A stretch of 63,953 bases of DNA from Colwellia sp. (GTDB lineage: Bacteria > Pseudomonadota > Gammaproteobacteria > Enterobacterales > Alteromonadaceae). Under the pieces are notes generated by a model. That model did no database searches. It was given only the letters and a program-made list of their open reading frames with translations, and had not been told where the DNA came from. The DNA is taken from positions 1 through 63,953 of the forward strand of contig JABSOX010000028.1 in the NCBI GenBank assembly GCA_013215655.1. The letters are read 5' to 3'. Positions 1-63,953 of this stretch are shown here, one piece after another. Each line of letters begins with the position of its first letter. Position 1 is the stretch's first letter. Position numbers and translations under genes: made by a program.

Positions 1-377
1 AACCTGCTGCGTATGATGATCCTGATGCAACCGCAAATGCCGCATTAGCCGCTAGATTGCCTTATTTATTTGCGACCTGTCGTTTTGCCCATTACCTTAA
101 ATGTATCGTGCGAGACAAGGTTGGTTCATTTAAAGAACGTGAAGATATGCAAAAATGGCTGCAAAGTTGGGTTAATAATTATGTTGATGGTGCTCCAGCA
201 ACGTCTACTGAAGAAACCAAAGCTCGTAAGCCACTATCTGCGGCTGAAGTTGTAGTAGACGAAGTTGAAGGTAGTCCAGGTTATTACAGTGCAAAATTCT
301 TTTTACGACCGCATTACCAATTAGAAGGTTTAACCGCATCATTACGTTTGGTGTCTAAATTACCTTCTGAAAAATAA
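1..377 (+). CDS. tssC: T6SS contractile sheath large subunit TssC (VipB), 3' part
   Basis: This is the C-terminal part of the TssC/VipB sheath subunit. With TssB it forms the cytoplasmic contractile sheath that drives the Hcp tube. The reading frame is open from position 3, so the gene runs in from before the window. The visible protein contains LPYLFATCRFAHYLK and ends with a SAKFFLRPHYQLEGL block followed by LRLVSKLP, which is the family's usual C-terminus. The first ATG-like start at 57 is internal and is not a real start. The gene is followed 42 bases later by hcp, the usual order in T6SS clusters. Confidence 0.93.
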   Translation, partial: PAAYDDPDATANAALAARLPYLFATCRFAHYLKCIVRDKVGSFKEREDMQKWLQSWVNNYVDGAPATSTEETKARKPLSAAEVVVDEVEGSPGYYSAKFFLRPHYQLEGLTASLRLVSKLPSEK

Positions 378-419
378 TGAACTATACAATTAAACTAAAT
401 AAATTAAAGGAGAGTAATC

Positions 420-902
420 ATGGCTGTTGACATGTTTTTAAAATTAGATGGTATAGATGGTGAATCAGTAGATGATAGCCATGCCAAAGAAATTGACATT
501 CTTGCCTGGTCTTGGGGTATGAGCCAAAGCGGCACATTCCATTCAGGCGCAGGTGGTGGTGCCGGAAAAGCAAATTTTCAAGATATTAGTATCACTAAAT
601 ATGTTGATAAAGCATCAGCGACATTGATGACCAAGATTGCGACGGGTGATCATGTAGCTAAAGCAAGATTAACTGTACGAAAGGCAGGTAAAACGCCTTT
701 AGAGTATATGATTATTGAGATGGAAAAGGTCATGATCACATCATACTCAACCGGTGGTTCTGGTGGTGAAGACAGCTTAACTGAAAATATCACCTTAAAC
801 TTTGCTAAAGTATATGTTAAATATGTGCCACAAAAAGAAGATGGTACAGGTGATGCAGAAATCGAATTTAAGTTCGATATTTCGAAAAACATAACTGAAT
901 AG
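420..902 (+). CDS. hcp: T6SS tube protein Hcp (TssD)
   Basis: This is the Hcp ring protein, whose hexamers stack into the inner T6SS tube and are secreted. The 160-residue length is normal. It starts MAVDMFLKLDGIDGES and has the Hcp pattern of an early W-W stretch (DILAWSWGMSQSG), then DISITKYVDKAS and a C-terminal EFKFDISKN. The start has a clear ribosome site (AAAGGAGAG) just upstream. A strong hairpin follows the stop. In other T6SS clusters hcp is made in excess over its neighbours, and the hairpin would allow that here (inference). Confidence 0.95.
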   Translation: MAVDMFLKLDGIDGESVDDSHAKEIDILAWSWGMSQSGTFHSGAGGGAGKANFQDISITKYVDKASATLMTKIATGDHVAKARLTVRKAGKTPLEYMIIEMEKVMITSYSTGGSGGEDSLTENITLNFAKVYVKYVPQKEDGTGDAEIEFKFDISKNITE

Positions 903-912
903 CCTGAATGAT

Positions 913-950
913 GAGCCAACCTTTCTAGGTTGGCTCTTTCGCGGTTTTTT
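913..950 (+). terminator. hairpin terminator or attenuator after hcp
   Basis: A 10-bp perfect stem (GAGCCAACCT / AGGTTGGCTC, loop of 4) is followed by TTTCGCGG and then six T. It sits between hcp and the tagJ-tssEFG-clpV genes. It probably ends or stabilises much of the hcp transcript while letting some polymerase through. Confidence 0.7.
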
Positions 951-980
951 ACCTAGTTAAAAATTAAGTTGAGTAACCAA

Positions 981-1769
981 ATGAACGCTGAAAGCTTTTT
1001 GCAAGCAGGTGACCTTCAATCCTGTAAAAAACAGCTATTTAATGATATTAAAAAAGACCCAAGTAATGTAGAACTCCGTATATTCCTATTTCAGCTGTCT
1101 TGTATTAATCGAGACTGGCAACGTGCTGATACACAGCTCGACGTTCTGAAAGATTTATCAGACTCAACATTAGCGATGGTCAATACTTATAAGCAATTGA
1201 TTGAATGTGAATTAAAACGCGAAAAAGTATTATCAGGTAATATTGAACCTGTTTGTTTTGGTGAACCCTCAGCTTGGCTCGCCTATTATGTAAAAGCTTA
1301 TCAACACTATTGTAATAATGAGATTGAGCAAGCTAACCAGTTATTACAAGAAGGTGCAGAGATGGCGCCTGCCATTTCAGGATCAATTAATGATGAAGCA
1401 TTTGAATGGCTAAGTGATGGTGATATTCGATTTGGCCCCTCGATAGAAGTGATGTTAAACGGCGGCTATTACTGGTTACCATTAGAATATGTTAACGAAA
1501 TTAGCTTTGAACCTGTCGACGATTTACGCGATTTGGTATGGCGACCAGCCAATTTAACCTTAAAAAACAAAGGTCAGCTAATTGTTTTTATACCCGTGCG
1601 TTACCCTATTACTGCAGAGACTAATGATGCGCAATTACTTGCCAGAACCTGTGATTGGCAAGAACCTGTAGAAAACTTTTATATGGGAAATGGTCAACGT
1701 GTTTTTGTCAGCGATCAAGCTGAATACCCGTTACTCAATGTGAAAACAATTAAGTTTAATCACGTCTAA
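981..1769 (+). CDS. tagJ: T6SS accessory protein TagJ/ImpE
   Basis: This is an ImpE/TagJ (SciE) family protein, a cytoplasmic T6SS accessory factor; in characterised systems TagJ binds the TssB sheath subunit. The N-terminal half is helical and TPR-like (AESFLQAGDLQSCKKQLF, then repeated ELRIFLFQLSCINRDWQRA). The C-terminal half has the ImpE WLPLEYV and DLRDLVWRP motifs. I chose the ATG at 981; a TTG at 969 in the same frame would add four residues, and neither has a strong ribosome site. The stop overlaps the tssE start as TAATG, which suggests translational coupling. Confidence 0.85.
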   Translation: MNAESFLQAGDLQSCKKQLFNDIKKDPSNVELRIFLFQLSCINRDWQRADTQLDVLKDLSDSTLAMVNTYKQLIECELKREKVLSGNIEPVCFGEPSAWLAYYVKAYQHYCNNEIEQANQLLQEGAEMAPAISGSINDEAFEWLSDGDIRFGPSIEVMLNGGYYWLPLEYVNEISFEPVDDLRDLVWRPANLTLKNKGQLIVFIPVRYPITAETNDAQLLARTCDWQEPVENFYMGNGQRVFVSDQAEYPLLNVKTIKFNHV

Positions 1770-2269
1770 TGCCTGAACTTTCTCAAAAGGAGCGCTTACA
1801 GCTCTCATTACTTGACCGCTTATCTGACGATGAACCACATAAACTATCTGAATCACGAGAAAAACGCATTATTTCTGTTTCTCGTTTAAAAGAGTTGGTG
1901 CAAAGAGATTTAGCATGGCTACTTAACAGTGTTGCGGCTTCGGCAAACATGGATTTCAGCGAGTATCCAGAAGTAGCTAAATCGACGCTAAACTACGGAA
2001 TTCTTGACTTATCAGGGATCAGCAGCATTGTCTTTAGCCCTAAACATATTGAACGCGAGATCACTAAATGTATAAAACATTACGAGCCGCGTATTATCCC
2101 CAAGTCATTAAAAATAAAAATTGCTGTTTCTAAACAAGAAATGAGCGGCAATACTTTGTCATTCGAAATATCAGGCGATCTCTGGGCGCAACCTTTACCA
2201 TTGCAGCTATTTTTAAAAACAGAAGTCGATATAGAAAATGGTAGTGTGACGCTAAATAATTGGAACTGA
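1769..2269 (+). CDS. tssE: T6SS baseplate protein TssE (gp25-like)
   Basis: This is the gp25-like lysozyme-related baseplate subunit that starts sheath assembly. It has 166 residues and an N-terminal SVSRLKELVQRDLAWLLNS, a mid-protein YPEVAKSTLNYGILDLSG, and a C-terminal I.RYEPRI-like segment (KHYEPRIIPKSLKI), all typical of TssE. It begins inside the tagJ stop codon and ends 7 bases before tssF, so it belongs to one operon with them. Confidence 0.92.
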   Translation: MPELSQKERLQLSLLDRLSDDEPHKLSESREKRIISVSRLKELVQRDLAWLLNSVAASANMDFSEYPEVAKSTLNYGILDLSGISSIVFSPKHIEREITKCIKHYEPRIIPKSLKIKIAVSKQEMSGNTLSFEISGDLWAQPLPLQLFLKTEVDIENGSVTLNNWN

Positions 2270-2276
2270 AAATTTA

Positions 2277-4148
2277 ATGGAAGCAAAATTCTTAGAATTT
2301 TATAACCAAGAATTAAAATTTATCCGCGAAACTGGCGCTGAATTTGCCAAAGAATATCCTAAAATTGCAGGTCGTTTAGGATTAGATGGCTTTGACTGTT
2401 CAGACCCTTACGTTGAACGTTTATTAGAAGGTTTTGCCTTTCTTTCTGCCCGCATTCATTTGAAACTGGATGCTTCTTTCCCTAAATTTACCCAACATTT
2501 GATGGAACAGCTTTTTCCGACTTTTTTGCAGCCGTCACCATCAATGATAATTGCACAATTTAATCCAGATTTTGAAGAAGGCAGTTTAACAGAGGGAGTA
2601 AATATTCCTCGGCAAACGGCACTGCACAGTTTATTAGGAAAAGGCGAACAAACGGCCTGTGAATATAGAACTTCACATGAAGTTACTTTGTGGCCAATAA
2701 AATTGACTCAGGCCGAGTATATTAATGCTCAAGAGCTTGCCTCATATATCACTAAAACGTCCATTAGCTTTACTCCAAAAAGTGCTGTAATGATCACCTT
2801 AGAATCAGCGCCGGGTGTTAAGTTCTCCGAGATGACACTTGATTCACTCATGTTGCATATCAGAGGTACCGAGTCTTTTCCGCTGTACCTCTTTGAATCA
2901 CTATTTAAAGGTTACCAAGGCTGCCTTTATAAAAGTACCGGCAATATGTGGCGTAAGCAGCAAGATGAAACGAAAATAACCGCCCACGGTTATGACAAAG
3001 AAGACGCCTTATTACCCTACTGCAATAAGCAATTTGATGGCTTTCGCTTGTTAAAAGAGTATTTTGCTTTTGCCAAACGTTACCTATTTTTATCTATAGA
3101 CAATTTACAAACTACACTTAGCCAATGTAACGAAGAAAAAATTCAATTATTATTTTTACTCGATCACAATGACCCACGTTTGGAAAATTTAGTCTCTGCT
3201 GATAATTTTGCATTGCATTGCACACCTGCAATCAATTTATTTCCTAAGCGCGCTGAACGTATTAATATTTCCCGAATAAATAACGATTTTCATATCGTAC
3301 CTGATAAGTTAAGACCACTAGACTTTGAAGTTTGCACCATAGAAAATATTAAAGGCTTTAGCTCGGGGATAGAACCTACCACTCAATTTTTACCGTTATA
3401 TGGTGCCGATGATGCACACACCAATAGACATAACGCATATTACACTACCACTAGAGATACCCGCAGTTTAAATGTAAACCAACGTAAGTTTGGCCATAGG
3501 TCAAGTTATATAGGTACGGAAGTCTATTTATCATTGGTTGATCCCAAAAACGCGCCTTATGCCGATAATTTGCGTCAACTGTCGGTTGATACCTTATGTT
3601 GCAACCGAGATTTGCCCTTAATGATGCCCTTGGGTAAAGGAAAAACGGACTTTACTATTGATACTGGAGCACCTTGTGAATCAGTTCGATGTGTTGGTGA
3701 ACCAACTCGACCTAATCCTCCCTTAAGTCAAGGCAATGTGGCTTGGGACTTAATTAATCAATTATCGATAAACTTTCTTGGTATTACTGACAATGATTCG
3801 ACATCAGCACTCACTAAGCTTAAAACGTTACTTGGCTTGATGATGAATAAAAAAGACCATGCTCAAACGAAACAAATAGACGGAATTATTGCTTTGAAAA
3901 CTAATCAAATCACCAGCCGTTTGCCTTTTGCTGGCCCCATTTGTTTTGGCAGAGGAGTGGCTATTGAAATAACCGTGGATGAACTCGCCTATGAAGGTAA
4001 TAGTATATTTATGTTGGGGATGATCCTCGACCAGTTTTTTGCTCAATATGTCAGCATAAACTCCTTCACACAACTTGTCCTTAACTCATCAGATAGTAGA
4101 GAGATATACCGATGGCCAATTCGAATCGGCTTGCGAAGCGCTATTTAG
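2277..4148 (+). CDS. tssF: T6SS baseplate protein TssF
   Basis: This is the TssF (VasA/ImpG) baseplate wedge protein, which works with TssG, TssE and TssK. It has 623 residues, near family length. The start FYNQELKFIRETGAEFAKEYPKIAGRLGL and the following DPYVERLLEGFAFLSARI block are diagnostic. The C-terminus carries the usual FGRGVAIEITVDE and LGMILDQFFAQYVSINSF segments. It overlaps tssG by 37 bases, so the two are co-translated. Confidence 0.95.
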   Translation: MEAKFLEFYNQELKFIRETGAEFAKEYPKIAGRLGLDGFDCSDPYVERLLEGFAFLSARIHLKLDASFPKFTQHLMEQLFPTFLQPSPSMIIAQFNPDFEEGSLTEGVNIPRQTALHSLLGKGEQTACEYRTSHEVTLWPIKLTQAEYINAQELASYITKTSISFTPKSAVMITLESAPGVKFSEMTLDSLMLHIRGTESFPLYLFESLFKGYQGCLYKSTGNMWRKQQDETKITAHGYDKEDALLPYCNKQFDGFRLLKEYFAFAKRYLFLSIDNLQTTLSQCNEEKIQLLFLLDHNDPRLENLVSADNFALHCTPAINLFPKRAERINISRINNDFHIVPDKLRPLDFEVCTIENIKGFSSGIEPTTQFLPLYGADDAHTNRHNAYYTTTRDTRSLNVNQRKFGHRSSYIGTEVYLSLVDPKNAPYADNLRQLSVDTLCCNRDLPLMMPLGKGKTDFTIDTGAPCESVRCVGEPTRPNPPLSQGNVAWDLINQLSINFLGITDNDSTSALTKLKTLLGLMMNKKDHAQTKQIDGIIALKTNQITSRLPFAGPICFGRGVAIEITVDELAYEGNSIFMLGMILDQFFAQYVSINSFTQLVLNSSDSREIYRWPIRIGLRSAI

Positions 4149-5128
4149 GCGATTTAGTCAACGACCCTGAAGAACTTTATCAACAGGGTTTTGCGCCGCT
4201 ATTAAGATATTTAGACGCCAATGCACCTTTAGCCAAACGCATCGGTTATTCAATATCGCCTAAACAAGATTTTGTCCGTTTTGGTCAAACACCTTTACTG
4301 CATTTTCATTCGTCAGCGTTCACTAAGGTGAAATTTGACACTAACAGTGGCGACTATAAACTTAAAAATAGTTATTGGGGCATGCTAGGCATCAATGGAC
4401 CTTTGCCATCACACCTTACTGAATATGCTATAGAAAGAAGTTTTCGATTAAAAGACAATACTTTTGCAGAGTTTTTAGATATTTTTAATCATCGTTTTAT
4501 TTCACTATTTTATCGTGCTTGGGCGGATGCCGAGCCTACGGTAAGCCATGACAGACCTGAACATGACATTTTTAAACAACATCTCAGTGCCTTCTCAGGT
4601 GAATCAAGTACGGGTCAAAATACTTTTGATCAAAACAAAAATATACATCAATACCTAGCCGGACTATATAGTCAGAAAAATCGTAGTGCTAAAACACTGA
4701 GTCAACTACTTACCGAGTACTTACATCTTGACGTTAGTGTCGATGAATTTCAGGGACGTTGGTACGATTTACAACCAAGTGAACAAACACAACTTGGACA
4801 AAACAATGCCAATTTGGGTATTAGTAGTTTAATAGGCACACGTACATACCAACGCAGTTTTAATTTTGCTATCAATATTGGCCCTTTAGATTATCAACAA
4901 TATATTGCTTTGCTGAATAATAAACATTGTTTAGACACGATTGTTGAACTAACACAAAAAGCGGTTGGCCAAGAATATGAATTTTCAATCAATATCGTCT
5001 TAAAAGCACGGCAAACACAAGCATGTCAGCTAGGCTCAGCAAAACTTGGAATAAATTCATGGTGTCAGGGTAAGTTAAGTCATTTAGCTCAAAATGACCC
5101 CATAATCGTCTTTAAAAAAGCATGTTAA
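4112..5128 (+). CDS. tssG: T6SS baseplate protein TssG
   Basis: This is the TssG (VasB/ImpH) baseplate protein and partner of TssF. It has 338 residues. Characteristic segments are the early FAPLLRYL, then SYWGMLGINGPLPSHLTEYA, FLDIFNHRFISLFYRAW and near the end LGTRTYQRSFNFAINIGPL. It overlaps tssF at its 5' end and is followed by clpV after 24 bases that include an AAGGGAG ribosome site. Confidence 0.94.
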   Translation: MANSNRLAKRYLGDLVNDPEELYQQGFAPLLRYLDANAPLAKRIGYSISPKQDFVRFGQTPLLHFHSSAFTKVKFDTNSGDYKLKNSYWGMLGINGPLPSHLTEYAIERSFRLKDNTFAEFLDIFNHRFISLFYRAWADAEPTVSHDRPEHDIFKQHLSAFSGESSTGQNTFDQNKNIHQYLAGLYSQKNRSAKTLSQLLTEYLHLDVSVDEFQGRWYDLQPSEQTQLGQNNANLGISSLIGTRTYQRSFNFAINIGPLDYQQYIALLNNKHCLDTIVELTQKAVGQEYEFSINIVLKARQTQACQLGSAKLGINSWCQGKLSHLAQNDPIIVFKKAC

Positions 5129-5152
5129 TAATTAATTAAGGGAGCAAATATT

Positions 5153-7885
5153 ATGACTGAGATTAGTCGCGTCAACCTCTTCGGAAAGTTAGACCCTATT
5201 GCCTATAAAGCAGTAGAAAGTGCCACTGTTTTTTGTAAATTGAGAAGTAACCCCTACGTTGAATTAGTGCATTGGTTTCAACAAATAGTGCAATTACAAG
5301 ACTCTGATCTGCACCGGATCATTCAGCATTTTGAACTAAATCCCTCAATATTAGCTAAAGACATGACTAATGCATTAGATGCATTACCACGAGGCGCGAG
5401 TTCAATTTCAGATCTGTCCAGTAAAATTGAAGATAGCATTGAGCGTGCCTGGGTATACGGCAGCTTAGTTTATGGTGATTCAAAAGTAAGAATGGGTTAC
5501 GTTATTCTTGGCATGTTAAAAACACGTGAACTAAAAAACAGTTTATTGAACATGTCTGGCGAATTTGCCAAAATTAAAGTTGAACAGTTAGGCGACGACT
5601 TTGCACAAATAGTATCAGGTTCTTGTGAAGACAATACCCAAGCAACTGATGGTACAAATATTGGCGGTAATGAACCTGGTACGGCGAGTGATGCAATGTC
5701 GCCAGCAACAATGGGCAAACAAGAAGCCCTTAACCAGTTTACAACCAACTTAACCGAACAAGCCGCTAACGGTGAATTAGATCCTATTATCGGTAGGGAT
5801 GACGAAATAAGACAACTGATCGACATTTTAATGCGTCGTCGTCAGAATAACCCCATTTTAACCGGTGAAGCCGGTGTGGGTAAAACTGCAATCGTAGAAG
5901 GTTTTGCCCATCGAATTAATAAAGGTGACGTCCCCCCAGCTCTTAAAGATGTAAAATTACTTTGTTTAGATATTGGTTTGCTACAAGCCGGAGCCAGCAT
6001 GAAAGGTGAGTTTGAAAATCGCCTAAAACAAGTCATTGAAGAGGTTAAATCTTCACCTACGCCTATTATTATGTTCATTGATGAAACCCATACCTTAATA
6101 GGTGCAGGTGGCGCAGCCGGTACAGGTGATGCGGCTAACTTATTAAAACCTGCTCTTGCGCGTGGCGAATTACGCACCATTGGCGCAACCACATTAGCTG
6201 AGTACAAAAAATATATTGAAAAAGATCCCGCGTTAACACGTCGCTTCCAAGTCGTTAAAGTAGAAGAGCCCAGTGAAGAAAAAGCGATATTAATGCTAAG
6301 AAATATTGCCGGTATGCTAGAGAAACATCACCATGTAGAAATGCTAGATAAAGCTATTGAAGCAGCAGTAAAACTTTCTCATCGTTATATTCCTGCCCGC
6401 CAATTGCCCGACAAAGCCGTAAGTTTATTAGATACCGCAGCAGCCCGTGTAGCCGTTAGCCAATTTGCTACACCAGCAGAATTAGAAGACTGTAAACAAC
6501 GCATTGAAAATTTAACCGTTGAACAAAACATTCTTGAAAAAGAAGCCGCTATTGGCGTTGTTAATCAAAAACGCATGGACGATATTGTGGAATGTTTAAC
6601 TGTTGAACAAAATAAAGAGCAAGAACTTACCGATAAATGGCAACAAGAAAAAGAAGTAGTAGATGTTGTTTTAGCCTCAAGAAGAAAGTTACGTGATTTA
6701 CTGACTGAACAAAAAGCTTCAGCATTACAGGTTGCTGAAAATGCACTCAATGAGGATGGCACTCCTGTTGTTGCACTAGATAATTCATCGGCTATTGCAG
6801 AAGCAAAAACAGAGCTTGATGAACAACATAAAAAACTAACGGCATTGCAAGGTGAAAACCCGCTGATACTTCCCGCCTGTGATGAACAAGCGGTTGCTTC
6901 TGTGGTTGCTGATTGGACCGGCGTACCGGTAGGCAAGATGGTTAATGACGAAATTAATACTATCTTAAACTTAGCCAACATCATGAAAGAACGCGTAATA
7001 GGCCAAGATCACGCGATGGAAATGATCGCCAAACGCATTCAAACCTCTCGTGCAGGCTTAGATAACCCCAATAAACCTATTGGCGTCTTTATGCTTTGTG
7101 GCCCATCAGGAACCGGTAAAACCGAAACCGCATTGGCACTAGCGGAAGCGCTATACGGTGGTGAGCAAAATGTTATTACCATTAACATGAGTGAATTCCA
7201 AGAAGCTCATACCGTATCAACCCTTAAAGGTGCGCCTCCTGGATATGTAGGTTACGGTGAAGGCGGTATTTTAACTGAAGCCGTTCGTCGTAAACCTTAT
7301 TCCATCGTACTGCTAGATGAAGTGGAAAAAGCCCATTCCGATGTGCATGAAATATTCTTCCAAGTATTCGATAAAGGTGTGATGGAAGATGGCGAAGGCC
7401 GCACAATCGACTTTAAAAACACCTTAATCCTACTGACATCTAATGTCGGTAGCGAATTAATCATGAACATGTGTAAAGACCCTGAGTTGATGCCTGAGCC
7501 CGATGGTATTGCTAAAGCCTTACGTGAACCACAATTAGGTGTATTTCCTGCAGCATTATTGGGACGAATTGTCACTATTCCCTATTATCCGCTGTCAGAC
7601 GATATGATCAAATCCATCACCCGCTTGCAACTTGATCGCATTAAAGACCGTGTAGAGACAGGTCAAGGTATTGAGTTTGTTTATAGTGATGCGGTGGTTG
7701 ATCTAGTCGTAAGTCGCTGTACCGAGTTAGAAAGTGGTGGTCGTATGATCGACTCAATCCTCACCAATACATTGTTACCTGAAATTAGTAATAAATTTTT
7801 GACTCATATGTTAGAAGGTTCGCCTATAAGTAAAGTGGAAGTAAATGCGAAAGATGGTGAGTTTGTTTATGAGTTGAGTCATTAG
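5153..7885 (+). CDS. clpV: T6SS sheath-recycling ATPase ClpV (TssH)
   Basis: ClpV is the AAA+ unfoldase that disassembles contracted TssBC sheath. The 910-residue protein has an N-terminal Clp-N region (about 1-160), a first AAA+ domain with Walker A GEAGVGKT near residue 237, a charged coiled-coil middle region (about 410-540), and a second AAA+ domain with GPSGTGKT near 649. Its last 37 codons are duplicated downstream at 9022-9132 in diverged form. It is the last core T6SS gene before the accessory region. Confidence 0.95.
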   Translation: MTEISRVNLFGKLDPIAYKAVESATVFCKLRSNPYVELVHWFQQIVQLQDSDLHRIIQHFELNPSILAKDMTNALDALPRGASSISDLSSKIEDSIERAWVYGSLVYGDSKVRMGYVILGMLKTRELKNSLLNMSGEFAKIKVEQLGDDFAQIVSGSCEDNTQATDGTNIGGNEPGTASDAMSPATMGKQEALNQFTTNLTEQAANGELDPIIGRDDEIRQLIDILMRRRQNNPILTGEAGVGKTAIVEGFAHRINKGDVPPALKDVKLLCLDIGLLQAGASMKGEFENRLKQVIEEVKSSPTPIIMFIDETHTLIGAGGAAGTGDAANLLKPALARGELRTIGATTLAEYKKYIEKDPALTRRFQVVKVEEPSEEKAILMLRNIAGMLEKHHHVEMLDKAIEAAVKLSHRYIPARQLPDKAVSLLDTAAARVAVSQFATPAELEDCKQRIENLTVEQNILEKEAAIGVVNQKRMDDIVECLTVEQNKEQELTDKWQQEKEVVDVVLASRRKLRDLLTEQKASALQVAENALNEDGTPVVALDNSSAIAEAKTELDEQHKKLTALQGENPLILPACDEQAVASVVADWTGVPVGKMVNDEINTILNLANIMKERVIGQDHAMEMIAKRIQTSRAGLDNPNKPIGVFMLCGPSGTGKTETALALAEALYGGEQNVITINMSEFQEAHTVSTLKGAPPGYVGYGEGGILTEAVRRKPYSIVLLDEVEKAHSDVHEIFFQVFDKGVMEDGEGRTIDFKNTLILLTSNVGSELIMNMCKDPELMPEPDGIAKALREPQLGVFPAALLGRIVTIPYYPLSDDMIKSITRLQLDRIKDRVETGQGIEFVYSDAVVDLVVSRCTELESGGRMIDSILTNTLLPEISNKFLTHMLEGSPISKVEVNAKDGEFVYELSH

Positions 7886-8026
7886 GGATTTAGCTTAAAA
7901 AGTGCCCATGCTTTTTTGTGGGCTCTGATATAGAAGGGAATAAAAAGGTCGGGTGATTTAAAGTTACTCTGACCCCTTCTATTATTATCAATGCACTTTT
8001 CTAGTAAACAATAAAGGACAATACAA

Positions 8027-8965
8027 ATGGGTAATATGCAAGTTGATCTGTTCCAATTCGCAAAAAGATTATTGATAGAGGACGGCCATGATCCCGGTAT
8101 GCTGTCCGATGCTAAAGTAAAATCTTGCATAGATATTATCCCGTATAAGGATCAGATAAGATTGCTGGCGATGCGGTCGGAGTACCGAAACGCAGGAGGG
8201 CAAACAAGGGGAGCCACTAATCAGGGTAATCCAGGTGGTAAGACCGACAAAACGAAAATGGCGGCAAGGCTGCGAATGCTAGCGAAAAATTTCGACCATT
8301 CGACCCCATATGATGAAGGCGTGTTTTGGACAGGAATAGACAATAACAAGTTGAGGTGGTTAGTCCAGTCTTGGAATAAGCAGAATCCTGGAAAAATATT
8401 TGGTCAACTTGAGGCGACAACAGATACTCGCTTTATGGATGGCGCGTTAACCGACTGGGGTCCTGGAGGTGGAGCGACAGCGTATTTCGAGGCCGCATCC
8501 GTAGAATTAGGTAAACAGGCATCGGGTCATGTAACGAGCATACAAAGGTTTGGTTTGCAAACGGACTCAGGCAAGATTTTCACGCATAAAGAATTTCCCG
8601 CACTACTTAAAGGTATGGATGATGATCTTGGAAAGGGTCTGCCTAGGGTAACTGACATAACCATTGTGGTTGTCGACCCAATAGGCTTTCCCGGCATCAA
8701 ATGTAAATCATTCACCAACCTAGAAATCAACAACATTAATCTAATAGACAAAGTCGGTGACCAAGCGCAAATATTCACAATTAATCAGGGAAAACCGGCC
8801 GGAAAAGTCGGTATTCATGGTGTTACTAAAATCCCGGATAAGGTTCGCTCTTTTTGGCTGAGGCGATATCCGCTGCCGGTAAGTCAAACATCTCTTGTCT
8901 TGGCTAAGCATATTGAATCGATACTTTACGGATCCGAAGACTTTGATTTTAACCGCCCCCGTTGA
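8027..8965 (+). CDS. probable T6SS effector with ADP-ribosyl cyclase/CD38-like domain
   Basis: I read this as a candidate secreted toxin that consumes NAD+. The 312-residue protein has no signal peptide. From residue 99 it follows the CD38/ADP-ribosyl-cyclase pattern: FWTG (100-103), LEATTDTRF (128-136), Trp144, then YFEAASVELGKQASGHV (153-169), where Ser158 would match CD38 Ser193, and Glu189 in THKEFPAL, which may match catalytic Glu226. In CD38 the Trp at the F154 position is replaced by Phe here. The gene has an AAAGGA ribosome site and lies directly after clpV, before a second copy of the clpV tail. Codon use is richer in G/C than its neighbours, suggesting transfer. An immunity gene is not obvious. 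Family assignment is from motif pattern only. Confidence 0.55.
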   Translation: MGNMQVDLFQFAKRLLIEDGHDPGMLSDAKVKSCIDIIPYKDQIRLLAMRSEYRNAGGQTRGATNQGNPGGKTDKTKMAARLRMLAKNFDHSTPYDEGVFWTGIDNNKLRWLVQSWNKQNPGKIFGQLEATTDTRFMDGALTDWGPGGGATAYFEAASVELGKQASGHVTSIQRFGLQTDSGKIFTHKEFPALLKGMDDDLGKGLPRVTDITIVVVDPIGFPGIKCKSFTNLEINNINLIDKVGDQAQIFTINQGKPAGKVGIHGVTKIPDKVRSFWLRRYPLPVSQTSLVLAKHIESILYGSEDFDFNRPR

Positions 8966-9021
8966 GCCCTGGAGAATAAAAGAGGCAAAAATAAAAGGGC
9001 CCAAAATAAAATTAGAATATT

Positions 9022-9132
9022 ACTAATACCTTACTACCTGAGATTAGTAATAAGTTTTTAACTCATATGTTGGAAGGTTCACCGATTACTAAGGTCGAAG
9101 TAAATGCGAAAGATGGTGAATTCATTTACTAA
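9022..9132 (+). pseudogene. remnant of a second clpV 3' end
   Basis: This stretch encodes 36 residues, TNTLLPEISNKFLTHML onward to DGEFIY and a stop, matching the last part of the full clpV (7759-7872) except for conservative changes (SPIT for SPIS, FIY for FVY) and the missing last four residues. Most base differences are at third codon positions. The tail therefore diverged while it was still part of a working clpV. It has no start codon or upstream homology. Confidence 0.9.
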
Positions 9133-9241
9133 ATAGTTCATTAGCTCGTTGGTTGCTCAATATTTAAAGTGTTACTTTTATACAACATCATACCTAGAGT
9201 ATGAATATTAGAATATAAACTTTCAATTAATAGGGATTATT

Positions 9242-10219
9242 ATGGGTGCAAATAGGTTTAGTAATTTCAGAAATGAAGGCGGAATTACTCTGTCAGGAAA
9301 GACAATGCTCTTCAGAAAAGTAGGGCATTCCACCAGCAACTGGTTTAAATCAAAACGTTCTACTTCAAAAATGGACAAGGTTAAGTCAGTCGGGAAATCA
9401 GCCATTACTGATGGGGCAGGTCTAGCAGGTGCAGGCGTCGCAATATTTTCAGTGGCAGCTAGTGTAACAACTGGAGTAGTAGCAATAGTTGGAGGTCCTG
9501 TGACCGCTATTGCCGCAGGAATAGTAACTTTGGGGTTTTTAGCCAAAGGGGCATATTCAAATCGTGATGGTGCACACGCAAAATTACTCCCTTACGTTTA
9601 CAGTATAATTGATGATATGGCGCCAAGGGTAAACATCTATACAAACGCTGAAGGTCTTAAAGAAGCAGCTACAGCTGCTGCTTATTTAATGAAGGAAGCG
9701 CCGTCCCAATATAAAACAATGGCCTCTAAATTACAGACAAGGGAAGATACTTTTAAAAAGTTTTGGAAAGACTACGAAAAAGAAATATCCATGTTTACCG
9801 GTGGACAGTGGAAGGGAATACAAGGAAAAATGGATCAGTATGAAAGGATCCCCCCCGGTCAAAGGTCTGAGAATATGCTAATTGAAATTGTGGGCTATCA
9901 TGAATTTTTAAATAAGGCGAAAGTGAAATCGGAAGGGATGTGGGAACGGCAATCTAAACAAGGAGGTGCCGTTTTTGAATTTATGCGCAGGTTAGTGAAA
10001 GTGGGAAACTACCTACAATGTGCGAGTATTGTTTCACTTGCAACCTACAATGAAGTAGGAATACAACGAAGTGAAGGTGCTGAGAGTGATCCGTTTAAAC
10101 AATGGCAGACCAGTATTGACTACAGAAAATATATACAAGAGATGTCAGACTTTCAATCTGAAGCTGACATTAATTATCGAAATTGGGATGCTTTCGCTCA
10201 AAAAAATGGTGTTAAGTGA
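9242..10219 (+). CDS. unrecognised protein with Gly/Ala-rich hydrophobic hairpin, T6SS accessory region
   Basis: I do not recognise the family. The 325-residue protein has a basic N-terminus, then a Gly/Ala/Val-rich hydrophobic stretch at about residues 53-100 that could form one or two membrane helices or a pore-forming-type hairpin. A charged, mostly helical domain with many Lys/Glu and aromatic residues follows. There is no signal peptide or lipobox. It lies between the clpV-tail remnant and another protein of similar architecture, so a role as T6SS cargo, chaperone or immunity protein is possible but unproven. Confidence 0.7.
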   Translation: MGANRFSNFRNEGGITLSGKTMLFRKVGHSTSNWFKSKRSTSKMDKVKSVGKSAITDGAGLAGAGVAIFSVAASVTTGVVAIVGGPVTAIAAGIVTLGFLAKGAYSNRDGAHAKLLPYVYSIIDDMAPRVNIYTNAEGLKEAATAAAYLMKEAPSQYKTMASKLQTREDTFKKFWKDYEKEISMFTGGQWKGIQGKMDQYERIPPGQRSENMLIEIVGYHEFLNKAKVKSEGMWERQSKQGGAVFEFMRRLVKVGNYLQCASIVSLATYNEVGIQRSEGAESDPFKQWQTSIDYRKYIQEMSDFQSEADINYRNWDAFAQKNGVK

Positions 10220-10436
10220 TCTCTGTTTAGGACAAAAATATGTATCTATGGACACTAATTTCCTATTCTGAATTTTTTCACGAAAAAAAATATATTAGGC
10301 CAAAATATAGTGTTATAGAGAAAATTAAGTAGCTCATTTCTATTCAATGACTCTTGAAAGCTATCGTGCCAAGCACTATGCTTTATTTATAATAATTTAG
10401 TTATAAAAATTAAACTTTTTAGAAAGGAAGTACTTT

Positions 10437-12119
10437 GTGAAATTTGACGACGGTTACAAAAAACGAGCAGCAAATTTAATAAAAGATGCCAAGAAAAAAG
10501 CATATTCTAGTAAGACCAGTGTTGCCTTTAAAAATTACAAAGCAGACGGGCCTGTTGGTAGAATTCTCACCGTTGCTGGTGGTTCGCTTATGATTTCAGT
10601 TACAGCAGCTGTTGCCGGTTCAGTTGCCTTGGCAGCAGGTATTGCCGCATCTGCCGTGACTTTTGGTATTGCCCCTGCGGTTTCAATTGTACTGACTTAC
10701 GCACTTGCCAAAGCTGGAGGCGAGTTTTGGTATCAGAAGAAAAGTAAACAACTTAAAAAAGGTATTTCAGACGATGAGCCATGGGCTTTAACTATTAACG
10801 ATCCTGCTTTATTAGTACCCGGCATTTCTAAGGTACTAAAAAAATGGACCCGTGTACATCGTCGAGCAACCCAGCTACAAGGTGGAGTACGTGGTACCGC
10901 TACCGGGGCTAGGCATTCTTTAACATCGATGCGTGCAGCGATGAAAAATACTCGTTTAGGACGCAGGATTTATAAAACCGAAGAAACGATGTTTAGCCCG
11001 TTTGGTAAAGCTTCAACGGATCACGAGCTCAGTGATCGTCTTTATGAACTACGTTTTTATTCGCAAATGTTATTTAATTATGTTCGTACCTTAATCGATG
11101 ATGTCGCAATTAAAGAACGTGATGGTGTTGTTGATATGTGTGAACTTGCCTATATCCATGTCCTGAGGCAAGTAGATTTTACCGGTCAACATCAACACTG
11201 TAAAAACTGTTATGGCATGTCAGACAAACAAGTTAAATCTCGTTTAAAAGAATTTGAAAGAATGGCACAAACGTCAAGTAATGGCCAAAAGACACAAGCT
11301 TCATTTGTAGTAAAAGGAGGACCTAGCAATGGACTATTACAACAAATGACCAATAGAAGTTCACATATTTCAAATAGCAACGCGTTGTTAGCAAACCTCC
11401 AGATGATCCAAACGAATGCTGATGATAATAACCGTAAAATGGAAAAGACGGCGAACGATCAAATGAACACGTGGGGCATGCGATTAGCCCAAGGTTCACC
11501 GGAGGCAACGGCTGCATATCAAGCCGTCACTAAAACAGCCTATATGGCAGAAGGTGCTGCACAACAAACTGTTGGTGACGCAGTTTCTTTTGTGGCGACT
11601 AAAGGAGGTTATGGTGCAGCATCGGTAGTATTTACAGAATTTGCTTTAACCGTTAAAAACAGGCTCACTCGCCACTCTGTTCTTAAACGCACTGGTCAAG
11701 CTTTTGATTTAACACAGGAAGGGAATGGTGCTCGTAATGAAGCCACGGCCGAGTTTGAAGACTTGCTTAAATCAACAGACATCACTAAACGAGGATATCG
11801 AGTCGCCACTAAAGTTGCTTCGTATATTACAAAATTGTCTGAAATAAAAGCAACACTTCAACCGACCTTCAATAAACTAGCACAACAAAATAACCAAGCT
11901 ATTTTCTCATCGTGTGACGAAGCTCATGAATTTGTTTATGGGTTAAATTACTATTTTAGAAATTGTGAAAAATTTATCGCTTTTCTTGTTTATCTCGAAA
12001 CTATTCTTATCGATGTTGACTTAAAAGTTGCCACGTTAAATATCGGCCCTAGTGTAGGAAGTATTATCGATACCTCTTTACATGCCTCCATTCCACCAAA
12101 ACCTAAAACCGTAAAATAG
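10437..12119 (+). CDS. unrecognised protein with N-terminal hydrophobic segment, T6SS accessory region
   Basis: The family is unknown to me. The GTG start at 10437 is supported by an AGAAAGGAAG ribosome site. The 560-residue protein has a basic N-terminus, a 50-residue Ala/Gly/Val-rich hydrophobic region (about 41-92) like that of the preceding gene, and a long soluble part with a His/Cys cluster (HQHCKNCYGM) that could bind metal. The C-terminal third is helical. It precedes the TssB-TssC-like fusion gene by under 100 bases, which suggests that the two work together. Confidence 0.75.
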   Translation: MKFDDGYKKRAANLIKDAKKKAYSSKTSVAFKNYKADGPVGRILTVAGGSLMISVTAAVAGSVALAAGIAASAVTFGIAPAVSIVLTYALAKAGGEFWYQKKSKQLKKGISDDEPWALTINDPALLVPGISKVLKKWTRVHRRATQLQGGVRGTATGARHSLTSMRAAMKNTRLGRRIYKTEETMFSPFGKASTDHELSDRLYELRFYSQMLFNYVRTLIDDVAIKERDGVVDMCELAYIHVLRQVDFTGQHQHCKNCYGMSDKQVKSRLKEFERMAQTSSNGQKTQASFVVKGGPSNGLLQQMTNRSSHISNSNALLANLQMIQTNADDNNRKMEKTANDQMNTWGMRLAQGSPEATAAYQAVTKTAYMAEGAAQQTVGDAVSFVATKGGYGAASVVFTEFALTVKNRLTRHSVLKRTGQAFDLTQEGNGARNEATAEFEDLLKSTDITKRGYRVATKVASYITKLSEIKATLQPTFNKLAQQNNQAIFSSCDEAHEFVYGLNYYFRNCEKFIAFLVYLETILIDVDLKVATLNIGPSVGSIIDTSLHASIPPKPKTVK

Positions 12120-12207
12120 AGATTTAGAGGGGGTGTTCTGGATACATGGCCAGTGTCACAAGTAGTTGACCTCTTACCGTTTTAACCATTTTATTTTGGA
12201 GATAACA

Positions 12208-13647
12208 ATGTCAGGTCGACTTAATTTTGAATATGGATTTAATACTAATACCGCTCAACCGCTTGATAACGATACACCGATGAGAGTTTATTTTTTAGGT
12301 GATTTTACCGGCACTAAAGCAGCAACTAAAAATAGCAGCATCAACAAAATCGTAAAAATAGACATCGATAACTTTGATGACGTTATGATTAAGTTATCGC
12401 CTTTGGTTAGTTTACCCTCAGGGCATCTGCTCACTTTTAATGAGCTAGAAGACTTTCATCCTGACAATATTTTTGAGCATGCAATTTTTAAGGATTTACG
12501 CCGTTTAAAGCGAGAGTTGGGTAATTCAGCTACGGCAAAAAGTGCTGCTAATGAAATTATGTCAAGTTATCAGTTGGAGGCGGAAACAGTAACTCAAATA
12601 AGCCACGATGCTGATACTTCTAACACTGAAATTACCGAGGATAAAAACGTTGAAGGCAGCGATGATATGTTTGAGCGCCTCTTAGGTAAAAAACAATCTA
12701 CACCACCTTCGACTAGCTCTGCTACCTCTAATATTTCCGCTATAGGGAATTTGGATCGCTTTTTAGGGGATTTACTTAGTCCTCATATTATTAAAGACAC
12801 TAAACCTGAGCACAAAAGCTTGATGATCTTCATTGATAGCGCCATAGAAGAATTGATGAAATCTATATTACATTCAGACGAATTTCAAAGGTTAGAGTCT
12901 GCTTGGCGATCGGTAAGAGATGTAATATTTAATGAAGAATATGACGAAGAAAACCAATTTTTTTATTTGGTAAATACCGATGAAGAAGCCCTTAATTTAG
13001 CTGTGACTGGAGATACGCATTTAGTCTCAACTCTTAGTCGACATATAAAAAATACCGATGTTGATTGTTACGATGTGCTTGTTGGTAACTATCAGTTTTC
13101 GGCGACGAATGATGATGTAACGACCTTAAATTATCTCGCCAGTATCGCTGAAGTTCTAAAATGCAAGTTTGTTAGTGCAGCGAACAAAGACTTAATTGAT
13201 ACTAACGAGGGTTCGCTTTGGCATCAATTTAGACAAACGCCACAAGCAAGCCATGTCGCTCTTAGCTATCCACAAGTGCTATTGCGTATTCCCTATGGTA
13301 AGAAACATGATGAGATTGATGTGTTTGCTTTTGAAGAGTTTAGCCAAAGGCATCAGCACGACAATTTATTATGGGGGAACTCAGCCTTTGCTTGTGCAAG
13401 ATTATTGATCAGGCAATTCCATGGTCAGGGAAATAGGCAGGACACATTAGATGCAAATATAACCGAGCTGCCCGCTTTTGTTTATAGCGAAGATGATGAG
13501 CAAATATTACAAGCCTGTGGCGAATATCTTTTGTCAGAGCAACAGCTCATTGATATTCGAAATAAAGGTATAATGGCATTTGCTAGCTTTCGCAACAAAA
13601 ATAGCATTCGATTATTTGGCGATGATATATATGCGGTGAGTGCTTAA
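12208..13647 (+). CDS. TssB-TssC-like sheath fusion protein, T6SS accessory
   Basis: This protein joins features of both sheath subunits. Residues about 20-65 match the TssB/VipA start (RVYFLGDFTG, then KIDIDNFDDVMIKLSP), followed by FNELEDFHPDNIF. After a Ser/Thr-rich linker the C-terminal half matches TssC/VipB (MKSILHSDEFQRLESAWRSV and later segments). I chose the ATG at 12208 because of the TTGGAGA ribosome site; a TTG at 12166 lacks one. At 479 residues it is shorter than TssB plus TssC. The true TssC lies at the window start, so this is an additional sheath-like protein. Its role is unknown; it could cap, decorate or scaffold. Confidence 0.75.
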   Translation: MSGRLNFEYGFNTNTAQPLDNDTPMRVYFLGDFTGTKAATKNSSINKIVKIDIDNFDDVMIKLSPLVSLPSGHLLTFNELEDFHPDNIFEHAIFKDLRRLKRELGNSATAKSAANEIMSSYQLEAETVTQISHDADTSNTEITEDKNVEGSDDMFERLLGKKQSTPPSTSSATSNISAIGNLDRFLGDLLSPHIIKDTKPEHKSLMIFIDSAIEELMKSILHSDEFQRLESAWRSVRDVIFNEEYDEENQFFYLVNTDEEALNLAVTGDTHLVSTLSRHIKNTDVDCYDVLVGNYQFSATNDDVTTLNYLASIAEVLKCKFVSAANKDLIDTNEGSLWHQFRQTPQASHVALSYPQVLLRIPYGKKHDEIDVFAFEEFSQRHQHDNLLWGNSAFACARLLIRQFHGQGNRQDTLDANITELPAFVYSEDDEQILQACGEYLLSEQQLIDIRNKGIMAFASFRNKNSIRLFGDDIYAVSA

Positions 13648-13673
13648 CCCAAGTTTAAATTAGTTAAACTTCT

Positions 13674-13701
13674 AGCTGAGATAAATTTAATTATCTCAGC
13701 T
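13674..13701. terminator. hairpin between convergent genes
   Basis: A perfect 11-bp stem AGCTGAGATAA / TTATCTCAGCT with a 6-base loop lies between the converging sheath-fusion gene and lapD. Neither side has a long T run, so termination strength is uncertain. Confidence 0.5.
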
Positions 13702-13732
13702 TACTCCGCGTTGCTATGCCAGTTAGTACACT

Positions 13733-15655
13733 CTACAACGACAGGTCTTCAGGAGGTAATATATACCCTTGATAACCATCAGCTCTTAAAGACGTAAACT
13801 GTTCCAGTTGTGCTTGGTCTTCAATACCGGTGATGATCACTTCAATGTTCAAGCCTTTAGCAACATTCATTAATGCACGGCATAATTCATTGCTTTGATT
13901 TAATTTTTCATAGAATGCAAACGACTGATCTAGTTTAATATAGTCAGGTTGTATTTTTTGTAAATAATCTAGGGAACCTATTTGACGTCCACATTGGTCA
14001 ATACCTACTTTTGCTCCGGCAGATCTTATAACTTCGGCAAGGTGGTTACATTGCTCAAAAGAATTGATTAATGCTGATTCAGGCATTTCAAAAAGAATAC
14101 GACCAACATGTGCTGATTTTTTAAGGAATTTTCCAAGCCATAAAGCAAATTCTGGATCTAATAAGCTATCGTGGGTTAAATTAATGGCAATAGGTTGTTG
14201 TGCTAGTTTTAGAATGTTTTTTCGCTCAATGGTTTCCAATAAACATCGGTCAAGTTGGCTACCTAAAGATAACAATTCAATAAACGGCATAAATTCAGCA
14301 GCGCTTACTATTTGCCCATCAATATTTAAACGACAATATATTTCACGTTGAATAACATCATTTGTTGTCATACTGGTAATTGGCTGCCATTGAAAGACAA
14401 AATGATTGTTATTTATCGAGTCTTCTAGTTTGCTGCGCCATTGTTCACGGCTATATTTTTGAGCTTGTTTTGCATCAATCCAATGACTTATTTTTCCTTC
14501 TCTAAGCGCTTGTTGTAATGCATTGTCCGACTGTGACATTAAGTCAGCTGGTGTCATACCATCAATACGTTGACTAACCCCTAAAGTAAACTGAGTGTTC
14601 GCAGGACAACCTGCCTTGGTAATTTCTTGATTGATGATCCGGATAAGCGTTTGTAAATATGTTTCTATTTGATGATGTTCGGCTTTGGTAATTAAAAATG
14701 CAAATTCGATGTTGCTGATACGAGCAATGATGCTCTCTGTTATTTCTGGTAACTCTACTTTCATCCTATTGGATAATACTTTGATGATTTCATCACGTCC
14801 TTGATAACCGTACTTACTGTGAATTTCATCTAACCAATTAAACTTTGCAAGTATTAAACCTCCGTAACCCGGTTCATTTAACCAGTTATTAAGCTGTGCT
14901 GATAAATACTGGCGATTAGGTAAGTGAGATACTTGGTCAATTAGTTTGTCTTCTTTAAGTTCGTTGACCTCTTGGTCTAGTGTTGAAAAAACTTGTTTTA
15001 ATTGCCCCGACATTGAGTTAATCGCAATAACAACATCTTGTAGTTCCGTCGTTTCTGGTAAGTCGATATCTTGTCCAAAGTTACGTTGTGCAATTTCTTT
15101 TGCTTGTACTGCGATACCATTAAGGGGTTTTAATATTTTGTTCAACCTAAGGCGAAGCGCAAAAATAGATAGAATAAACAACAAAGACAAAATCATAATA
15201 GTGTCGTTCATTATTCGCCATAATTCTTGATAACCTAATGCCGGATGTCCCTCAATTTCAAGGGTTGCAAGTTGCATCCACCCAGAAGTAATGACACTTT
15301 GTTTTGTTTGAGCTTCGAATAACTCCAAGTCAATCAACCATTGAGGCACACCCTCTATAACGATTGGGTTTTCCCACGTTTGTTTTTTGTTATCTGCCAG
15401 CCAAGTTAAGGTGACTTTCCGATAAAAGCCGCCTTCAAAAATAACGTTTACCAATGTTTCAGCAGAAACAACATCTCCTGTTTCTACATGAGGTTGTAAC
15501 ATTAAGCCTAATGAAGTCATGGTATTATTAAGATCATTTTCCATCTGTTGACTCATAAAGTCTCGTGCCTGAGTGAACTGAAAGTAAACCAAACTGGTCA
15601 TCACGAGGAGAAACAGTCCAAATAATAATGAGTTTATTTGTCTAAATAGGGTCAT
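13733..15655 (-). CDS. lapD: LapD-type c-di-GMP receptor controlling adhesin release
   Basis: LapD is an inner-membrane receptor. When its degenerate EAL domain binds c-di-GMP, its periplasmic domain holds the LapG protease so the adhesin stays on the cell. The 640-residue protein has a first membrane helix at about 6-26, a LapD/MoxY periplasmic domain (about 27-150), a second helix (152-170), HAMP (to about 225), GGDEF (240-370) and EAL (385-635). Both catalytic motifs are degenerate: RISNIEFAF replaces RxGGDEF and EIYCRL replaces ExLxR. It should therefore bind but not make or break c-di-GMP. It lies 4 bases after lapG in the same operon. Confidence 0.92.
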   Translation of the reverse strand: MTLFRQINSLLFGLFLLVMTSLVYFQFTQARDFMSQQMENDLNNTMTSLGLMLQPHVETGDVVSAETLVNVIFEGGFYRKVTLTWLADNKKQTWENPIVIEGVPQWLIDLELFEAQTKQSVITSGWMQLATLEIEGHPALGYQELWRIMNDTIMILSLLFILSIFALRLRLNKILKPLNGIAVQAKEIAQRNFGQDIDLPETTELQDVVIAINSMSGQLKQVFSTLDQEVNELKEDKLIDQVSHLPNRQYLSAQLNNWLNEPGYGGLILAKFNWLDEIHSKYGYQGRDEIIKVLSNRMKVELPEITESIIARISNIEFAFLITKAEHHQIETYLQTLIRIINQEITKAGCPANTQFTLGVSQRIDGMTPADLMSQSDNALQQALREGKISHWIDAKQAQKYSREQWRSKLEDSINNNHFVFQWQPITSMTTNDVIQREIYCRLNIDGQIVSAAEFMPFIELLSLGSQLDRCLLETIERKNILKLAQQPIAINLTHDSLLDPEFALWLGKFLKKSAHVGRILFEMPESALINSFEQCNHLAEVIRSAGAKVGIDQCGRQIGSLDYLQKIQPDYIKLDQSFAFYEKLNQSNELCRALMNVAKGLNIEVIITGIEDQAQLEQFTSLRADGYQGYILPPEDLSL

Positions 15656-15659
15656 TTCT

Positions 15660-16376
15660 TTAAAACTCCAGCTTTAGCTTGGGTTGTTTAAGTGTTGCAG
15701 TATTAATACGTTGACGAAGGTCACGCCAAGACTTCAGACGTGAAGATTTACCGCTAAGTACACCACGTCCTTTTTCTTTATTTAGCCATAGCTGACTGCC
15801 ATTAAAGCTATATATTGGTGTAAGGTCGTTACGTTGAGTCGCTGGTTTTATCCGTCCATCGATATTATCCAAAATGAGAGGAATAGAACCTGGAGTATCG
15901 TAATAGGCAAGTACCATATGGTATTGATTGAGGTTTATCGCTTTAACCATAGTGATCCTCATTTTTTCATCAGGAATGCCTAATTCTAGTAACGTATAAT
16001 ATTTGGCAATTGAATAGTCTTCACAATCTCCGCCATTAACACCAATGAACTCAACAGGGGTAGCCCAATAATTGTTAACCCCCCAGAGTTTGATGTCATC
16101 AATGAAACGAAACATATTAAAAAAGCGATTCACTTTTTTTAATGTTTCTTTTTCTGTAACGTCAGTTTCCTGCTTCATCAGTTTGAACCAAGCTCTGCCT
16201 CGTTTCCCTGCTCTTTGTCCATACGTTTTTTCCAAAGAGGTAATAATTTTAGCCTCATCTAGTTGTGAGGCTTGAGATGCATAGAGTGCTGATAATAGCG
16301 AAAAGCTCAGGAGTAATACTGGAATGGGCTTTGATAACATCCATGTTATTAAATGGCTCGTTCTCATATTACTCAA
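15660..16376 (-). CDS. lapG: LapG periplasmic cysteine protease
   Basis: LapG is a bacterial transglutaminase-like cysteine protease (BTLCP family) that cuts the N-terminal retention module of LapA-type adhesins at a di-alanine site. The 238-residue protein has an N-terminal hydrophobic signal segment. The catalytic triad is visible as Cys118 (GGDCEDYS), His153 (YHMVLAY) and Asp170 (LILDNIDGR). It is 4 bases from lapD and 6 bases from the OmpA-like gene. Its substrate is the adhesin at 22131-25787, which has a TAAG site. Confidence 0.93.
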   Translation of the reverse strand: MSNMRTSHLITWMLSKPIPVLLLSFSLLSALYASQASQLDEAKIITSLEKTYGQRAGKRGRAWFKLMKQETDVTEKETLKKVNRFFNMFRFIDDIKLWGVNNYWATPVEFIGVNGGDCEDYSIAKYYTLLELGIPDEKMRITMVKAINLNQYHMVLAYYDTPGSIPLILDNIDGRIKPATQRNDLTPIYSFNGSQLWLNKEKGRGVLSGKSSRLKSWRDLRQRINTATLKQPKLKLEF

Positions 16377-16382
16377 TGTTCA

Positions 16383-17024
16383 TTACAGTGTCTGCTCAAC
16401 GGTATAAATCGTCCACAGCATGTCATCTACATGTTTAGTATGAGTTAATTCAGCCATAATACGACGATTAATAGCATGAGCTTCAGGTGTATCACCCTCT
16501 TCTTCTAATCGTTCAAACCCATAACCAACTGATGAGACACGTTGCTCTGAAAGATTAAAATCATTAACTAGCACAAAAGCGACTGCATTAGCTCTATTAT
16601 CAGATAGTGCTTGGTTTAAATCACCATCGCCCACCATACTAGTGTGCCCCTCAATAACTACGTTAAGCTCTTGGTGCTTCTCCAGAAACTCGGCTAGTTC
16701 TTTAATTTTTCCATAAGCAGAACTTGGAATAACATAAGAGTTGTTGGCAAATTTGATATCAACATTAAGCGGCTCTATACTGGGTGTTTGTCTTCCACAT
16801 CCATAATTATCTATAGTGGCTCCTAACACAGTATTTGCACACTTTTCTCGTGCTTCAATAACACCATCTTTATCATAATCATCTAGATTTTTTAATTGCT
16901 CAACAGAGCTTTCCATTACGACGATGCTAGTTTCGGCACAAGACGTTATCAAAAAAGCACAAAATATGACAGTTAACAACTTTGTAGTTGTACCAATTCT
17001 TGTTAGTTGTAGATTATTCATTAT
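16383..17024 (-). CDS. OmpA-family outer-membrane lipoprotein in the lap operon
   Basis: This is a predicted lipoprotein that binds peptidoglycan. From the ATG at 17024, which has an AGGGAG ribosome site, the 213-residue protein starts with a signal peptide ending in the lipobox LITSC. It then has a short TSP3-like calcium motif (DDYDKDGVIEAREKC) and an OmpA C-terminal domain with NVVIEGHTS and LSDNRANAV. Upstream in-frame starts up to 17108 overlap tolC and lack ribosome sites. The gene overlaps the tolC stop by 11 bases. Such a protein may anchor the export channel to the wall (inference). Confidence 0.85.
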   Translation of the reverse strand: MMNNLQLTRIGTTTKLLTVIFCAFLITSCAETSIVVMESSVEQLKNLDDYDKDGVIEAREKCANTVLGATIDNYGCGRQTPSIEPLNVDIKFANNSYVIPSSAYGKIKELAEFLEKHQELNVVIEGHTSMVGDGDLNQALSDNRANAVAFVLVNDFNLSEQRVSSVGYGFERLEEEGDTPEAHAINRRIMAELTHTKHVDDMLWTIYTVEQTL

Positions 17025-18420
17025 TAGCTCCCTGTTCATAATTATGCTCCCCTTGCCATGCTGACGAACGAGTGACACGTAACGAGTCAAGCAACTGTCC
17101 TGTAACATTTAATAAACGATATCTTGCACTAAGTTCACTAAATTTTGCATCCAAATAATCTTGGCGCGCTTGAAAAAGTTCATTTTCTGTATCAAGTAAA
17201 TCCAATAAGTTTCTTTGCCCTAAACTAAATTGTTCTTTATACGCTAATTGCGTTTCTTTGGAGGTGATAATATGTTGTTTGATGTATTGTTTTTGTAAAC
17301 CCAACATTTCAAAAGCATTCCACGCAAGTCCAAAACTTTCAGTTACTTGACGATGGGCACTATAATTTATTTCTTTTGCCTCAGTCACTTTATATGCGGC
17401 GCCACGCTCTTGCGCTGAATCCCTGCCACCGGAAAATAAATTGTACCTTAAACGCAACATCGCGGTTACTTCGTTACGATGCCCTCCTACATTTGCAAAG
17501 GTACGGTTGAGACCCGTTTCTCCTGCAATATCATTGTCAGAACTTGCACTTAGCTCAAATGACAATGTTGGATAATAGCCTGCTTTGGTGGATTTTTTAA
17601 AAGAACGCGCCGCATTAATATCCTGTTGTGCCGATTTTATAACGGGATGATGTTCAATCGCAAAATTTAAGCCATTGTCATGATTTTTAGGTAACATATC
17701 AGCATCGGGTACCGGCATTACCAAGTCTTTTGGTGGGGTATTTGTTAAACGTATAAATTGTGTTCTGGCATCTAAAGAATTATTACGTGCAGCAATCATA
17801 TTTGATTGTGCTCGCGCTAGTCGTCCGGTAACTTGCGACAAATCAGCAACGCTGCCCAATCCTGATTCCGTACGTTCTTTTATTTGTTCATAGATTACCT
17901 GATGAGAGGCAATGTTTCTTTCAGCTAATACAATCAGTTGCTCTGTTTTCAAATAATTCAAGTAGGATTTACTTACTTGTAACGCAAGGTCTTCAGCTGT
18001 TGCAATCAATGTCCATTTTTCAGCACTCGCCTCATACGTCGTGCGGTCTATTTCATTGCTGGTAAACATTCCATCAAAAATAATTTGTCTGAGACTAAGA
18101 CCAAATTCACCACGATATTCGTCAGTTTTACCATCATCATAACCAAATGAGCTTCTGCGATTACCGGGATTGTCGGTATGTTCATAACCATAACCAGCCG
18201 TTAGGTCAATAGTCGGTAAATAGCCTGCTGATGCTCGATTAACATCTTCTTCTTTTGACTTAAATCGAGCAAATGATTGACGGATATCTGGATGAGAGTC
18301 CAGTGCATACGCAACAGCTTCTTCCAAACTCTGTGCGTTTACTTGGGTAGAACATAGTACAGACAAGTTCAGCAATCCAATTGCTCCTATCCTACTAAGT
18401 TTACATTTAGTTAATTTCAT
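17014..18420 (-). CDS. TolC-family outer-membrane channel of the adhesin exporter (LapE-like)
   Basis: This is the outer-membrane component of the type I secretion system. The 468-residue protein has a signal peptide ending near VNAQS, then the two-fold repeated outer-membrane efflux protein architecture: SLEEAVAYALDSHPDIRQS at the start, GLGSVADLSQV in the first repeat and SLGQRNLLDLLDTENELFQAR in the second. It follows the HlyD gene by 57 bases and is coupled to the OmpA lipoprotein. It should export the adjacent adhesin. Confidence 0.9.
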   Translation of the reverse strand: MKLTKCKLSRIGAIGLLNLSVLCSTQVNAQSLEEAVAYALDSHPDIRQSFARFKSKEEDVNRASAGYLPTIDLTAGYGYEHTDNPGNRRSSFGYDDGKTDEYRGEFGLSLRQIIFDGMFTSNEIDRTTYEASAEKWTLIATAEDLALQVSKSYLNYLKTEQLIVLAERNIASHQVIYEQIKERTESGLGSVADLSQVTGRLARAQSNMIAARNNSLDARTQFIRLTNTPPKDLVMPVPDADMLPKNHDNGLNFAIEHHPVIKSAQQDINAARSFKKSTKAGYYPTLSFELSASSDNDIAGETGLNRTFANVGGHRNEVTAMLRLRYNLFSGGRDSAQERGAAYKVTEAKEINYSAHRQVTESFGLAWNAFEMLGLQKQYIKQHIITSKETQLAYKEQFSLGQRNLLDLLDTENELFQARQDYLDAKFSELSARYRLLNVTGQLLDSLRVTRSSAWQGEHNYEQGANNE

Positions 18421-18477
18421 GAATAATTCCGTTTTATTGTTATTTATTATTTATTATCACTTATTTTTAAAAAATCA

Positions 18478-19851
18478 CTACCGCTCTCGCAGTGCTGCTT
18501 CATTTGCTCTTAAAATAGGGTTTAAGATATATTCTAATATAGTACGTTTTCCTGTGATAACATCAACTTCCGCCATCATACCGGGAATAATAGGCATTTC
18601 TTCGTTGTTCTTATTTTTGATACTTGAAGCATCTGTTCTGACTCTGATGAGGTAGAAGCTATTTCCGTCTTCGTCTTGCGTTGTATCGGCGCTAATATGT
18701 TCTACTTTTCCAGTTAAGCCGCCATACCTGGTAAAGTCGTAGGCCGTTATCTTAACCACAGCAGGTAAGCCTGGATAAATAAATCCGATATCTCGAGGCT
18801 TTATTTTCGCTTCTACCATTAATTTATCTTCTGTTGGTACAATTTCAACGATCGTCTCACCTGGTTTAACGACACCACCTAGTGTATTAATGTGTATTGT
18901 TTTTATAGTGCCAACCACTGGCGACCTAATAAGTGCCTTAGTTACTTTATCTTGAGCGCCCACTTGCGACTCATTGATTCGAGATAACTTATTTTGCATT
19001 TCATTGAGTTGGGCACGAGCTTCTGTTCTATAGATCAGCGCTGTTTCCCGGCGATTTAATATCGACTCTTGTAATGACGAATTTAATTTAGGTGACAATA
19101 AACGAACTACACTTAATTCACCTTTGAGTTCATTCACACTACGTTCTAATTTGTATAATTCAATCTTGGAAACGATGTTCTTTGCGGCGAGCGGTCGAGT
19201 TAACATGAGCTCTTTGGTTGCCAATTGATAACTGATTTTCATGGTTTCTATTTTAGATACCAATTCGGCCACTTCTTGTTCTCGTTGCTGTATTTGTTGA
19301 CTCTGAATAGCCAGTTGATTATTTAGATTATCTAAACGGCCTGAATATTCATCTTGTTGCCTTTTAACCATTAATTCAGCATTTGTATTAAGATCTTCTG
19401 GGTAAATTGGCTCCTGCTTATTTACCTTAATTTGCAGTCTCCAGTCATCATTATTGCCGATAAGAATACTAGATAACTCTGCCCTTAAGCGGATAATATT
19501 TGATCTTAAGCTATCGACTTCTTGCTTTTGTTCGGCAAAATCTGAGCGAAAACGGGTATCATCAATTCTTGCAATAGGTTGCCCTTTAGTTACTTGCATA
19601 CCTTCTTGTACAAACAATTCTTGTAAAACACCCCCATCTAAACTTTGAATGATTTGTATTTGAGAAGAAGGTATTATTTTTCCAGAACCAGAAGTAACTT
19701 GTTCCAAGGCGGCAAAGCTTGACCAGACAATAAAACTAAAGAGTAGTGCTGCCATTGCCCAAATAGTTAATCGGTGCAAACTTGGTACTTCGGTAAGCAT
19801 TGCTCCATAGACATCATCGGCCATTTCTAAATCTTGTTGGCTTACTTTCAT
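18478..19851 (-). CDS. HlyD-family membrane fusion protein of the adhesin exporter (LapC-like)
   Basis: This is the periplasmic adaptor of the type I exporter. The 457-residue protein has one N-terminal membrane helix (about 30-48), a biotinyl/lipoyl-like half motif, a long coiled-coil region with many Gln/Glu (about 95-300), and the HlyD C-terminal signature near PGMMAEVDVITGKRTILEYILNPI. Its start overlaps the ABC transporter stop by 4 bases (ATGA), so both are made from one mRNA. Confidence 0.92.
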   Translation of the reverse strand: MKVSQQDLEMADDVYGAMLTEVPSLHRLTIWAMAALLFSFIVWSSFAALEQVTSGSGKIIPSSQIQIIQSLDGGVLQELFVQEGMQVTKGQPIARIDDTRFRSDFAEQKQEVDSLRSNIIRLRAELSSILIGNNDDWRLQIKVNKQEPIYPEDLNTNAELMVKRQQDEYSGRLDNLNNQLAIQSQQIQQREQEVAELVSKIETMKISYQLATKELMLTRPLAAKNIVSKIELYKLERSVNELKGELSVVRLLSPKLNSSLQESILNRRETALIYRTEARAQLNEMQNKLSRINESQVGAQDKVTKALIRSPVVGTIKTIHINTLGGVVKPGETIVEIVPTEDKLMVEAKIKPRDIGFIYPGLPAVVKITAYDFTRYGGLTGKVEHISADTTQDEDGNSFYLIRVRTDASSIKNKNNEEMPIIPGMMAEVDVITGKRTILEYILNPILRANEAALRER

Positions 19852-22022
19852 AGTGAAGCCTCCTGATTTAACTTACCGCCGGCAAGCTGCTTTAATACCA
19901 CGTCTTTAGGACCATCAATAACCAATTTGCCTTTTTCTAATACTAGGATACGGTCAACTAAATGTAATAACTCCGTTTTATGAGTAATTAACAATAACGT
20001 TCTTTCTTTTCCCGTTGTAGAAATAGATTTAATAAACTGCTTTTCAGCGCGCGCATCTAGGCTAGCAGTAGGTTCATCTAACAATAAAATTTGCGGGTTA
20101 TTTAAAATGGCTCTAGCCAGTGCAATTGATTGACGTTGGCCGCGAGATAATGCATTGCCACTTTCTCCTACTTGTTGATCAAGTCCTTGAGTTTCGTGGT
20201 CAGTAAAACTACTTACACCGGAAAGTTGCACAGCCCTGATCAATTGATATTCTGTTACTTGTCTTGTACCAAATAAAATATTATCACGAATTGTGCCGTG
20301 AAAAAGTGTAATATCTTGTGGTAAATAACCAAAATTACGACGTAAATCACTTGGATGAATTTGCTGATGATTTAACCCATCAAACCGTATACTTCCCGAC
20401 GTTGTTTGATAAAGACCCAACAACAATTTTGCCAATGTCGTTTTACCTGAGCCGTTGCGACCGACTATGGCTATTTTTTCCCCTTGCTTGATGTTAACTG
20501 ACATTTGTTGCAAGGTTTCGGTATCGGCATTCGGATATTTAAAGCTAATATTTTCGGCACTAATATTCCCTGACAATTTAGTACGACTAGGTAAGTGCGC
20601 TTTATTCTCAAATTCACCCTCTTGTGCCATTAAGTCATCAAGCTGCCTTAATGCACTGACGGTTTGATTAGAACGGGTCATTAATCCCGCAAGTTTGGCT
20701 ATTGGCGATATGGCTCTGCCCGTTAACATAACGGCGGCGATAATACCGCCCATTGAAATAAGGTTGTCTGCAACACGATAGACCCCCAAAACAACAACAC
20801 CAACCACCGATATTTGCACAACAAAACTGGCAAAATTAACCACAGAATTAGTAATGACTTTTGTCTTTAATAACCAATTTGATGTATGGCCGATCATTTG
20901 TTGCCAAGCGTTTTGTACGATACCTTCAGCGCCGTTGGCTTTAATCGACTCTAAGGAGCTAAGACATTCAATCAAATGACCGTGACGTAAACCAGAAAAC
21001 TTATTGCTCTCTTCGATAGCAGCACGAAGTTTAGGCTGTTTTAAAAGCGTATAGCCGATGATCAGTACTGAAGATATAATGGGGAATAACACTAAATCTC
21101 CGGCAACCAGCCATATACAAAACATAAACAATAAAGCAAAAGGTAAATCAACCAATGCTGTTATTGTTGCCGAAGAGAAGAATTCTCTAACGTTGTCAAA
21201 TTCACTTATTTGTTTTGCCATACCACCGACACTAGGGGCACGTTTTTCGAGCGGAATGCCAATCACTTTGGCAAAAAGTTTAGACGATACTTCAATATCG
21301 ATTTTTTTCCCGGCGACATCAATCAAATAACCACGCAGTTGTTTTAAGATAAAATCAAATATATAGGCAATACCCGCACCAATAGCGAGTACCCAAAGGG
21401 ATTCAAAAGCCAGATTGGGTACTACTTTGTCATATATATTCATTACAAAAAGAGGTGAAACTAGAGCGAATATATTGACCATTACCGAAGCGATAATAAC
21501 ATCGCGATAAATTGGCGCGGCACTCTTTATATGCTTCCATAACCAGTGTTCATTAGAGTCGCTGATATGAACATCAAAGTTTCTATCACCACGATATTGT
21601 TGTTTAATCAGAAATAAATAACCAACAAAATTAGACTCTAATTCTTCTATGGTAAGACGTTCTTCACCTCCTGTTTCAGGTAAAGTAACAATAGCCTTGT
21701 TTTCTTCTAAGTTAAGCTCTTGTAATACACAGGCATTTTTATCTTTGAGCATTAAAATGCAAGGTAATAACATCGCAGGTAATTCGTTTAAGCCTTTACG
21801 TACTAATTTAGCACTGAGACCCGCTCTTGATGCAGCTTGTGATAAAAGCTCAGGAGTCATTTTACTAGTCGTTACAGGTAGTCCTGCAATAAGAGCCTCA
21901 GCTGAACATGGATTACCAAAATGCTCAGTGAGCAATACTAAGCTATCCAATAAAGGATCAGTATTTATCCTTTGAGAAGCATTTATTGTCCATTGCGATG
22001 AAGGTTGAGCAGAGGATTGCAC
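19848..22022 (-). CDS. type I secretion ABC transporter (LapB/LssB-like)
   Basis: This is the inner-membrane ATPase that powers adhesin export. The 724-residue protein has an N-terminal C39-peptidase-like domain without the catalytic cysteine (about 15-140), a membrane domain (about 165-440) and an ABC domain with Walker A GRNGSGKTT, signature LSRGQRQS and Walker B ILLLDEPTA. Lack of a peptidase cysteine is normal for exporters whose substrate keeps its C-terminal signal. It lies 108 bases after the adhesin gene on the same strand. Confidence 0.93.
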   Translation of the reverse strand: MQSSAQPSSQWTINASQRINTDPLLDSLVLLTEHFGNPCSAEALIAGLPVTTSKMTPELLSQAASRAGLSAKLVRKGLNELPAMLLPCILMLKDKNACVLQELNLEENKAIVTLPETGGEERLTIEELESNFVGYLFLIKQQYRGDRNFDVHISDSNEHWLWKHIKSAAPIYRDVIIASVMVNIFALVSPLFVMNIYDKVVPNLAFESLWVLAIGAGIAYIFDFILKQLRGYLIDVAGKKIDIEVSSKLFAKVIGIPLEKRAPSVGGMAKQISEFDNVREFFSSATITALVDLPFALLFMFCIWLVAGDLVLFPIISSVLIIGYTLLKQPKLRAAIEESNKFSGLRHGHLIECLSSLESIKANGAEGIVQNAWQQMIGHTSNWLLKTKVITNSVVNFASFVVQISVVGVVVLGVYRVADNLISMGGIIAAVMLTGRAISPIAKLAGLMTRSNQTVSALRQLDDLMAQEGEFENKAHLPSRTKLSGNISAENISFKYPNADTETLQQMSVNIKQGEKIAIVGRNGSGKTTLAKLLLGLYQTTSGSIRFDGLNHQQIHPSDLRRNFGYLPQDITLFHGTIRDNILFGTRQVTEYQLIRAVQLSGVSSFTDHETQGLDQQVGESGNALSRGQRQSIALARAILNNPQILLLDEPTASLDARAEKQFIKSISTTGKERTLLLITHKTELLHLVDRILVLEKGKLVIDGPKDVVLKQLAGGKLNQEASL

Positions 22023-22099
22023 TGAGTTTTAATTCCTTAAAAACGCATCATTAGTAACACAGTATATGAAATTCTACTATGTTACTAATCTAATGTACT

Positions 22100-22126
22100 G
22101 CGTATTGCTACGCTAACGTAATACGC
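22100..22126 (-). terminator. hairpin after the adhesin gene
   Basis: Inverted arms GCGTATT and AATACGC flank a 13-base loop between the adhesin stop and the ABC transporter. There is no clear T run, so it may be a partial terminator or an mRNA-stabilising hairpin that lowers exporter expression relative to adhesin. Confidence 0.4.
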
Positions 22127-22130
22127 TTAG

Positions 22131-25100
22131 TTATACCAGTTCACTCGAGTCCATTTCTACAAGCGGAGCAGCGGTTGGAGCAGCGGTATCACTGACAATA
22201 ATCGCACCATCAGCTAACAAACCATTAGTGATATTTTGATGATCTTCAGCTTGTTTATCTCCACCTAAAACGATGTCTTGCTCGATAAGTGCAGCATTTT
22301 CAACTTCTGATAATTCAGATAACGCAGCTGCTTCTTGGTGATCTTCGTTTAAAGCTAGATATTTATCAAGACTGTCAGTACGCTCTTCACTTAATAAATC
22401 ACTTAAATCAAGTGGTTCTTCATTGCCAAAAGAGTGCACATTCACAATATTGTCACTTGTATCTTCTTGAACCATTGACGTATCTATTGTACTTACTTTA
22501 CTAAAACTAATTTCACCACTATCGTCAGTACTTGTAAACGGTGCAGGTTCCGGCGTAGGAGCTTCTGTCGCGCCAACCGATATTGTTAGCGTTCCGATAT
22601 CAAACTCTGGCTTGTTTGTATCACCATCTTGAATTGTATATTTAAATTCTATAGTACTCGCTGTAAATATCGTGGCTCCTTCCCTTGAAAATGTATAACT
22701 CCCTTCGCTTTCAGGGGTATCTTTTCCGTAAACGGTTAGTGTTCCGTGAGCGGTTAGTATAGTAATAGATAACCCGTCTACTAAGTTATAATCTACCCCA
22801 TCATATGTAAATTTGACCAAATGCCCGCCATTCAAATCATCTGGACGGTCTGATGAACTACGCACAACCTCGCCAGCATCATCAAATGTTTTGATTACAT
22901 TACCCCTAATTGTGCGTTGGCTAATACTATTTGTGTCATCAACAGCAACTGGCGCTGAATCAATTACATTAATAGTAACAGTCCCTGTATCAGTAGAGTT
23001 TTCAGTTGCACCATCGCTCAACGTATAAGTAAAAGTAGGGTTAGTATCTACCTCTAAATCAAAGCCTCCGGTCTTCGTATATGTGAATTGTCCTAGAGCA
23101 TTAATGCTTAGTGTGCCACCCTCAACAGGTATCTCAGTAAAACCAGTAGTCTCTACCGGTGTACCGTTAACGTGAGTGACAGACAAAACTGTACCATCAT
23201 CTCCATCAATATCAATGACTCCATCTCCATCATCATGCGTAATCACATTACCACTGACCGCACCGTCTTCATTAACACTAAACGTATCATCAGCTGCTAC
23301 AGGGGGGATATTGCCAGGAGGTCTTATATTAATCGTTAATGTGGCGGTGTCGGAATCTGGGTCAACAGCATCACCATCTTGAATGGTATAGGTGAATACG
23401 TCATTTACCGTATCGTCAGGCAGCGCCATACCATCTTTGCTTGTGTAACTATACGCCCCCGATTTGAATATCGTTAAGGTGCCAAATTCAGTCACTATTA
23501 CAATTGGCGTACTACTATTAACAAAAACCTCACCGGAAACTTGAGTTAGTATTATCGTACCATCGGCAGAGGTATCGGTTACATCACCGGGACTACTTGC
23601 ATTAATAATATTGCCAGTGACAGTGACACTTGCTACTTCGTTACCTGAACCACTTTCAAGCACAACGGTATTAATATCGTTATTTGCATCAGGGACAGTA
23701 TCTACAGGTGGCGGTGGAGGAGGTGGAGGAGGTGGAGCAGTAACTGTTATTGATAAGGTTGAATTATCAATATCACCTTCTCCATCAGTAACGGTATAAT
23801 TTACATCAGGCACTGAGCCACTAAAACTATTAGTTGGATCAAAGTTATAACTACCATCAGCATTAAGCGTTAACGTACCTTCTGTCAATACTGCGGTATC
23901 GCCAGCTGCATACGTATCATTGCCTATGGTAAAATTTATCACTGATAAAGGGGCATCAGGGCTTGAGGCGTTGTCTAAAACATTACCTGTTACTGTGGAC
24001 GTTTGTTGGACACTTACGGCTTCATTACCATCGGTTAGATCTGATACAGGTATAATATCAATGCTTAATGTTGAGGTATCCGTATCACCTTCACCATCTA
24101 TTACCGTATAAGTAACAACAGGTACTGCGTCGTTATAGTTATCTGTTGGTACAAAGATATAACTACCATCAGCATTGAGGGTGAACCTACCTTCAGGTAA
24201 TTCCGCTGTTGAACCCACGGTAAAAGTACTGTCACCTATGGTAAAACTTGTTACCGTAATAGGATTGTCAGGACTTGAGGCGTTATCTAATACATTACCC
24301 GTTAATGTAGTATCTTCTAACGTAGTTTCTTCTTCATTACCATCGACAATATCAGCCACCGGCGTTATTGAAATAGTTAATGTTGAAGTAACAGTATCAC
24401 CTTCGCCATCTATGACCGTATAAGTAACAACAGGTACTGCGTCGTTATAGTTATCCGTTGGTACAAAGATGTAACTACCGTCTGCATTAAGCGTTAATTT
24501 ACCTTCTGGTAATTCCGCTGTTGAACCCACGGCAAAAGTATTGCCGTCTATAGTAAAACTGGTTACCGAAAGAGGATTATCAGGGCTTGAGGCATTATCT
24601 AATACATTGCCAGTTAACGTAGTGTCTTCTAACGTAGTTTCTTCTTCATTACCATCGACAATATCAGCCACGGGCGTTATCGAAATACTTAACGTTGATG
24701 TTACGGTATCGCCAGCACCATCTAATACCGTATAAGTAACTACAGGTACTGCATCGTTATAGTTGTCTGTTGGTATAAAGGTATAACTGCCATCAGCATT
24801 AAGAGTTAAGTCACCTTCAGCCAATGCGGCAGTCGTGCCGACATTAAAAGTATTATCACCTATGGTAAAACTGGTCACTGATAATGGATTATCAGCGGTT
24901 GCTGCATTGGCTAATACATTACCCGTGATAGTGGTATCTTCAAGTGTAACAACTGCCTCATTATCATCGGTTAAGTCAGAAACAGGTGTCACAGTAATAT
25001 CTAACGTTTCTGAGGCATTGGTATTTGTCGTATAGGTTACGGTTGGTAGTACACCATTCCAATTCGCTAACGGAGTAAAACTGTAACTTCCATCGGTATT

Positions 25101-25787
25101 GATGATTAGACTTCCACCTTCTACCACTGCCGTTTGACCATTCAAATAGACGGTTGGATCACCTGCTACGGTATACGATTGCACGGTTAAAACATCGTCA
25201 AGATCGCTGTCATTGTCAAGCACATTTCCTTGAGCAACAGTATCTTCTTCAATAATGTTTTGATCACTTTCGGTAAGTGTCGGTTGAGATATGCCGATTG
25301 CTGTTTCAGGTTGATCGGTAGGTAAAACGTTATTATCTTGTTCAGCTGTATCGAAACCTGCTTGCGCGAGTGTTTCGTCGGCGTTTCTATCTAAAGTAAT
25401 AAAGCCTGTGCCTTCGTTGCCTACAAGGCCTCCAGCGGCAGTATCAGGAAGTTCAATATCATCACCAGACTCAATAAGCGCTTGAATCGCTGCTATATCG
25501 TCAAGTACACCATCAGGTGTATCCGTACTGGCTGTGGTACTCTCGTTACCACTTGCTATATTTTCTACATTAAGCTCTTCGCCGGCAATACCGGTGTGGC
25601 TAGTAATACGTTGTTGACTACCATCATCATAAGCTAAGGTAATTTCGCTGTCTTTTCCCACAGAAATTTCAGTACCCAATTGAAGCTGATCTCCAACATT
25701 GAGCAAGGAGTTTTCCCCTAAACCTGTTTGAACCATGCCTTTGATATCGACGACTGTTGCGTTACTTGGCGCTACAAAGATTTCCAT
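22131..25787 (-). CDS. LapA-type retention-module adhesin
   Basis: This is a surface adhesin held in the outer membrane by an N-terminal retention module. The start (EIFVAPSNATVVDIKG, then ISVGKDSEITLAYDDGSQQRI) is the family's retention domain. A TAAG LapG cleavage site is at residues 116-119. Next come five units of about 104 residues (180-685), a run of ten prolines, then VCBS/cadherin-like repeats with (D)TVTINV and YTIQDGD motifs. The C-terminus has an LDLSDLL segment typical of type I secreted proteins. At 1218 residues it is short for the family, and I see no RTX nonapeptides. It heads the lap operon. Confidence 0.9.
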   Translation of the reverse strand: MEIFVAPSNATVVDIKGMVQTGLGENSLLNVGDQLQLGTEISVGKDSEITLAYDDGSQQRITSHTGIAGEELNVENIASGNESTTASTDTPDGVLDDIAAIQALIESGDDIELPDTAAGGLVGNEGTGFITLDRNADETLAQAGFDTAEQDNNVLPTDQPETAIGISQPTLTESDQNIIEEDTVAQGNVLDNDSDLDDVLTVQSYTVAGDPTVYLNGQTAVVEGGSLIINTDGSYSFTPLANWNGVLPTVTYTTNTNASETLDITVTPVSDLTDDNEAVVTLEDTTITGNVLANAATADNPLSVTSFTIGDNTFNVGTTAALAEGDLTLNADGSYTFIPTDNYNDAVPVVTYTVLDGAGDTVTSTLSISITPVADIVDGNEEETTLEDTTLTGNVLDNASSPDNPLSVTSFTIDGNTFAVGSTAELPEGKLTLNADGSYIFVPTDNYNDAVPVVTYTVIDGEGDTVTSTLTISITPVADIVDGNEEETTLEDTTLTGNVLDNASSPDNPITVTSFTIGDSTFTVGSTAELPEGRFTLNADGSYIFVPTDNYNDAVPVVTYTVIDGEGDTDTSTLSIDIIPVSDLTDGNEAVSVQQTSTVTGNVLDNASSPDAPLSVINFTIGNDTYAAGDTAVLTEGTLTLNADGSYNFDPTNSFSGSVPDVNYTVTDGEGDIDNSTLSITVTAPPPPPPPPPPVDTVPDANNDINTVVLESGSGNEVASVTVTGNIINASSPGDVTDTSADGTIILTQVSGEVFVNSSTPIVIVTEFGTLTIFKSGAYSYTSKDGMALPDDTVNDVFTYTIQDGDAVDPDSDTATLTINIRPPGNIPPVAADDTFSVNEDGAVSGNVITHDDGDGVIDIDGDDGTVLSVTHVNGTPVETTGFTEIPVEGGTLSINALGQFTYTKTGGFDLEVDTNPTFTYTLSDGATENSTDTGTVTINVIDSAPVAVDDTNSISQRTIRGNVIKTFDDAGEVVRSSSDRPDDLNGGHLVKFTYDGVDYNLVDGLSITILTAHGTLTVYGKDTPESEGSYTFSREGATIFTASTIEFKYTIQDGDTNKPEFDIGTLTISVGATEAPTPEPAPFTSTDDSGEISFSKVSTIDTSMVQEDTSDNIVNVHSFGNEEPLDLSDLLSEERTDSLDKYLALNEDHQEAAALSELSEVENAALIEQDIVLGGDKQAEDHQNITNGLLADGAIIVSDTAAPTAAPLVEMDSSELV
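23733..25250 (-). repeat. five tandem repeats of about 104 codons in the adhesin
   Basis: Repeat boundaries are marked by (T/Q)GNVL at residues 187, 288, 392, 496 and 599, a spacing of about 101-104 residues (about 312 bp). Units two to four share long identical stretches such as NYNDAVPVVTYTV and LEDTTLTGNVLDNASSPDNP. The first unit is the most diverged. Such repeats can expand or contract by recombination. Confidence 0.9.
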
Positions 25788-25943
25788 AGACTACATTCCT
25801 TAAAATTTATTGAATTCCCAACCGTGACTCTACGAGCGTATCAAACAACGAGCATGTTGATGAAAATATGTTATTAAGTTACCTAGTAAGTGACAACTTG
25901 CTCAACAGCAATAATTGTCATCACTTAATTTTGTTTGATAAAT

Positions 25944-25962
25944 GTACTATCAGAGATAGTAC
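25944..25962. promoter_or_regulatory. inverted repeat upstream of the adhesin gene
   Basis: GTACTATC-AGA-GATAGTAC is a perfect 8-bp inverted repeat about 160 bases upstream of the adhesin start, in a 389-base gap with no genes. It could be an operator or a small hairpin. I cannot name a regulator. The rest of the gap holds only AT-rich sequence and the terminator below. Confidence 0.4.
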
Positions 25963-26108
25963 CAGTATATCGCTATTTTCTCCATTACAACCTATTACAT
26001 CCCACTTGTTGACTATTCAACCAAGCTTTCATTATTAATAGTCGCAATTAATAATCATGTTATTCACATCTCGATCACTTGTAATAAGTTAGTACAGAGA
26101 TTACAAAA

Positions 26109-26133
26109 ATGGCGATATATTTAATATCGCCAT
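26109..26133 (-). terminator. intrinsic terminator of the PEP-CTERM gene
   Basis: A perfect 10-bp stem ATGGCGATAT / ATATCGCCAT with a 5-base loop is followed on the minus strand by TTTTTG. It lies 44 bases after the PEP-CTERM stop codon. Confidence 0.75.
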
Positions 26134-26176
26134 TTAAAGATTAATCATTATGTTACTTAAATATTGTACTTAGAAA

Positions 26177-26812
26177 TTACTGATTTTTTAAACGACGTGC
26201 ACCTAAGCCAAATAAAGCGAGTGAAAAAATAGCAAGTGTTGCAGGCTCTGGAACATCAACTACACTTCTATATACTTGAGTAGCAGTACCGTCGTCACGA
26301 GGTAAACGGTCCTTCACCCAAGCAGAGAGATCTCCAGGATTATTGTATAGTCCATCTGGACCTACTATAGGTCCGTTGGGAGTAGTGTAGTCCACTTCAG
26401 TTACAGCATTCTCAGCAAATTCTGAGACTCCAGTAGATACACCATCACTGTTTACAGCATTATATAGGTCATACCAAGCTAAATTGTTGATAGTATCAAT
26501 AGCATCTGTAGCCTCTTTTGTACTTGTAGCGTACTCTTGACCATAACCAAGCGTTCCAAAAAAATATTCTGCTGCTTGCAAACCATTAATAGCCTCAGCA
26601 GTAAAAAGATTTGGTGCTAGTGTATCAATACCACTTTCAGCCAGTACATTACTACCAGCCAGCTCGTAGCTACCAAGATATTCCCATGTTTGGCCTGAGC
26701 TATCAGTTATTGTATCTCCGATGATTAATAAACCCGCATTTGCACTATTAGTTAAACCAATAGAACATAAAATAAAAATTGCCAATATTATATTTAATAA
26801 TTTAGAACTCAT
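26177..26812 (-). CDS. PEP-CTERM sorted secreted protein
   Basis: This is an exported protein of unknown role with a PEP-CTERM sorting tail: VPEPATLAIFSLALFGLGARRLKNQ-type C-terminus with the PEP motif, a hydrophobic helix and basic end. Such tails are processed by an exosortase, which is not in this window. From the ATG at 26812 (ribosome site GAGGGAAG) it has 211 residues and a signal peptide ending NSANA. An upstream in-frame ATG at 26833 has no ribosome site. The middle (DTITDSSGQTWEYLGSYELA) has no domain I recognise. Confidence 0.85.
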   Translation of the reverse strand: MSSKLLNIILAIFILCSIGLTNSANAGLLIIGDTITDSSGQTWEYLGSYELAGSNVLAESGIDTLAPNLFTAEAINGLQAAEYFFGTLGYGQEYATSTKEATDAIDTINNLAWYDLYNAVNSDGVSTGVSEFAENAVTEVDYTTPNGPIVGPDGLYNNPGDLSAWVKDRLPRDDGTATQVYRSVVDVPEPATLAIFSLALFGLGARRLKNQ

Positions 26813-27248
26813 ATTACTTCCCTCAATCTCCAAGATGGAGCTACGACGGCTTTATTACCTTTATAAGGTTAAAGCGCTTAGTTGTTCATACAACAACTTA
26901 ATCCAAGTATTAGTGATAAAGCATAAAGTAAGCCAAAACAAAAACAACCATAAATAACAATAACTTAACGTCACAGGCTGTTTTTCATACTTTGCTACTG
27001 TTAAAAATCCTGACACAACTGTCTATCTTAATAACCGCTGTTATTTAAATAATTTTACTTATCACTGTTAATAACAACTACCACCAAAAAGTCATCATTT
27101 TCAAGTACTATTCAACCATTGATAATAACTACGATACGTTGGTTATACTAAAGCCACCATACATTAAATCAAGTGTTCACAATAGAGTGTTGATTTATAA
27201 GTATAGTTAATCGTTCAAAAAACTGCCCGTTAACTATCTACTGCATAG
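26813..27248. other. non-coding gap
   Basis: This AT-rich gap lies upstream of the PEP-CTERM gene. It contains an imperfect inverted repeat around 26878-26902 (TTAGTTGTT / AACAACTTAA) that could be an operator. I see no convincing gene or RNA. Confidence 0.4.
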
Positions 27249-27383
27249 CTACATTGGTGTTTTGTTTTCGTCTCGCAATAGATGAGATAAATATTGGTAC
27301 TCAGTATATTCTGAAATAGAGATGGTGTAATTGGTGAGTTTTTCAATTAACTGCTGGAATCGTCTGCTTTGATAGGTGGTCAT
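27249..27383 (-). CDS. small protein of 44 residues, unknown
   Basis: A short open frame starts at an ATG with a GGGAG ribosome site 7 bases upstream and ends at TAG. The product begins MTTYQSRRFQQLIEKLTNYT and has an amphipathic helical look with balanced charges, not the composition of random frame. It stands alone in a 786-base gap. I do not recognise it. The flanking stretch 27384-27619 shows nothing else I can support. Confidence 0.45.
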   Translation of the reverse strand: MTTYQSRRFQQLIEKLTNYTISISEYTEYQYLSHLLRDENKTPM

Positions 27384-27619
27384 ATTACTACTCCCATAAA
27401 GTTCAACACTTTAAGCGTAGTTCATATAATCATATATTTCCAAAGTTCTTCTATACACATTACCAATCAAGATCCATGTTCTAGGTTCATTAAACAATAA
27501 CAAGGCTACTTTTACTTGTACCATCAGCACATTATTTACATCAACTATTCAACAAAGCAGTTGCCTATAGTAATAACATTTTGTAAGTTAAGAGTTCTTA
27601 AAGGAAAATTCGTCTGATA

Positions 27620-28270
27620 ATGATAGAAAATATAAAAAGCAACCATTTGTGTAATGTAACTTTACTCGGTAACTTAGTTGCTAAGCCAGTGATTCGCTAC
27701 CAAGCAAACCCTATTTTAGCTATCGCTGAGTTTACCTTAGCGACTCATAGCCGTTGGTTTGATAAGGCCAGTAAACAATATAAAGAATGGACAAGTTACC
27801 ATGTTGTAAAAGTGATTGGTGATATTGTTGAGCGCTCTTTAGTACACGCACAAAAAGGCGAATTAATTTTAATTCAAGGTTATTTACTTAACAGTAAAAA
27901 AGCGGGACGAGAGATTATTCATGCGACCTACGCACAAACATTTGCTAAAGGTTATGCTCGCTCCATTAATCAGATACATTGCAGCGGCCAAGTTAATTCT
28001 CCGATCCAACTGGTCACCACAGAACAAGATAAAGAATTGGCTGAAATAAAGTTAACAATTAATCATTTAGTCTATTCACCTATCACTCAAAAAATTAATA
28101 CACTTAAAATTGAAAGACTTGTACATGTATGGGGAAAACAGGCACATTATTTAAACGAGCACTTACAAATTGGTGATCAAGTAGTTGTCGATGGTAAATT
28201 AAGCTATTTAAATAATGTCGATAAGTCACAATTCATCGAGGCACAACAGGTTATTTTGTTAAAGCAATAA
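27620..28270 (+). CDS. single-stranded DNA-binding protein with two OB folds
   Basis: This is an SSB-family protein. The first domain (about 9-107) shows the OB-fold pattern NVTLLGNLVAKPVIRY, FTLATHSRWF and WTSYHVVKVIGDIVERSL, then KGELILIQGYL. A second, weaker OB domain follows (about 115-215; IHCSGQVNSPIQLV, ERLVHVWGKQAHYL, GDQVVVDGKLSYL). Typical SSB has one OB fold and an acidic tip ending in PF; here the tail ends VILLKQ, so the usual partner-binding tip is missing. It is probably an accessory SSB or a PriB-like protein, and not the main one. The start has an AAAGGAAAA ribosome site. Confidence 0.8.
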   Translation: MIENIKSNHLCNVTLLGNLVAKPVIRYQANPILAIAEFTLATHSRWFDKASKQYKEWTSYHVVKVIGDIVERSLVHAQKGELILIQGYLLNSKKAGREIIHATYAQTFAKGYARSINQIHCSGQVNSPIQLVTTEQDKELAEIKLTINHLVYSPITQKINTLKIERLVHVWGKQAHYLNEHLQIGDQVVVDGKLSYLNNVDKSQFIEAQQVILLKQ

Positions 28271-28320
28271 ACTCATGCTAACTTATAGTTAACGTCATAA
28301 TTGTTAAATACGATCGCTAT

Positions 28321-29016
28321 ATGGATAATATAATTGACATAAAATCAAAGCACTACTTAAGATTGTTAGTACTCTACCTGTCTTTATGGTTTAGTCTTCC
28401 CTTATACGCTGAAGTTAATCAAGAATTAGCTGTAGAAACTAATTATTTCCCCTATTACTGGTTAGTTTTGTTTGTTTTATCTTTATTCATATTTTTAAAA
28501 ATAAAAAAAATCGCCTTACAATCCCACCCCAAATTATTACTCAAATCGCTTTACACACACCTAGACTTAAATGATGACGAAGATTCCATATCCCTCTATC
28601 ACTCTCACCAATCAAAACCTCATTTAAAATTACAGTTAACAGATATTATCCAAAGTGAAGTATTCCTAAATGATCGGCTCATCAATACTATTAATGAAAC
28701 AGAAAACAATCGATTTAACAAAAACATCAGTAATACCATGCTAAATGCTTTCAATGTAGAAAGTCGTTTTAAAATGATTGATAAAAGACTCAGAAAAATT
28801 CATATTGTTATCACATGCCGGCATAACAAACATACTGTCTGTTTGTATTTACGGGAAGGAAACCAACGATTAACAAAAGATAAATATCAAACTGTGGTAG
28901 AATTTATCAATAATTGGTGCTGGTTAATTGCCATTCAAGTCAACCCAGAAAATACAGAAGCACCACAAATAACCGAACCTGCTGTCGATACAAGAGCAAT
29001 TAAACCCAATGGATAA
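28321..29016 (+). CDS. hypothetical membrane protein
   Basis: I do not recognise this 231-residue protein. It has a hydrophobic segment at about 13-30 that could be a signal peptide (ending LPLYA), a membrane helix at about 45-63 (YWLVLFVLSLFIFLKIKK) and a soluble remainder rich in His, Asn and Lys, with a WCWLIAIQV segment near the end. It is followed 24 bases later by the VTT-domain gene, possibly in one operon. Confidence 0.65.
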   Translation: MDNIIDIKSKHYLRLLVLYLSLWFSLPLYAEVNQELAVETNYFPYYWLVLFVLSLFIFLKIKKIALQSHPKLLLKSLYTHLDLNDDEDSISLYHSHQSKPHLKLQLTDIIQSEVFLNDRLINTINETENNRFNKNISNTMLNAFNVESRFKMIDKRLRKIHIVITCRHNKHTVCLYLREGNQRLTKDKYQTVVEFINNWCWLIAIQVNPENTEAPQITEPAVDTRAIKPNG

Positions 29017-29039
29017 AAGGTAATAGATAAAGAGTACCA

Positions 29040-29711
29040 ATGAAGCACCTCAGTAAACCAATCGTGATCATTTCTGTTTTTAGTATGATATTTATGTTCA
29101 GTATTTTTTTATCATTACAAGCATCCAATCAACAAGCTATTCAACAATATCTACAAACTATAATTCCCGACACCGCCTCTGGCGCTTTACTACTTTTTTT
29201 AATATTATCGATTGCCACCAGCGTTGGTTTACCAAGACAAATTGCAGCATTTTCTTGTGGTTATTTATTTGGCGTTGTTTCAGGAACTTTTCTAGCAACA
29301 TTAGCTGCAATCGCTGGTTGTTTGATAACACTCACCATGTCTCAGTATTTATTACATCGTTTTGTGATGAATAGATATAATAAACAGGCAAGTAAAGTCA
29401 GCTATTTTTTTGCGCAGCAAACGTTTACCAAAGCACTCATCATTAGATTATTACCCGCAGGCTCAAACTTTATTACTAACGTTATTGCAGGAGTAGTTAA
29501 AGTACCTCAAAAGGCCTATCTACTGGGAACAGGTATCGGGTTTATTCCACAAATGTTTATCTTTTCATTAGCAGGGAGTGGTCTACGTTTGGAAAATAGT
29601 CAGCAACTTATGATAAGTGCAGGTTTATGTGTAATTGCTTTTTTACTGGGGGGTTGGCTATACCGTAAATCTGTTTTTGGAAAAAAGCATTCAACGGAGC
29701 TTAGCTCTTAA
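29040..29711 (+). CDS. VTT-domain (TVP38/TMEM64, DedA-like) membrane protein
   Basis: This is an integral inner-membrane protein of the SNARE-associated/VTT family. It has 223 residues and about six hydrophobic segments. The diagnostic core is CGYLFGVVSGTFLATLAAIAG with the downstream RLLPAGSNFITNVIAGVVKVP motif. Bacterial members are linked to lipid scrambling or membrane homeostasis; the substrate here is not known. Confidence 0.85.
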   Translation: MKHLSKPIVIISVFSMIFMFSIFLSLQASNQQAIQQYLQTIIPDTASGALLLFLILSIATSVGLPRQIAAFSCGYLFGVVSGTFLATLAAIAGCLITLTMSQYLLHRFVMNRYNKQASKVSYFFAQQTFTKALIIRLLPAGSNFITNVIAGVVKVPQKAYLLGTGIGFIPQMFIFSLAGSGLRLENSQQLMISAGLCVIAFLLGGWLYRKSVFGKKHSTELSS

Positions 29712-29921
29712 AGTACCTTTGTCGAGGTACAGGTGATTAATTCCCGATATAACCTAAGTACTTACATCCGTATAAGCAAACCATCGACCTACAATTTTTT
29801 TGTCTGGAAAATCATACGTCCTGAACATCGTTGCGCTATCACTTCGACGTGAATGGATGCACTAATGCAGCAAAGGCATGGATGCCTAAGAGCTGCCATA
29901 TGATCGCAACATTGCCTGCAC

Positions 29922-29978
29922 GGATGCAGGTACTTAACTTTTGTCTGGAACTAAAAAGTTGACCGTTCATCCTAAACA
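29922..29978 (+). repeat. dispersed intergenic repeat, copy 1
   Basis: This 57-bp stretch matches the reverse complement of 39999-40055 with about five mismatches; the core is CTTTTGTCTGGAACTAAAAA. It lies in a 378-base gap that also holds several short related phrases (CATCGTTGCxCT, GATCGCAACAT, GTTCATCCTGAACAT) and ends with a terminator. No gene is supported in 29712-30089. Confidence 0.85.
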
Positions 29979-30032
29979 TCGTTGCTCTTTCACATCCATG
30001 TGATCGCAACATACTGTTCATCCTGAACATAA

Positions 30033-30053
30033 AAAGGAGCCGAAGCTCCTTTT
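30033..30053 (-). terminator. intrinsic terminator of dsbA
   Basis: AGGAGC-CGAA-GCTCCT with A-tract on one side and T-tract on the other forms a bidirectional terminator 37 bases after the dsbA stop. It can also stop readthrough from the plus-strand VTT gene. Confidence 0.85.
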
Positions 30054-30089
30054 GTAATTTGATTTAATACAACAGTGATCAGTATTAAA

Positions 30090-30722
30090 CTATTTTAATG
30101 TTAATAAATATGCGATCAATTTATTATAATCATTAACAAAATCTTTTTTATCTAGGGCTTGTGAGTTAATACGATATTGACCATTCACCATTACCGTAGG
30201 TACACCCGTTAACGCACCTTTTTTAGCAAAGAAATCTTGATTTTTCTTCATCAATTTCGCTTTACTGTTAACAGTGAAGCTTGTCATTAATTTGTCAAAT
30301 TTATCGCCATCAGCACCATTTAAAACGAAAATATTACGAATATCTTTTTCTGAAGTGATAATAGCGCGTTGTATCTGGATATAATTGAAAAGTGCACCGG
30401 TTAATTTTTTCTCCATACCTAATTGCTGTGCTACAACGAGCGCTTTACTTAACATTTGTTGAATTTTAGGAGAAGCTTGGCGTAGAAAATCAACATGATT
30501 TAATTCCAAAGCAACACCTTCAGGCAGGCTCTTTTTTATTTCATCCATAAAGGGTTCAAACTTCATACAATGAGGACAATAAAATGAAAAGTACTCTCTT
30601 ACTTCTGCTTTATTTGAAGCCTGCTCACTCACTTTTGTATAATGCTCACCTTCAACATAATTAGCTGAATAGCCAACCATAGGTATTAATAGCATGATAA
30701 AAACACTTAAAAATTTTTTCAT
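30090..30722 (-). CDS. dsbA: thiol:disulfide interchange protein DsbA
   Basis: DsbA is the periplasmic oxidase that puts disulfides into exported proteins. The 210-residue protein has a signal peptide ending in GYSA, the redox motif C49-P-H-C52, and the cis-proline loop TGVPTVMV. It lies 47 bases after srkA on the same strand; the same pair (yihE-dsbA) is an operon in E. coli. Confidence 0.95.
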   Translation of the reverse strand: MKKFLSVFIMLLIPMVGYSANYVEGEHYTKVSEQASNKAEVREYFSFYCPHCMKFEPFMDEIKKSLPEGVALELNHVDFLRQASPKIQQMLSKALVVAQQLGMEKKLTGALFNYIQIQRAIITSEKDIRNIFVLNGADGDKFDKLMTSFTVNSKAKLMKKNQDFFAKKGALTGVPTVMVNGQYRINSQALDKKDFVNDYNKLIAYLLTLK

Positions 30723-30769
30723 TTCTTATTTTTCCTTTTAACTTAATTTACCAAATATCATTCAGTTAT

Positions 30770-31747
30770 TTACGCAGGTAACAAACTCAGTGGTGGTTGT
30801 TGCAATACAAACATTTGTTCTTTTAACATCAGTATTTGCTGCTCCCAGTATTTCTCGGTATCAAACCAAGGAAAATTTCGAGGAAATGCAGGATCTTGCC
30901 AACGTTTACATAACCAAGCCATATAATTAACAACACGCATGGTACGTAATGATTCTATCAAAACAAGCTGGTTAGATTCAAATGTAAAAAACTCTTCATA
31001 ACCCATTAATATTGTATCTAATTGTAATAATTGCTCTTGACGGTCGCCTGAAAGCATCATCCATAAGTCTTGTATCGCTGGTCCCATACGACAATCATCT
31101 AAATCAACAAAGTGTGGCCCCTTGTCTGTCCACAAAATATTACCCGCATGACAATCGCCATGTAAACGAATAAGTTGCTGTGGCTGATATTGCTTTACCG
31201 CAATCTCAATAACCTGTTCCAAAATAGTAAAAAAGGGTAAGGTTAACGACGAAGGCACAAATCCAGATTTTTCAATGATATTCTGTGCTTTATAAAGCAT
31301 TTCAGCTGTAGAAAAAGTTGGACGATGTACAAATGTTTTTTGCGCAGCAACCGCATGAATACGGGCAATAAAACGCCCCATCCACTCCAGTTGTTCTAGG
31401 TTATCAACCTCAAATATACGCCCACCACGACAAGGATAAACGGCAAACTGATAGCCTTTATGAGAAAATAACGATTCACCCTCAATTTGTATGGGTGCAA
31501 CAAACGGTAATTCGCTCTTGTCTAATTCTAAAGCGAAGTCTAACTCTTCCCTTATTTGTGCTTCGCTCCAACGCTGTGGACGATAAAACTTAGTCACATA
31601 CTTATTTAATTGCTCATCATGAAATTGATATACACGGTTTTCATAGCTATTTAACGCTAATAAACCACTATCAACCTCAAAGCCTACACTTTCTAAACCG
31701 TCTAAAATTAGATCCGGTGACAAGGAAGTAAAATCAAATACCGACAT
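30770..31747 (-). CDS. srkA: stress response kinase SrkA (YihE/RdoA)
   Basis: SrkA is a cytoplasmic Ser/Thr kinase of the choline-kinase-like fold, linked to envelope stress survival. The 325-residue length is normal. Motifs include LNSYENRVYQF near the start, LIRLHGDCHAGNILW (catalytic loop with the Asp) and HFVDLDDCRMGPAIQDLWMML (metal-binding Asp). It is upstream of dsbA as in Enterobacteriaceae, where the Cpx system controls the pair. Confidence 0.93.
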   Translation of the reverse strand: MSVFDFTSLSPDLILDGLESVGFEVDSGLLALNSYENRVYQFHDEQLNKYVTKFYRPQRWSEAQIREELDFALELDKSELPFVAPIQIEGESLFSHKGYQFAVYPCRGGRIFEVDNLEQLEWMGRFIARIHAVAAQKTFVHRPTFSTAEMLYKAQNIIEKSGFVPSSLTLPFFTILEQVIEIAVKQYQPQQLIRLHGDCHAGNILWTDKGPHFVDLDDCRMGPAIQDLWMMLSGDRQEQLLQLDTILMGYEEFFTFESNQLVLIESLRTMRVVNYMAWLCKRWQDPAFPRNFPWFDTEKYWEQQILMLKEQMFVLQQPPLSLLPA

Positions 31748-31804
31748 TAATAAGGCTCTCTAAAAAATAACATGCGGAACTATAAACTGAAAATTCAACA
31801 GACC

Positions 31805-33238
31805 CTAACGTTTATTAAAAAATCGACTTTCATGCTCTAGTTTAACGTCACTTTGGGGCTCAATTTGTTCAATGACAAAGGTTATATCACTCATGTAACC
31901 TTTCAATTCATATGGATCTACCGAGATGCTCATCGGCAGGGTATAAACACTCGCTGCTTCAACAATAATTTCTTGCTCGCCATGCCATTGGGTATTATTA
32001 ATGCCTGTCACTGATAAACGATAACGGTTATCTGTTTGTGATTTATTAAGTATTTTGAGCGTATACACATTTTCAATATCGCCGTTAAAATTTTCTTTTG
32101 CTAACTCAGTACGATCTCGAATAATATCCAAAGAAACAGGAACACGATTTACTATTTCCAAAATAAGCAACGATGACATAATAAACAGCACTACCGCATA
32201 ACCAATTAATTTAGCCCGTACAAAATGTACTTTTTTTCCTTGTAATTCATGTTCGGTGGTATAACGAATCAAACCTCGTTCATACTTCATTTTATCCATG
32301 ACACCATCACAGGCATCAACACAAGCACCACAGTTTATACATTCATATTGTAATCCATTACGAATGTCGATTCCCGTAGGACAAACTTGTACACATAAAT
32401 TACAGTCGATACAATCACCCAGCCCCATTGCTTGATGATCTTGTTTACGATCACGTACGCCGCGACTTTCTCCCCGAGCCTCATCGTAAGATACGGTAAG
32501 TGTATCTTTATCAAACATTGCAGACTGAAAACGTGCATAAGGGCACATGTGTAAACACACAGTCTCACGCATCCAACCCGCATTGCCGTATGTTGCCAAT
32601 GTAAAAAAAGCTAAAATGCCCGCCATAGTTGCCGTGGTATCAAGGGTAGCTACATTAATAAAAACTTCACGCATCGGTGCAAAATAGCCCGCAAAGGTCA
32701 TCGCCGTAAATAAGGAGAAGAATAACCAAGCACTGTGTTTAACTGTTTTTCGCCAGAACTTATTAAAATTCATTTTTTGACTATCGAGTTTTTTGCGCTT
32801 ATTTGCCGTTCCTTCAATTTTTTCTTCAAACCAAATAAAAATAAAAGTCCATACCGTTTGTGGGCACATATAACCACACCAAACTCGCCCTAGAAAAGTC
32901 GTCACAAAAAATAGCAGAAATGCGCTAAGAATAAAGATCCACGCTAATAAGGTTAAATCTTGTGGCCAAAGAGTTAATCCCCAGATGGTAAAGCGCTGCG
33001 TATCAATATTAAATAAAACCGCTTGGTGACCGTTGTATTGCAACCAAGGTAATAAAGCAAAAAAAGTAAAATAAACCATATTCATTCGTCTACGTAACTG
33101 CTGAAAGAACCCTTTTACTTTACGGACGTAAATTTGATCGCTGGGTTGATAAGTTTCAACACCTTTCGCTTTATGGATTTGTATATTTTTGACGGGTATT
33201 TGAACGGCATTTTTAACTTGATTTTTCGCTGAGCTCAC
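31805..33238 (-). CDS. ccoG: cytochrome oxidase accessory protein CcoG (RdxA/FixG)
   Basis: CcoG is a membrane iron-sulfur protein needed for assembly of cbb3-type cytochrome oxidase, where it reduces copper. The 477-residue protein has about five membrane helices, a NapH-like CGYMCPQTVW motif, and two ferredoxin-type clusters: CIDCNLCVQVCPTGIDI and CINCGACVDAC. A C-terminal Ig-like domain (FixG_C) follows. The cbb3 operon is not in the window. It is divergent from the small gene at 33436, and I find no clear FNR box in the 197-base gap. Confidence 0.95.
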   Translation of the reverse strand: MSSAKNQVKNAVQIPVKNIQIHKAKGVETYQPSDQIYVRKVKGFFQQLRRRMNMVYFTFFALLPWLQYNGHQAVLFNIDTQRFTIWGLTLWPQDLTLLAWIFILSAFLLFFVTTFLGRVWCGYMCPQTVWTFIFIWFEEKIEGTANKRKKLDSQKMNFNKFWRKTVKHSAWLFFSLFTAMTFAGYFAPMREVFINVATLDTTATMAGILAFFTLATYGNAGWMRETVCLHMCPYARFQSAMFDKDTLTVSYDEARGESRGVRDRKQDHQAMGLGDCIDCNLCVQVCPTGIDIRNGLQYECINCGACVDACDGVMDKMKYERGLIRYTTEHELQGKKVHFVRAKLIGYAVVLFIMSSLLILEIVNRVPVSLDIIRDRTELAKENFNGDIENVYTLKILNKSQTDNRYRLSVTGINNTQWHGEQEIIVEAASVYTLPMSISVDPYELKGYMSDITFVIEQIEPQSDVKLEHESRFFNKR

Positions 33239-33435
33239 AATAAATCCTTGAAAAAAAGAACAAATGCATTAATGATAACGACTTAATGTTCTACTAAACT
33301 AAATTATAAGAGTTGTGGAAATTTATAGCTTGGGGAAAAGCTTAGCACCAAATAAAATAATAAATTGATTACTTAGCGAGAATTATTTTAATTGATGTTA
33401 TACCCAAGTATCACGCATATATTATACGGCATACT

Positions 33436-33792
33436 ATGAAAAATTTATTGATTTTGATCGTCTTTGCAGCAGTATTTTTACACTTTTACCCACAACCTGA
33501 ACTTGAACGATGGTTTAATAATCAAAAACAAACAGCGATTTCTGCTTTTTCAGACGCAACCGATACCAGAGCACGATTAAGCCCTAGTATTATCTATAGA
33601 GATCTTACGCCGGAATTTAAGAGCTTTAATTCAGAAGAGTTGAAAATGTTGCAAGAAATGACCTCTTCTCGAAAGCTAGTTGCAAATTTTAATACTGAAT
33701 ATTGTCGTTCTGATAAACGCAGCCCACGATTTCATTCTTCGAATCAACAGAAAATATGTAAAGTCATTTCTAAATATCAAAATTTACTTTAA
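33436..33792 (+). CDS. hypothetical small exported or anchored protein
   Basis: The family is unknown. The 118-residue protein has an N-terminal hydrophobic segment (LLILIVFAAVFLHFY) that could be a signal or anchor. The soluble part has two cysteines near the end (EYCRSDKR and QKICKVISK) that could form a disulfide. It is divergent from ccoG and convergent with hutF. Confidence 0.6.
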   Translation: MKNLLILIVFAAVFLHFYPQPELERWFNNQKQTAISAFSDATDTRARLSPSIIYRDLTPEFKSFNSEELKMLQEMTSSRKLVANFNTEYCRSDKRSPRFHSSNQQKICKVISKYQNLL

Positions 33793-33874
33793 CGATAAAA
33801 TAACAAAAGCATTAATCATTGCGATTAATGCCTTATTTTAAACTTCTTTAATCTTTCAATATATACCCGTTAGC

Positions 33875-35242
33875 TTACGCCGATAAATGTTCCAAAATAT
33901 CAGTAAATTGTTTTGCGCTATCCTGTTCTAAGGCATGTTGACCACCACGCACTACCCACTGACCGTTGACCATTACGTCACTGACCATATTTTGTTGGCT
34001 GGCAAAGATTAAACTGTCTAAAAGGTATTGATCACTATGAGCAAATAGTTTCATCTCATTCTTTTTAAGTACTAATAAATCCGCTTGTTTACCAATACGT
34101 AATTCACCAGTATTGCTATTGGTACTTTGTGCGCCACCCAAAGCCGCTTTTTGCCATAAGTTTTGACCAACCGATGCTTGTTTCGGTGAAGCCAAAATAG
34201 CACGCTGCTGCTTAATTAGACGTTGTGCGTACTCCAACCACCTTAATTCTTCAACGGGATTAACCGAAATATGACTATCAGAACCAATAGCAAAAGTGCC
34301 TCCTTCTAATAAAAATTCTGTCGTTGGAAAAATACCATCGCCTAAATTAGCTTCTGTGGTTGGGCAAATACCCGCAATGGCTTTGCTGGCGATAATTCCT
34401 TTTCGCTCATTGTCATTAATATGCGTAGCGTGAATTAAACACCATTGCTCATCTAACTCGGCATTATTTAATAACCATTGCACCGGACGTTCACCATAAT
34501 GTTCAAGGCAATCTTCAACTTCTTTTTGTTGTTCGGCAATATGAATATGAATAGGTGCTTTAGCGTCTAAATTGCGAACGTGATTTACCGCACTATGTAA
34601 TGATTTTTTATCAACCGCTCGTAAGGAATGAGGCGCAATGCCGACATTGGTATTGCTATATGTTGAGCTCAATGAAAAGCAATCACTGACTAACTGATTA
34701 AATTGCTCAGTTGAGTTGATAAAGCGTTTTTGACCATCATTTGCGGGTAGTTCGCCAAAACCAGCATGACGATATAAAACAGGTAACATCGTTAAACCAA
34801 TACCTGTGCCCTTTGCCGCTTTAAAAATAGCTTCAGCCATCTCACTCAATTGAGCATAATTTTTGCCATCAATTTGATGATGTAAATAATGAAATTCAGC
34901 AACTCTGGTATAACCCATCTTTAACATTTCAATATAGAGTTGTGTTGCAATTACTTGTGCATGCTCAGCTGTTAATTGACCAAGAAATTTATACATGATG
35001 TTGCGCCATGTCCAAAAGCTATCTTGTCCTTCACTGCCCTGTTCACTAAACCCTGCAAATGCTCGCTGAAATGCATGGGAATGGCAATTAACCATGCCCG
35101 GAATAACAATACCTTCAGCACGCTCAGCACTATCAACAAAGCCAGCAATAACATCAGTTATAACGCCTTTGTCAATCACTAATGTTTTATCTGTTGCCCA
35201 ACCGTCAGCTAATAGTATTTTTTCTGCAAATAATTTCATCAT
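33875..35242 (-). CDS. hutF: formimidoylglutamate deiminase HutF
   Basis: HutF converts N-formimidoyl-glutamate to N-formyl-glutamate and ammonia, in the five-step histidine degradation route. It is an amidohydrolase with the metal motif VNCHSHAFQRAFAG, later HIHIAEQQKEVEDC, LIHATH and GSDSHISVNP. I chose the start at 35242 (455 residues) because upstream in-frame codons overlap hutG; 35239 is equally possible. It follows hutG by 10 bases. Confidence 0.93.
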   Translation of the reverse strand: MMKLFAEKILLADGWATDKTLVIDKGVITDVIAGFVDSAERAEGIVIPGMVNCHSHAFQRAFAGFSEQGSEGQDSFWTWRNIMYKFLGQLTAEHAQVIATQLYIEMLKMGYTRVAEFHYLHHQIDGKNYAQLSEMAEAIFKAAKGTGIGLTMLPVLYRHAGFGELPANDGQKRFINSTEQFNQLVSDCFSLSSTYSNTNVGIAPHSLRAVDKKSLHSAVNHVRNLDAKAPIHIHIAEQQKEVEDCLEHYGERPVQWLLNNAELDEQWCLIHATHINDNERKGIIASKAIAGICPTTEANLGDGIFPTTEFLLEGGTFAIGSDSHISVNPVEELRWLEYAQRLIKQQRAILASPKQASVGQNLWQKAALGGAQSTNSNTGELRIGKQADLLVLKKNEMKLFAHSDQYLLDSLIFASQQNMVSDVMVNGQWVVRGGQHALEQDSAKQFTDILEHLSA

Positions 35243-35252
35243 TTTCAATTCT

Positions 35253-36041
35253 CTACTTTTGTTGAGCAAAGTCGATCAAGCATTGCACTAATTGTTTTAA
35301 TTTAGGTTTAACCTGACTCGCAAGTTGCTCATCATATGCGGGGTTAGGTTCATTCATGTAAGTATGTTGCGACAATTCTAGCTGTACCGCGTGAACATTA
35401 TTTTTTGGTGAACCATATTGTCGAGTAATAAAACCACCTTTAAAGCGACCATTTGTTATTTTGTTATAAGGAGCAAAGTCTAATTCGTTTATCTCAGTTA
35501 TTAATTGTTCAGAACAACTTGTCCCGTTGGCAGTGCCAAAATTGAAATCAGGTAATTGACCTTCAAAAAATCTTGGTACATGTGAAAGTATTGAATGAGC
35601 CTCCAGCAATACGGCTTTGCCAAATTCATCTTTTATAGCATTTATTGTGGTTGATACGGCCTCGTGATAGGGCTGCCAATAAAGTTTAATTCTTTGTGTA
35701 ACTTCATCGGTATTTGGCTGCCTGCCTTCTAAATAAAGCGGAGATAAATCAAAAGCCGTTGTTGGGCACAATTCAGTGCTATTTGCACCCGGATATAAGT
35801 CAACACCATCAGGGTCACGATTTAGGTCAATAACATAACGACTATATTTAGGCATAATAATATATGCCCCCATCGCTTTAGCAAAATCATATAGCTTATC
35901 TTTATGCCAATCGGTATCAGGTACTGTTTTCGCCAATTCGGTCATGTTATTGGCGATACCTTGCGGAATTTGTTCGCCGTTATGAGGCATACTAATCAAT
36001 AAGGGCACACTACCCTTGATCAGTGTATAACTTGGTGACAT
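35253..36041 (-). CDS. hutG: N-formylglutamate deformylase HutG
   Basis: HutG removes formate from N-formylglutamate to give glutamate, completing the pathway after HutF. The 262-residue protein (start 36041, AAAGGG ribosome site) has the family pattern PLLISMPHNGEQIP, the RYVIDLNRDPDG block and LLEAHSILSHVPRF. The rest of the hut pathway (hutH, hutU, hutI) must lie elsewhere. It heads the two-gene operon. Confidence 0.93.
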   Translation of the reverse strand: MSPSYTLIKGSVPLLISMPHNGEQIPQGIANNMTELAKTVPDTDWHKDKLYDFAKAMGAYIIMPKYSRYVIDLNRDPDGVDLYPGANSTELCPTTAFDLSPLYLEGRQPNTDEVTQRIKLYWQPYHEAVSTTINAIKDEFGKAVLLEAHSILSHVPRFFEGQLPDFNFGTANGTSCSEQLITEINELDFAPYNKITNGRFKGGFITRQYGSPKNNVHAVQLELSQHTYMNEPNPAYDEQLASQVKPKLKQLVQCLIDFAQQK

Positions 36042-36170
36042 TATTAACCCTTTTAATTGTATATACAACTTAGATGACTAATTTATCATGTCAGTATAGG
36101 GGTAGACAAGTTGTAATAGTGCTTAAAATACGTTTAAAATCAGATCACCCCATAACTAAGTTATTCTCTA

Positions 36171-39104
36171 ATGATAAAAGCTTTTGTTAAGCAGAGAGTT
36201 ACCCGAAAATACGGCATCTACCTACAATTCTTTATTTTAGGACTTGTACTATTACAGCTATTGCCATCCCAATCTTATGCTTCACAAAAAAAATTATTCA
36301 AAGATGAACTAACGTTATCAACTCTTCCAGCAAATAAAATCATACATATTGCGCTGCCAACAGAACAAGCATTAAATAATACTGGCGATGATAATTTTCA
36401 TCGACTGGTAAAGTTTTTAAAAGAATATTGGCAAATTTGGGCGATTGATCATCAACAGCCGATTAAATTTGTACATATGTCGTCAAGCAACGCCTTTATT
36501 GCACTAAGAAATAAAGAGATAGACATTGCAGCAGTGACTGTTTTTAACAAAAACGAAAAGAATATTTTATACAGCATTCCCTATGCAAAATTTCAACAAC
36601 GTATTTTCAGACGTTTAGCAAGCGATGAAATAACTGGTACTCAACTCGCCATTCACTCATCTAGAAATACCACGCTAGATTTTCTAGGCCCACATGTAGA
36701 TCGAAGATACTATAAAAACGTTGATGACTTATTAATAGACCATAAACAATTTAATGCTTTGTATTCCACTAAACCTTGGTTATTAACGCAAAAGTTAAAT
36801 GATTTAGGTCTAATGAAAGAGTTTTATATTTCAACGGATGAAGCTCCAACAATCAATTTTCACTTTGCCACACATGCCAGTAACCGTAACTTACTTTATT
36901 TAGTGAATAATAGCTTACGCATGGTAAGTAAAGCACAAGCCAATTTGTGGAAAAATAAGTATGCGACATATCCGCAAGGGCCAATAAGTCTCACTATTGG
37001 CAGTTACCTTACACAGCTTTCGGAAACCGAAAAACAATATATAATCGATCATAATCAGCTCTATTTTCCGGTGACCAAAAATGGTTTTCCGCCCTATATT
37101 ATTACCAAAGGTTTTGCCAATATCACCGAGCGAGGTTTTGCTATCGATTTGATTGAAATTGCCCAACAAAAACTCGGCATAATATTTAAGCCAACCTTTG
37201 TTGATACTTTTGATCTTGCTATCGACGCTATAAATAACCACCAAGCCGATTTTTTTGTACAAGTTGAAGCCAATAATGACCGAAAAAGAGACTATAACTT
37301 TTCAGTGCCTTATCTAAAATCTAACTACAGTATTATTTATCGCTATGATTATTCATTCATTAATAATATTAACGAGTTAAGTCGTGAAGTTATCGCTGTT
37401 GTTAGCAACTTTAACGCCAGCATTATATTAAAAAAACAATATCCTAAGACTAGTTTTATTGTTTTTGCCACAATTGAAGAAGCAATAAGTGCTGTTTCTC
37501 ACGGCGAAGCATCAATATTTATTGGCCGCTCACTGACGGCTGCTTATATTATTAAGCAGCAGAGTTTATCCAACTTAACCAGCCAACCTTTAGCACAATT
37601 TCATCTCGACGCTCAGTTTACTTTTGCGACTTTAAAGGCTAATAAAACACTCATTACCTTATTTAATCGCACCATTAATAGTATTACTGCCGATCAATTT
37701 GATGATTTATACGCAAAGTGGAGCAAATCAGCCTTTTCGGAAAACAACGCACAACGGCAAATAGATACGGTCTATCGCCAAGCGGCTTACATTCTTAGTA
37801 TTACTTTTATAGTTATCTTGATCATTTTTTGGATTTATTATCGACGGTTACAAATCCAAAAATCTCTTCAAAAAGAAGTTGAAAGTGCTTTAACTATAGC
37901 CGAACAAGCAAGAAATCAAGCCGAAGAATTAGCAAAAGCTAAGATCACTTTTCTGGCCCGCATGAGTCACGAAATTAGAACACCAATGAATGGAGTTTTA
38001 GGCATGGCTGAAGCATTAACCTTCACCAAACTTGATGCTAATCAACAAGAATTATTAGGTACATTAAGAGGCTCTGCACGCAACTTATTATCACTTTTAA
38101 ATGATGTCTTAGATTTTTCTAAAATGGATGCTGGCGAACTGACTTTAGAAGATGTACCTGTTAACTTCCATCTACTAACAAAAAATATCATGAGCAGCTT
38201 TAGTCACATCAAACGTCAAGATACATTAAAATTACACTACCATGTTGATGATAAAATCACCCATAACTATCTCACCGATCCAACCAGAATTACACAAGTG
38301 CTCAACAACCTGATCAGTAATGCAATAAAATTCACCGAAGATGGAGAGATAACGGTTTCAATAAAGCTCATCGAACAAAATATTGATAGCGAAAATATTA
38401 CTGATACTTTACAAATTTCTATCCAAGACAGCGGTATAGGAATCGCCAAAGAGCAGCAATCATTATTATTCACACCTTTTAAACAAGCTGATAGTGATGT
38501 TACTAGAAAATATGGAGGTACCGGTTTAGGGCTGAGTATTTGCCAAGAAATTGTTACCGCAATGGGTAGCATTATTAAATTGGAATCTACGCTCAATATT
38601 GGCAGTAAATTTCACTTTATTCTAAAGCTTAAACAAGCAGGAATTGAGTGTGATACTGAAGACCGTAGAAAAAACACACGTTTAGCCAACGCCATTGAAG
38701 ATGACAGATTTAAGAATTTACGAATACTCGTTGCAGAAGATAACCTTGTTAATATCAAAGTATTGACTGCGCAGTTAATGCGTATCAACATCAATGCAGA
38801 TGTTGCTCAAGATGGTGAACAAGCACTTGATATGCATACTAAATGCCCTTATGACATCATCATTTCTGATTGTCACATGCCTAAAATGGATGGTTTTGAA
38901 TTAGCGCGTAACATTACTCAGTCAAACGCTCAAAAACCAGTTTGGCTCATCGCCATTACTGCCGATGCGTTAGCAGGAGCAGCTGATAATTGCCTAGCCG
39001 CTGGCTTTAATGACTACATGGCTAAGCCTTGCTCTCAAGAAGATGTCACCAATAAACTTAATAACGCCTATCGTCAGTTAATGAAAGCATCGCAAAATAC
39101 CTAA
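36171..39104 (+). CDS. hybrid sensor histidine kinase with two periplasmic solute-binding domains
   Basis: This BvgS/EvgS-like sensor has 977 residues. An N-terminal signal or anchor (about 17-37) is followed by two tandem SBP_bac_3 domains (about 50-275 and 290-530), a membrane helix (about 541-562, SITFIVILIIFWIYY), a HisKA domain with the phospho-histidine in FLARMSHEIRTPMNG near residue 600, an ATPase domain (GTGLGLSICQE near 785), and a receiver domain (ILVAEDN near 850, phospho-Asp in IIISDCHMPKMDG near 900). There is no PAS domain and no adjacent response regulator. The ligand is unknown. Confidence 0.92.
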   Translation: MIKAFVKQRVTRKYGIYLQFFILGLVLLQLLPSQSYASQKKLFKDELTLSTLPANKIIHIALPTEQALNNTGDDNFHRLVKFLKEYWQIWAIDHQQPIKFVHMSSSNAFIALRNKEIDIAAVTVFNKNEKNILYSIPYAKFQQRIFRRLASDEITGTQLAIHSSRNTTLDFLGPHVDRRYYKNVDDLLIDHKQFNALYSTKPWLLTQKLNDLGLMKEFYISTDEAPTINFHFATHASNRNLLYLVNNSLRMVSKAQANLWKNKYATYPQGPISLTIGSYLTQLSETEKQYIIDHNQLYFPVTKNGFPPYIITKGFANITERGFAIDLIEIAQQKLGIIFKPTFVDTFDLAIDAINNHQADFFVQVEANNDRKRDYNFSVPYLKSNYSIIYRYDYSFINNINELSREVIAVVSNFNASIILKKQYPKTSFIVFATIEEAISAVSHGEASIFIGRSLTAAYIIKQQSLSNLTSQPLAQFHLDAQFTFATLKANKTLITLFNRTINSITADQFDDLYAKWSKSAFSENNAQRQIDTVYRQAAYILSITFIVILIIFWIYYRRLQIQKSLQKEVESALTIAEQARNQAEELAKAKITFLARMSHEIRTPMNGVLGMAEALTFTKLDANQQELLGTLRGSARNLLSLLNDVLDFSKMDAGELTLEDVPVNFHLLTKNIMSSFSHIKRQDTLKLHYHVDDKITHNYLTDPTRITQVLNNLISNAIKFTEDGEITVSIKLIEQNIDSENITDTLQISIQDSGIGIAKEQQSLLFTPFKQADSDVTRKYGGTGLGLSICQEIVTAMGSIIKLESTLNIGSKFHFILKLKQAGIECDTEDRRKNTRLANAIEDDRFKNLRILVAEDNLVNIKVLTAQLMRININADVAQDGEQALDMHTKCPYDIIISDCHMPKMDGFELARNITQSNAQKPVWLIAITADALAGAADNCLAAGFNDYMAKPCSQEDVTNKLNNAYRQLMKASQNT

Positions 39105-39199
39105 TCGTTTTTTACTATTACAACAAGTTGTTTTTATCGCTTTAATGCGTATTCAGTTCACGTCATAATAGTCTTATCAAATAAATGCAGGAGCACAAT

Positions 39200-39931
39200 A
39201 TGTTTTTAAATAAAGAAGGCCATCAAGTCCCATCAGTTACTTTTCCATTAAGAAAAGATGATAACTGGACACAAAGAGCAACTGAAGATATTTTTGCAAA
39301 TAAGACCATCGTCTTATTCTCTTTGCCGGGGGCATTTACACCAACTTGCTCTTCATCACACTTACCTCGTTATGATGAACTTGCGCCTAAATTTTTTGCC
39401 AACGGTGTGGATGAGATTATTTGTTTATCGGTAAACGATACTTTTGTTATGAATGCATGGTCTGCAGCTCAGAATACGCAGAGTATTAGCTTTTTACCTG
39501 ACGGTAACGGTGAATTTACTGAAGCAATGGGACTATTAGTTGATAAAGCAGACATAGGTTTTGGTAAACGTAGCTGGCGTTATTCGATGTTAGTTGAGAA
39601 TGGCACAATTAAAAAAATGTTCATTGAGCCTAACTTACCAGGTGACCCGTTTGAAGTATCAGACGCTGATACCATGCTTAATTATATTAACCCTAAAGCA
39701 GTTCAAACTGATGCAATTACTATATTCACTAAGCCTGGATGTCCATTTTGCAAAAAGGCGAAAGAATTATTAAATGAACAAGGTTTACAGTTTGAGCAAC
39801 TTACCCTCGGTGAAGATATAACGCTTACCGGATTTAGAGCCATTGCAAACTCAGATACCGTACCGCAAATATTCATCAATGGTCAGCATATTGGTGGTAG
39901 TGAAGAGCTTTCAGCGCATTTCTCAAAATAG
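39200..39931 (+). CDS. peroxiredoxin-glutaredoxin fusion protein
   Basis: This enzyme reduces hydroperoxides using glutathione through its own glutaredoxin domain. The N-terminal Prx5-type domain has the peroxidatic Cys50 in PGAFTPTCSSSHLP; the C-terminal glutaredoxin (from about 172) has C181-P-F-C184 and the TVPQIFINGQHIGG motif. I chose the ATG at 39200 because AGGAG lies 7 bases upstream; an in-frame ATG at 39185 has none. A strong terminator follows. Confidence 0.93.
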   Translation: MFLNKEGHQVPSVTFPLRKDDNWTQRATEDIFANKTIVLFSLPGAFTPTCSSSHLPRYDELAPKFFANGVDEIICLSVNDTFVMNAWSAAQNTQSISFLPDGNGEFTEAMGLLVDKADIGFGKRSWRYSMLVENGTIKKMFIEPNLPGDPFEVSDADTMLNYINPKAVQTDAITIFTKPGCPFCKKAKELLNEQGLQFEQLTLGEDITLTGFRAIANSDTVPQIFINGQHIGGSEELSAHFSK

Positions 39932-39972
39932 TTTTTAGTGTAAAAATTGATTAAGCATTAAGAGAAATACAA

Positions 39973-39998
39973 AAGAGGCTCAAGTGAGCCTCTTTTTA
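39973..39998 (+). terminator. intrinsic terminator of the peroxiredoxin-glutaredoxin gene
   Basis: AAGAGGCTC-AAGT-GAGCCTCTT followed by T residues. The dispersed repeat copy 2 begins immediately after it. Confidence 0.9.
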
Positions 39999-40055
39999 TG
40001 TTCAGGACGAACGGTCAACTTTTTAGTTCCAGACAAAAGCTAAGTACTTGCGTCC
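39999..40055 (-). repeat. dispersed intergenic repeat, copy 2
   Basis: This is the inverted second copy of the element at 29922-29978 (57 bp, about five mismatches). Related phrases (CAGGACGAACGGTCAAC, GTGCAGGACGAACAGTT) continue to about 40114. It directly abuts a terminator, as does the first copy at a short distance. Confidence 0.85.
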
Positions 40056-40145
40056 ATGCAAGCAATGACACGATGACATGGATGTCATTAAGTGTCTATG
40101 TGCAGGACGAACAGTTAGAATATCTATGTGAACAATTCAATAACT

Positions 40146-42029
40146 CTATACCTTAAATTTACTAACAAGTTCGTTTAATCCTTTAAATTCCTGCTGTAAA
40201 CCATCACAAGCTTGCTGTGTTTCTTGTAAATTTTGTACGCCTTGTTCGCTTAACTCCATTAATTGAATAATATCTTCATCAATAGATTCTATGACATTTA
40301 CCTGTTGTCGAGTCGCTTCAGATACCGCCTGATTCTCACTGTCTACTTGAGTTAAACTACCAATAATAAGTTGCATTTTTTCATCGGCAACAGTTGCTTT
40401 ATCAACGCTTTCAGCACTATTCTTCTGACTCTCCGACATGGATGATACAACAGCAAGAGTACCCTTTTGCAGATTATCGATCATCGTTTCAATTTCAGCA
40501 GCAGATTCTTGTGTACGTTGTGCTAACTGTCTTACTTCGTCAGCAACTACGGCAAAACCACGGCCGGCCTCCCCTGCTCGCGCCGCTTCTATCGCTGCAT
40601 TTAACGCTAATAAATTTGTTTGTGAACTTATGCCTTTTATCACATCTAAAATACTGACTATATTTTTAGTTTCGGTGCTTAGCTTCTCTATTTCTTCACT
40701 TGAACCACTCATAATATTCGACAAATTTTGAATTGACTCAATATTTTCGTTAAGTGCTAACATGCCCTGTCGTGACTCTTCTTGCATTGCCGAGGTTAAA
40801 TCAGATGCTGTCGTGGCATTGTTAGATATCTCTTGTGAAGAACTATTTAATTCAGTCACGGCTGTCGAAACACTGGTGCCACGACTTAGCTGTTGCTCCG
40901 CTAATTCAATACCAACCGAGGCTCGCTCTCTTACTTGACCAATATGAGCATCTAGCGTGGTGGTAGCACTGTGCACTTGTTTCATAGATTGATGCACAGT
41001 GTTGATAAAATCATTGAAATTTTCGGATAATAGACCAATTTCATCTTGAGTTGTCACCGATAAACGCTGTGTGAGATCGCCATCTCCTTGAGAAATGCCT
41101 CTGACAGCAATATTAAGTTGGTGAATAGGTTGCATTAATTTTGACAATAATAAATGTAATAAAAGCACGGTGATCAATACACTTATAACACCAAATATGA
41201 TCGCACTATTACGCGCATCCATAACTTCTTGGTAAGCTTTTTCTTTATCTAAAACAACACCAACATACCAATCAACTGAATTTATGCCCTTAATCGCTAT
41301 AAAAGAAACTATTTGTGAGTCGTTTATTTCATTTAAAGCACTGTTAAACGGTGGTGTTTGCCCAAGTAAATCACCAACATTTTTATCAAAGTACTTTGGA
41401 ATAGGATGGCTTAATATTTTCCCTTCTGAAGTAACAAGATAGGCATAACCAAGCTCTAGAAAATCAATAGCATTTAAGATATTAGAAATATCATCGAGAA
41501 AAATATCGCCGCCAGTAACGCCACCAAAACTACCATTAATTTCAATTGGTGCAACCGCTGATAAAACTAACTTATTACTTGTGACATCGATATAAGGTTC
41601 AGTGAATGAGCTTTTATTAGTTTCTTTAACAAGTGTATACCAAGGCCTTCCTCGAGCATCATAACCTTCAGGTAAAACTAAATCTTGGTCATCAAGAATA
41701 AATTCTCCTGACTCTTCAACGCCTACGTAAGCATTTTTGAATGAGCCCGCTTTAGTTGCCTGTTGCACTCTTTGTAAAATGACATCTCTATCCATGTTAG
41801 ATGCGGCACTATGTGCAATTGCATTAACAATATCTGATTTACTATTTAACCAATTGGCAATATTACCTGAAACTGAAGTACCTATTTCATCAATGGCTCT
41901 GTTTAGGTTCTCTTCGGTATTATTTTTTAATGATATGTAATTGGTGATTGTTGATACAGTTAATATCAGAATCAACAGGCTTGCTGCAACAATAATAATT
42001 TTTTGTGCAAAACCTAACTTTATCGCCAT
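40146..42029 (-). CDS. methyl-accepting chemotaxis protein with dCache sensor
   Basis: This is a transmembrane chemoreceptor. The 627-residue protein has a first membrane helix (about 10-28), a double-Cache periplasmic domain (about 35-270; [13 protein letters not shown] and [17 protein letters not shown] motifs), a second helix (about 277-297), HAMP (to about 350) and a methyl-accepting signalling domain with the conserved hairpin tip [22 protein letters not shown] see no WxF-type receptor tail for CheR. It is a single gene with its own transcription. Confidence 0.95.
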
Positions 42030-42208
42030 AATTCTCTCTTAATCGCTAAATAGGTAACTCTTTATCTACCATATCATTAGGACATCTTAGAACCAAATTG
42101 TCAGCTCAAAAAGCCCACAACTTCAATAAATTAATTCATTGTTATGATGCTTAAAAAACCCAGTACTGTTAATCTTACGTTACAGTATTACAATGAAAAA
42201 ACGTTTAA

Positions 42209-42442
42209 ATGGATAATCAGCCTTTTAACCCACTACATGGCATAACACTGCAGGCCATTGTTACCATATTAGTTGAACATTTTGGATTTGACCATTTAGG
42301 CCAACAAATCAAAATTAAGTGTTTTACGCATGATCCCAGTATCAAATCAAGTTTAAAGTTTTTACGTAAAACCCCATGGGCAAGAGATAAAGTTGAACAG
42401 CTTTATGTAAAAAATAAGCACCTCTTTAAAGAAGTATCATAA
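42209..42442 (+). CDS. VF530 family (DUF2132) DNA-binding protein
   Basis: This small protein has 77 residues and the family pattern [20 protein letters not shown], then [32 protein letters not shown]530 proteins are compact and thought to bind DNA; the cellular role is not known. It ends 28 bases before purU. Confidence 0.92.
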
Positions 42443-42470
42443 TTTCTCATCAACAAGAAAGTGACCTAAA

Positions 42471-43331
42471 ATGAGCCAAATACATCATTACACCTTAACT
42501 TGGCAGTGCCCTGATACATCAGGTGTTCTCGCGAAAGTTACCCAAAATTTATTTGAACATGGCGCATTTATCACCGAGACATCTCAATACAGTGATCCCT
42601 ATAGCAATACTTTTTTTTCACGAATAGCCTTTGACGATCGCAATTTAACCGTATCTATTGAGGAGTTTATTTTAGCAATTGATATTTTAGCGCGGCCTCT
42701 AAATATGCAATATCAATTAACCAATAAAGAGTGTTTTCCCAAAGTTGTTATTGCCGTATCTAAGTATGACCATTGCTTAGTTTCATTATTAACAAAGTGT
42801 AAGGCAGGTGTATTACCGATTGAAATTGTTGCAATTGTATCAAATCATGTCGATTGCCAATCATTAGTTGAATGGCATGGAATTCCCTATCATTATTTGC
42901 CCGTTAATAAAGACAATAAATCACAGCAAGAAGCTGACATTCTCAATATTATTAAAGATACTGACGCAGAGCTGCTGATACTAGCGCGTTATATGCAAAT
43001 ATTATCAGATGATTTATGTACAAAACTTAATGGTAACGCGATCAATATTCATCATTCCTTTTTACCCAGTTTTAAAGGTGCAAAACCTTATCATCAAGCA
43101 CATGCTCGTGGCGTTAAAATTATCGGTGCCACTGCTCATTATGTAACCGCTGATTTAGATGAAGGTCCTATTATTGTGCAGGAAGTTAAACCCATTAATC
43201 ATGTCTTTACCATCGAACAAATGGTGCACTTAGGTCATGATTTAGAAGCAACAGCGCTATGTCATGCAGTGAAAATGCACGCCGAACGACGTATTTGTTT
43301 AAATGGCGATAAAACCGTTATATTGGCTTAA
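42471..43331 (+). CDS. purU: formyltetrahydrofolate deformylase PurU
   Basis: PurU hydrolyses 10-formyl-tetrahydrofolate to formate and tetrahydrofolate, balancing one-carbon pools and feeding formate to PurT. The 286-residue protein has an N-terminal ACT domain (about 5-85; TWQCPDTSGVLAKVTQNL) and a formyltransferase domain with NIHHSFLPSFKGAKPYHQA and the GATAHYVTADLDEGPII motif, containing the catalytic Asn, His and Asp. Confidence 0.95.
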   Translation: MSQIHHYTLTWQCPDTSGVLAKVTQNLFEHGAFITETSQYSDPYSNTFFSRIAFDDRNLTVSIEEFILAIDILARPLNMQYQLTNKECFPKVVIAVSKYDHCLVSLLTKCKAGVLPIEIVAIVSNHVDCQSLVEWHGIPYHYLPVNKDNKSQQEADILNIIKDTDAELLILARYMQILSDDLCTKLNGNAINIHHSFLPSFKGAKPYHQAHARGVKIIGATAHYVTADLDEGPIIVQEVKPINHVFTIEQMVHLGHDLEATALCHAVKMHAERRICLNGDKTVILA

Positions 43332-43360
43332 GAAAAAATTATTCCCACCATTTAAATTCT

Positions 43361-43413
43361 CGCTTCCTTTACGCTTCCTTTACGCTTCCTTTACGTTTAC
43401 TTTTAAGGAAGCG
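43361..43413 (+). repeat. 11-bp tandem repeat with inverted partner
   Basis: CGCTTCCTTTA is repeated three times in exact tandem (43361-43393). AAGGAAGCG at 43405-43413 is complementary to the start of each unit, so three alternative hairpins can form. On the minus strand an AAAAAA becomes a T tract, so this may also act as a terminator in that direction. It lies just after purU. Confidence 0.85.
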
Positions 43414-43525
43414 AAAAAACTCACTTCTAAAGTTTACTCATTACATGCAACAAGCCCTAGTGTAAATATTTTCTAACACTCAAATTTAAACTAATCAACG
43501 GAAAAATTAGTAACAACTGTGACTT

Positions 43526-43541
43526 TGTGATAAAAATCACT
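43526..43541. promoter_or_regulatory. CRP-like binding site upstream of the VOC gene
   Basis: TGTGA-TAAAAA-TCACT matches the CRP consensus TGTGA-N6-TCACA in nine of ten positions. It also reads as a weak FNR-type dyad (TGAT-N4-ATCA). It lies 37-52 bases upstream of the VOC gene start. Confidence 0.5.
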
Positions 43542-43577
43542 TTATTCAATACTATTTATTAAAGAAGAACCATAACC

Positions 43578-44108
43578 ATGATCAACTTAAAACGCTTTCA
43601 TCATGTTGCTTACCGCTGTAAAGACGCTAAACAAACAGTAGATTGGTATAAAGAACATCTGAATATGGAACTCACCGTTGCCATTGCAGAAAATGAAGTA
43701 CCTTCAACCAAAGCACCAGATCCTTATATGCACATTTTTTTAGATGCCGGTATGGGTAATGTATTAGCATTTTTTGAAATTCCTAATTCACCCGATATGG
43801 GTCGCGACGAAAACACCCCAAAATGGGTACAACATATCGCCCTAGAAATTGAAGATGTTGACGCATTAGTTTCCGCAAAAGAAGAGCTACAAAACAAAGG
43901 TGTTGATGTATTAGGCCCGGTAAATCATGGTGTATTTAAATCAATTTACTTTTTTGACCCAAGTGGTCATCGCTTAGAGTTAGCGGCTAATACCGGTACA
44001 GTAGAGCAAATGGCTGAACTTAAACGTGTTGCACCATTAATGGTTGAAGAGTGGGCACAAACGAAAGTTGCACCAACTCATGCCGCTTGGTTGCACAAAA
44101 AGGATTAA
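43578..44108 (+). CDS. VOC-family (glyoxalase/dioxygenase-like) protein
   Basis: This is a vicinal-oxygen-chelate fold protein of 176 residues. It has two beta-alpha-beta modules: RFHHVAYRCKDAKQTVDWYKEHLNM with a metal-type His, WVQHIALEIEDVDAL with the second His, and FFDPSGHRLELA with the Glu metal ligand. The reaction cannot be named from sequence. It is a single gene with its own terminator. Confidence 0.88.
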   Translation: MINLKRFHHVAYRCKDAKQTVDWYKEHLNMELTVAIAENEVPSTKAPDPYMHIFLDAGMGNVLAFFEIPNSPDMGRDENTPKWVQHIALEIEDVDALVSAKEELQNKGVDVLGPVNHGVFKSIYFFDPSGHRLELAANTGTVEQMAELKRVAPLMVEEWAQTKVAPTHAAWLHKKD

Positions 44109-44143
44109 TTTTCATTTTCGAATAAACTCGTATATTTGAGCCT

Positions 44144-44173
44144 AGCCAGTTACATTTGTTAACTGGCTTTTTT
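44144..44173 (+). terminator. intrinsic terminator of the VOC gene
   Basis: AGCCAGTTA / TAACTGGCT stem followed by six T residues, 36 bases after the stop codon. Confidence 0.9.
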
Positions 44174-44446
44174 ATGTTTCTTCAACGATCACTTTCACTA
44201 CTATTTTATTAATAAGCTTTTATCACAACAACGAATTTTTTCGTATAATAAACCTCCAATCCTTCGTAGTACATTTGCCATAAATACTGTAAGACATTGA
44301 CCATAAGATCAGAAAATTTTAACAACAACGCATGTGACTACTGTTTTTTTTATCTACAAAAACAGCTAAGTAACATTTTTTTAACAAGTAAAAGTAAGAA
44401 TTACTTAGAATTCTAACTTGCTGCATTTAATTAGTTGCGTAAAGTA

Positions 44447-44474
44447 TTGACCAGCTGCTAAGGCAGCATAAAAT
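44447..44474 (+). promoter_or_regulatory. promoter of the candidate sRNA
   Basis: TTGACC, a 16-base spacer and TAAAAT resemble sigma70 -35 and -10 boxes. They would start RNA near 44481, just before the first of a series of GGA motifs. No protein gene starts here. Confidence 0.5.
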
Positions 44475-44480
44475 AAAAAT

Positions 44481-44803
44481 ATGGAATGTACGGCACGGAA
44501 AGCATATAAACACATAATAAGTGTTATTTTTTGAAATACGGATTGTTTACTTAATATCAGGATGATTTTTGATGATTTTTTGTCCGGGGGGACAGTACGG
44601 ATAGCCAATAAGGTGTCAGGACGACCGAGAACAAAAAAATGATGTATGGAAACAAATAAAATAATAACAGGGTAGATTAAGACTTTACAGGGACTGTGCT
44701 AATAGGTTTGGATAACCACTTAAGAATAGGAACTAAAGTATTTGCAGGCATTGCCGCAAATATCTTCTCCAAAAGCGATAGTGAAAACTATCGCTTTTTT
44801 TCT
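44481..44803 (+). ncRNA. candidate CsrB/CsrC-type CsrA-sequestering sRNA
   Basis: The region has its own promoter-like boxes and ends in a strong intrinsic terminator (AGCGATAG-TGAAAA-CTATCGCT plus T tract, 44774-44803), yet the preceding gene already ended at 44173 and no coding frame is convincing. It carries eleven GGA motifs on this strand, several as ACGGA, CAGGA or AGGGA, while TCC occurs only about twice. CsrB/CsrC RNAs bind CsrA through many GGA motifs. In E. coli, csrC lies just upstream of yihI, as here (recalled). Length would be about 320 bases. The rest of the gap 44174-44446 shows no gene. Confidence 0.6.
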
Positions 44804-44867
44804 TTTTATAGCCCTATACCTTCTTATCACGTAAAATAGCGCCATTATCTCCAAAAATTGAAGAATT

Positions 44868-45458
44868 ATGTCTCGTTCAAAGAAATCAAGAAAAGCTGGT
44901 GTTGGCTCTAATGGCATCGTCAAAGATGAAAACAAGAAAGAAAAAGAAATAGCTCCTCATAGTAAAAAGCCTAAAAATAAAAGCGGTAAGCAAGCGGGAA
45001 ATCGTCAGCAAGAAGCTTTCAACACAGGTAATAACTCACAAGATCCTAAAGTAAATAAAGACCCACGTATTGGCAGTAAAAAGCTTATTGATTTGGGTAT
45101 ACCAACTAAAAAAGCTGCACAACCGTTTAAAGCAAAAAATAAAACTAAGTTGGAAACATCTCCTATAGCTGCCATTCGAGTCATCGAACCCGAACAACCT
45201 TTAGAAGACGAGTTATATGCTATAGAAGACGATACTCAATTGCAGGAAATTTTAACCAAACAAGATGACGATGTTGAGTTAACAGAAATTGAAATTAATT
45301 ATTTCAATGAAAAAATGGAAAGACACCAAACACTTCGTGAATTGTTAGGATTAAGTGATGACGAGGAAGAAGAAGACGAAACTAAATCTAAATCTAAGTC
45401 AGATTCTGAAGATGACTTATGGGATAAATTAGATAATAACGATTTATCTGATTATTAA
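44868..45458 (+). CDS. yihI: Der GTPase-activating protein YihI
   Basis: YihI stimulates the ribosome-assembly GTPase Der. The 196-residue protein has the family's very basic N-terminus (SRSKKSRKAG), the KDPRIGSKKLIDLG motif, and an acidic C-terminal domain (ELYAIEDDTQLQEIL and a Glu/Asp-rich tail). It is upstream of the DUF2489, DksA-like and hemN genes on the same strand. Confidence 0.9.
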   Translation: MSRSKKSRKAGVGSNGIVKDENKKEKEIAPHSKKPKNKSGKQAGNRQQEAFNTGNNSQDPKVNKDPRIGSKKLIDLGIPTKKAAQPFKAKNKTKLETSPIAAIRVIEPEQPLEDELYAIEDDTQLQEILTKQDDDVELTEIEINYFNEKMERHQTLRELLGLSDDEEEEDETKSKSKSDSEDDLWDKLDNNDLSDY

Positions 45459-45470
45459 TAAGGTTTATTG

Positions 45471-45962
45471 ATGTTATCTAGTTCCTGGAGCTACGCAATT
45501 ATTACGGCAATAACCATCATTGCCGTATTAACTTGGTACGCATTTAAGCTTTTAAAACAAGTGAAGGTGCAAACCGAAAAACAGCAACAATTAGAGCTTC
45601 AAAAGCAACAGGCGTTAAAAGTACATGACAAAAAAATCATTGATAGCATTGTTATTATTGTTCGAGCGATGAAAGAAGAACAATGTGATTTTGCTGAAGG
45701 CTGCTGGCGCTTATGTGTTTTACTCGATTCATTAAAGTTAAGTGAAAGTTTATCGATACACTTTCCGGCGATCTTTGAACTTTACAATGCAATTAAGCAC
45801 ATGCCGATCCTCGAACAAAGAAAGCAGCTTAAAAAGCAAGAACGTATGAAGCTCGATTTTGAGCGGATGAAAATAGAAGCAGAATTAACCAACGATATCA
45901 AAAAAGACCTCGAACAACTCCATCAATATGCACTTGAACGTATTTCTATGCTTATCCGTTAA
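45471..45962 (+). CDS. DUF2489 membrane-anchored protein
   Basis: This 163-residue protein has one N-terminal membrane helix (ITAITIIAVLTWYAFKLL), then a Gln/Lys-rich coiled coil and a conserved region with CDFAEGCWRLCVLLDSL. It matches the DUF2489 family, of unknown role. I chose the ATG at 45471 (AAGG ribosome site) over the TTG at 45468. It follows yihI by 12 bases. Confidence 0.8.
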   Translation: MLSSSWSYAIITAITIIAVLTWYAFKLLKQVKVQTEKQQQLELQKQQALKVHDKKIIDSIVIIVRAMKEEQCDFAEGCWRLCVLLDSLKLSESLSIHFPAIFELYNAIKHMPILEQRKQLKKQERMKLDFERMKIEAELTNDIKKDLEQLHQYALERISMLIR

Positions 45963-46014
45963 TCTTTAACTATAATTTAATTGTCTCTCCGCGTTTAATG
46001 AGGTTAACCAGCTT

Positions 46015-46326
46015 ATGTCAGAACAATTAAAAACTCAATTTACCCAACGAATTGTTGAGTTACAACACCGTGTTGATTCTATTCACCAAGATTTTGCTAG
46101 TGGTAGAGATGCCGACTGGGCAGAACAAGCAGGCGAACGTGAAAATGATGAAGTACTTAACGCACTTGAATCTGAAGCGAGAGTTGAAATACAAAAATTA
46201 TCTAATGCTATCACCCGAATTAATAATGGCGACTATGGTATTTGCCAAACATGTGGAGAAAATATAGCGAAACAACGTCTGCAAGTTCAACCCGCAGCAA
46301 TAAAATGTATAGTGTGCGCCGATTAA
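46015..46326 (+). CDS. DksA/TraR-family C4 zinc-finger protein
   Basis: This short protein of 103 residues has a DWAEQAGERENDEV coiled-coil end and a C4 zinc finger C-x2-C-x17-C-x2-C (CQTCG and CIVC). DksA-like proteins act on RNA polymerase through its secondary channel. It is shorter than DksA (about 150), so it is a TraR-like or secondary member. It lies 52 bases after the DUF2489 gene. Confidence 0.88.
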   Translation: MSEQLKTQFTQRIVELQHRVDSIHQDFASGRDADWAEQAGERENDEVLNALESEARVEIQKLSNAITRINNGDYGICQTCGENIAKQRLQVQPAAIKCIVCAD

Positions 46327-46376
46327 TTATAATAAATAATCATTAGTTGTAATCAATACCATCTCATCACTAAAAC

Positions 46377-46390
46377 TTGAGCGTGATCAA
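46377..46390. promoter_or_regulatory. FNR-type box upstream of hemN
   Basis: TTGAG-CGTG-ATCAA matches the FNR consensus TTGAT-N4-ATCAA in nine of ten positions. A perfect -10 box TATAAT lies at 46412-46417, so the dyad centre is about 41 bases before the likely start of RNA, the place for an activating FNR site. A CRP-like dyad (CGTGA-N6-TCACA, 46382-46397) overlaps it. Confidence 0.65.
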
Positions 46391-46446
46391 TGTCACATTA
46401 TTTATGCTGAGTATAATTAACACAACATTGATTTGATCAGCGAATA

Positions 46447-47823
46447 ATGACCATGCAAGCAAACCAATTTTTTGATGAGCGATTACTTAAGAAATACAAT
46501 ACCAGTGGCCCAAGGTATACCTCGTATCCTACCGCCCTTGAATTTCATGATGGTTTTTTGCATGACGATTTAATTCAAGCCATACAACAATCCCCTAATC
46601 GGGAATTGTCTTTATATGTGCATATCCCCTTTTGTCATAGCCTATGTTACTACTGTGGCTGCAATAAAGTGATCACCCGTCATCGCGACAAAGCTGATAC
46701 ATATTTGGAGTATTTAGCCGAAGAAATTGGTTCACGAGCCGAACTTTTCACCGATTATACGGTGAAGCAATTACATTGGGGCGGCGGCACACCAAGTTTC
46801 TTAACTCATGTTCAAATTACAAAATTAGTATCATTATTAAAAGAAAAATTCACTTTTGCTGATCATGTCGAAATGAGTATTGAAATTGATCCTCGCGAAA
46901 TTGAAATGAACCTTGCTGAACATCTATTTGACCTCGGTTTTAATCGTCTAAGTATTGGTGTGCAAGATATCGATTTGAAGGTTCAACAAACTATCAATAG
47001 AGTACAATCTACCGAGTTTATTAGTGATTTTATTGCCCATGCAAAACAAATCGGTTTTAAGTCAATTAACATCGACTTAATTTACGGTTTGCCACATCAA
47101 ACCTTAGAAACATTCACCAAGACTTTAAATAAAGCCCATGAAATGGATGTTGACCGTATTTCATTGTTTAGTTACGCACATATACCCAGTCGTTTCGCCG
47201 CACAACGTAAATTACGTGATGAATGGTTACCGAGCGTACAAGAAAAATTTGCACTGATGAAACTGGCTATCGAACAGCTTTGTAATTTTGGCTACGACTT
47301 TATTGGCATGGATCACTTTGCCAAGCCCAAAGATGAACTATCTATTGCGCAAAAAGATGGCTCCTTGCATCGCAACTTCCAAGGTTACACCACCAAAGGA
47401 GGCTGTGATTTATTAGGTTTAGGTGTTTCATCTATAAGTAGCATTGGCACTTCCTTTAGCCAGAATATTAAAGATCTGCAAGCTTATTACAAAGCAATTG
47501 AAAGTAAAAAAAATGCGCAAGAAAAAGGTGTACGTTTATCAACAGATGACATTATTCGTGGTGAAGTAATTCGTGAATTAATGTGTAATTTGTATGTAGA
47601 TAAAAACGCAATTAGCAAAAAATATGATATCGACTTTGCGCAATACTTTGCTGAAGATTTGCCGCTACTTAATACCTTTATTAATGATGGCTTAGTTGAA
47701 GATACTGCCGAATTTATTAGAGTAGATCAAAAAGCTCGTCTATTAATTCGCATTATTTGCATGAGTTTTGATGCTTATATGAAAAAACACATTAATCAAC
47801 AACGCTTTTCACGAGTTATCTAA
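46447..47823 (+). CDS. hemN: oxygen-independent coproporphyrinogen III oxidase HemN
   Basis: HemN is a radical-SAM enzyme that decarboxylates coproporphyrinogen III in anaerobic heme synthesis. The 458-residue protein starts with the N-terminal KYNTSGPRYTSYPTA motif and has the cluster ligands CxxxCxxC in PFCHSLCYYCGC, then HWGGGTPSFL and the IGVQDIDLKVQQTI segment. An ATG at 46453 in frame is an alternative. The FNR box upstream fits oxygen control. Confidence 0.95.
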   Translation: MTMQANQFFDERLLKKYNTSGPRYTSYPTALEFHDGFLHDDLIQAIQQSPNRELSLYVHIPFCHSLCYYCGCNKVITRHRDKADTYLEYLAEEIGSRAELFTDYTVKQLHWGGGTPSFLTHVQITKLVSLLKEKFTFADHVEMSIEIDPREIEMNLAEHLFDLGFNRLSIGVQDIDLKVQQTINRVQSTEFISDFIAHAKQIGFKSINIDLIYGLPHQTLETFTKTLNKAHEMDVDRISLFSYAHIPSRFAAQRKLRDEWLPSVQEKFALMKLAIEQLCNFGYDFIGMDHFAKPKDELSIAQKDGSLHRNFQGYTTKGGCDLLGLGVSSISSIGTSFSQNIKDLQAYYKAIESKKNAQEKGVRLSTDDIIRGEVIRELMCNLYVDKNAISKKYDIDFAQYFAEDLPLLNTFINDGLVEDTAEFIRVDQKARLLIRIICMSFDAYMKKHINQQRFSRVI

Positions 47824-47852
47824 AGAACGCCAATGCAGGTTGACCAACATAA

Positions 47853-48410
47853 CTAATCAACAAAGCCTAAACTAAATTCACATTTGGCACTGTAAAATAC
47901 CAATTTAGTGCCTTTTTCGGTAACCCTTTCATTTGCTAATTCAACCCATTGGTAATAAATATTACGATGTACTTTTGCCAATAAATTTCGACGCACAATG
48001 ACATATAATTCACCGTTCTCATTTATCATCAACGGATGTGAACCATCTAATACAAACTCATCATCTAGATTAGTACTTACCTTCATCACCGATTTTTTAT
48101 CATCCTGCCACGACCACTGCGTTAAAACAAAAGGGGCATCTTCAACCGTAATTTTTACTTTTTCCACCGGAGTAACAAGAAAATACTCATCGCGTTCTTC
48201 GTCAACTTCTCGGAGTAAAACTGAGGCGAATAATTTTACTAACGACAAACGTTTAAAAATGGTGCCACCATGAAACCAATCGCCATTAGCTTTAACCTGT
48301 AAATCCATTTCCCCACAATATGGTGGATTCCAGCTTTCTATAGGAGGCAGCGATTCCCCCTCTTCCTTTTTTAATTGGTTTATTTGTGCAGAAAAGTTTT
48401 CTAAAGACAT
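47853..48410 (-). CDS. DUF1285 family protein
   Basis: This 185-residue protein has the family pattern WNPPYCGEMDLQVKANGDWFHGGTIFKR, followed by DEYFLVTPVEKVKI, ending with WVELANER. The family's role is unknown. It converges with hemN and diverges from fetB. Confidence 0.88.
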   Translation of the reverse strand: MSLENFSAQINQLKKEEGESLPPIESWNPPYCGEMDLQVKANGDWFHGGTIFKRLSLVKLFASVLLREVDEERDEYFLVTPVEKVKITVEDAPFVLTQWSWQDDKKSVMKVSTNLDDEFVLDGSHPLMINENGELYVIVRRNLLAKVHRNIYYQWVELANERVTEKGTKLVFYSAKCEFSLGFVD

Positions 48411-48479
48411 ATTGGCTAAACCAGAATAATCATTAATAAATAGATTTTAACAGTTATTCCGTTTTTTGATAAAGTTTAT

Positions 48480-48495
48480 GGTGATTATCGTCACT
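48480..48495. promoter_or_regulatory. possible CRP-like site between DUF1285 and fetB
   Basis: GGTGA-TTATCG-TCACT matches eight of ten CRP consensus positions, in the divergent gap. Support is weak. Confidence 0.3.
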
Positions 48496-48558
48496 TGATT
48501 TATATAAATATTAAGCCCATGCTGACGCTATAAGAAAAAACAACCTCTATGAACTTCA

Positions 48559-49272
48559 ATGACAAACTAGATACATATCATTTCTTTAACGTCATTAAGC
48601 ATCGCTTTTATTCCTGTAATCATTGCGCTTTATTTCTTACATCGATGGTCACTTAATACCAAAAATGCTTTTTACGCTATTATCCGCATGTTGGTACAAT
48701 TACTTATCATCGGCGGTGTACTCAGTACCATTTTTAATTCCGATAATGCTTGGCTCATCACCACCATTTTAATCGTTATGGTATTGCTCTCTAGTTGGAT
48801 AGCATTAAATACCATTGAAGAAAATAGAATTAAATTATTAATGCCTACCATTGCCGCAATCAGCATTGGTGGCGGATTTACATTAATAATAATTAGTCAG
48901 GGAGTTTTACAACTAACACCTTGGTATCAACCACAAGTCTTAATTCCATTGGCAGGGATGATATTCGCCAATGCAATGAACAGCGTTAGCTTATGTGCAG
49001 AACGACTATTTTCAGAACTAAAAAACAATACACCCTATCTTCAAGCCAGAAACCATGCACTTAATGCTGCCTCAATTCCAGTAATCAACTCACTTTTTGC
49101 TGTGGGTATTGTTTCTTTACCCGGTATGATGACTGGACAAATTCTTTCCGGTATTTCACCACTTATCGCCGCCCGCTATCAAATAATGGTGATGTGCATG
49201 ATATTTGCCTCAGCGATTATTTCTGCGGTGTTATTTCTTGTACTAGTAAAAACTCACAAGAATGAGTATTGA
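48559..49272 (+). pseudogene. FetB-like (UPF0014) ABC permease with nonsense codon near its start
   Basis: The protein belongs to the UPF0014/FetB iron-export permease family: RMLVQLLIIGGVL near the start, SSWIALNTIEENR, IPLAGMIFANAMNSVSLCAERL and SLPGMMTGQILSGISPLIAARYQ. The first ATG in this frame (48559) is followed after two codons by TAG (48568-48570), and then by a typical family start (ISLTSLSIAFIPVIIALYFL) without any ATG, GTG or TTG until 48688. Translation from 48688 gives 194 residues and loses the first membrane helix. There is no adjacent ATPase gene. It may be a pseudogene, or use a rare start codon. Confidence 0.65.
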
Positions 49273-49513
49273 AAATATATCAGCATAGTAATCTGCAACA
49301 TTTAGCTTAACCCTAAATACAACCCATTAATAAAATTCAATTACTTTAAAGTATCGAACCATTATTTTAATAGTTCATCATACAAAAAAATTTGAGAATG
49401 AATTTTTTGTTGCCTTTTTATCCTAGTTGTATACCAAAGTTTTTTGGTTCATAGTACAAAAATATTGTTTTTCCATTGCCTATAAGAGTTCGTCGTCATC
49501 AAGGTTTAAATGT

Positions 49514-52375
49514 ATGCAACAAATAACAACTTTCAATAACCTCGGCATGATCATATCAAGACAATACACCCATCTAATTAAGCTCTTAATTCTTTCAATA
49601 ATGTTTGTTTACATTGGTTCTGTTAGTGCAAATGAAACCTCACAGCCTATCGTCATTACTGGAGGCGGAGACCATCATCCGTTGAACTTTCACTTGCCAA
49701 ATGGTGAACCTGCAGGTTTTTACATCGATCTTTGGAAGCTATGGTCAAAAAGTAATAACATTCCGATTACTTTTGAAATTACTACCATGCAAAAGAGTTT
49801 GCAACTTGTAAAAAATAATCATGCGATACACTTAGGACTATTTAAAAATGAAAAGCGCGCGCTTTGGGCCGATTTTTCAACGCCTTTCCATCAGGTTGGT
49901 GCAAGCCTATTTTATAACCAGTCGGCACAAAACAATGATATAAAGAAAAAATTAAAAGACTTTGAAGGGGAGAAAGTTGCAGTCCTTTCTGGTTCCTACC
50001 ATGAACAATACCTTGCAGATAACTATCCATTGATAAAAAGAATAAGCTATTCAGCTAAAGATAGTTTTCTTCAGTTATTCAATGAAGAAATAGAAGCTAT
50101 TTTTGATGAAACTCCAGCAATGAACTCTGTTATTTCTCAACTTGAAATGACCGGTGTCTTTGAATCAACAGAAGTTACTTTTGCATCTAATTTGGTCCAT
50201 GCTGTAATAGCGAAAGGTCAGCCACGTTTATTAAAAAAAATAAATCAAGGATTTGAAAATATTCCTCTGAACCTTCTACTGTCATTAGAAGAAAAGTGGT
50301 TACCAAAAGAGCCAAAATTCTTCAGAGAGCTAGCACCACTTAATACACTCACATTAGCTGAACATAAATGGCTGATGCAATACCCAAGGTTTACATCCCC
50401 TATTGAATTAAATGCATACCCTTATTCCTTTAGAGGAAGTAATAAAGTAGATACAGGAGCATGGGTAGATTATCTAACACTCATATCACAACGACTCAAT
50501 ATCGAAATTAATACCGTTGGGTTTGATACATGGAGTAAAACTCTAAATGCATTAATGAGTGGAGAATCCGATTTTATTCTTGGCATTGCTGAATCAGATG
50601 AGCGCCGTAAACATTTCTATTTCACAAAACCATTTTTTAGTTCAAGTTCCGTCATTGTCATGAAAAAAGATAGTTTTTTCATTGAATCAATGAACGGCCT
50701 CAACGGTAAAAAGCTTGGCATAATCAAAGGGTATATAGAGGCAGAATTTGTTGAAAGAGACTTCCCTAATATTGACATTGTCTTAGTTGATTCAGCTCCT
50801 GAAGGTATGAAGCTTGTGAGTGAAGGTAAACTTGATGCTTTTATAGCTTCATTAGATACAATAAATAGAACATTGAGCAAATATAACCATACCAAACTCA
50901 TAATTGCTTCTATGACTCCGTATAAATTATTACTGTCGATTGCTGTAAAAAAAGAACTTAAACCACTAGTACCAATACTCAACAAAGTTATAGATAGTAT
51001 TGACGAAAAAACCAGATCCTCTATTGGCAATAATTGGCTATCGGCTCGCTCGAGTGAAGGTACAGATATTAGAACTATTTTATATTGGGCACTTCCCATT
51101 TTGTCTTTTTTAACAATAATCATATTGGTCATCTTAAAAATCAATAATAAATTGAAAAATGAAATCGCACAACGTGAAGAAATTGAAAGAGAAAGAAAAG
51201 GACTAGAATCGCAATTAATACGTTCTCAAAAAATGGAAGCTGTGGGAAGCCTAGCAGGTGGTATGGCACATGATTTTAATAATATTCTAGGCATCATTAT
51301 TGGCAATGTAGAACTTACGAAGATGAATATACATAATACTGAAAAAGTAAAAAAATATAATGAAAATATATATCAAGCATCTGACCGTGCACAAAAATTA
51401 GTTCGTCAAATAATGACATTTAGCCGTATGAACATAACGTCGTTTAAACCGCTTAATTTGGCACTTTCGGTCAATGAATGCATAAACCTTATTAAATCAA
51501 CATCCCCCGCAAACATTGAATTTGTTACTAAGATTAGTCCGAATGAGAATTTCATTATTAATGGTGATGAGACTCAGATTTCCCAAGTATTAATAAATTT
51601 GTGTACCAATGCAATACACGCAATGTCTAAAGAAGGAGGAAGATTGATAGTATCTCTAGCGCAGTTCCCTCCTGAAAATACTGACTTATCCGAGCAACGT
51701 GACAACAATTATATTTTGACAATAACGGATGCTGGCTGCGGCATTGATGAAAAGATCATCAATAGTATATTTGATCCCTTCTTTAGTACAAAAGAAGTTG
51801 GGCAAGGTACAGGATTAGGTCTTTCTGTCGTTCATAATATTATCAAACAACATCGCGGCGACATTGCTGTCAAAAGCACCATAGGAAAAGGGACAACCTT
51901 TACAGTTTGCTTGCCTGTGTCAAAAGAAAGTATTGAAGAAAAACAAACATCGAACTATGAAAATAAAGTAGGAAAAGGACGGATACTCATAGCAGAAGAC
52001 GAGGAATGCTTATGCATGTTATACAAAGAACAATTGGAATTGGCTGGTTATGAAGTGACCATATGCGCTAATGGTCAAGAGGCACTATCTGAATTTAATA
52101 AAAAGCCTACTAATTACGACCTGGTTTTAACGGATCACTCTATGCCAATTATGTCTGGAACGGAATTGGCGAAAAAAATACTTAGTATTCGCCCTAATTT
52201 ACCAATAATTCTTGCTACTGGTTATGCAGACTTAATGTCAATGGATGAAATGAATTCAATAGGACTTAGTGCATGTCTCATAAAACCTGTAAGAATTGAT
52301 GAGTTAAATCAAACTGTGCATAAATGCTTAACCTCAAGTATCGAATCGTATGTTTCACCAATTAATACAACATAA
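49514..52375 (+). CDS. hybrid sensor histidine kinase with solute-binding sensor domains
   Basis: The start at 49514 follows AAGG at 9 bases; in-frame codons upstream to 49427 lack support. The 953-residue protein has a signal or anchor (LIKLLILSIMFVYIGSVSA), two SBP_bac_3-type domains (HHPLNFHLPNGEPAGFY and later FYFTKPFFSSSSVIV), a membrane helix (WALPILSFLTIIILVIL), a coiled coil, HisKA with the His in GGMAHDFNNILG, an ATPase domain (GTGLGLSVVHN) and a receiver domain (phospho-Asp in DLVLTDHSMPIMSG). It is a second orphan hybrid kinase in the window; the histidine-box type differs from that of the first. Confidence 0.92.
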   Translation: MQQITTFNNLGMIISRQYTHLIKLLILSIMFVYIGSVSANETSQPIVITGGGDHHPLNFHLPNGEPAGFYIDLWKLWSKSNNIPITFEITTMQKSLQLVKNNHAIHLGLFKNEKRALWADFSTPFHQVGASLFYNQSAQNNDIKKKLKDFEGEKVAVLSGSYHEQYLADNYPLIKRISYSAKDSFLQLFNEEIEAIFDETPAMNSVISQLEMTGVFESTEVTFASNLVHAVIAKGQPRLLKKINQGFENIPLNLLLSLEEKWLPKEPKFFRELAPLNTLTLAEHKWLMQYPRFTSPIELNAYPYSFRGSNKVDTGAWVDYLTLISQRLNIEINTVGFDTWSKTLNALMSGESDFILGIAESDERRKHFYFTKPFFSSSSVIVMKKDSFFIESMNGLNGKKLGIIKGYIEAEFVERDFPNIDIVLVDSAPEGMKLVSEGKLDAFIASLDTINRTLSKYNHTKLIIASMTPYKLLLSIAVKKELKPLVPILNKVIDSIDEKTRSSIGNNWLSARSSEGTDIRTILYWALPILSFLTIIILVILKINNKLKNEIAQREEIERERKGLESQLIRSQKMEAVGSLAGGMAHDFNNILGIIIGNVELTKMNIHNTEKVKKYNENIYQASDRAQKLVRQIMTFSRMNITSFKPLNLALSVNECINLIKSTSPANIEFVTKISPNENFIINGDETQISQVLINLCTNAIHAMSKEGGRLIVSLAQFPPENTDLSEQRDNNYILTITDAGCGIDEKIINSIFDPFFSTKEVGQGTGLGLSVVHNIIKQHRGDIAVKSTIGKGTTFTVCLPVSKESIEEKQTSNYENKVGKGRILIAEDEECLCMLYKEQLELAGYEVTICANGQEALSEFNKKPTNYDLVLTDHSMPIMSGTELAKKILSIRPNLPIILATGYADLMSMDEMNSIGLSACLIKPVRIDELNQTVHKCLTSSIESYVSPINTT

Positions 52376-52389
52376 AATCGATATTCTTC

Positions 52390-52419
52390 TTGTCAATCTA
52401 CGCATAAATGCAATATACT
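52390..52419 (+). promoter_or_regulatory. promoter of the interrupted tRNA-His
   Basis: TTGTCA, an 18-base spacer and TATACT are followed by a G/C-rich discriminator (CCTCGCGCC), the pattern of stringently controlled stable-RNA promoters. It points at the tRNA fragment 40 bases on. Confidence 0.7.
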
Positions 52420-52458
52420 CCTCGCGCCTTATCACTGGGCGCTTCAAGTAATATCAGT

Positions 52459-52501
52459 GGTGGCTATAGCTCAGTTGGTAGAGCCCCGGATTGTGATTCC
52501 G
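52459..52501 (+). tRNA. tRNA-His 5' half, truncated at the anticodon stem
   Basis: GGTGGCTATAGCTCAGTTGG starts a tRNA-His (extra 5' G, anticodon GTG in ATTGTGATT) that continues to the 3' side of the anticodon stem. At 52502 the match to tRNA-His ends; no variable loop, T arm or acceptor 3' strand follows. The likely cause is integration of the element that begins here. Confidence 0.88.
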
Positions 52502-52628
52502 ATATCCACGACCTCAAAAAATCTCTTTTATTCCTATTTCACACTTTAACAATCAATCTTATAAAACCACTAAGAATATAGTCCGTAGCTTAATTAACAC
52601 CGATTATAATCTTTATTCATATCTAATA

Positions 52629-52705
52629 GACTTTCTTCTTTATAACTCGCTCCGTTCCATATTAGTTGCACAAATGTATCTATCAGGATCTAAACCGTTA
52701 CAAAC
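52629..52705. repeat. direct repeat, left copy
   Basis: About 77 bases match 56756-56831 at roughly 85%, sharing CCGTTCCATATTAG and CTATCAGG.TCTAAAC. On the minus strand both could encode the end of a protein (LDPDR..CA.NMER..L and stop), so they may be two remnants of one gene tail. The copies flank the 53282-56111 module. Confidence 0.7.
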
Positions 52706-52838
52706 AAGGTACAAAAATTGGTTCTTTCGTTAGCATTGGTGTTAAGTAATTAACTTTAAATATCAACTTCTGTTACTGTTTATTTTTTGTTCTTTTTGTT
52801 CTTTTTGTGGATGTTCTAAAATATAAGACATTATTGAA

Positions 52839-52858
52839 TCAACAAGTTAACTTGTTGA
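52839..52858. promoter_or_regulatory. perfect 20-bp palindrome
   Basis: TCAACAAGTTAACTTGTTGA reads the same on both strands. An 8-bp inverted repeat GTTGTACT / AGTACAAC lies at 52956-52983. Both precede the iteron-like array in a non-coding stretch (52502-53281) with no supported gene. Confidence 0.6.
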
Positions 52859-52981
52859 CTCTATTGATTAATTCATTATACTTATGTAGGTTCACTTCAG
52901 CGAAAAAGTAACATCCGATTATTTTTACGATGTAGATGAATAATCAAGCGTACTAGTTGTACTGAACGTACTAAGAGTACA

Positions 52982-53115
52982 ACAGTGTGAGATTCACACT
53001 GTCAGCACAATAGTGATAAATTCACACTGTAAGTAAGATAATGCGTAAGTACCACTGTTAACAGAATAGTGAGAAAACCGCACTGTTTCTACAATAGTGA
53101 GAAGAATCGCGCCGT
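52982..53115 (+). repeat. iteron-like array, five units of 28-29 bp
   Basis: Five copies end in CACTGT or its variant at 53002, 53030, 53058, 53086 and 53115 (last CGCCGT). Most begin (AC)AATAGTGA, and each unit is an imperfect inverted repeat; the first, ACAGTGTGA-GAT-TCACACTGT, is perfect. Fixed spacing near 28 bp puts units on related helix faces. This is typical of replication-initiator, partition or recombinase arm sites. Confidence 0.8.
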
Positions 53116-53281
53116 ACGCATGATAGTTAAAAGGGAATAGACTTAATATTTGACTGAACTCATTTCGCGAGGAACGCGAAAAGAAGGTTAGGTTTAATAA
53201 TTAAAGTTCATAACCGACTCCCCCAATGGATATACCTGCGGGGGCACTCTTCTTTAAAAAATAAAAAGGAACTTTTTTGAG

Positions 53282-54766
53282 ATGCAAGTGGCACTTCAAT
53301 TTCCAATTGCAGATGCGAGACCATTTAGTTCTACTACGAATTTGCGTTTACCGTTACCTGACTTTCCTGAACCTATCACTGAAATCAACCCCCAGTTTGT
53401 TCATTATTTTGGTAAAGCATGTGAAAGAATAGATGAGCCTGATGAAGCGTGGCCTGATGAGATAAAATACGTTAGGGCAAATAGAGCTTTGAAATTTGAT
53501 AAGCTTGAAAGTCGGTATTGTGGTTTTCCAAGTAGTAAATCTCAACCTAAATGTACATATCGTCGTCTCTTAAGTGATGGTTCAGCTGTTGTTCGAGCCG
53601 AGGTTGGTTTCAGACTTATTAATTCTGTAAAAAATAAAAAATATTCACTTAAAGAAGTACTTTCTATTATAAGTGATATCGCTGAGATTCCTTGTATAGT
53701 TCCAAGCCCGGGTAATATTGACAAAATACGCCCTATTTTGGCGCAGGGTATTAATTTAACTAAATTATATTCATTTGCTAGCAGTAAGCGCTCTGCAGAG
53801 AAAGAACCTGTAAATTTTAATCTTGTCGAATCTGGAAGTCCTCTCATAATTGTAGAATTAAAGGCAAATGAAGTAAATGTAGATATATGGACAAAATATA
53901 GTAATAGAGCAATTAAAGTTGAAAGTAAAAACGTAAATGGTGCGAATGTATTATTCTGCCGATTTGGAACAAAAGTAGGAATAGTATCAACTTGGATATT
54001 AGAAAAGGGTAGTGCCTCGAATGAGCAACTGCGAAGTATACGGGTATGTCTAACTAGAATTCATGCAGAAAGAGAAGTGCTGGATCTTATATTAAAACAA
54101 ATTCATCGTGGAAATATTCTAAACCCTTCCGATGAAGAATCTATTAATCGTTTAGATGAATATTTTAATAAGCGATTAAATATAATTAAACGCGAAATGT
54201 GGGGGGGGATGAAACAATCTGCGATAGTAAACGCTATTGACGCCACACATGATGTAGTTCGATCGGCAATTCAAGCTCAATTAGTGGCTCGTTATGAAGG
54301 TGGGCGTCGGCAAGTATGGAATAAAATAAATAATTATCAAGAAGATAGACAATCTTCAAAGATATATAAAACAATTTTTATAGAGAATGGTGGAATTATG
54401 ACAGATAAAAACATTACAGTTGGTGGTACCGGAAACATTGTTAATATTGCTGAGTATATGTCAAATGTGACTAATACCGTAAACAATAATATGTCTTCGC
54501 CTAACGGTGAAGAAGATATAAAACAGATGATTATACAGCTAACAAAAGAAATTGAAGATATATCCTCTATAGCTGATGCTAGTCAAATAGAGATTATGGG
54601 GAAAAACCTCGAAGCTTTAAGTAAAGAATCTGTTAGTGTTCAACCCGAGAAACGATGGTATGAATTCAGTATTACTGGAATCAAAGAAGCAGCCCAAGCA
54701 GTTGGTAGTATTGCAAACCCAATAATAGAAACTTTAAAGAAGCTGAGTACGTTAGTACTTACTTAG
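53282..54766 (+). CDS. unrecognised protein with C-terminal effector-associated-like domain
   Basis: I cannot name the N-terminal 370 residues. Residues about 372-494 have a pattern I have seen in conflict-system proteins: NITVGGTGNIVNIAEYM then an alternating helical stretch, ending in SITGIKEAAQAVGSIANPII and a hydrophobic tail (LKKLSTLVLT). The middle contains CRFGTKVGIVSTWILEKG. A ribosome site AAGGA lies 11 bases upstream of the start. It is followed by the HEPN-motif gene after 91 bases, and both lie between direct repeats. A joint defence role is inferred. Confidence 0.7.
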   Translation: MQVALQFPIADARPFSSTTNLRLPLPDFPEPITEINPQFVHYFGKACERIDEPDEAWPDEIKYVRANRALKFDKLESRYCGFPSSKSQPKCTYRRLLSDGSAVVRAEVGFRLINSVKNKKYSLKEVLSIISDIAEIPCIVPSPGNIDKIRPILAQGINLTKLYSFASSKRSAEKEPVNFNLVESGSPLIIVELKANEVNVDIWTKYSNRAIKVESKNVNGANVLFCRFGTKVGIVSTWILEKGSASNEQLRSIRVCLTRIHAEREVLDLILKQIHRGNILNPSDEESINRLDEYFNKRLNIIKREMWGGMKQSAIVNAIDATHDVVRSAIQAQLVARYEGGRRQVWNKINNYQEDRQSSKIYKTIFIENGGIMTDKNITVGGTGNIVNIAEYMSNVTNTVNNNMSSPNGEEDIKQMIIQLTKEIEDISSIADASQIEIMGKNLEALSKESVSVQPEKRWYEFSITGIKEAAQAVGSIANPIIETLKKLSTLVLT

Positions 54767-54857
54767 CACAAACCAATTAAATACCTTAGGTATTGAAGTA
54801 TAAAGAAAATAGTAGGGTGAATGGCCTACAGATATATATCAGTAAGGTATTAGTTTA

Positions 54858-56111
54858 ATGGCTTTAAATTTACAAGTTCCATTATCAATGAGTAAGGGTC
54901 TATCAAAAGCAATAGTCTTTCATGGTCTAGAGTTTTCTATAGTAGTGCATCCAACTATTCACGGGGACCCGATACTTACCTCACAAGGATTCTATTACCT
55001 AGAACAGATGGATTCTGTAGCTGAAATTCGTTTTGAAACTGGGGTTGCTCGTTTAAACGATAATCAAATTGAATACCTAATAGATAACTATCTATTTGAA
55101 TATAGTGTCATCCACAAGGAATCACAGCTTAATACCAAAGTTACAGATTTTTATTATTCGCGTAGGGATCCCAGTGATATTTACCACTTATATGATCAAT
55201 TTAATACTCAAGCTTTAGTGTTAGACGAATTGAATGATACTTCTATATTAAGTATTCAATCTCTTGAAGGAGAGCCTGAATACTATTTCCATGATTATTG
55301 CTTGGTTAAATCTTACAGTGAAGATATGGTTAAAAATCACGTTAGTGCTTTGTCACAATTGGTAAATAAAAAGCTATTAGTGAAAATATTGCCTACAGAA
55401 GAGCGTGACGGTTATTTCGGTAAACTTCGCATGTTAAAGTGTGACGATGGATTAATTGATTATTATCAAGCAAATACGTTTGAGTATGGATTTGGTCCGA
55501 GAGATCTCAAGCCTGGTCAAGAATGGATAACACTAAGTTCAGAAATTAAAGGAAATATTGATTTTGAATTGCCAATAGAAACCGTTTATCTTAACAAAAA
55601 GTACAACCCAATATTACTACCTTATTACTTCTCTGGTTTAAAAGAAGTTAATCCATTATTGAGTTTCATCGGCTTTTATAATGTCCTAGAGTATTACTTC
55701 GAAGAAGCCCCTGTCCTTTTAAGTAAAACAGCTAAGGGAGAGAAAGAACAAATAGAATGCGTGTTGCTTTGGTTAGTTACTGATCAATCTATAACTGATT
55801 TCTTTAATAGACAAAGTCATGACTATAATTCCGTTATTGGAAATGAAATAAAAACGTCTTCAACCGTTAGCATTAAAGGGTTGGATATTAAGAGCGGATT
55901 AAATTTAATTAAAAAACTTTCAATCTGGATATATAACATTAGGTGTGCTGTTATTCATTCTAAAAAAAGTCGAAATAACAAAGAGGTCGCGATATTTAAA
56001 CCATATTCAGAAGACGTAAATAATATGGCAGTATCCATTCCAATAATTAAATGGTTGGCTATTAAATGTATTAAAAAAGACAGTGAATTGAATAGGTTTA
56101 GTGATTTATAA
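54858..56111 (+). CDS. HEPN-motif protein, possible RNase of an abortive-infection module
   Basis: The 417-residue protein ends in a helical domain (about 265-400) with the segment YYFSGLKEVNPLLSFIGFYN and, at residues 362-367, RCAVIH, an R-x4-H motif as in HEPN RNases. The pattern resembles ApeA-type HEPN domains. The N-terminal part (about 1-230) is beta-rich and unrecognised. Many HEPN proteins cut tRNA or mRNA and stop growth upon phage infection. The start lacks a strong ribosome site. Assignment rests on motif and domain shape. Confidence 0.65.
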   Translation: MALNLQVPLSMSKGLSKAIVFHGLEFSIVVHPTIHGDPILTSQGFYYLEQMDSVAEIRFETGVARLNDNQIEYLIDNYLFEYSVIHKESQLNTKVTDFYYSRRDPSDIYHLYDQFNTQALVLDELNDTSILSIQSLEGEPEYYFHDYCLVKSYSEDMVKNHVSALSQLVNKKLLVKILPTEERDGYFGKLRMLKCDDGLIDYYQANTFEYGFGPRDLKPGQEWITLSSEIKGNIDFELPIETVYLNKKYNPILLPYYFSGLKEVNPLLSFIGFYNVLEYYFEEAPVLLSKTAKGEKEQIECVLLWLVTDQSITDFFNRQSHDYNSVIGNEIKTSSTVSIKGLDIKSGLNLIKKLSIWIYNIRCAVIHSKKSRNNKEVAIFKPYSEDVNNMAVSIPIIKWLAIKCIKKDSELNRFSDL

Positions 56112-56324
56112 GCGATGGAGGTAATTATGCGTTCAGAAGATATATCCGGATATGCTTACCCTGTATTAGCTGTATGAACAGAATACTGGCAAAGCTTTAC
56201 TTCGTCATCCCATGATTATGTCGAGTTGCCTTTTGAGATTCTCGATGGGGGGGTCTAATGAAAGGCTTATTCGATGAGTTGTATTATGACTGGAGGTAAC
56301 CATTTAAGATTTTCTCTACTATTT

Positions 56325-56509
56325 TAAATCACTGCCTTTAGCGATTCACGAACAACTTGGCTAAGTTTATTAACATTAGCTTCTGTATGTACTTTTAGTC
56401 AATGATCTTCTCTGATATCAAGATAAAAACTTAACCGTACTTTCTTTCTAGGTAGTTTCATTTTAGCTCTACCGCCGATAGAGTTCTCGAGCTCCCTTAA
56501 TGTCTGCAT
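56325..56509 (-). pseudogene. decayed ribbon-helix-helix gene
   Basis: Starting from the ATG at 56509 the frame reads MQTLRELENSIGGRAK then KVRLSFYLDIREDH and a stop, and after a frame change LKVHTEANVNKLSQVVRESLK. This matches the intact RHH protein at 61000-61206 along its length. The stretch 56112-56324 holds only tiny fragments (for example a 16-codon frame after GGAGG) and no gene I can support. Confidence 0.8.
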
Positions 56510-56755
56510 CTTAATTTCTTAACTCCTAGGGCAATGATAGCGTCATATACTTGCTCATGTGCTATTCGTGTTTTATTAAACTGAGACTCACATTTTACTT
56601 GATGAACTTTGCTATACACTCGCTGCCATCTTTAGCCACTCGTTCGAATAATGTTGTTGTGCGAATACCGAAAATAGGGAATTTCCCTAATGCATCAACT
56701 AAGTAATCTTTAGCGTGTTTAAATTTACTATCACTAGTGGAATTATTGATGTTTG
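56497..56755 (-). pseudogene. decayed 3' part of a parA-like gene
   Basis: The minus strand encodes FPIFGIRTTTLFERVAKDGS and, after a stop and frame change, TRIAHEQVYDAIIALG, matching the C-terminal 80 residues of the intact ParA (61203-61805). The ATPase front half is absent; the sequence joins the direct repeat at 56756. It is followed by the decayed RHH gene, in the same order as the intact pair. Confidence 0.85.
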
Positions 56756-56831
56756 GACTTTCGCCTTTATAACTTGCCCCGTTCCATATTAGCTGCACAA
56801 TTGTGTCTATCAGGGTCTAAACAGTACAAAC
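56756..56831. repeat. direct repeat, right copy
   Basis: Right partner of 52629-52705 at about 85% identity. It abuts the truncated parA remnant. The following 56832-57153 is AT-rich; a minus-strand frame there could encode a small hydrophobic protein, but I see no ribosome site or family match. Confidence 0.7.
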
Positions 56832-57153
56832 ACAGTAATGGTGCAGTTTATTTCTCTAGTAATGGCGTAGGTTGAATACGTTTATTCCCGTTTACTATTT
56901 ACTGTCTTCTTCTGGTTGTCACTAGGTCTATCGTGCTATCATTACCACATAAGACACACCTACAAAACAAAAATAACACCACACCAAAAATTACCCCATT
57001 AAAAACACCAATAAGACACCATAGGATTATATATACATAGATTTCAACAATAAATGCCCTATGGTGGCACTTTGCTATATTTAACTTGCATGCAGAAACA
57101 ATTAAACATATCATACCGATTAATAAGACCACTATAGCAAGAGTAACACATCT

Positions 57154-57504
57154 ATGTTTGACAAAATATATAGCACGGTTAAAAGGAACGGTGGATTTTT
57201 AACAATTAAGATGGAACGTTTGAGGGATGTCTACGGTGTTTCGAAGCTTGGGCCACGAGTGATAAAGAAAATTGAACTCCAGCTTAAAGCAGCACGATTA
57301 AAAAGTGTCGACCCCTTAACTTTAGATCGTTCGGACAAGGTGCGATTGTATATTCTAGATGGGCGTGAAGAAGAACTGGTGAATGCTTTTAAAAATCCAG
57401 GGAGTGAGTTTGACGACATTTTATCTAGGGCTAGTAATAATAGGATTGATTACCTCAACGCTATAGAGCGAATTGCTGAAATTGTTGACGAGACTTTAGA
57501 GTGA
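57154..57504 (+). CDS. hypothetical island protein
   Basis: The 116-residue protein has no family I know. It is helical, with a segment LRDVYGVSKLGPRVIKKIELQL that could be a winged-helix recognition region and an acidic C-terminus. It is followed after 64 bases by another small gene on the same strand. Confidence 0.55.
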   Translation: MFDKIYSTVKRNGGFLTIKMERLRDVYGVSKLGPRVIKKIELQLKAARLKSVDPLTLDRSDKVRLYILDGREEELVNAFKNPGSEFDDILSRASNNRIDYLNAIERIAEIVDETLE

Positions 57505-57568
57505 ATACTTACCGTTACAGCTTTTCTATCTTTTAATTATTCATTAAAAACAAAGTAAAGGACATCAT

Positions 57569-57913
57569 ATGAAAAAGCTAAAACCTTCGATTATATCCCC
57601 TATTAATTCACTTTTAGATGACCCTGTAATTTCTACTCTACGGGATGAGAAAATTGATGATGGGATGCATATTCGACTAACTCGAGTACAAAACATCAAT
57701 GGTGAGTATGCTTATATTCGTGTTTCAAATAAACGCTATCTTTTAGTTAATCAAAAGACAGGGCTTTATCTTTCAAATATTCCTGATGATTTGTCGGGGT
57801 TAGATATAAAAGATTATTTACAAGAAAATACAGAGGCAAATGATTTTTTACCACTTGATGCTGTACATAATTACGATCCTGTTTATCAAGAACTCGTTGG
57901 TATCTACTCATAG
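57569..57913 (+). CDS. hypothetical island protein
   Basis: I do not recognise this 114-residue protein. It has a beta-rich middle (GEYAYIRVSNKRYLLVNQKTGLYL) and an acidic C-terminus. AAAGGACAT upstream is a good ribosome site. It precedes a 335-base gap. Confidence 0.6.
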   Translation: MKKLKPSIISPINSLLDDPVISTLRDEKIDDGMHIRLTRVQNINGEYAYIRVSNKRYLLVNQKTGLYLSNIPDDLSGLDIKDYLQENTEANDFLPLDAVHNYDPVYQELVGIYS

Positions 57914-58167
57914 ATGCTTTAAAAAACGCTTTTATTTTCTTTTAAATAAAAATGGACTAGGCGTACAAATTAAAAATAAAACACTTGATGTTATTATTTT
58001 TAAATTGTAATCTTTAACTGAATTTGCGCTCTAACGATTGCGATTTAATCAGTAAAACAGTCAAAGGCTGTGCCATACATAATATTCTGCGGGCAAAACA
58101 CTAACTATTATTTAGTAAGTAATGTACAAAAGCATTTAATATAATTAAATGTTTTCTTTATAACACT

Positions 58168-58228
58168 GGGGTCTACCAGCTTGTAAAGTATCTAATAGCA
58201 GAATAGACAAGCTATAAAACCATACCCC
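58168..58228 (+). promoter_or_regulatory. nested inverted repeats upstream of the FtsZ-paralogue operon
   Basis: GGGGT and ACCCC enclose AGCTTGT and ACAAGCT, which enclose 22 bases. As RNA this could fold into a two-part stem 20 bases before the 58249 gene. The gap 57914-58248 also holds an AT-rich hairpin near 58135-58153 and no supported gene. Confidence 0.5.
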
Positions 58229-58248
58229 GTATTATATGGAAAATAGAC

Positions 58249-59472
58249 ATGTCTAAATTAACTACCAATAAAGTATTTTCTTTTTCTCAAGCTATCGCAG
58301 CACAGATAAAAGAAGATTGCCCACAAATAAATATTTCTTCAAATAAACTATCAACAATCATAGCTAAAGAAGTTGGCTCCTCTCCTGCTGAACTGGATCT
58401 TTTACTTCGCCTTCACAATAAATATCTGGAGTCGAATTGTGGCCCAGGTTTATCACTGATTGGAGTATTTTACAACCAAGAGGAAAATGAAGCAGATATA
58501 GCCTTATTAAAAGTAGGGAAGAATAAAATTGAAGAAATTCGCATTGAAAAAAAAGTAGACCTAACAGGAAACGATAAAAGAACTAAAAAAATATTTAAGC
58601 TTATCAATAATTATAGCGATACGATGGGCTTCACCGTTGGCTGGTTAAATGCTAGCAATGCAGCTACTTTAGATCAAGCCAAAGATTATTGCCATAAGGT
58701 AGTAAAGAAAACACCACCTAATAACTGCATTAATATTGAGACGAGAACTTTTAGCGAAACATTTAAAAACGAAAAAGATAGAGATTCCTTTAATTTTATA
58801 AAAAGTAAAAATACTGCCCAGCTTGGTATTTATATGGTTACACACTCACATCCATATTTACCTTTACAGATAAGTTATTATGTTGGTAATTTTCAACATC
58901 CAGATTTTAGAAATATTTATGCAATATCGCTTAACAATAAACCCAGTAATATTGGTGATTTTAAGAAATTAGAACTCGAAGGTAATACTTTTCCAAGAAA
59001 CAGTAGTAGTGACACATTAAGCGTAAAATTGAATACAATGCATCTATTTACCCAATCATTGACTAAGACGAGTGTTTTATTTGATATTTTAGATGTTAGC
59101 TTTAACCATAATTTTGAAGAAATTAGAGAAACATATACCTATAACAGCCAAGCTATTCTAGGTTATCAAAACAACCTAAATGATAAAAAGGAAGTCACTT
59201 CCCAACCCTTACAAGCAATTGTTCCAAACGAACAATATAGTTATTCGAATGTTAAACCCTTATTTGATTATGATATGGATAAAAACCCGCAAAAATATCA
59301 AACACTAACTAAAGGCTTCAAATTCGAAAGTGATTTTTTTAGTGTAAATCATAATTTATCACACACACCGATAAAAATAGAACGAAAAACCCACGCTAAA
59401 AATATACTCGACAAAGCACTAGAGCTAAAAGAGCAATTCACCACTCCAGAAAAACTAAGTATTAATAATTAG
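58249..59472 (+). CDS. unrecognised protein upstream of the FtsZ paralogue
   Basis: The 407-residue protein has no family I can name. It is soluble, with Asn/Lys-rich composition, a LLLRLHNKYLESNCGPGLSLIGVFY stretch near residues 50-75 and alternating beta segments later (LQISYYVGNFQHPDF). I considered the NdpA nucleoid family and found no match. It is 72 bases upstream of the FtsZ paralogue and probably co-transcribed, so it may be a partner. Confidence 0.65.
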   Translation: MSKLTTNKVFSFSQAIAAQIKEDCPQINISSNKLSTIIAKEVGSSPAELDLLLRLHNKYLESNCGPGLSLIGVFYNQEENEADIALLKVGKNKIEEIRIEKKVDLTGNDKRTKKIFKLINNYSDTMGFTVGWLNASNAATLDQAKDYCHKVVKKTPPNNCINIETRTFSETFKNEKDRDSFNFIKSKNTAQLGIYMVTHSHPYLPLQISYYVGNFQHPDFRNIYAISLNNKPSNIGDFKKLELEGNTFPRNSSSDTLSVKLNTMHLFTQSLTKTSVLFDILDVSFNHNFEEIRETYTYNSQAILGYQNNLNDKKEVTSQPLQAIVPNEQYSYSNVKPLFDYDMDKNPQKYQTLTKGFKFESDFFSVNHNLSHTPIKIERKTHAKNILDKALELKEQFTTPEKLSINN

Positions 59473-59544
59473 ATATTGCTTGGTCCTCAAAGTAAATCAA
59501 ACTGTAAATAAAAAATACTAATAATTTTAGCGTGGTATAAAAAA

Positions 59545-60633
59545 ATGACGAAAAACGAAATAGTTGAACTGATGCCTTCAGTAAAGTTGCCACTTATCAG
59601 TGTAATAGGAATAGGTGGGTGTGGCGGAAATACAATAGATTACTTATTTTCTAAATCGCAAGTTGAATCTGAAATGGCTAGATATCTTGGTATAAATACT
59701 GATAGTTCTTCTCTAAGCCACATTAAATCACATGGAAAATTATTAATTGGAGAAGCCCTAACCAGTGGTTTTGGTGCTGGAGCGGATCCAGAAATTGGCC
59801 TAAAAGCTGCTAAAGAATCTGAAGAACAAATACGAGCATTTTTGGAAAAGAGTAGCGTGGTTATAATCGTTTGTGGGCTAGGTGGTGGTACCGGAACTGG
59901 CGCCAGTCCTTTTATAAGTCAGTTGGCAAAAGAAATGGATATTCCAGTTATAGCTGTAGCAACATTACCTTTTAGATCAGAAGGGAAGCTAAGGTGTCAC
60001 TATGCCAAAGAAGGAGTTATAGAACTTAAAAAATCGACTGATGCGTGTATATTGCTAGAGAATGATTTACTTATTTCAGCACTTAATAAAGAGGTTGGTT
60101 TATTTTCAGCATTTGAACATTCAAATAGAGTTTTGTATAACCTTGTGCTCGCTCTTATAGAGTTATTAAGCGGATCAGGCATAGTGAATGTTGATCTTAA
60201 AGATTTCTCTAAGGTACTTGGTTTTCAGGGTGATTCTGTTTTAGGCGTGGGGAAAGCGGAGTCAGAAGATTCTATAATCGATGCGTTAGAAAATGCCATT
60301 AATAACCCGTTGGTAAGCCAAGTTGACATCAGTGATGCTGCTGGAGTCATTATTCACCTATGTTGTAAAAATGAACCAAGTTTAAAGACTTACGAGGCAA
60401 TATTGCATCATATAGAAAACAAACTTACGCACAAATTGCCTTTGATAATATCTGGCGTTACACAAACTCAGAATATTGATTGCGAACTTGAAATCCTTAT
60501 TCTCGCCACAGGAATTTCAGAGATAAACAGTGAAAATCGCACTGAGAAAGCTCTTACTTTTAATGATACAGGAAAAGAAGTCGAACAAGCAGATTACCTC
60601 GACATTCCAGCATTTATCAGAAAAAATACATAA
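59545..60633 (+). CDS. FtsZ paralogue on the island
   Basis: This is a tubulin/FtsZ-superfamily GTPase of 362 residues. The GTP-binding glycine loop IGIGGCGGN (21-29) and the signature GLGGGTGTG (111-119) are intact. The T7 synergy loop N215-V-D217-L-K-D220 keeps the residues that trigger GTP hydrolysis, so it should polymerise. A short linker ends in DYLDIPAFIRKNT, the FtsZ C-terminal peptide that binds FtsA, ZipA, ClpX and division inhibitors. TubZ and phage PhuZ lack that peptide. It could join or poison the host Z-ring. The ribosome site is weak. It sits between unrecognised genes. Confidence 0.9.
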   Translation: MTKNEIVELMPSVKLPLISVIGIGGCGGNTIDYLFSKSQVESEMARYLGINTDSSSLSHIKSHGKLLIGEALTSGFGAGADPEIGLKAAKESEEQIRAFLEKSSVVIIVCGLGGGTGTGASPFISQLAKEMDIPVIAVATLPFRSEGKLRCHYAKEGVIELKKSTDACILLENDLLISALNKEVGLFSAFEHSNRVLYNLVLALIELLSGSGIVNVDLKDFSKVLGFQGDSVLGVGKAESEDSIIDALENAINNPLVSQVDISDAAGVIIHLCCKNEPSLKTYEAILHHIENKLTHKLPLIISGVTQTQNIDCELEILILATGISEINSENRTEKALTFNDTGKEVEQADYLDIPAFIRKNT

Positions 60634-60646
60634 GGAAAAATGACAT

Positions 60647-60916
60647 ATGAATCTTAATGGTAGCTTAGCATTAGAGCTTAAGTCGGGAGAATTAATACTA
60701 CATTCCACTGATTTTGAACTTCAAGAGGAAGATTATAGATACCTTGGCGACGGGGAAAGACAATTAGAACAACTATATACATATACCAATGAGACTGATG
60801 ACGGAGAATACATCAACCTTTCTATACAAGTCACAAAGTACAATGGCAGTATCAAATTATACCCCTTAGAGAATAGAGGAGATGGTAACGTCACTGAAGC
60901 CTGGCTGGGTGTGTAA
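60647..60916 (+). CDS. hypothetical small protein after the FtsZ paralogue
   Basis: This 89-residue protein starts 13 bases after the FtsZ paralogue with an AAGGAAAAA ribosome site, so it is in the same operon. It is acidic and beta-rich (LALELKSGELILHS, YINLSIQVTKYNGSIKLY). I know no family. A strong terminator follows. Confidence 0.65.
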   Translation: MNLNGSLALELKSGELILHSTDFELQEEDYRYLGDGERQLEQLYTYTNETDDGEYINLSIQVTKYNGSIKLYPLENRGDGNVTEAWLGV

Positions 60917-60966
60917 AACATTTAAGTCAATATTTTACCTAGCTTACTCTAATAAATGCATTCAAA

Positions 60967-61001
60967 AGAGATAACCTACTTTGGGTTATCTCTTTTTTTT
61001 T
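60967..61001. terminator. bidirectional intrinsic terminator
   Basis: AGAGATAACC / GGTTATCTCT stem followed by nine T residues ends the FtsZ operon. It can also serve the converging RHH gene. Confidence 0.9.
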
Positions 61002-61206
61002 ATTTATCATCAACGCCTTTCAATAGCGGTTTTACCAAATTACGTACCATTTCACTTACACATAAATCATTTTTTGTCACGTATACTTTCAATAAATCGA
61101 AATCCTCTTGGTTCAAATAAAAACTTAGACGAACCTTTGAATTACCTGACTTTGGTCTGCCCCTAAGAGATTTCTGGACATCACTAAATGTTTGTAATTT
61201 CATCAT
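61000..61206 (-). CDS. ribbon-helix-helix DNA-binding protein, ParA partner
   Basis: This 68-residue protein has a basic N-terminus (SLRGRPKSGNS), a beta strand KVRLSFYL and two helices (EDFDLLKVYVTKN, SEMVRNLVKPLL), the RHH pattern of ParG-like centromere binders. It overlaps parA by 4 bases (ATGA). It should bind the operator upstream of parA and a centromere site. Confidence 0.8.
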   Translation of the reverse strand: MMKLQTFSDVQKSLRGRPKSGNSKVRLSFYLNQEDFDLLKVYVTKNDLCVSEMVRNLVKPLLKGVDDK

Positions 61207-61805
61207 TGAGTGCCCAGTTCGATAATAGCGTTATACACTTCTTCATGTGCGATTCTTGACCTATTGAGTTGCCACTCTCCGTTATTATTGTGAATATTTT
61301 TAAACCATTCTTCCCCATCATTGGCGACTCGGTCGAACAGGGTCGTAGCTCTAATAGCAAAAATAGGTATATCACCTAATCTTTCTGATAAGAACAGTTT
61401 CGCTTCATCGAACTTCTTTTTCTTAGTGAAATTATTGATGATGATGGCTATTGGTTTATTCATAGGACTTACTAAATCAACAGTTGATATTGTTGCCGTT
61501 AGACTTCTAATATCTGTAAGTGTTGGGATAACAATTACATCAGAAACTTCTGTTGCTTGAACAGCTTTTGGGTCAAGTTGTGTGGACATAGCGCCGAAAT
61601 CGAAAACTACACGATCAAGCGTAAGCAGCTCTTTTGGAATTTTTCGCTTGTTCGCCTCAATTTGAATGGCTTTAGTGCTGGTAGTGATTAAATCATTGGT
61701 CACATAGTCAGCATCGATTTCTGCCGCTAAATTGATTGCCAATGAGGACTTTCCAACGCCCCCTTTATAGCTTAAAAATAAAATCTTAATTTCAAAATCG
61801 TCCAT
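61203..61805 (-). CDS. small ParA/ParF-family partition ATPase
   Basis: This deviant Walker-type ATPase has 200 residues, with K14-GGVGKSS in Walker A, DFGAM in Walker B and PTLTDIRS. Short ParA proteins pair with RHH adaptors to segregate plasmids or integrative elements. A decayed second copy lies at 56497-56755. Confidence 0.88.
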   Translation of the reverse strand: MDDFEIKILFLSYKGGVGKSSLAINLAAEIDADYVTNDLITTSTKAIQIEANKRKIPKELLTLDRVVFDFGAMSTQLDPKAVQATEVSDVIVIPTLTDIRSLTATISTVDLVSPMNKPIAIIINNFTKKKKFDEAKLFLSERLGDIPIFAIRATTLFDRVANDGEEWFKNIHNNNGEWQLNRSRIAHEEVYNAIIELGTQ

Positions 61806-61897
61806 CGCTTTTTCCTCAAAGTGAATTAGTTTAATGCCCTTAATTAGGACTAATTACTTGTTCGGGAAAGTGGCGCTATAAAAGTACTTTTTTAGCT

Positions 61898-61917
61898 CCC
61901 CATTAGTACTATTGGGG
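61898..61917. promoter_or_regulatory. palindrome between parA and the recombinase
   Basis: CCCCATTAGTACTATTGGGG is a near-perfect 20-bp dyad in the divergent gap. It is a candidate operator for the RHH protein and could control both parA and the recombinase. Confidence 0.5.
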
Positions 61918-61999
61918 TACCGCTGATAAGTTTGACTTCCCCGTAATAGAGGAGCTAATAAACAGATATTAAGTCTTTAGATAAACAGCTAAGGAATTA

Positions 62000-63178
62000 A
62001 TGATGCTCAAAAAATTCAAGTTCACTGACAAATTAATAAAAGCCTTGAAAACACCGCCTCGCGATTCACCATCAACAGAGCTAGAGGTAACAGATACGCA
62101 AACAATTGGTCTCAAATGCTTGGTCGGTAAAACGGGGAATAAACGTTTCCTTTTCAGATATACCTTTAATCAACGCAAGCAAAGCGTTGGTTTAGGTCGC
62201 TTTAGTGATATTAATGTTGTTGATGCGAGGAAGTTAGCGCAAAAGCACCGCATGGCCATAAATGGGGGTATTAATCCTAAAGTTGACCGAAATTGCCCTA
62301 CCCGGTTAACCATTGATGAATTTTTCCAGCAGCATTACTTACCGAGTATCAAAAAACGAAAAAAGAGCTGGCGTGATGACCTTTATCGTTATGACACGCA
62401 TATAGCGCCGGGATTTGGCCAAACGCTGTTTCAAGAATTACGTACCATTGATGTTCAACAATTACATTTAAAAATGATGGATACCATTAATAAGTATGGC
62501 AATTTATACGCTCCGGCAACAGCTAATCAAGTATTGATGATACTTAAAAGCATGACTAAGTATGCGATTGACCTTGGTGTTATTGAAAAAGATACATGTA
62601 AGCCCGTAAAGCTTTTTCGCTTAAACAATGCTCGCACCCATTTTCTAACTACGTTTGAGATTAAACGCTTACTCAAAACTTGTCGTGAGTATTCCAACAA
62701 AACTATTGCCGCTTTTATCGCTACCTTGGCTTTAACAGGCTTACGTTGTGGTGAAGTATCGAATATTAAAGTCAAAGATGTGGATATTAAAAGACGTATT
62801 ATCCATATTCCTATAACTAAAAACTTTAAGCCCAGAACAGTATTTATTACAGATTTACTATTATCCTATATTGCTAATATCCCATTAAAACCGGATAACC
62901 CTTATCTATTTGCTGGAAGAGTAAAAGGCCAACCATTACGTTCAACGCGTAAGACCTTTTTCAAGTTACTCAAACGTGCACAAGTCAATAGTGACGGTAT
63001 CTGCCAGCACTCCTTACGCCATAGTGTGGCATCTAATCTTGTTTCAAATAATGTGTCACTCCGATTGGTGCAAGAACAATTAGCGCATAAGTCCATTATC
63101 TCAACTCAGCGATACGCCAAAGTAAACACTGAGTCTATGCGTCAAACCAGTGAAACACTGTCGAATATGTTTGGCTAA
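62000..63178 (+). CDS. tyrosine recombinase (integrase)
   Basis: This is a phage/ICE-type integrase of 392 residues. It has an N-terminal arm-binding domain (RYTFNQRKQSVGLGRFSDINVVDARK), a core-binding domain and a catalytic domain with Arg in ALTGLRCGEV (near 249), the HSLRHSVAS box (near 337-345), a following H in QLAHKS and the nucleophile Tyr in TQRYAKV (near 371). It is the likely enzyme for tRNA-His integration. Confidence 0.93.
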   Translation: MMLKKFKFTDKLIKALKTPPRDSPSTELEVTDTQTIGLKCLVGKTGNKRFLFRYTFNQRKQSVGLGRFSDINVVDARKLAQKHRMAINGGINPKVDRNCPTRLTIDEFFQQHYLPSIKKRKKSWRDDLYRYDTHIAPGFGQTLFQELRTIDVQQLHLKMMDTINKYGNLYAPATANQVLMILKSMTKYAIDLGVIEKDTCKPVKLFRLNNARTHFLTTFEIKRLLKTCREYSNKTIAAFIATLALTGLRCGEVSNIKVKDVDIKRRIIHIPITKNFKPRTVFITDLLLSYIANIPLKPDNPYLFAGRVKGQPLRSTRKTFFKLLKRAQVNSDGICQHSLRHSVASNLVSNNVSLRLVQEQLAHKSIISTQRYAKVNTESMRQTSETLSNMFG

Positions 63179-63200
63179 ATTTATTTAACAACATCTGTAT

Positions 63201-63248
63201 AAAGCCCATTCCATAGAGCCTTAATAGGTATAAAGGAATGGGCTTTTT
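63201..63248 (+). terminator. intrinsic terminator of the recombinase gene
   Basis: AAAGCCCATTCC / GGAATGGGCTTT with a 22-base loop and a T tract. Confidence 0.8.
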
Positions 63249-63268
63249 CATATCTAAAAGGAAATAAT

Positions 63269-63631
63269 ATGCAAGTGATTAACTATTTGCCAATAGCTGA
63301 ACAGCTCGCATTAGAGCGTTTTACGGCTCAATGCGTGGTTGACTTGTTAGTGGAGCCATTTGGCACTGCTAGCGCAGCACGAATTTTTTGGCGTGAATAT
63401 TCAAGCGTGATTATCTGCTTTAACCGTCAAGATGATTTACCAGCCGCTTTGAATATCTTTGATGATGTTACACGTCAATTTATCGAAGAAGCTGAGCTTA
63501 ACCCAGAGTTCGTTGAGAATTTAGCTGATGGCTATCAACTGTCATTAACCATTACCAACGATATGGGAACGGGCTTATATCTCATTAAACCAAAAGAATT
63601 AATCATCTACCAAGGTGATGCTGATGAGTAA
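63269..63631 (+). CDS. hypothetical island protein
   Basis: The 120-residue soluble protein has no family I recognise. It has an AAAGGAAATA ribosome site, an aromatic- and acidic-rich sequence (IFWREYSSVIICFNRQDDLP) and ends GDADE. It overlaps the next small frame by 8 bases. Confidence 0.65.
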   Translation: MQVINYLPIAEQLALERFTAQCVVDLLVEPFGTASAARIFWREYSSVIICFNRQDDLPAALNIFDDVTRQFIEEAELNPEFVENLADGYQLSLTITNDMGTGLYLIKPKELIIYQGDADE

Positions 63632-63722
63632 AAGTACATTAATCCGCATTATTTGTAACGCTGACATGCCATTTTTTATTCGCTGTGATGCACAGTATCT
63701 ATTAAATCAATTAACAAAATAA
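63624..63722 (+). CDS. small protein of 32 residues
   Basis: A short frame overlaps the previous gene's end (ATGAGTAA). It reads MSKSTLIRIICNADMPFFIR then CDAQYLLNQLTK. The coupling suggests translation, but support is limited. Confidence 0.35.
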   Translation: MSKSTLIRIICNADMPFFIRCDAQYLLNQLTK

Positions 63723-63746
63723 CCACATAAATAAGGAAAATACATT

Positions 63747-63953
63747 ATGGCTGTAAAAGCTAAAAATACCAAAGCTAGTGATAAGACTAGCACTGATAAA
63801 CCGATTAAAGCGGATGAAAAATTAAACGATGAGATTATCTCTGACTTACCCGTTGCAGCTGAAGTCACTGAAGTCGCTGAAGTCGCTGAAGTCGCTGAAG
63901 TCGCTGAAGTCGCTGAAGTCGCTGAAGTCGCTGAAGTCGCTGAAGTCGCTGAA
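63747..63953 (+). CDS. repeat protein with (Ala-Glu-Val)n, 5' part
   Basis: An AAGGAAAA ribosome site precedes MAVKAKNTKASDKTSTDKP, a Lys/Thr-rich start that turns into AEV tripeptide repeats (first copy AEV-TEV) and stays open to the window end. The repeats are amphipathic enough for a helix or a rod-like stalk. The rest is unseen. Confidence 0.75.
   Translation, partial: MAVKAKNTKASDKTSTDKPIKADEKLNDEIISDLPVAAEVTEVAEVAEVAEVAEVAEVAEVAEVAEVAE
63858..63953 (+). repeat. 9-bp tandem repeat GCTGAAGTC
   Basis: About ten and two-thirds copies of GCTGAAGTC run in frame to the window edge. All are identical except copy two (ACTGAAGTC). The purity suggests recent expansion by slippage. Confidence 0.95.

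Follow-up and report, generated by a model that had tools for sequence, protein, structure and literature searches.

FtsZm, a second FtsZ encoded on a genomic island (the magnetosome island), is located with the magnetosome genes and is without the C-terminal part; we know of no link between it and WYL proteins. Other additional FtsZ-superfamily proteins are found besides conventional FtsZ: in the accessible part of their description, FtsZl1 is without recognisable T6-H7 elements and is mostly encoded beside vWA genes, and FtsZl2 is without conserved neighbours (PMC2875224). For second bacterial FtsZ copies located outside the dcw cluster, the accessible text of PMC9871819 considers possible subfunctionalisation. 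The word WYL occurs 0 times in either of these two papers. TubZ/RepX and PhuZ are likewise tubulin-superfamily GTPases carried on mobile DNA.

WYL-WCX regulators form a second group of interest. The accessible parts of two reports state that 48% of BrxR-family WYL regulators are located with phage defence systems and that BrxR represses its own defence island (PMC9122601), and that PafBC acts in the DNA damage response (PMC9122588); FtsZ goes unmentioned in the main texts of these BrxR-family and CapW papers. A link between FtsZ and phage detection is provided by CapRel-Ebc, whose activation, in the portion of PMC13423816 available, occurs only with T7 Gp0.4 and FtsZ in combination. The FtsZ involved is that of the host, and CapRel-Ebc is a fused toxin-antitoxin; "paralog" is absent from the main text of that paper. 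Within a literature made up mostly of papers outside subscription, no title or abstract opening among the papers listed joins an FtsZ paralogue to a WYL regulator.

The locus compared here with these systems lies in a Colwellia sp. contig of 63,953 nucleotides, the whole of which is called the window (Table 1). The three open reading frames of interest (407, 362 and 89 aa) are all on the forward strand, and the annotated frame is favoured by codon-usage scores in all three cases. The central one encodes an accessory FtsZ, called FtsZ2 here. It matches Pfam Tubulin (2.2e-40) and FtsZ_C (3e-13), both above cut-off, Tubulin_2 giving only 0.2. The initial annotation had proposed an island-borne FtsZ paralogue which keeps the GTP-binding and T7-loop residues and which, unlike TubZ or PhuZ, carries the LDIPAF peptide, and each of these points is borne out. 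The best FtsZ chain is matched at 3.9e-64, against 6.9e-6 for the PhuZ family and 5.7e-7 for plasmid RepX, so that a TubZ or PhuZ identity can be rejected. As a near-complete FtsZ with FtsZ_C, the protein also differs from FtsZl1 and FtsZl2.

Table 1. Principal features of the window, with positions counted from its first nucleotide
Feature	Position	Strand	Evidence or remark
Border repeat, outer copy (left edge of tandem unit)	52629..52741	.	
Remnant of second ParA/repressor module	56323..56751	-	84% to L121 14127-14555
Border repeat, inner copy (left edge of FtsZ2 cargo unit)	56756..56873	.	83% to L121 1992-2110
116-aa ORF of FtsZ2 cargo unit	57154..57504	+	No Pfam family above cut-off
114-aa ORF of FtsZ2 cargo unit	57569..57913	+	No Pfam family
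7-bp inverted repeat in leader	58178..58213	+	Function doubtful
407-aa protein	58249..59472	+	Pfam: only sub-threshold TPR_8 match
FtsZ2 (accessory FtsZ), 362 aa	59545..60633	+	Pfam Tubulin and FtsZ_C
T1 GTP loop GGCGGNT, clade-specific Cys at residue 26	59614..59634	+	Alignment of accessory and housekeeping rows
T4 tubulin signature GGGTGTG	59881..59901	+	Sequence motif and alignment
T7 loop NVDLKD (N, D, D kept)	60187..60204	+	Sequence motif and alignment
C-terminal peptide YLDIPAFIRK	60595..60624	+	Host FtsZ: YLDIPAFLRK
89-aa protein	60647..60916	+	13 bp after FtsZ2
Terminator-like site: 15-pair stem (60964-60996), then T-rich tail	60964..61006	+	
Small repressor-like gene beside ParA, 68 aa	61000..61206	-	PHROG 876 transcriptional repressor, 9.5e-6
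ParA-like ATPase of island backbone, 200 aa	61203..61805	-	PHROG ParA, 2.8e-11
Tyrosine integrase, 392 aa	62000..63178	+	Pfam 3.6e-29; 92% identical in G396

FtsZ2 shares with housekeeping FtsZ (TIGR00065) its two Pfam domains, the GTP loops, the T7 N-D-D residues and the C-terminal LDIPAF peptide. However, it is only 35% identical to the FtsZ of its own host and scores 274.2 bits against TIGR00065, below the NCBI equivalog cut-off of 295.2, whereas the host protein scores 449. In the tree, it falls within an accessory clade of 23 rows (support 100/99), apart from the host's own ftsZ and from the housekeeping FtsZ of its order. Of 85 FtsZ rows extracted, this tree omits nine: for seven (L005, L008, L013, L060, L081, L091, L106) a 92-100% identical row was retained, and two (L036, L048) are broken genes. 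According to the initial annotation, its proposal would be refuted if the neighbours were not conserved and the protein grouped as a recent copy of the host ftsZ with no effect on division. The neighbours are indeed not conserved, as described below; a recent copy is ruled out by the identity of 35%, the position in the accessory clade and the score below the FtsZ cut-off.

The conserved positions divide unevenly along the protein. Of the columns nearly invariant in housekeeping FtsZ, the window FtsZ2 keeps 50/86 in the GTPase part, 8/21 around T7, 9/36 in the C-terminal domain and 7/9 in the linker and end peptide. At ten alignment positions the accessory and housekeeping groups are each conserved to >=90%, but for different residues, and residue 26 in T1 is cysteine in 23/23 accessory-clade rows against glycine in 38/40 housekeeping rows. 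This pattern of retention, together with the ten group-specific positions, suggests that docking has been kept and that the assembly rules of FtsZ2 are its own. The catalytic N, D and D of T7 are present in all 28 accessory rows and are kept in the window protein. In the same 28 rows the C-terminal peptide is FtsZ-like but partly degenerate, and in several members the docking peptide is degenerate. In five accessory sister pairs with measurable dS, dN is well below dS (dN/dS about 0.03 to 0.10). The end branch of the window FtsZ2 is long (1.81).

Accessory FtsZ is patchily distributed across the order. Searching the class with a different accessory FtsZ gave mostly single FtsZ matches; in the resulting table, two matches at E<=1e-62 are present for G000 only. 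Phage records gave 25 FtsZ matches, and among the 20 matches listed all are below 60% identity; viral contigs contained no close relatives of FtsZ2 or of the 407-aa protein. In PADLOC, searched up to E 1, neither FtsZ2 nor the 407-aa or 89-aa protein found a match.

Accessory ftsZ genes are commonly accompanied by a gene for a WYL/WCX-type regulator. Such a gene lies 53-184 bp from the accessory ftsZ at 21 of 28 loci and beside none of 52 control ftsZ loci, both sets including near relatives and the controls also 11 loci, some from other phyla; the flank searched was about 1.5 kb at most loci in both groups. The six WYL queries for this comparison were drawn from the set itself, five being larger or same views of loci among the 28 and the sixth, L063, the locus of a broken gene outside them. 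Thirty loci from the class-wide search with an accessory FtsZ were used as controls. The link is missing at 7/28 accessory loci, and 20-kb views of five of these (L052, L053, L055, L056, L059) contain no WYL gene either. Two broken accessory genes (L063, L065), excluded from the 28, have a WYL gene or pieces of one 1.1-1.5 kb away. The neighbour is annotated as a WYL-domain protein in Pseudoalteromonas; it has a WCX domain in 6/6 cases tested and matches a PADLOC WYL model in 5/5, features in common with the WYL-WCX regulators BrxR, CapW and PafBC. In the five linked proteins tested, however, only the WCX part and not the WYL domain passes the Pfam cut-off, and two WYL-type proteins tried matched no BrxR or CapW PDB chain by sequence.

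The WYL-type regulator and FtsZ2 diverge in step. Their identities correlate with r 0.948 over 21 loci and 0.898 over 12 representatives, and 0/2000 permutations were as high, these permutations ignoring shared species history. On Pseudoalteromonas chromids the pair stands near yfhL in 5/8 cases, mostly among defence-type genes, downstream of which it is located. The four loci viewed in family f25 share a common chromosomal neighbour, which indicates that the pair is not restricted to islands and defence loci. The window FtsZ2 falls in the WYL-linked clade and has no WYL gene within 200 bp. None was found near it with six queries, nor in its genome with one same-genus query at E<=1e-8. The WYL link is thus not visible from the window itself.

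The window FtsZ2 is carried as cargo by an integrase/ParA island. The mobile setting is marked by the tyrosine integrase, the ParA-like gene and the border repeats (56756-56825 and 52629-52698 are 87% alike), and a related island is present in a same-genus genome. The ParA-like ATPase has Pfam matches just under cut-off and a 54% identical counterpart at the same site in G396, where a similar small gene also occupies the position matching the 68-aa repressor-like gene; the G396 island carries the ParA-like gene and is without FtsZ2. A unit adjoining the FtsZ2 cargo holds a PDC-M14B-like gene (PADLOC). Rfam marks a tRNA-like stretch to the left of the units.

The three-gene operon of the initial annotation stands in part. 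Only 13 bp separate FtsZ2 from the 89-aa gene, after which a strong terminator-like stem follows (in Rfam, only a weak sRNA match to STnc250 at 25.2 bits, gathering 42). On the other hand, the gap between the 407-aa gene and FtsZ2 is 72 bp, and the three-gene order was otherwise found only in a near-identical Colwellia MAG. That MAG also holds the sole relative found of the 407-aa protein, which occurs in none of 393 other genomes of the order, 368 of the class (a sample overlapping that of the order) and 5 of the genus, and has no match in PADLOC, PHROGs or NCBIfam. The 89-aa protein has weak matches to PHROG families of unknown function (0.004 and 0.039) and is 31.5% identical (E 2e-6) to distant plasmid ORFs which are not beside FtsZ; no FtsZ-linked relative of it was found. 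Weak matches to it also lie within 1360-residue frames in two genomes of the class. A structured leader, also proposed, lacks support: the RNA fold has a z of -0.78, with 41/200 shuffles folding as well, and 65/400 random 81-bp stretches of the window contain an inverted repeat of equal or greater length, although a scan for the exact repeat gave the contrary result of one occurrence against 0.02 expected.

Taken with the clade, the kept catalytic and docking motifs, the low dN/dS, the WYL linkage with co-divergence and the cargo position, all established by computation, the best explanation, to which we give a probability of roughly 0.4, is that FtsZ2 is a GTP-binding FtsZ of ancient divergence which alters division, ancestrally a WYL-controlled switch and in the window island cargo. 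FtsZ2 most likely forms filaments of its own. The membrane tethers and regulators of FtsZ include FtsA, ZipA and others, and the C-terminal peptide would dock FtsZ2 on those of the host FtsZ. When made, the protein would either compete for these partners or redirect them, and division would be slowed, stopped or reshaped; a division-altering or growth-arrest role, as initially suggested, is plausible. Since most relatives of FtsZ2 have a WYL/WCX-type regulator beside them, the ancestral module was probably a switch releasing an altered or blocked division state, and the inducing signal may be a nucleic-acid or damage signal, for example phage infection. In the window, FtsZ2 would have turned into island cargo, with the WYL gene gone and the private 407-aa and 89-aa genes beside it; any role of these two we infer.

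In the main rival explanation, FtsZ2 serves as a decoy for, or a sensor of, FtsZ inhibitors made by phages: an inhibitor would bind FtsZ2 in the way it binds the host protein, and either the real FtsZ would be spared or the complex would trigger a partner, which in the window may be the 407-aa protein. That phages encode FtsZ inhibitors, as accessible parts of the literature describe, is in its favour, as are the activation of CapRel-Ebc by T7 Gp0.4 and FtsZ (PMC13423816, accessible part), the defence-type genes upstream of the Pseudoalteromonas copies and the PDC-M14B-like unit adjoining the window copy. However, the predicted Gp0.4 binding region is the one around T7 in which so few housekeeping-invariant residues are kept (8/21) and where the accessory clade has residues of its own; a pure decoy would not need the catalytic triad found in 28/28 rows, and the 407-aa protein matches no known effector in Pfam, PADLOC, PHROGs or NCBIfam. 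We regard this explanation as unlikely.

It seems still less probable that FtsZ2 is a spare or specialised FtsZ, which would support division during a block of the main FtsZ or under some special condition. The kept GTP, T7 and C-terminal residues would suit such a role, as would the subfunctionalisation suggested for copies outside the dcw cluster (PMC9871819, accessible text); the sub-equivalog score, the patchy occurrence in the order, the mobile locus in the window and the degenerate docking peptide of several members speak against it. For the window copy alone, the missing WYL gene, the private neighbours and the long end branch could mean a passenger which lost its regulator and is now functionless, but this copy retains an intact frame, T4 loop, T7 triad and host-like C-terminal peptide and scores as high in codon usage as other genes do, which makes this quite improbable. 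Segregation or stabilisation of the island, as by TubZ for plasmids, was also put forward and fits the mobile setting with a ParA-like gene nearby, but it is highly improbable because FtsZ2 is of FtsZ type, because the ParA-like gene is part of the backbone and occurs also in the G396 island, where FtsZ2 is missing, and because several relatives have seemingly ordinary chromosomal neighbourhoods.

For the division-altering reading, the WYL pairing, partly among antiviral genes, hints at a so far undescribed control of division under attack. Tentatively, and with more doubt than for that reading as a whole, marine Gammaproteobacteria may possess an undescribed phage- or damage-responsive system in which an FtsZ paralogue under a WYL-type regulator stops division or serves as bait for phage inhibitors, the window being a mobile, regulator-less variant with a new 407-residue protein. 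If the pairing is functional, a second FtsZ would stand under the type of regulator that controls phage defence and DNA damage responses. This would link division control to immunity, provide a testable module in culturable Pseudoalteromonas, and suggest a new interpretation of additional ftsZ copies in bacteria, so far noted but little explained.

The three genes that the initial annotation proposed at this locus, together with their identity and motifs, are borne out by the analysis. All lie on the forward strand, each with its best codon-usage score in its own frame, and the Pfam matches of the middle gene, ftsZ2, are those of an FtsZ (table below). The GTP-binding and T7 residues are present (T4 GGGTGTG; T7 N, D and D), as is the LDIPAF peptide, within a C-terminal YLDIPAFIRK that compares with YLDIPAFLRK in the host's own FtsZ. 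Only 13 bp separate ftsZ2 from the 89-aa gene, and a terminator-like site lies 3' of both. The structured leader suggested upstream does not withstand comparison with chance: its RNA fold has a z-score of -0.78, with 41 of 200 shuffles folding equally well, and when 81-bp stretches are drawn at random from the window, 65 of 400 contain an equal or longer inverted repeat. Shuffled sequence seldom contains the exact repeat pattern itself (0.02 expected).

Features of the window and of related loci
Feature	Locus	Position	Strand	Evidence
tRNA-like match	window	52460-52510		Rfam 30.1 bits (gathering 29)
Left border repeat, outer copy	window	52629		
494-aa gene	window	53282-54766		C-terminal match to defence candidate PDC-M14B (5.5e-7)
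417-aa gene	window	54858-56111		weak DzbB (0.02) and MauJ (0.015) matches
ParA remnant	window	56323-56751		
Left border repeat, second copy	window	56756		
407-aa gene	window	58249-59472	+	codon usage
ftsZ2	window	59545-60633	+	Pfam Tubulin 2.2e-40, FtsZ_C 3e-13; codon usage
89-aa gene	window	60647-60916	+	codon usage
Stem of terminator-like site	window	60964-60996		15-pair stem
9-bp coding tandem repeat (EVA repeats)	window	63858-63947		
Second integrase and weakly DNA polymerase B-like gene	L003	13326-18510		0.0002 for the latter, below cut-off
Sir2-family gene	L063	3609-4427		sequence, by eye
Sir2-family gene	L021	7137-7976		annotation

The 5.56-Mb genome holding the window has one other FtsZ match (contig C64, 35% identical). 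The proposed paralogy stands in a tree of 76 rows, in which FtsZ2 falls within a set of 23 accessory FtsZ proteins (support 100/99), where it joins six others of its family in a subset of seven (96/93), and the host FtsZ groups with the housekeeping FtsZ of its order (set of 11, 100/100); because of a number of long branches and an unsettled bootstrap, the order within the accessory clade is unsure. The 35% identity and the separate clade rule out a recent copy of the host ftsZ. FtsZ2 scores 274.2 bits with the NCBI FtsZ model, below the cut-off of 295.2, as do a Pseudoalteromonas (280.2) and a same-genus relative (279.9); the host FtsZ scores 449. Five rows of family f25 form a second small accessory group outside the main clade, with weaker support, and the sole member tested (372.9) lies above the cut-off. 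The protein itself is a version of an already known type. Additional ftsZ copies that lie apart from the dcw cluster are known in bacteria and have been discussed in terms of possible subfunctionalisation (PMC9871819), and FtsZl1 and FtsZl2 belong to different families (PMC2875224).

In the order sample, 34 of 394 genomes have a match at E<=1e-64, a count that in some genomes takes in housekeeping FtsZ; placed on the tree, 16 of the genes from this search belong to the accessory clade and 5 to the f25 group. Within the genus, matches at E<=1e-62 occur in 3/6 genomes, the window's own counted. A Colwellia MAG record carries the same DNA (100% over 11,838 bp, all three genes included); it may come from the same organism or a very close one and does not count as an independent observation. 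Sister pairs of accessory FtsZ show constraint: with two of seven pairs saturated at silent sites, dN and dS for the other five are 0.077/1.17, 0.042/0.42, 0.051/0.57, 0.051/1.50 and 0.110/1.53. The T7-loop N, D and D and a short FtsZ-kind C-terminal peptide, degenerate in some, are present in all 28 accessory rows (clade and f25). At ten positions, among them a T1-loop cysteine and a phenylalanine right after the T7 triad, the 23 clade rows differ from the 40 housekeeping rows, each group being conserved at >=90%. Among 169 columns that hardly vary in housekeeping FtsZ, FtsZ2 keeps the residue in 83: 50/86 in the GTPase part, 8/14 in the next helix, 8/21 around T7, 9/36 in the C-terminal domain, 7/9 in the linker and end peptide and 1/3 at the start.

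A putative regulator gene of WYL/WCX type lies 53-184 bp from ftsZ2 in 21 of the 28 accessory loci (in 18 it precedes ftsZ2 on the same strand, in 3 the two genes converge) and beside ftsZ in none of 52 control loci. The seven accessory loci without it are the window, L070 (WYL gene ~14 kb off on the same contig), L023, L024, L026, L027 and L030. The Pfam WCX cut-off is passed by 6/6 proteins tested, the Pfam WYL model by only one of these six, from a locus outside the 28, and a PADLOC WYL model is matched by 5/5; two searched by sequence against PDB have no match. WYL and FtsZ2 identities correlate (r 0.948 over 21 loci, 0.898 over 12 representatives), with 0/2000 permutations as high in either set, a test in which shared species history remains. 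Gene order varies by lineage and the linkage nevertheless persists, which points to a functional tie. No published link between an FtsZ paralogue and a WYL regulator was found in titles or abstract openings, and the pairing looks new within the literature searched. In G395 (L111, L114), a same-genus genome with no accessory FtsZ match at E<=1e-62, stop-ridden pieces of the WYL gene are kept, which is compatible with the pair having been lost.

The genome holding the window, where ftsZ2 has private neighbours, yielded no WYL gene of the same-genus type. Outside the near-identical MAG, the 407-aa protein was not found in 393 other order-sample, 368 other class-sample (the two samples overlap) and 5 other genus genomes, and has no match in plasmids, phages, PDB sequences or viral contigs, the last search being able to pick up only close relatives. 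For the 89-aa protein, two Burkholderiaceae plasmids give distant matches, which lie away from FtsZ.

The island setting proposed for these genes is upheld by the integrase, the ParA-like gene, the duplicated border repeat and a related island in same-genus genome G396. Both islands sit at one chromosomal site, next to a DUF1285 gene, with integrases 92% and ParA-like genes 54% identical and downstream genes also common; no ParA or integrase gene of this kind occurs in the 20 kb examined in G395, G397, G398 and G194, and G394, whose locus is at a contig end, was left out. Because the left border repeat is duplicated, with a ParA remnant between the copies, the island seems to consist of two tandem units. 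The 494-aa and 417-aa genes of the first are perhaps a defence pair; the second carries 116-aa, 114-aa, 407-aa, FtsZ2 and 89-aa genes. At the corresponding place the G396 unit lacks FtsZ2, and its genes there, judged by eye from the sequence, resemble transposase and VapBC genes, so FtsZ2 looks like exchangeable cargo. Just left of the outer repeat lies a tRNA-like stretch in which ARAGORN finds no tRNA. The G396 copy of the gene at the contig end lacks the tandem repeat. At L003, a second integrase and its neighbour lie to the right of the first island and suggest that a further element adjoins it.

Some WYL-ftsZ2 pairs stand among defence-type genes. In five Pseudoalteromonas chromids (L016-L020) the pair lies ~1 to 11 kb from yfhL and, within 12 kb upstream, names from record annotations and matches from PADLOC, in incomplete plasmid gene tables, give a HipA-family gene without PADLOC match (L016), type I restriction genes with PDC-M26A/B (L017), DRT type 1 and viperin (L018), two annotated AAA/McrC genes, the first similar to REase_II and PDC-S02, the other without PADLOC match (L019), and viperin with two DUF262 genes matching SspE/Orf5 models (L020). 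Three genes immediately upstream (L019, 838 aa; L016, 320 aa; L020, 205 aa) have no PADLOC match, and two tested from G366 (L054) gave one weak PDC-S12 match. In three of eight yfhL-holding Pseudoalteromonas records the 15-16 kb inspected contain no such pair, and these three are also missing from the five Pseudoalteromonas FtsZ hits. In one of them, 8 bp lie between yegQ and yfhL, the two genes that the L016 island separates, so that the site appears to be empty. The pair is not solely defence cargo, because four f25 loci viewed have a common 402-aa neighbour on the FtsZ side. Sir2-family genes lie directly downstream of a broken FtsZ2 at L063 and of an FtsZ grouping with housekeeping FtsZ at L021.

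The C-terminal peptide of FtsZ is the contact site for its usual partners. Its retention argues for contact between FtsZ2 and these partners, and that of the GTP and T7 residues speaks for a GTPase that is active and assembles. The altered T7 side and C-terminal domain and the clade-held residues argue for filaments that would be its own, not mixed. A rival reading makes FtsZ2 a bait or sensor: FtsZ can serve detection, since CapRel-Ebc needs both T7 Gp0.4 and FtsZ to be triggered, and FtsZ variants presumed to be monomeric suffice (PMC13423816); however, the predicted Gp0.4-binding side is strongly diverged in FtsZ2. Among regulators of the WYL type, BrxR represses its own defence island, with 48% of its homologues accompanying phage defence systems (PMC9122601), and PafBC functions in the mycobacterial DNA damage response (PMC9122588). 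The favoured reading is therefore that the FtsZ2 system would change or block division when induced.
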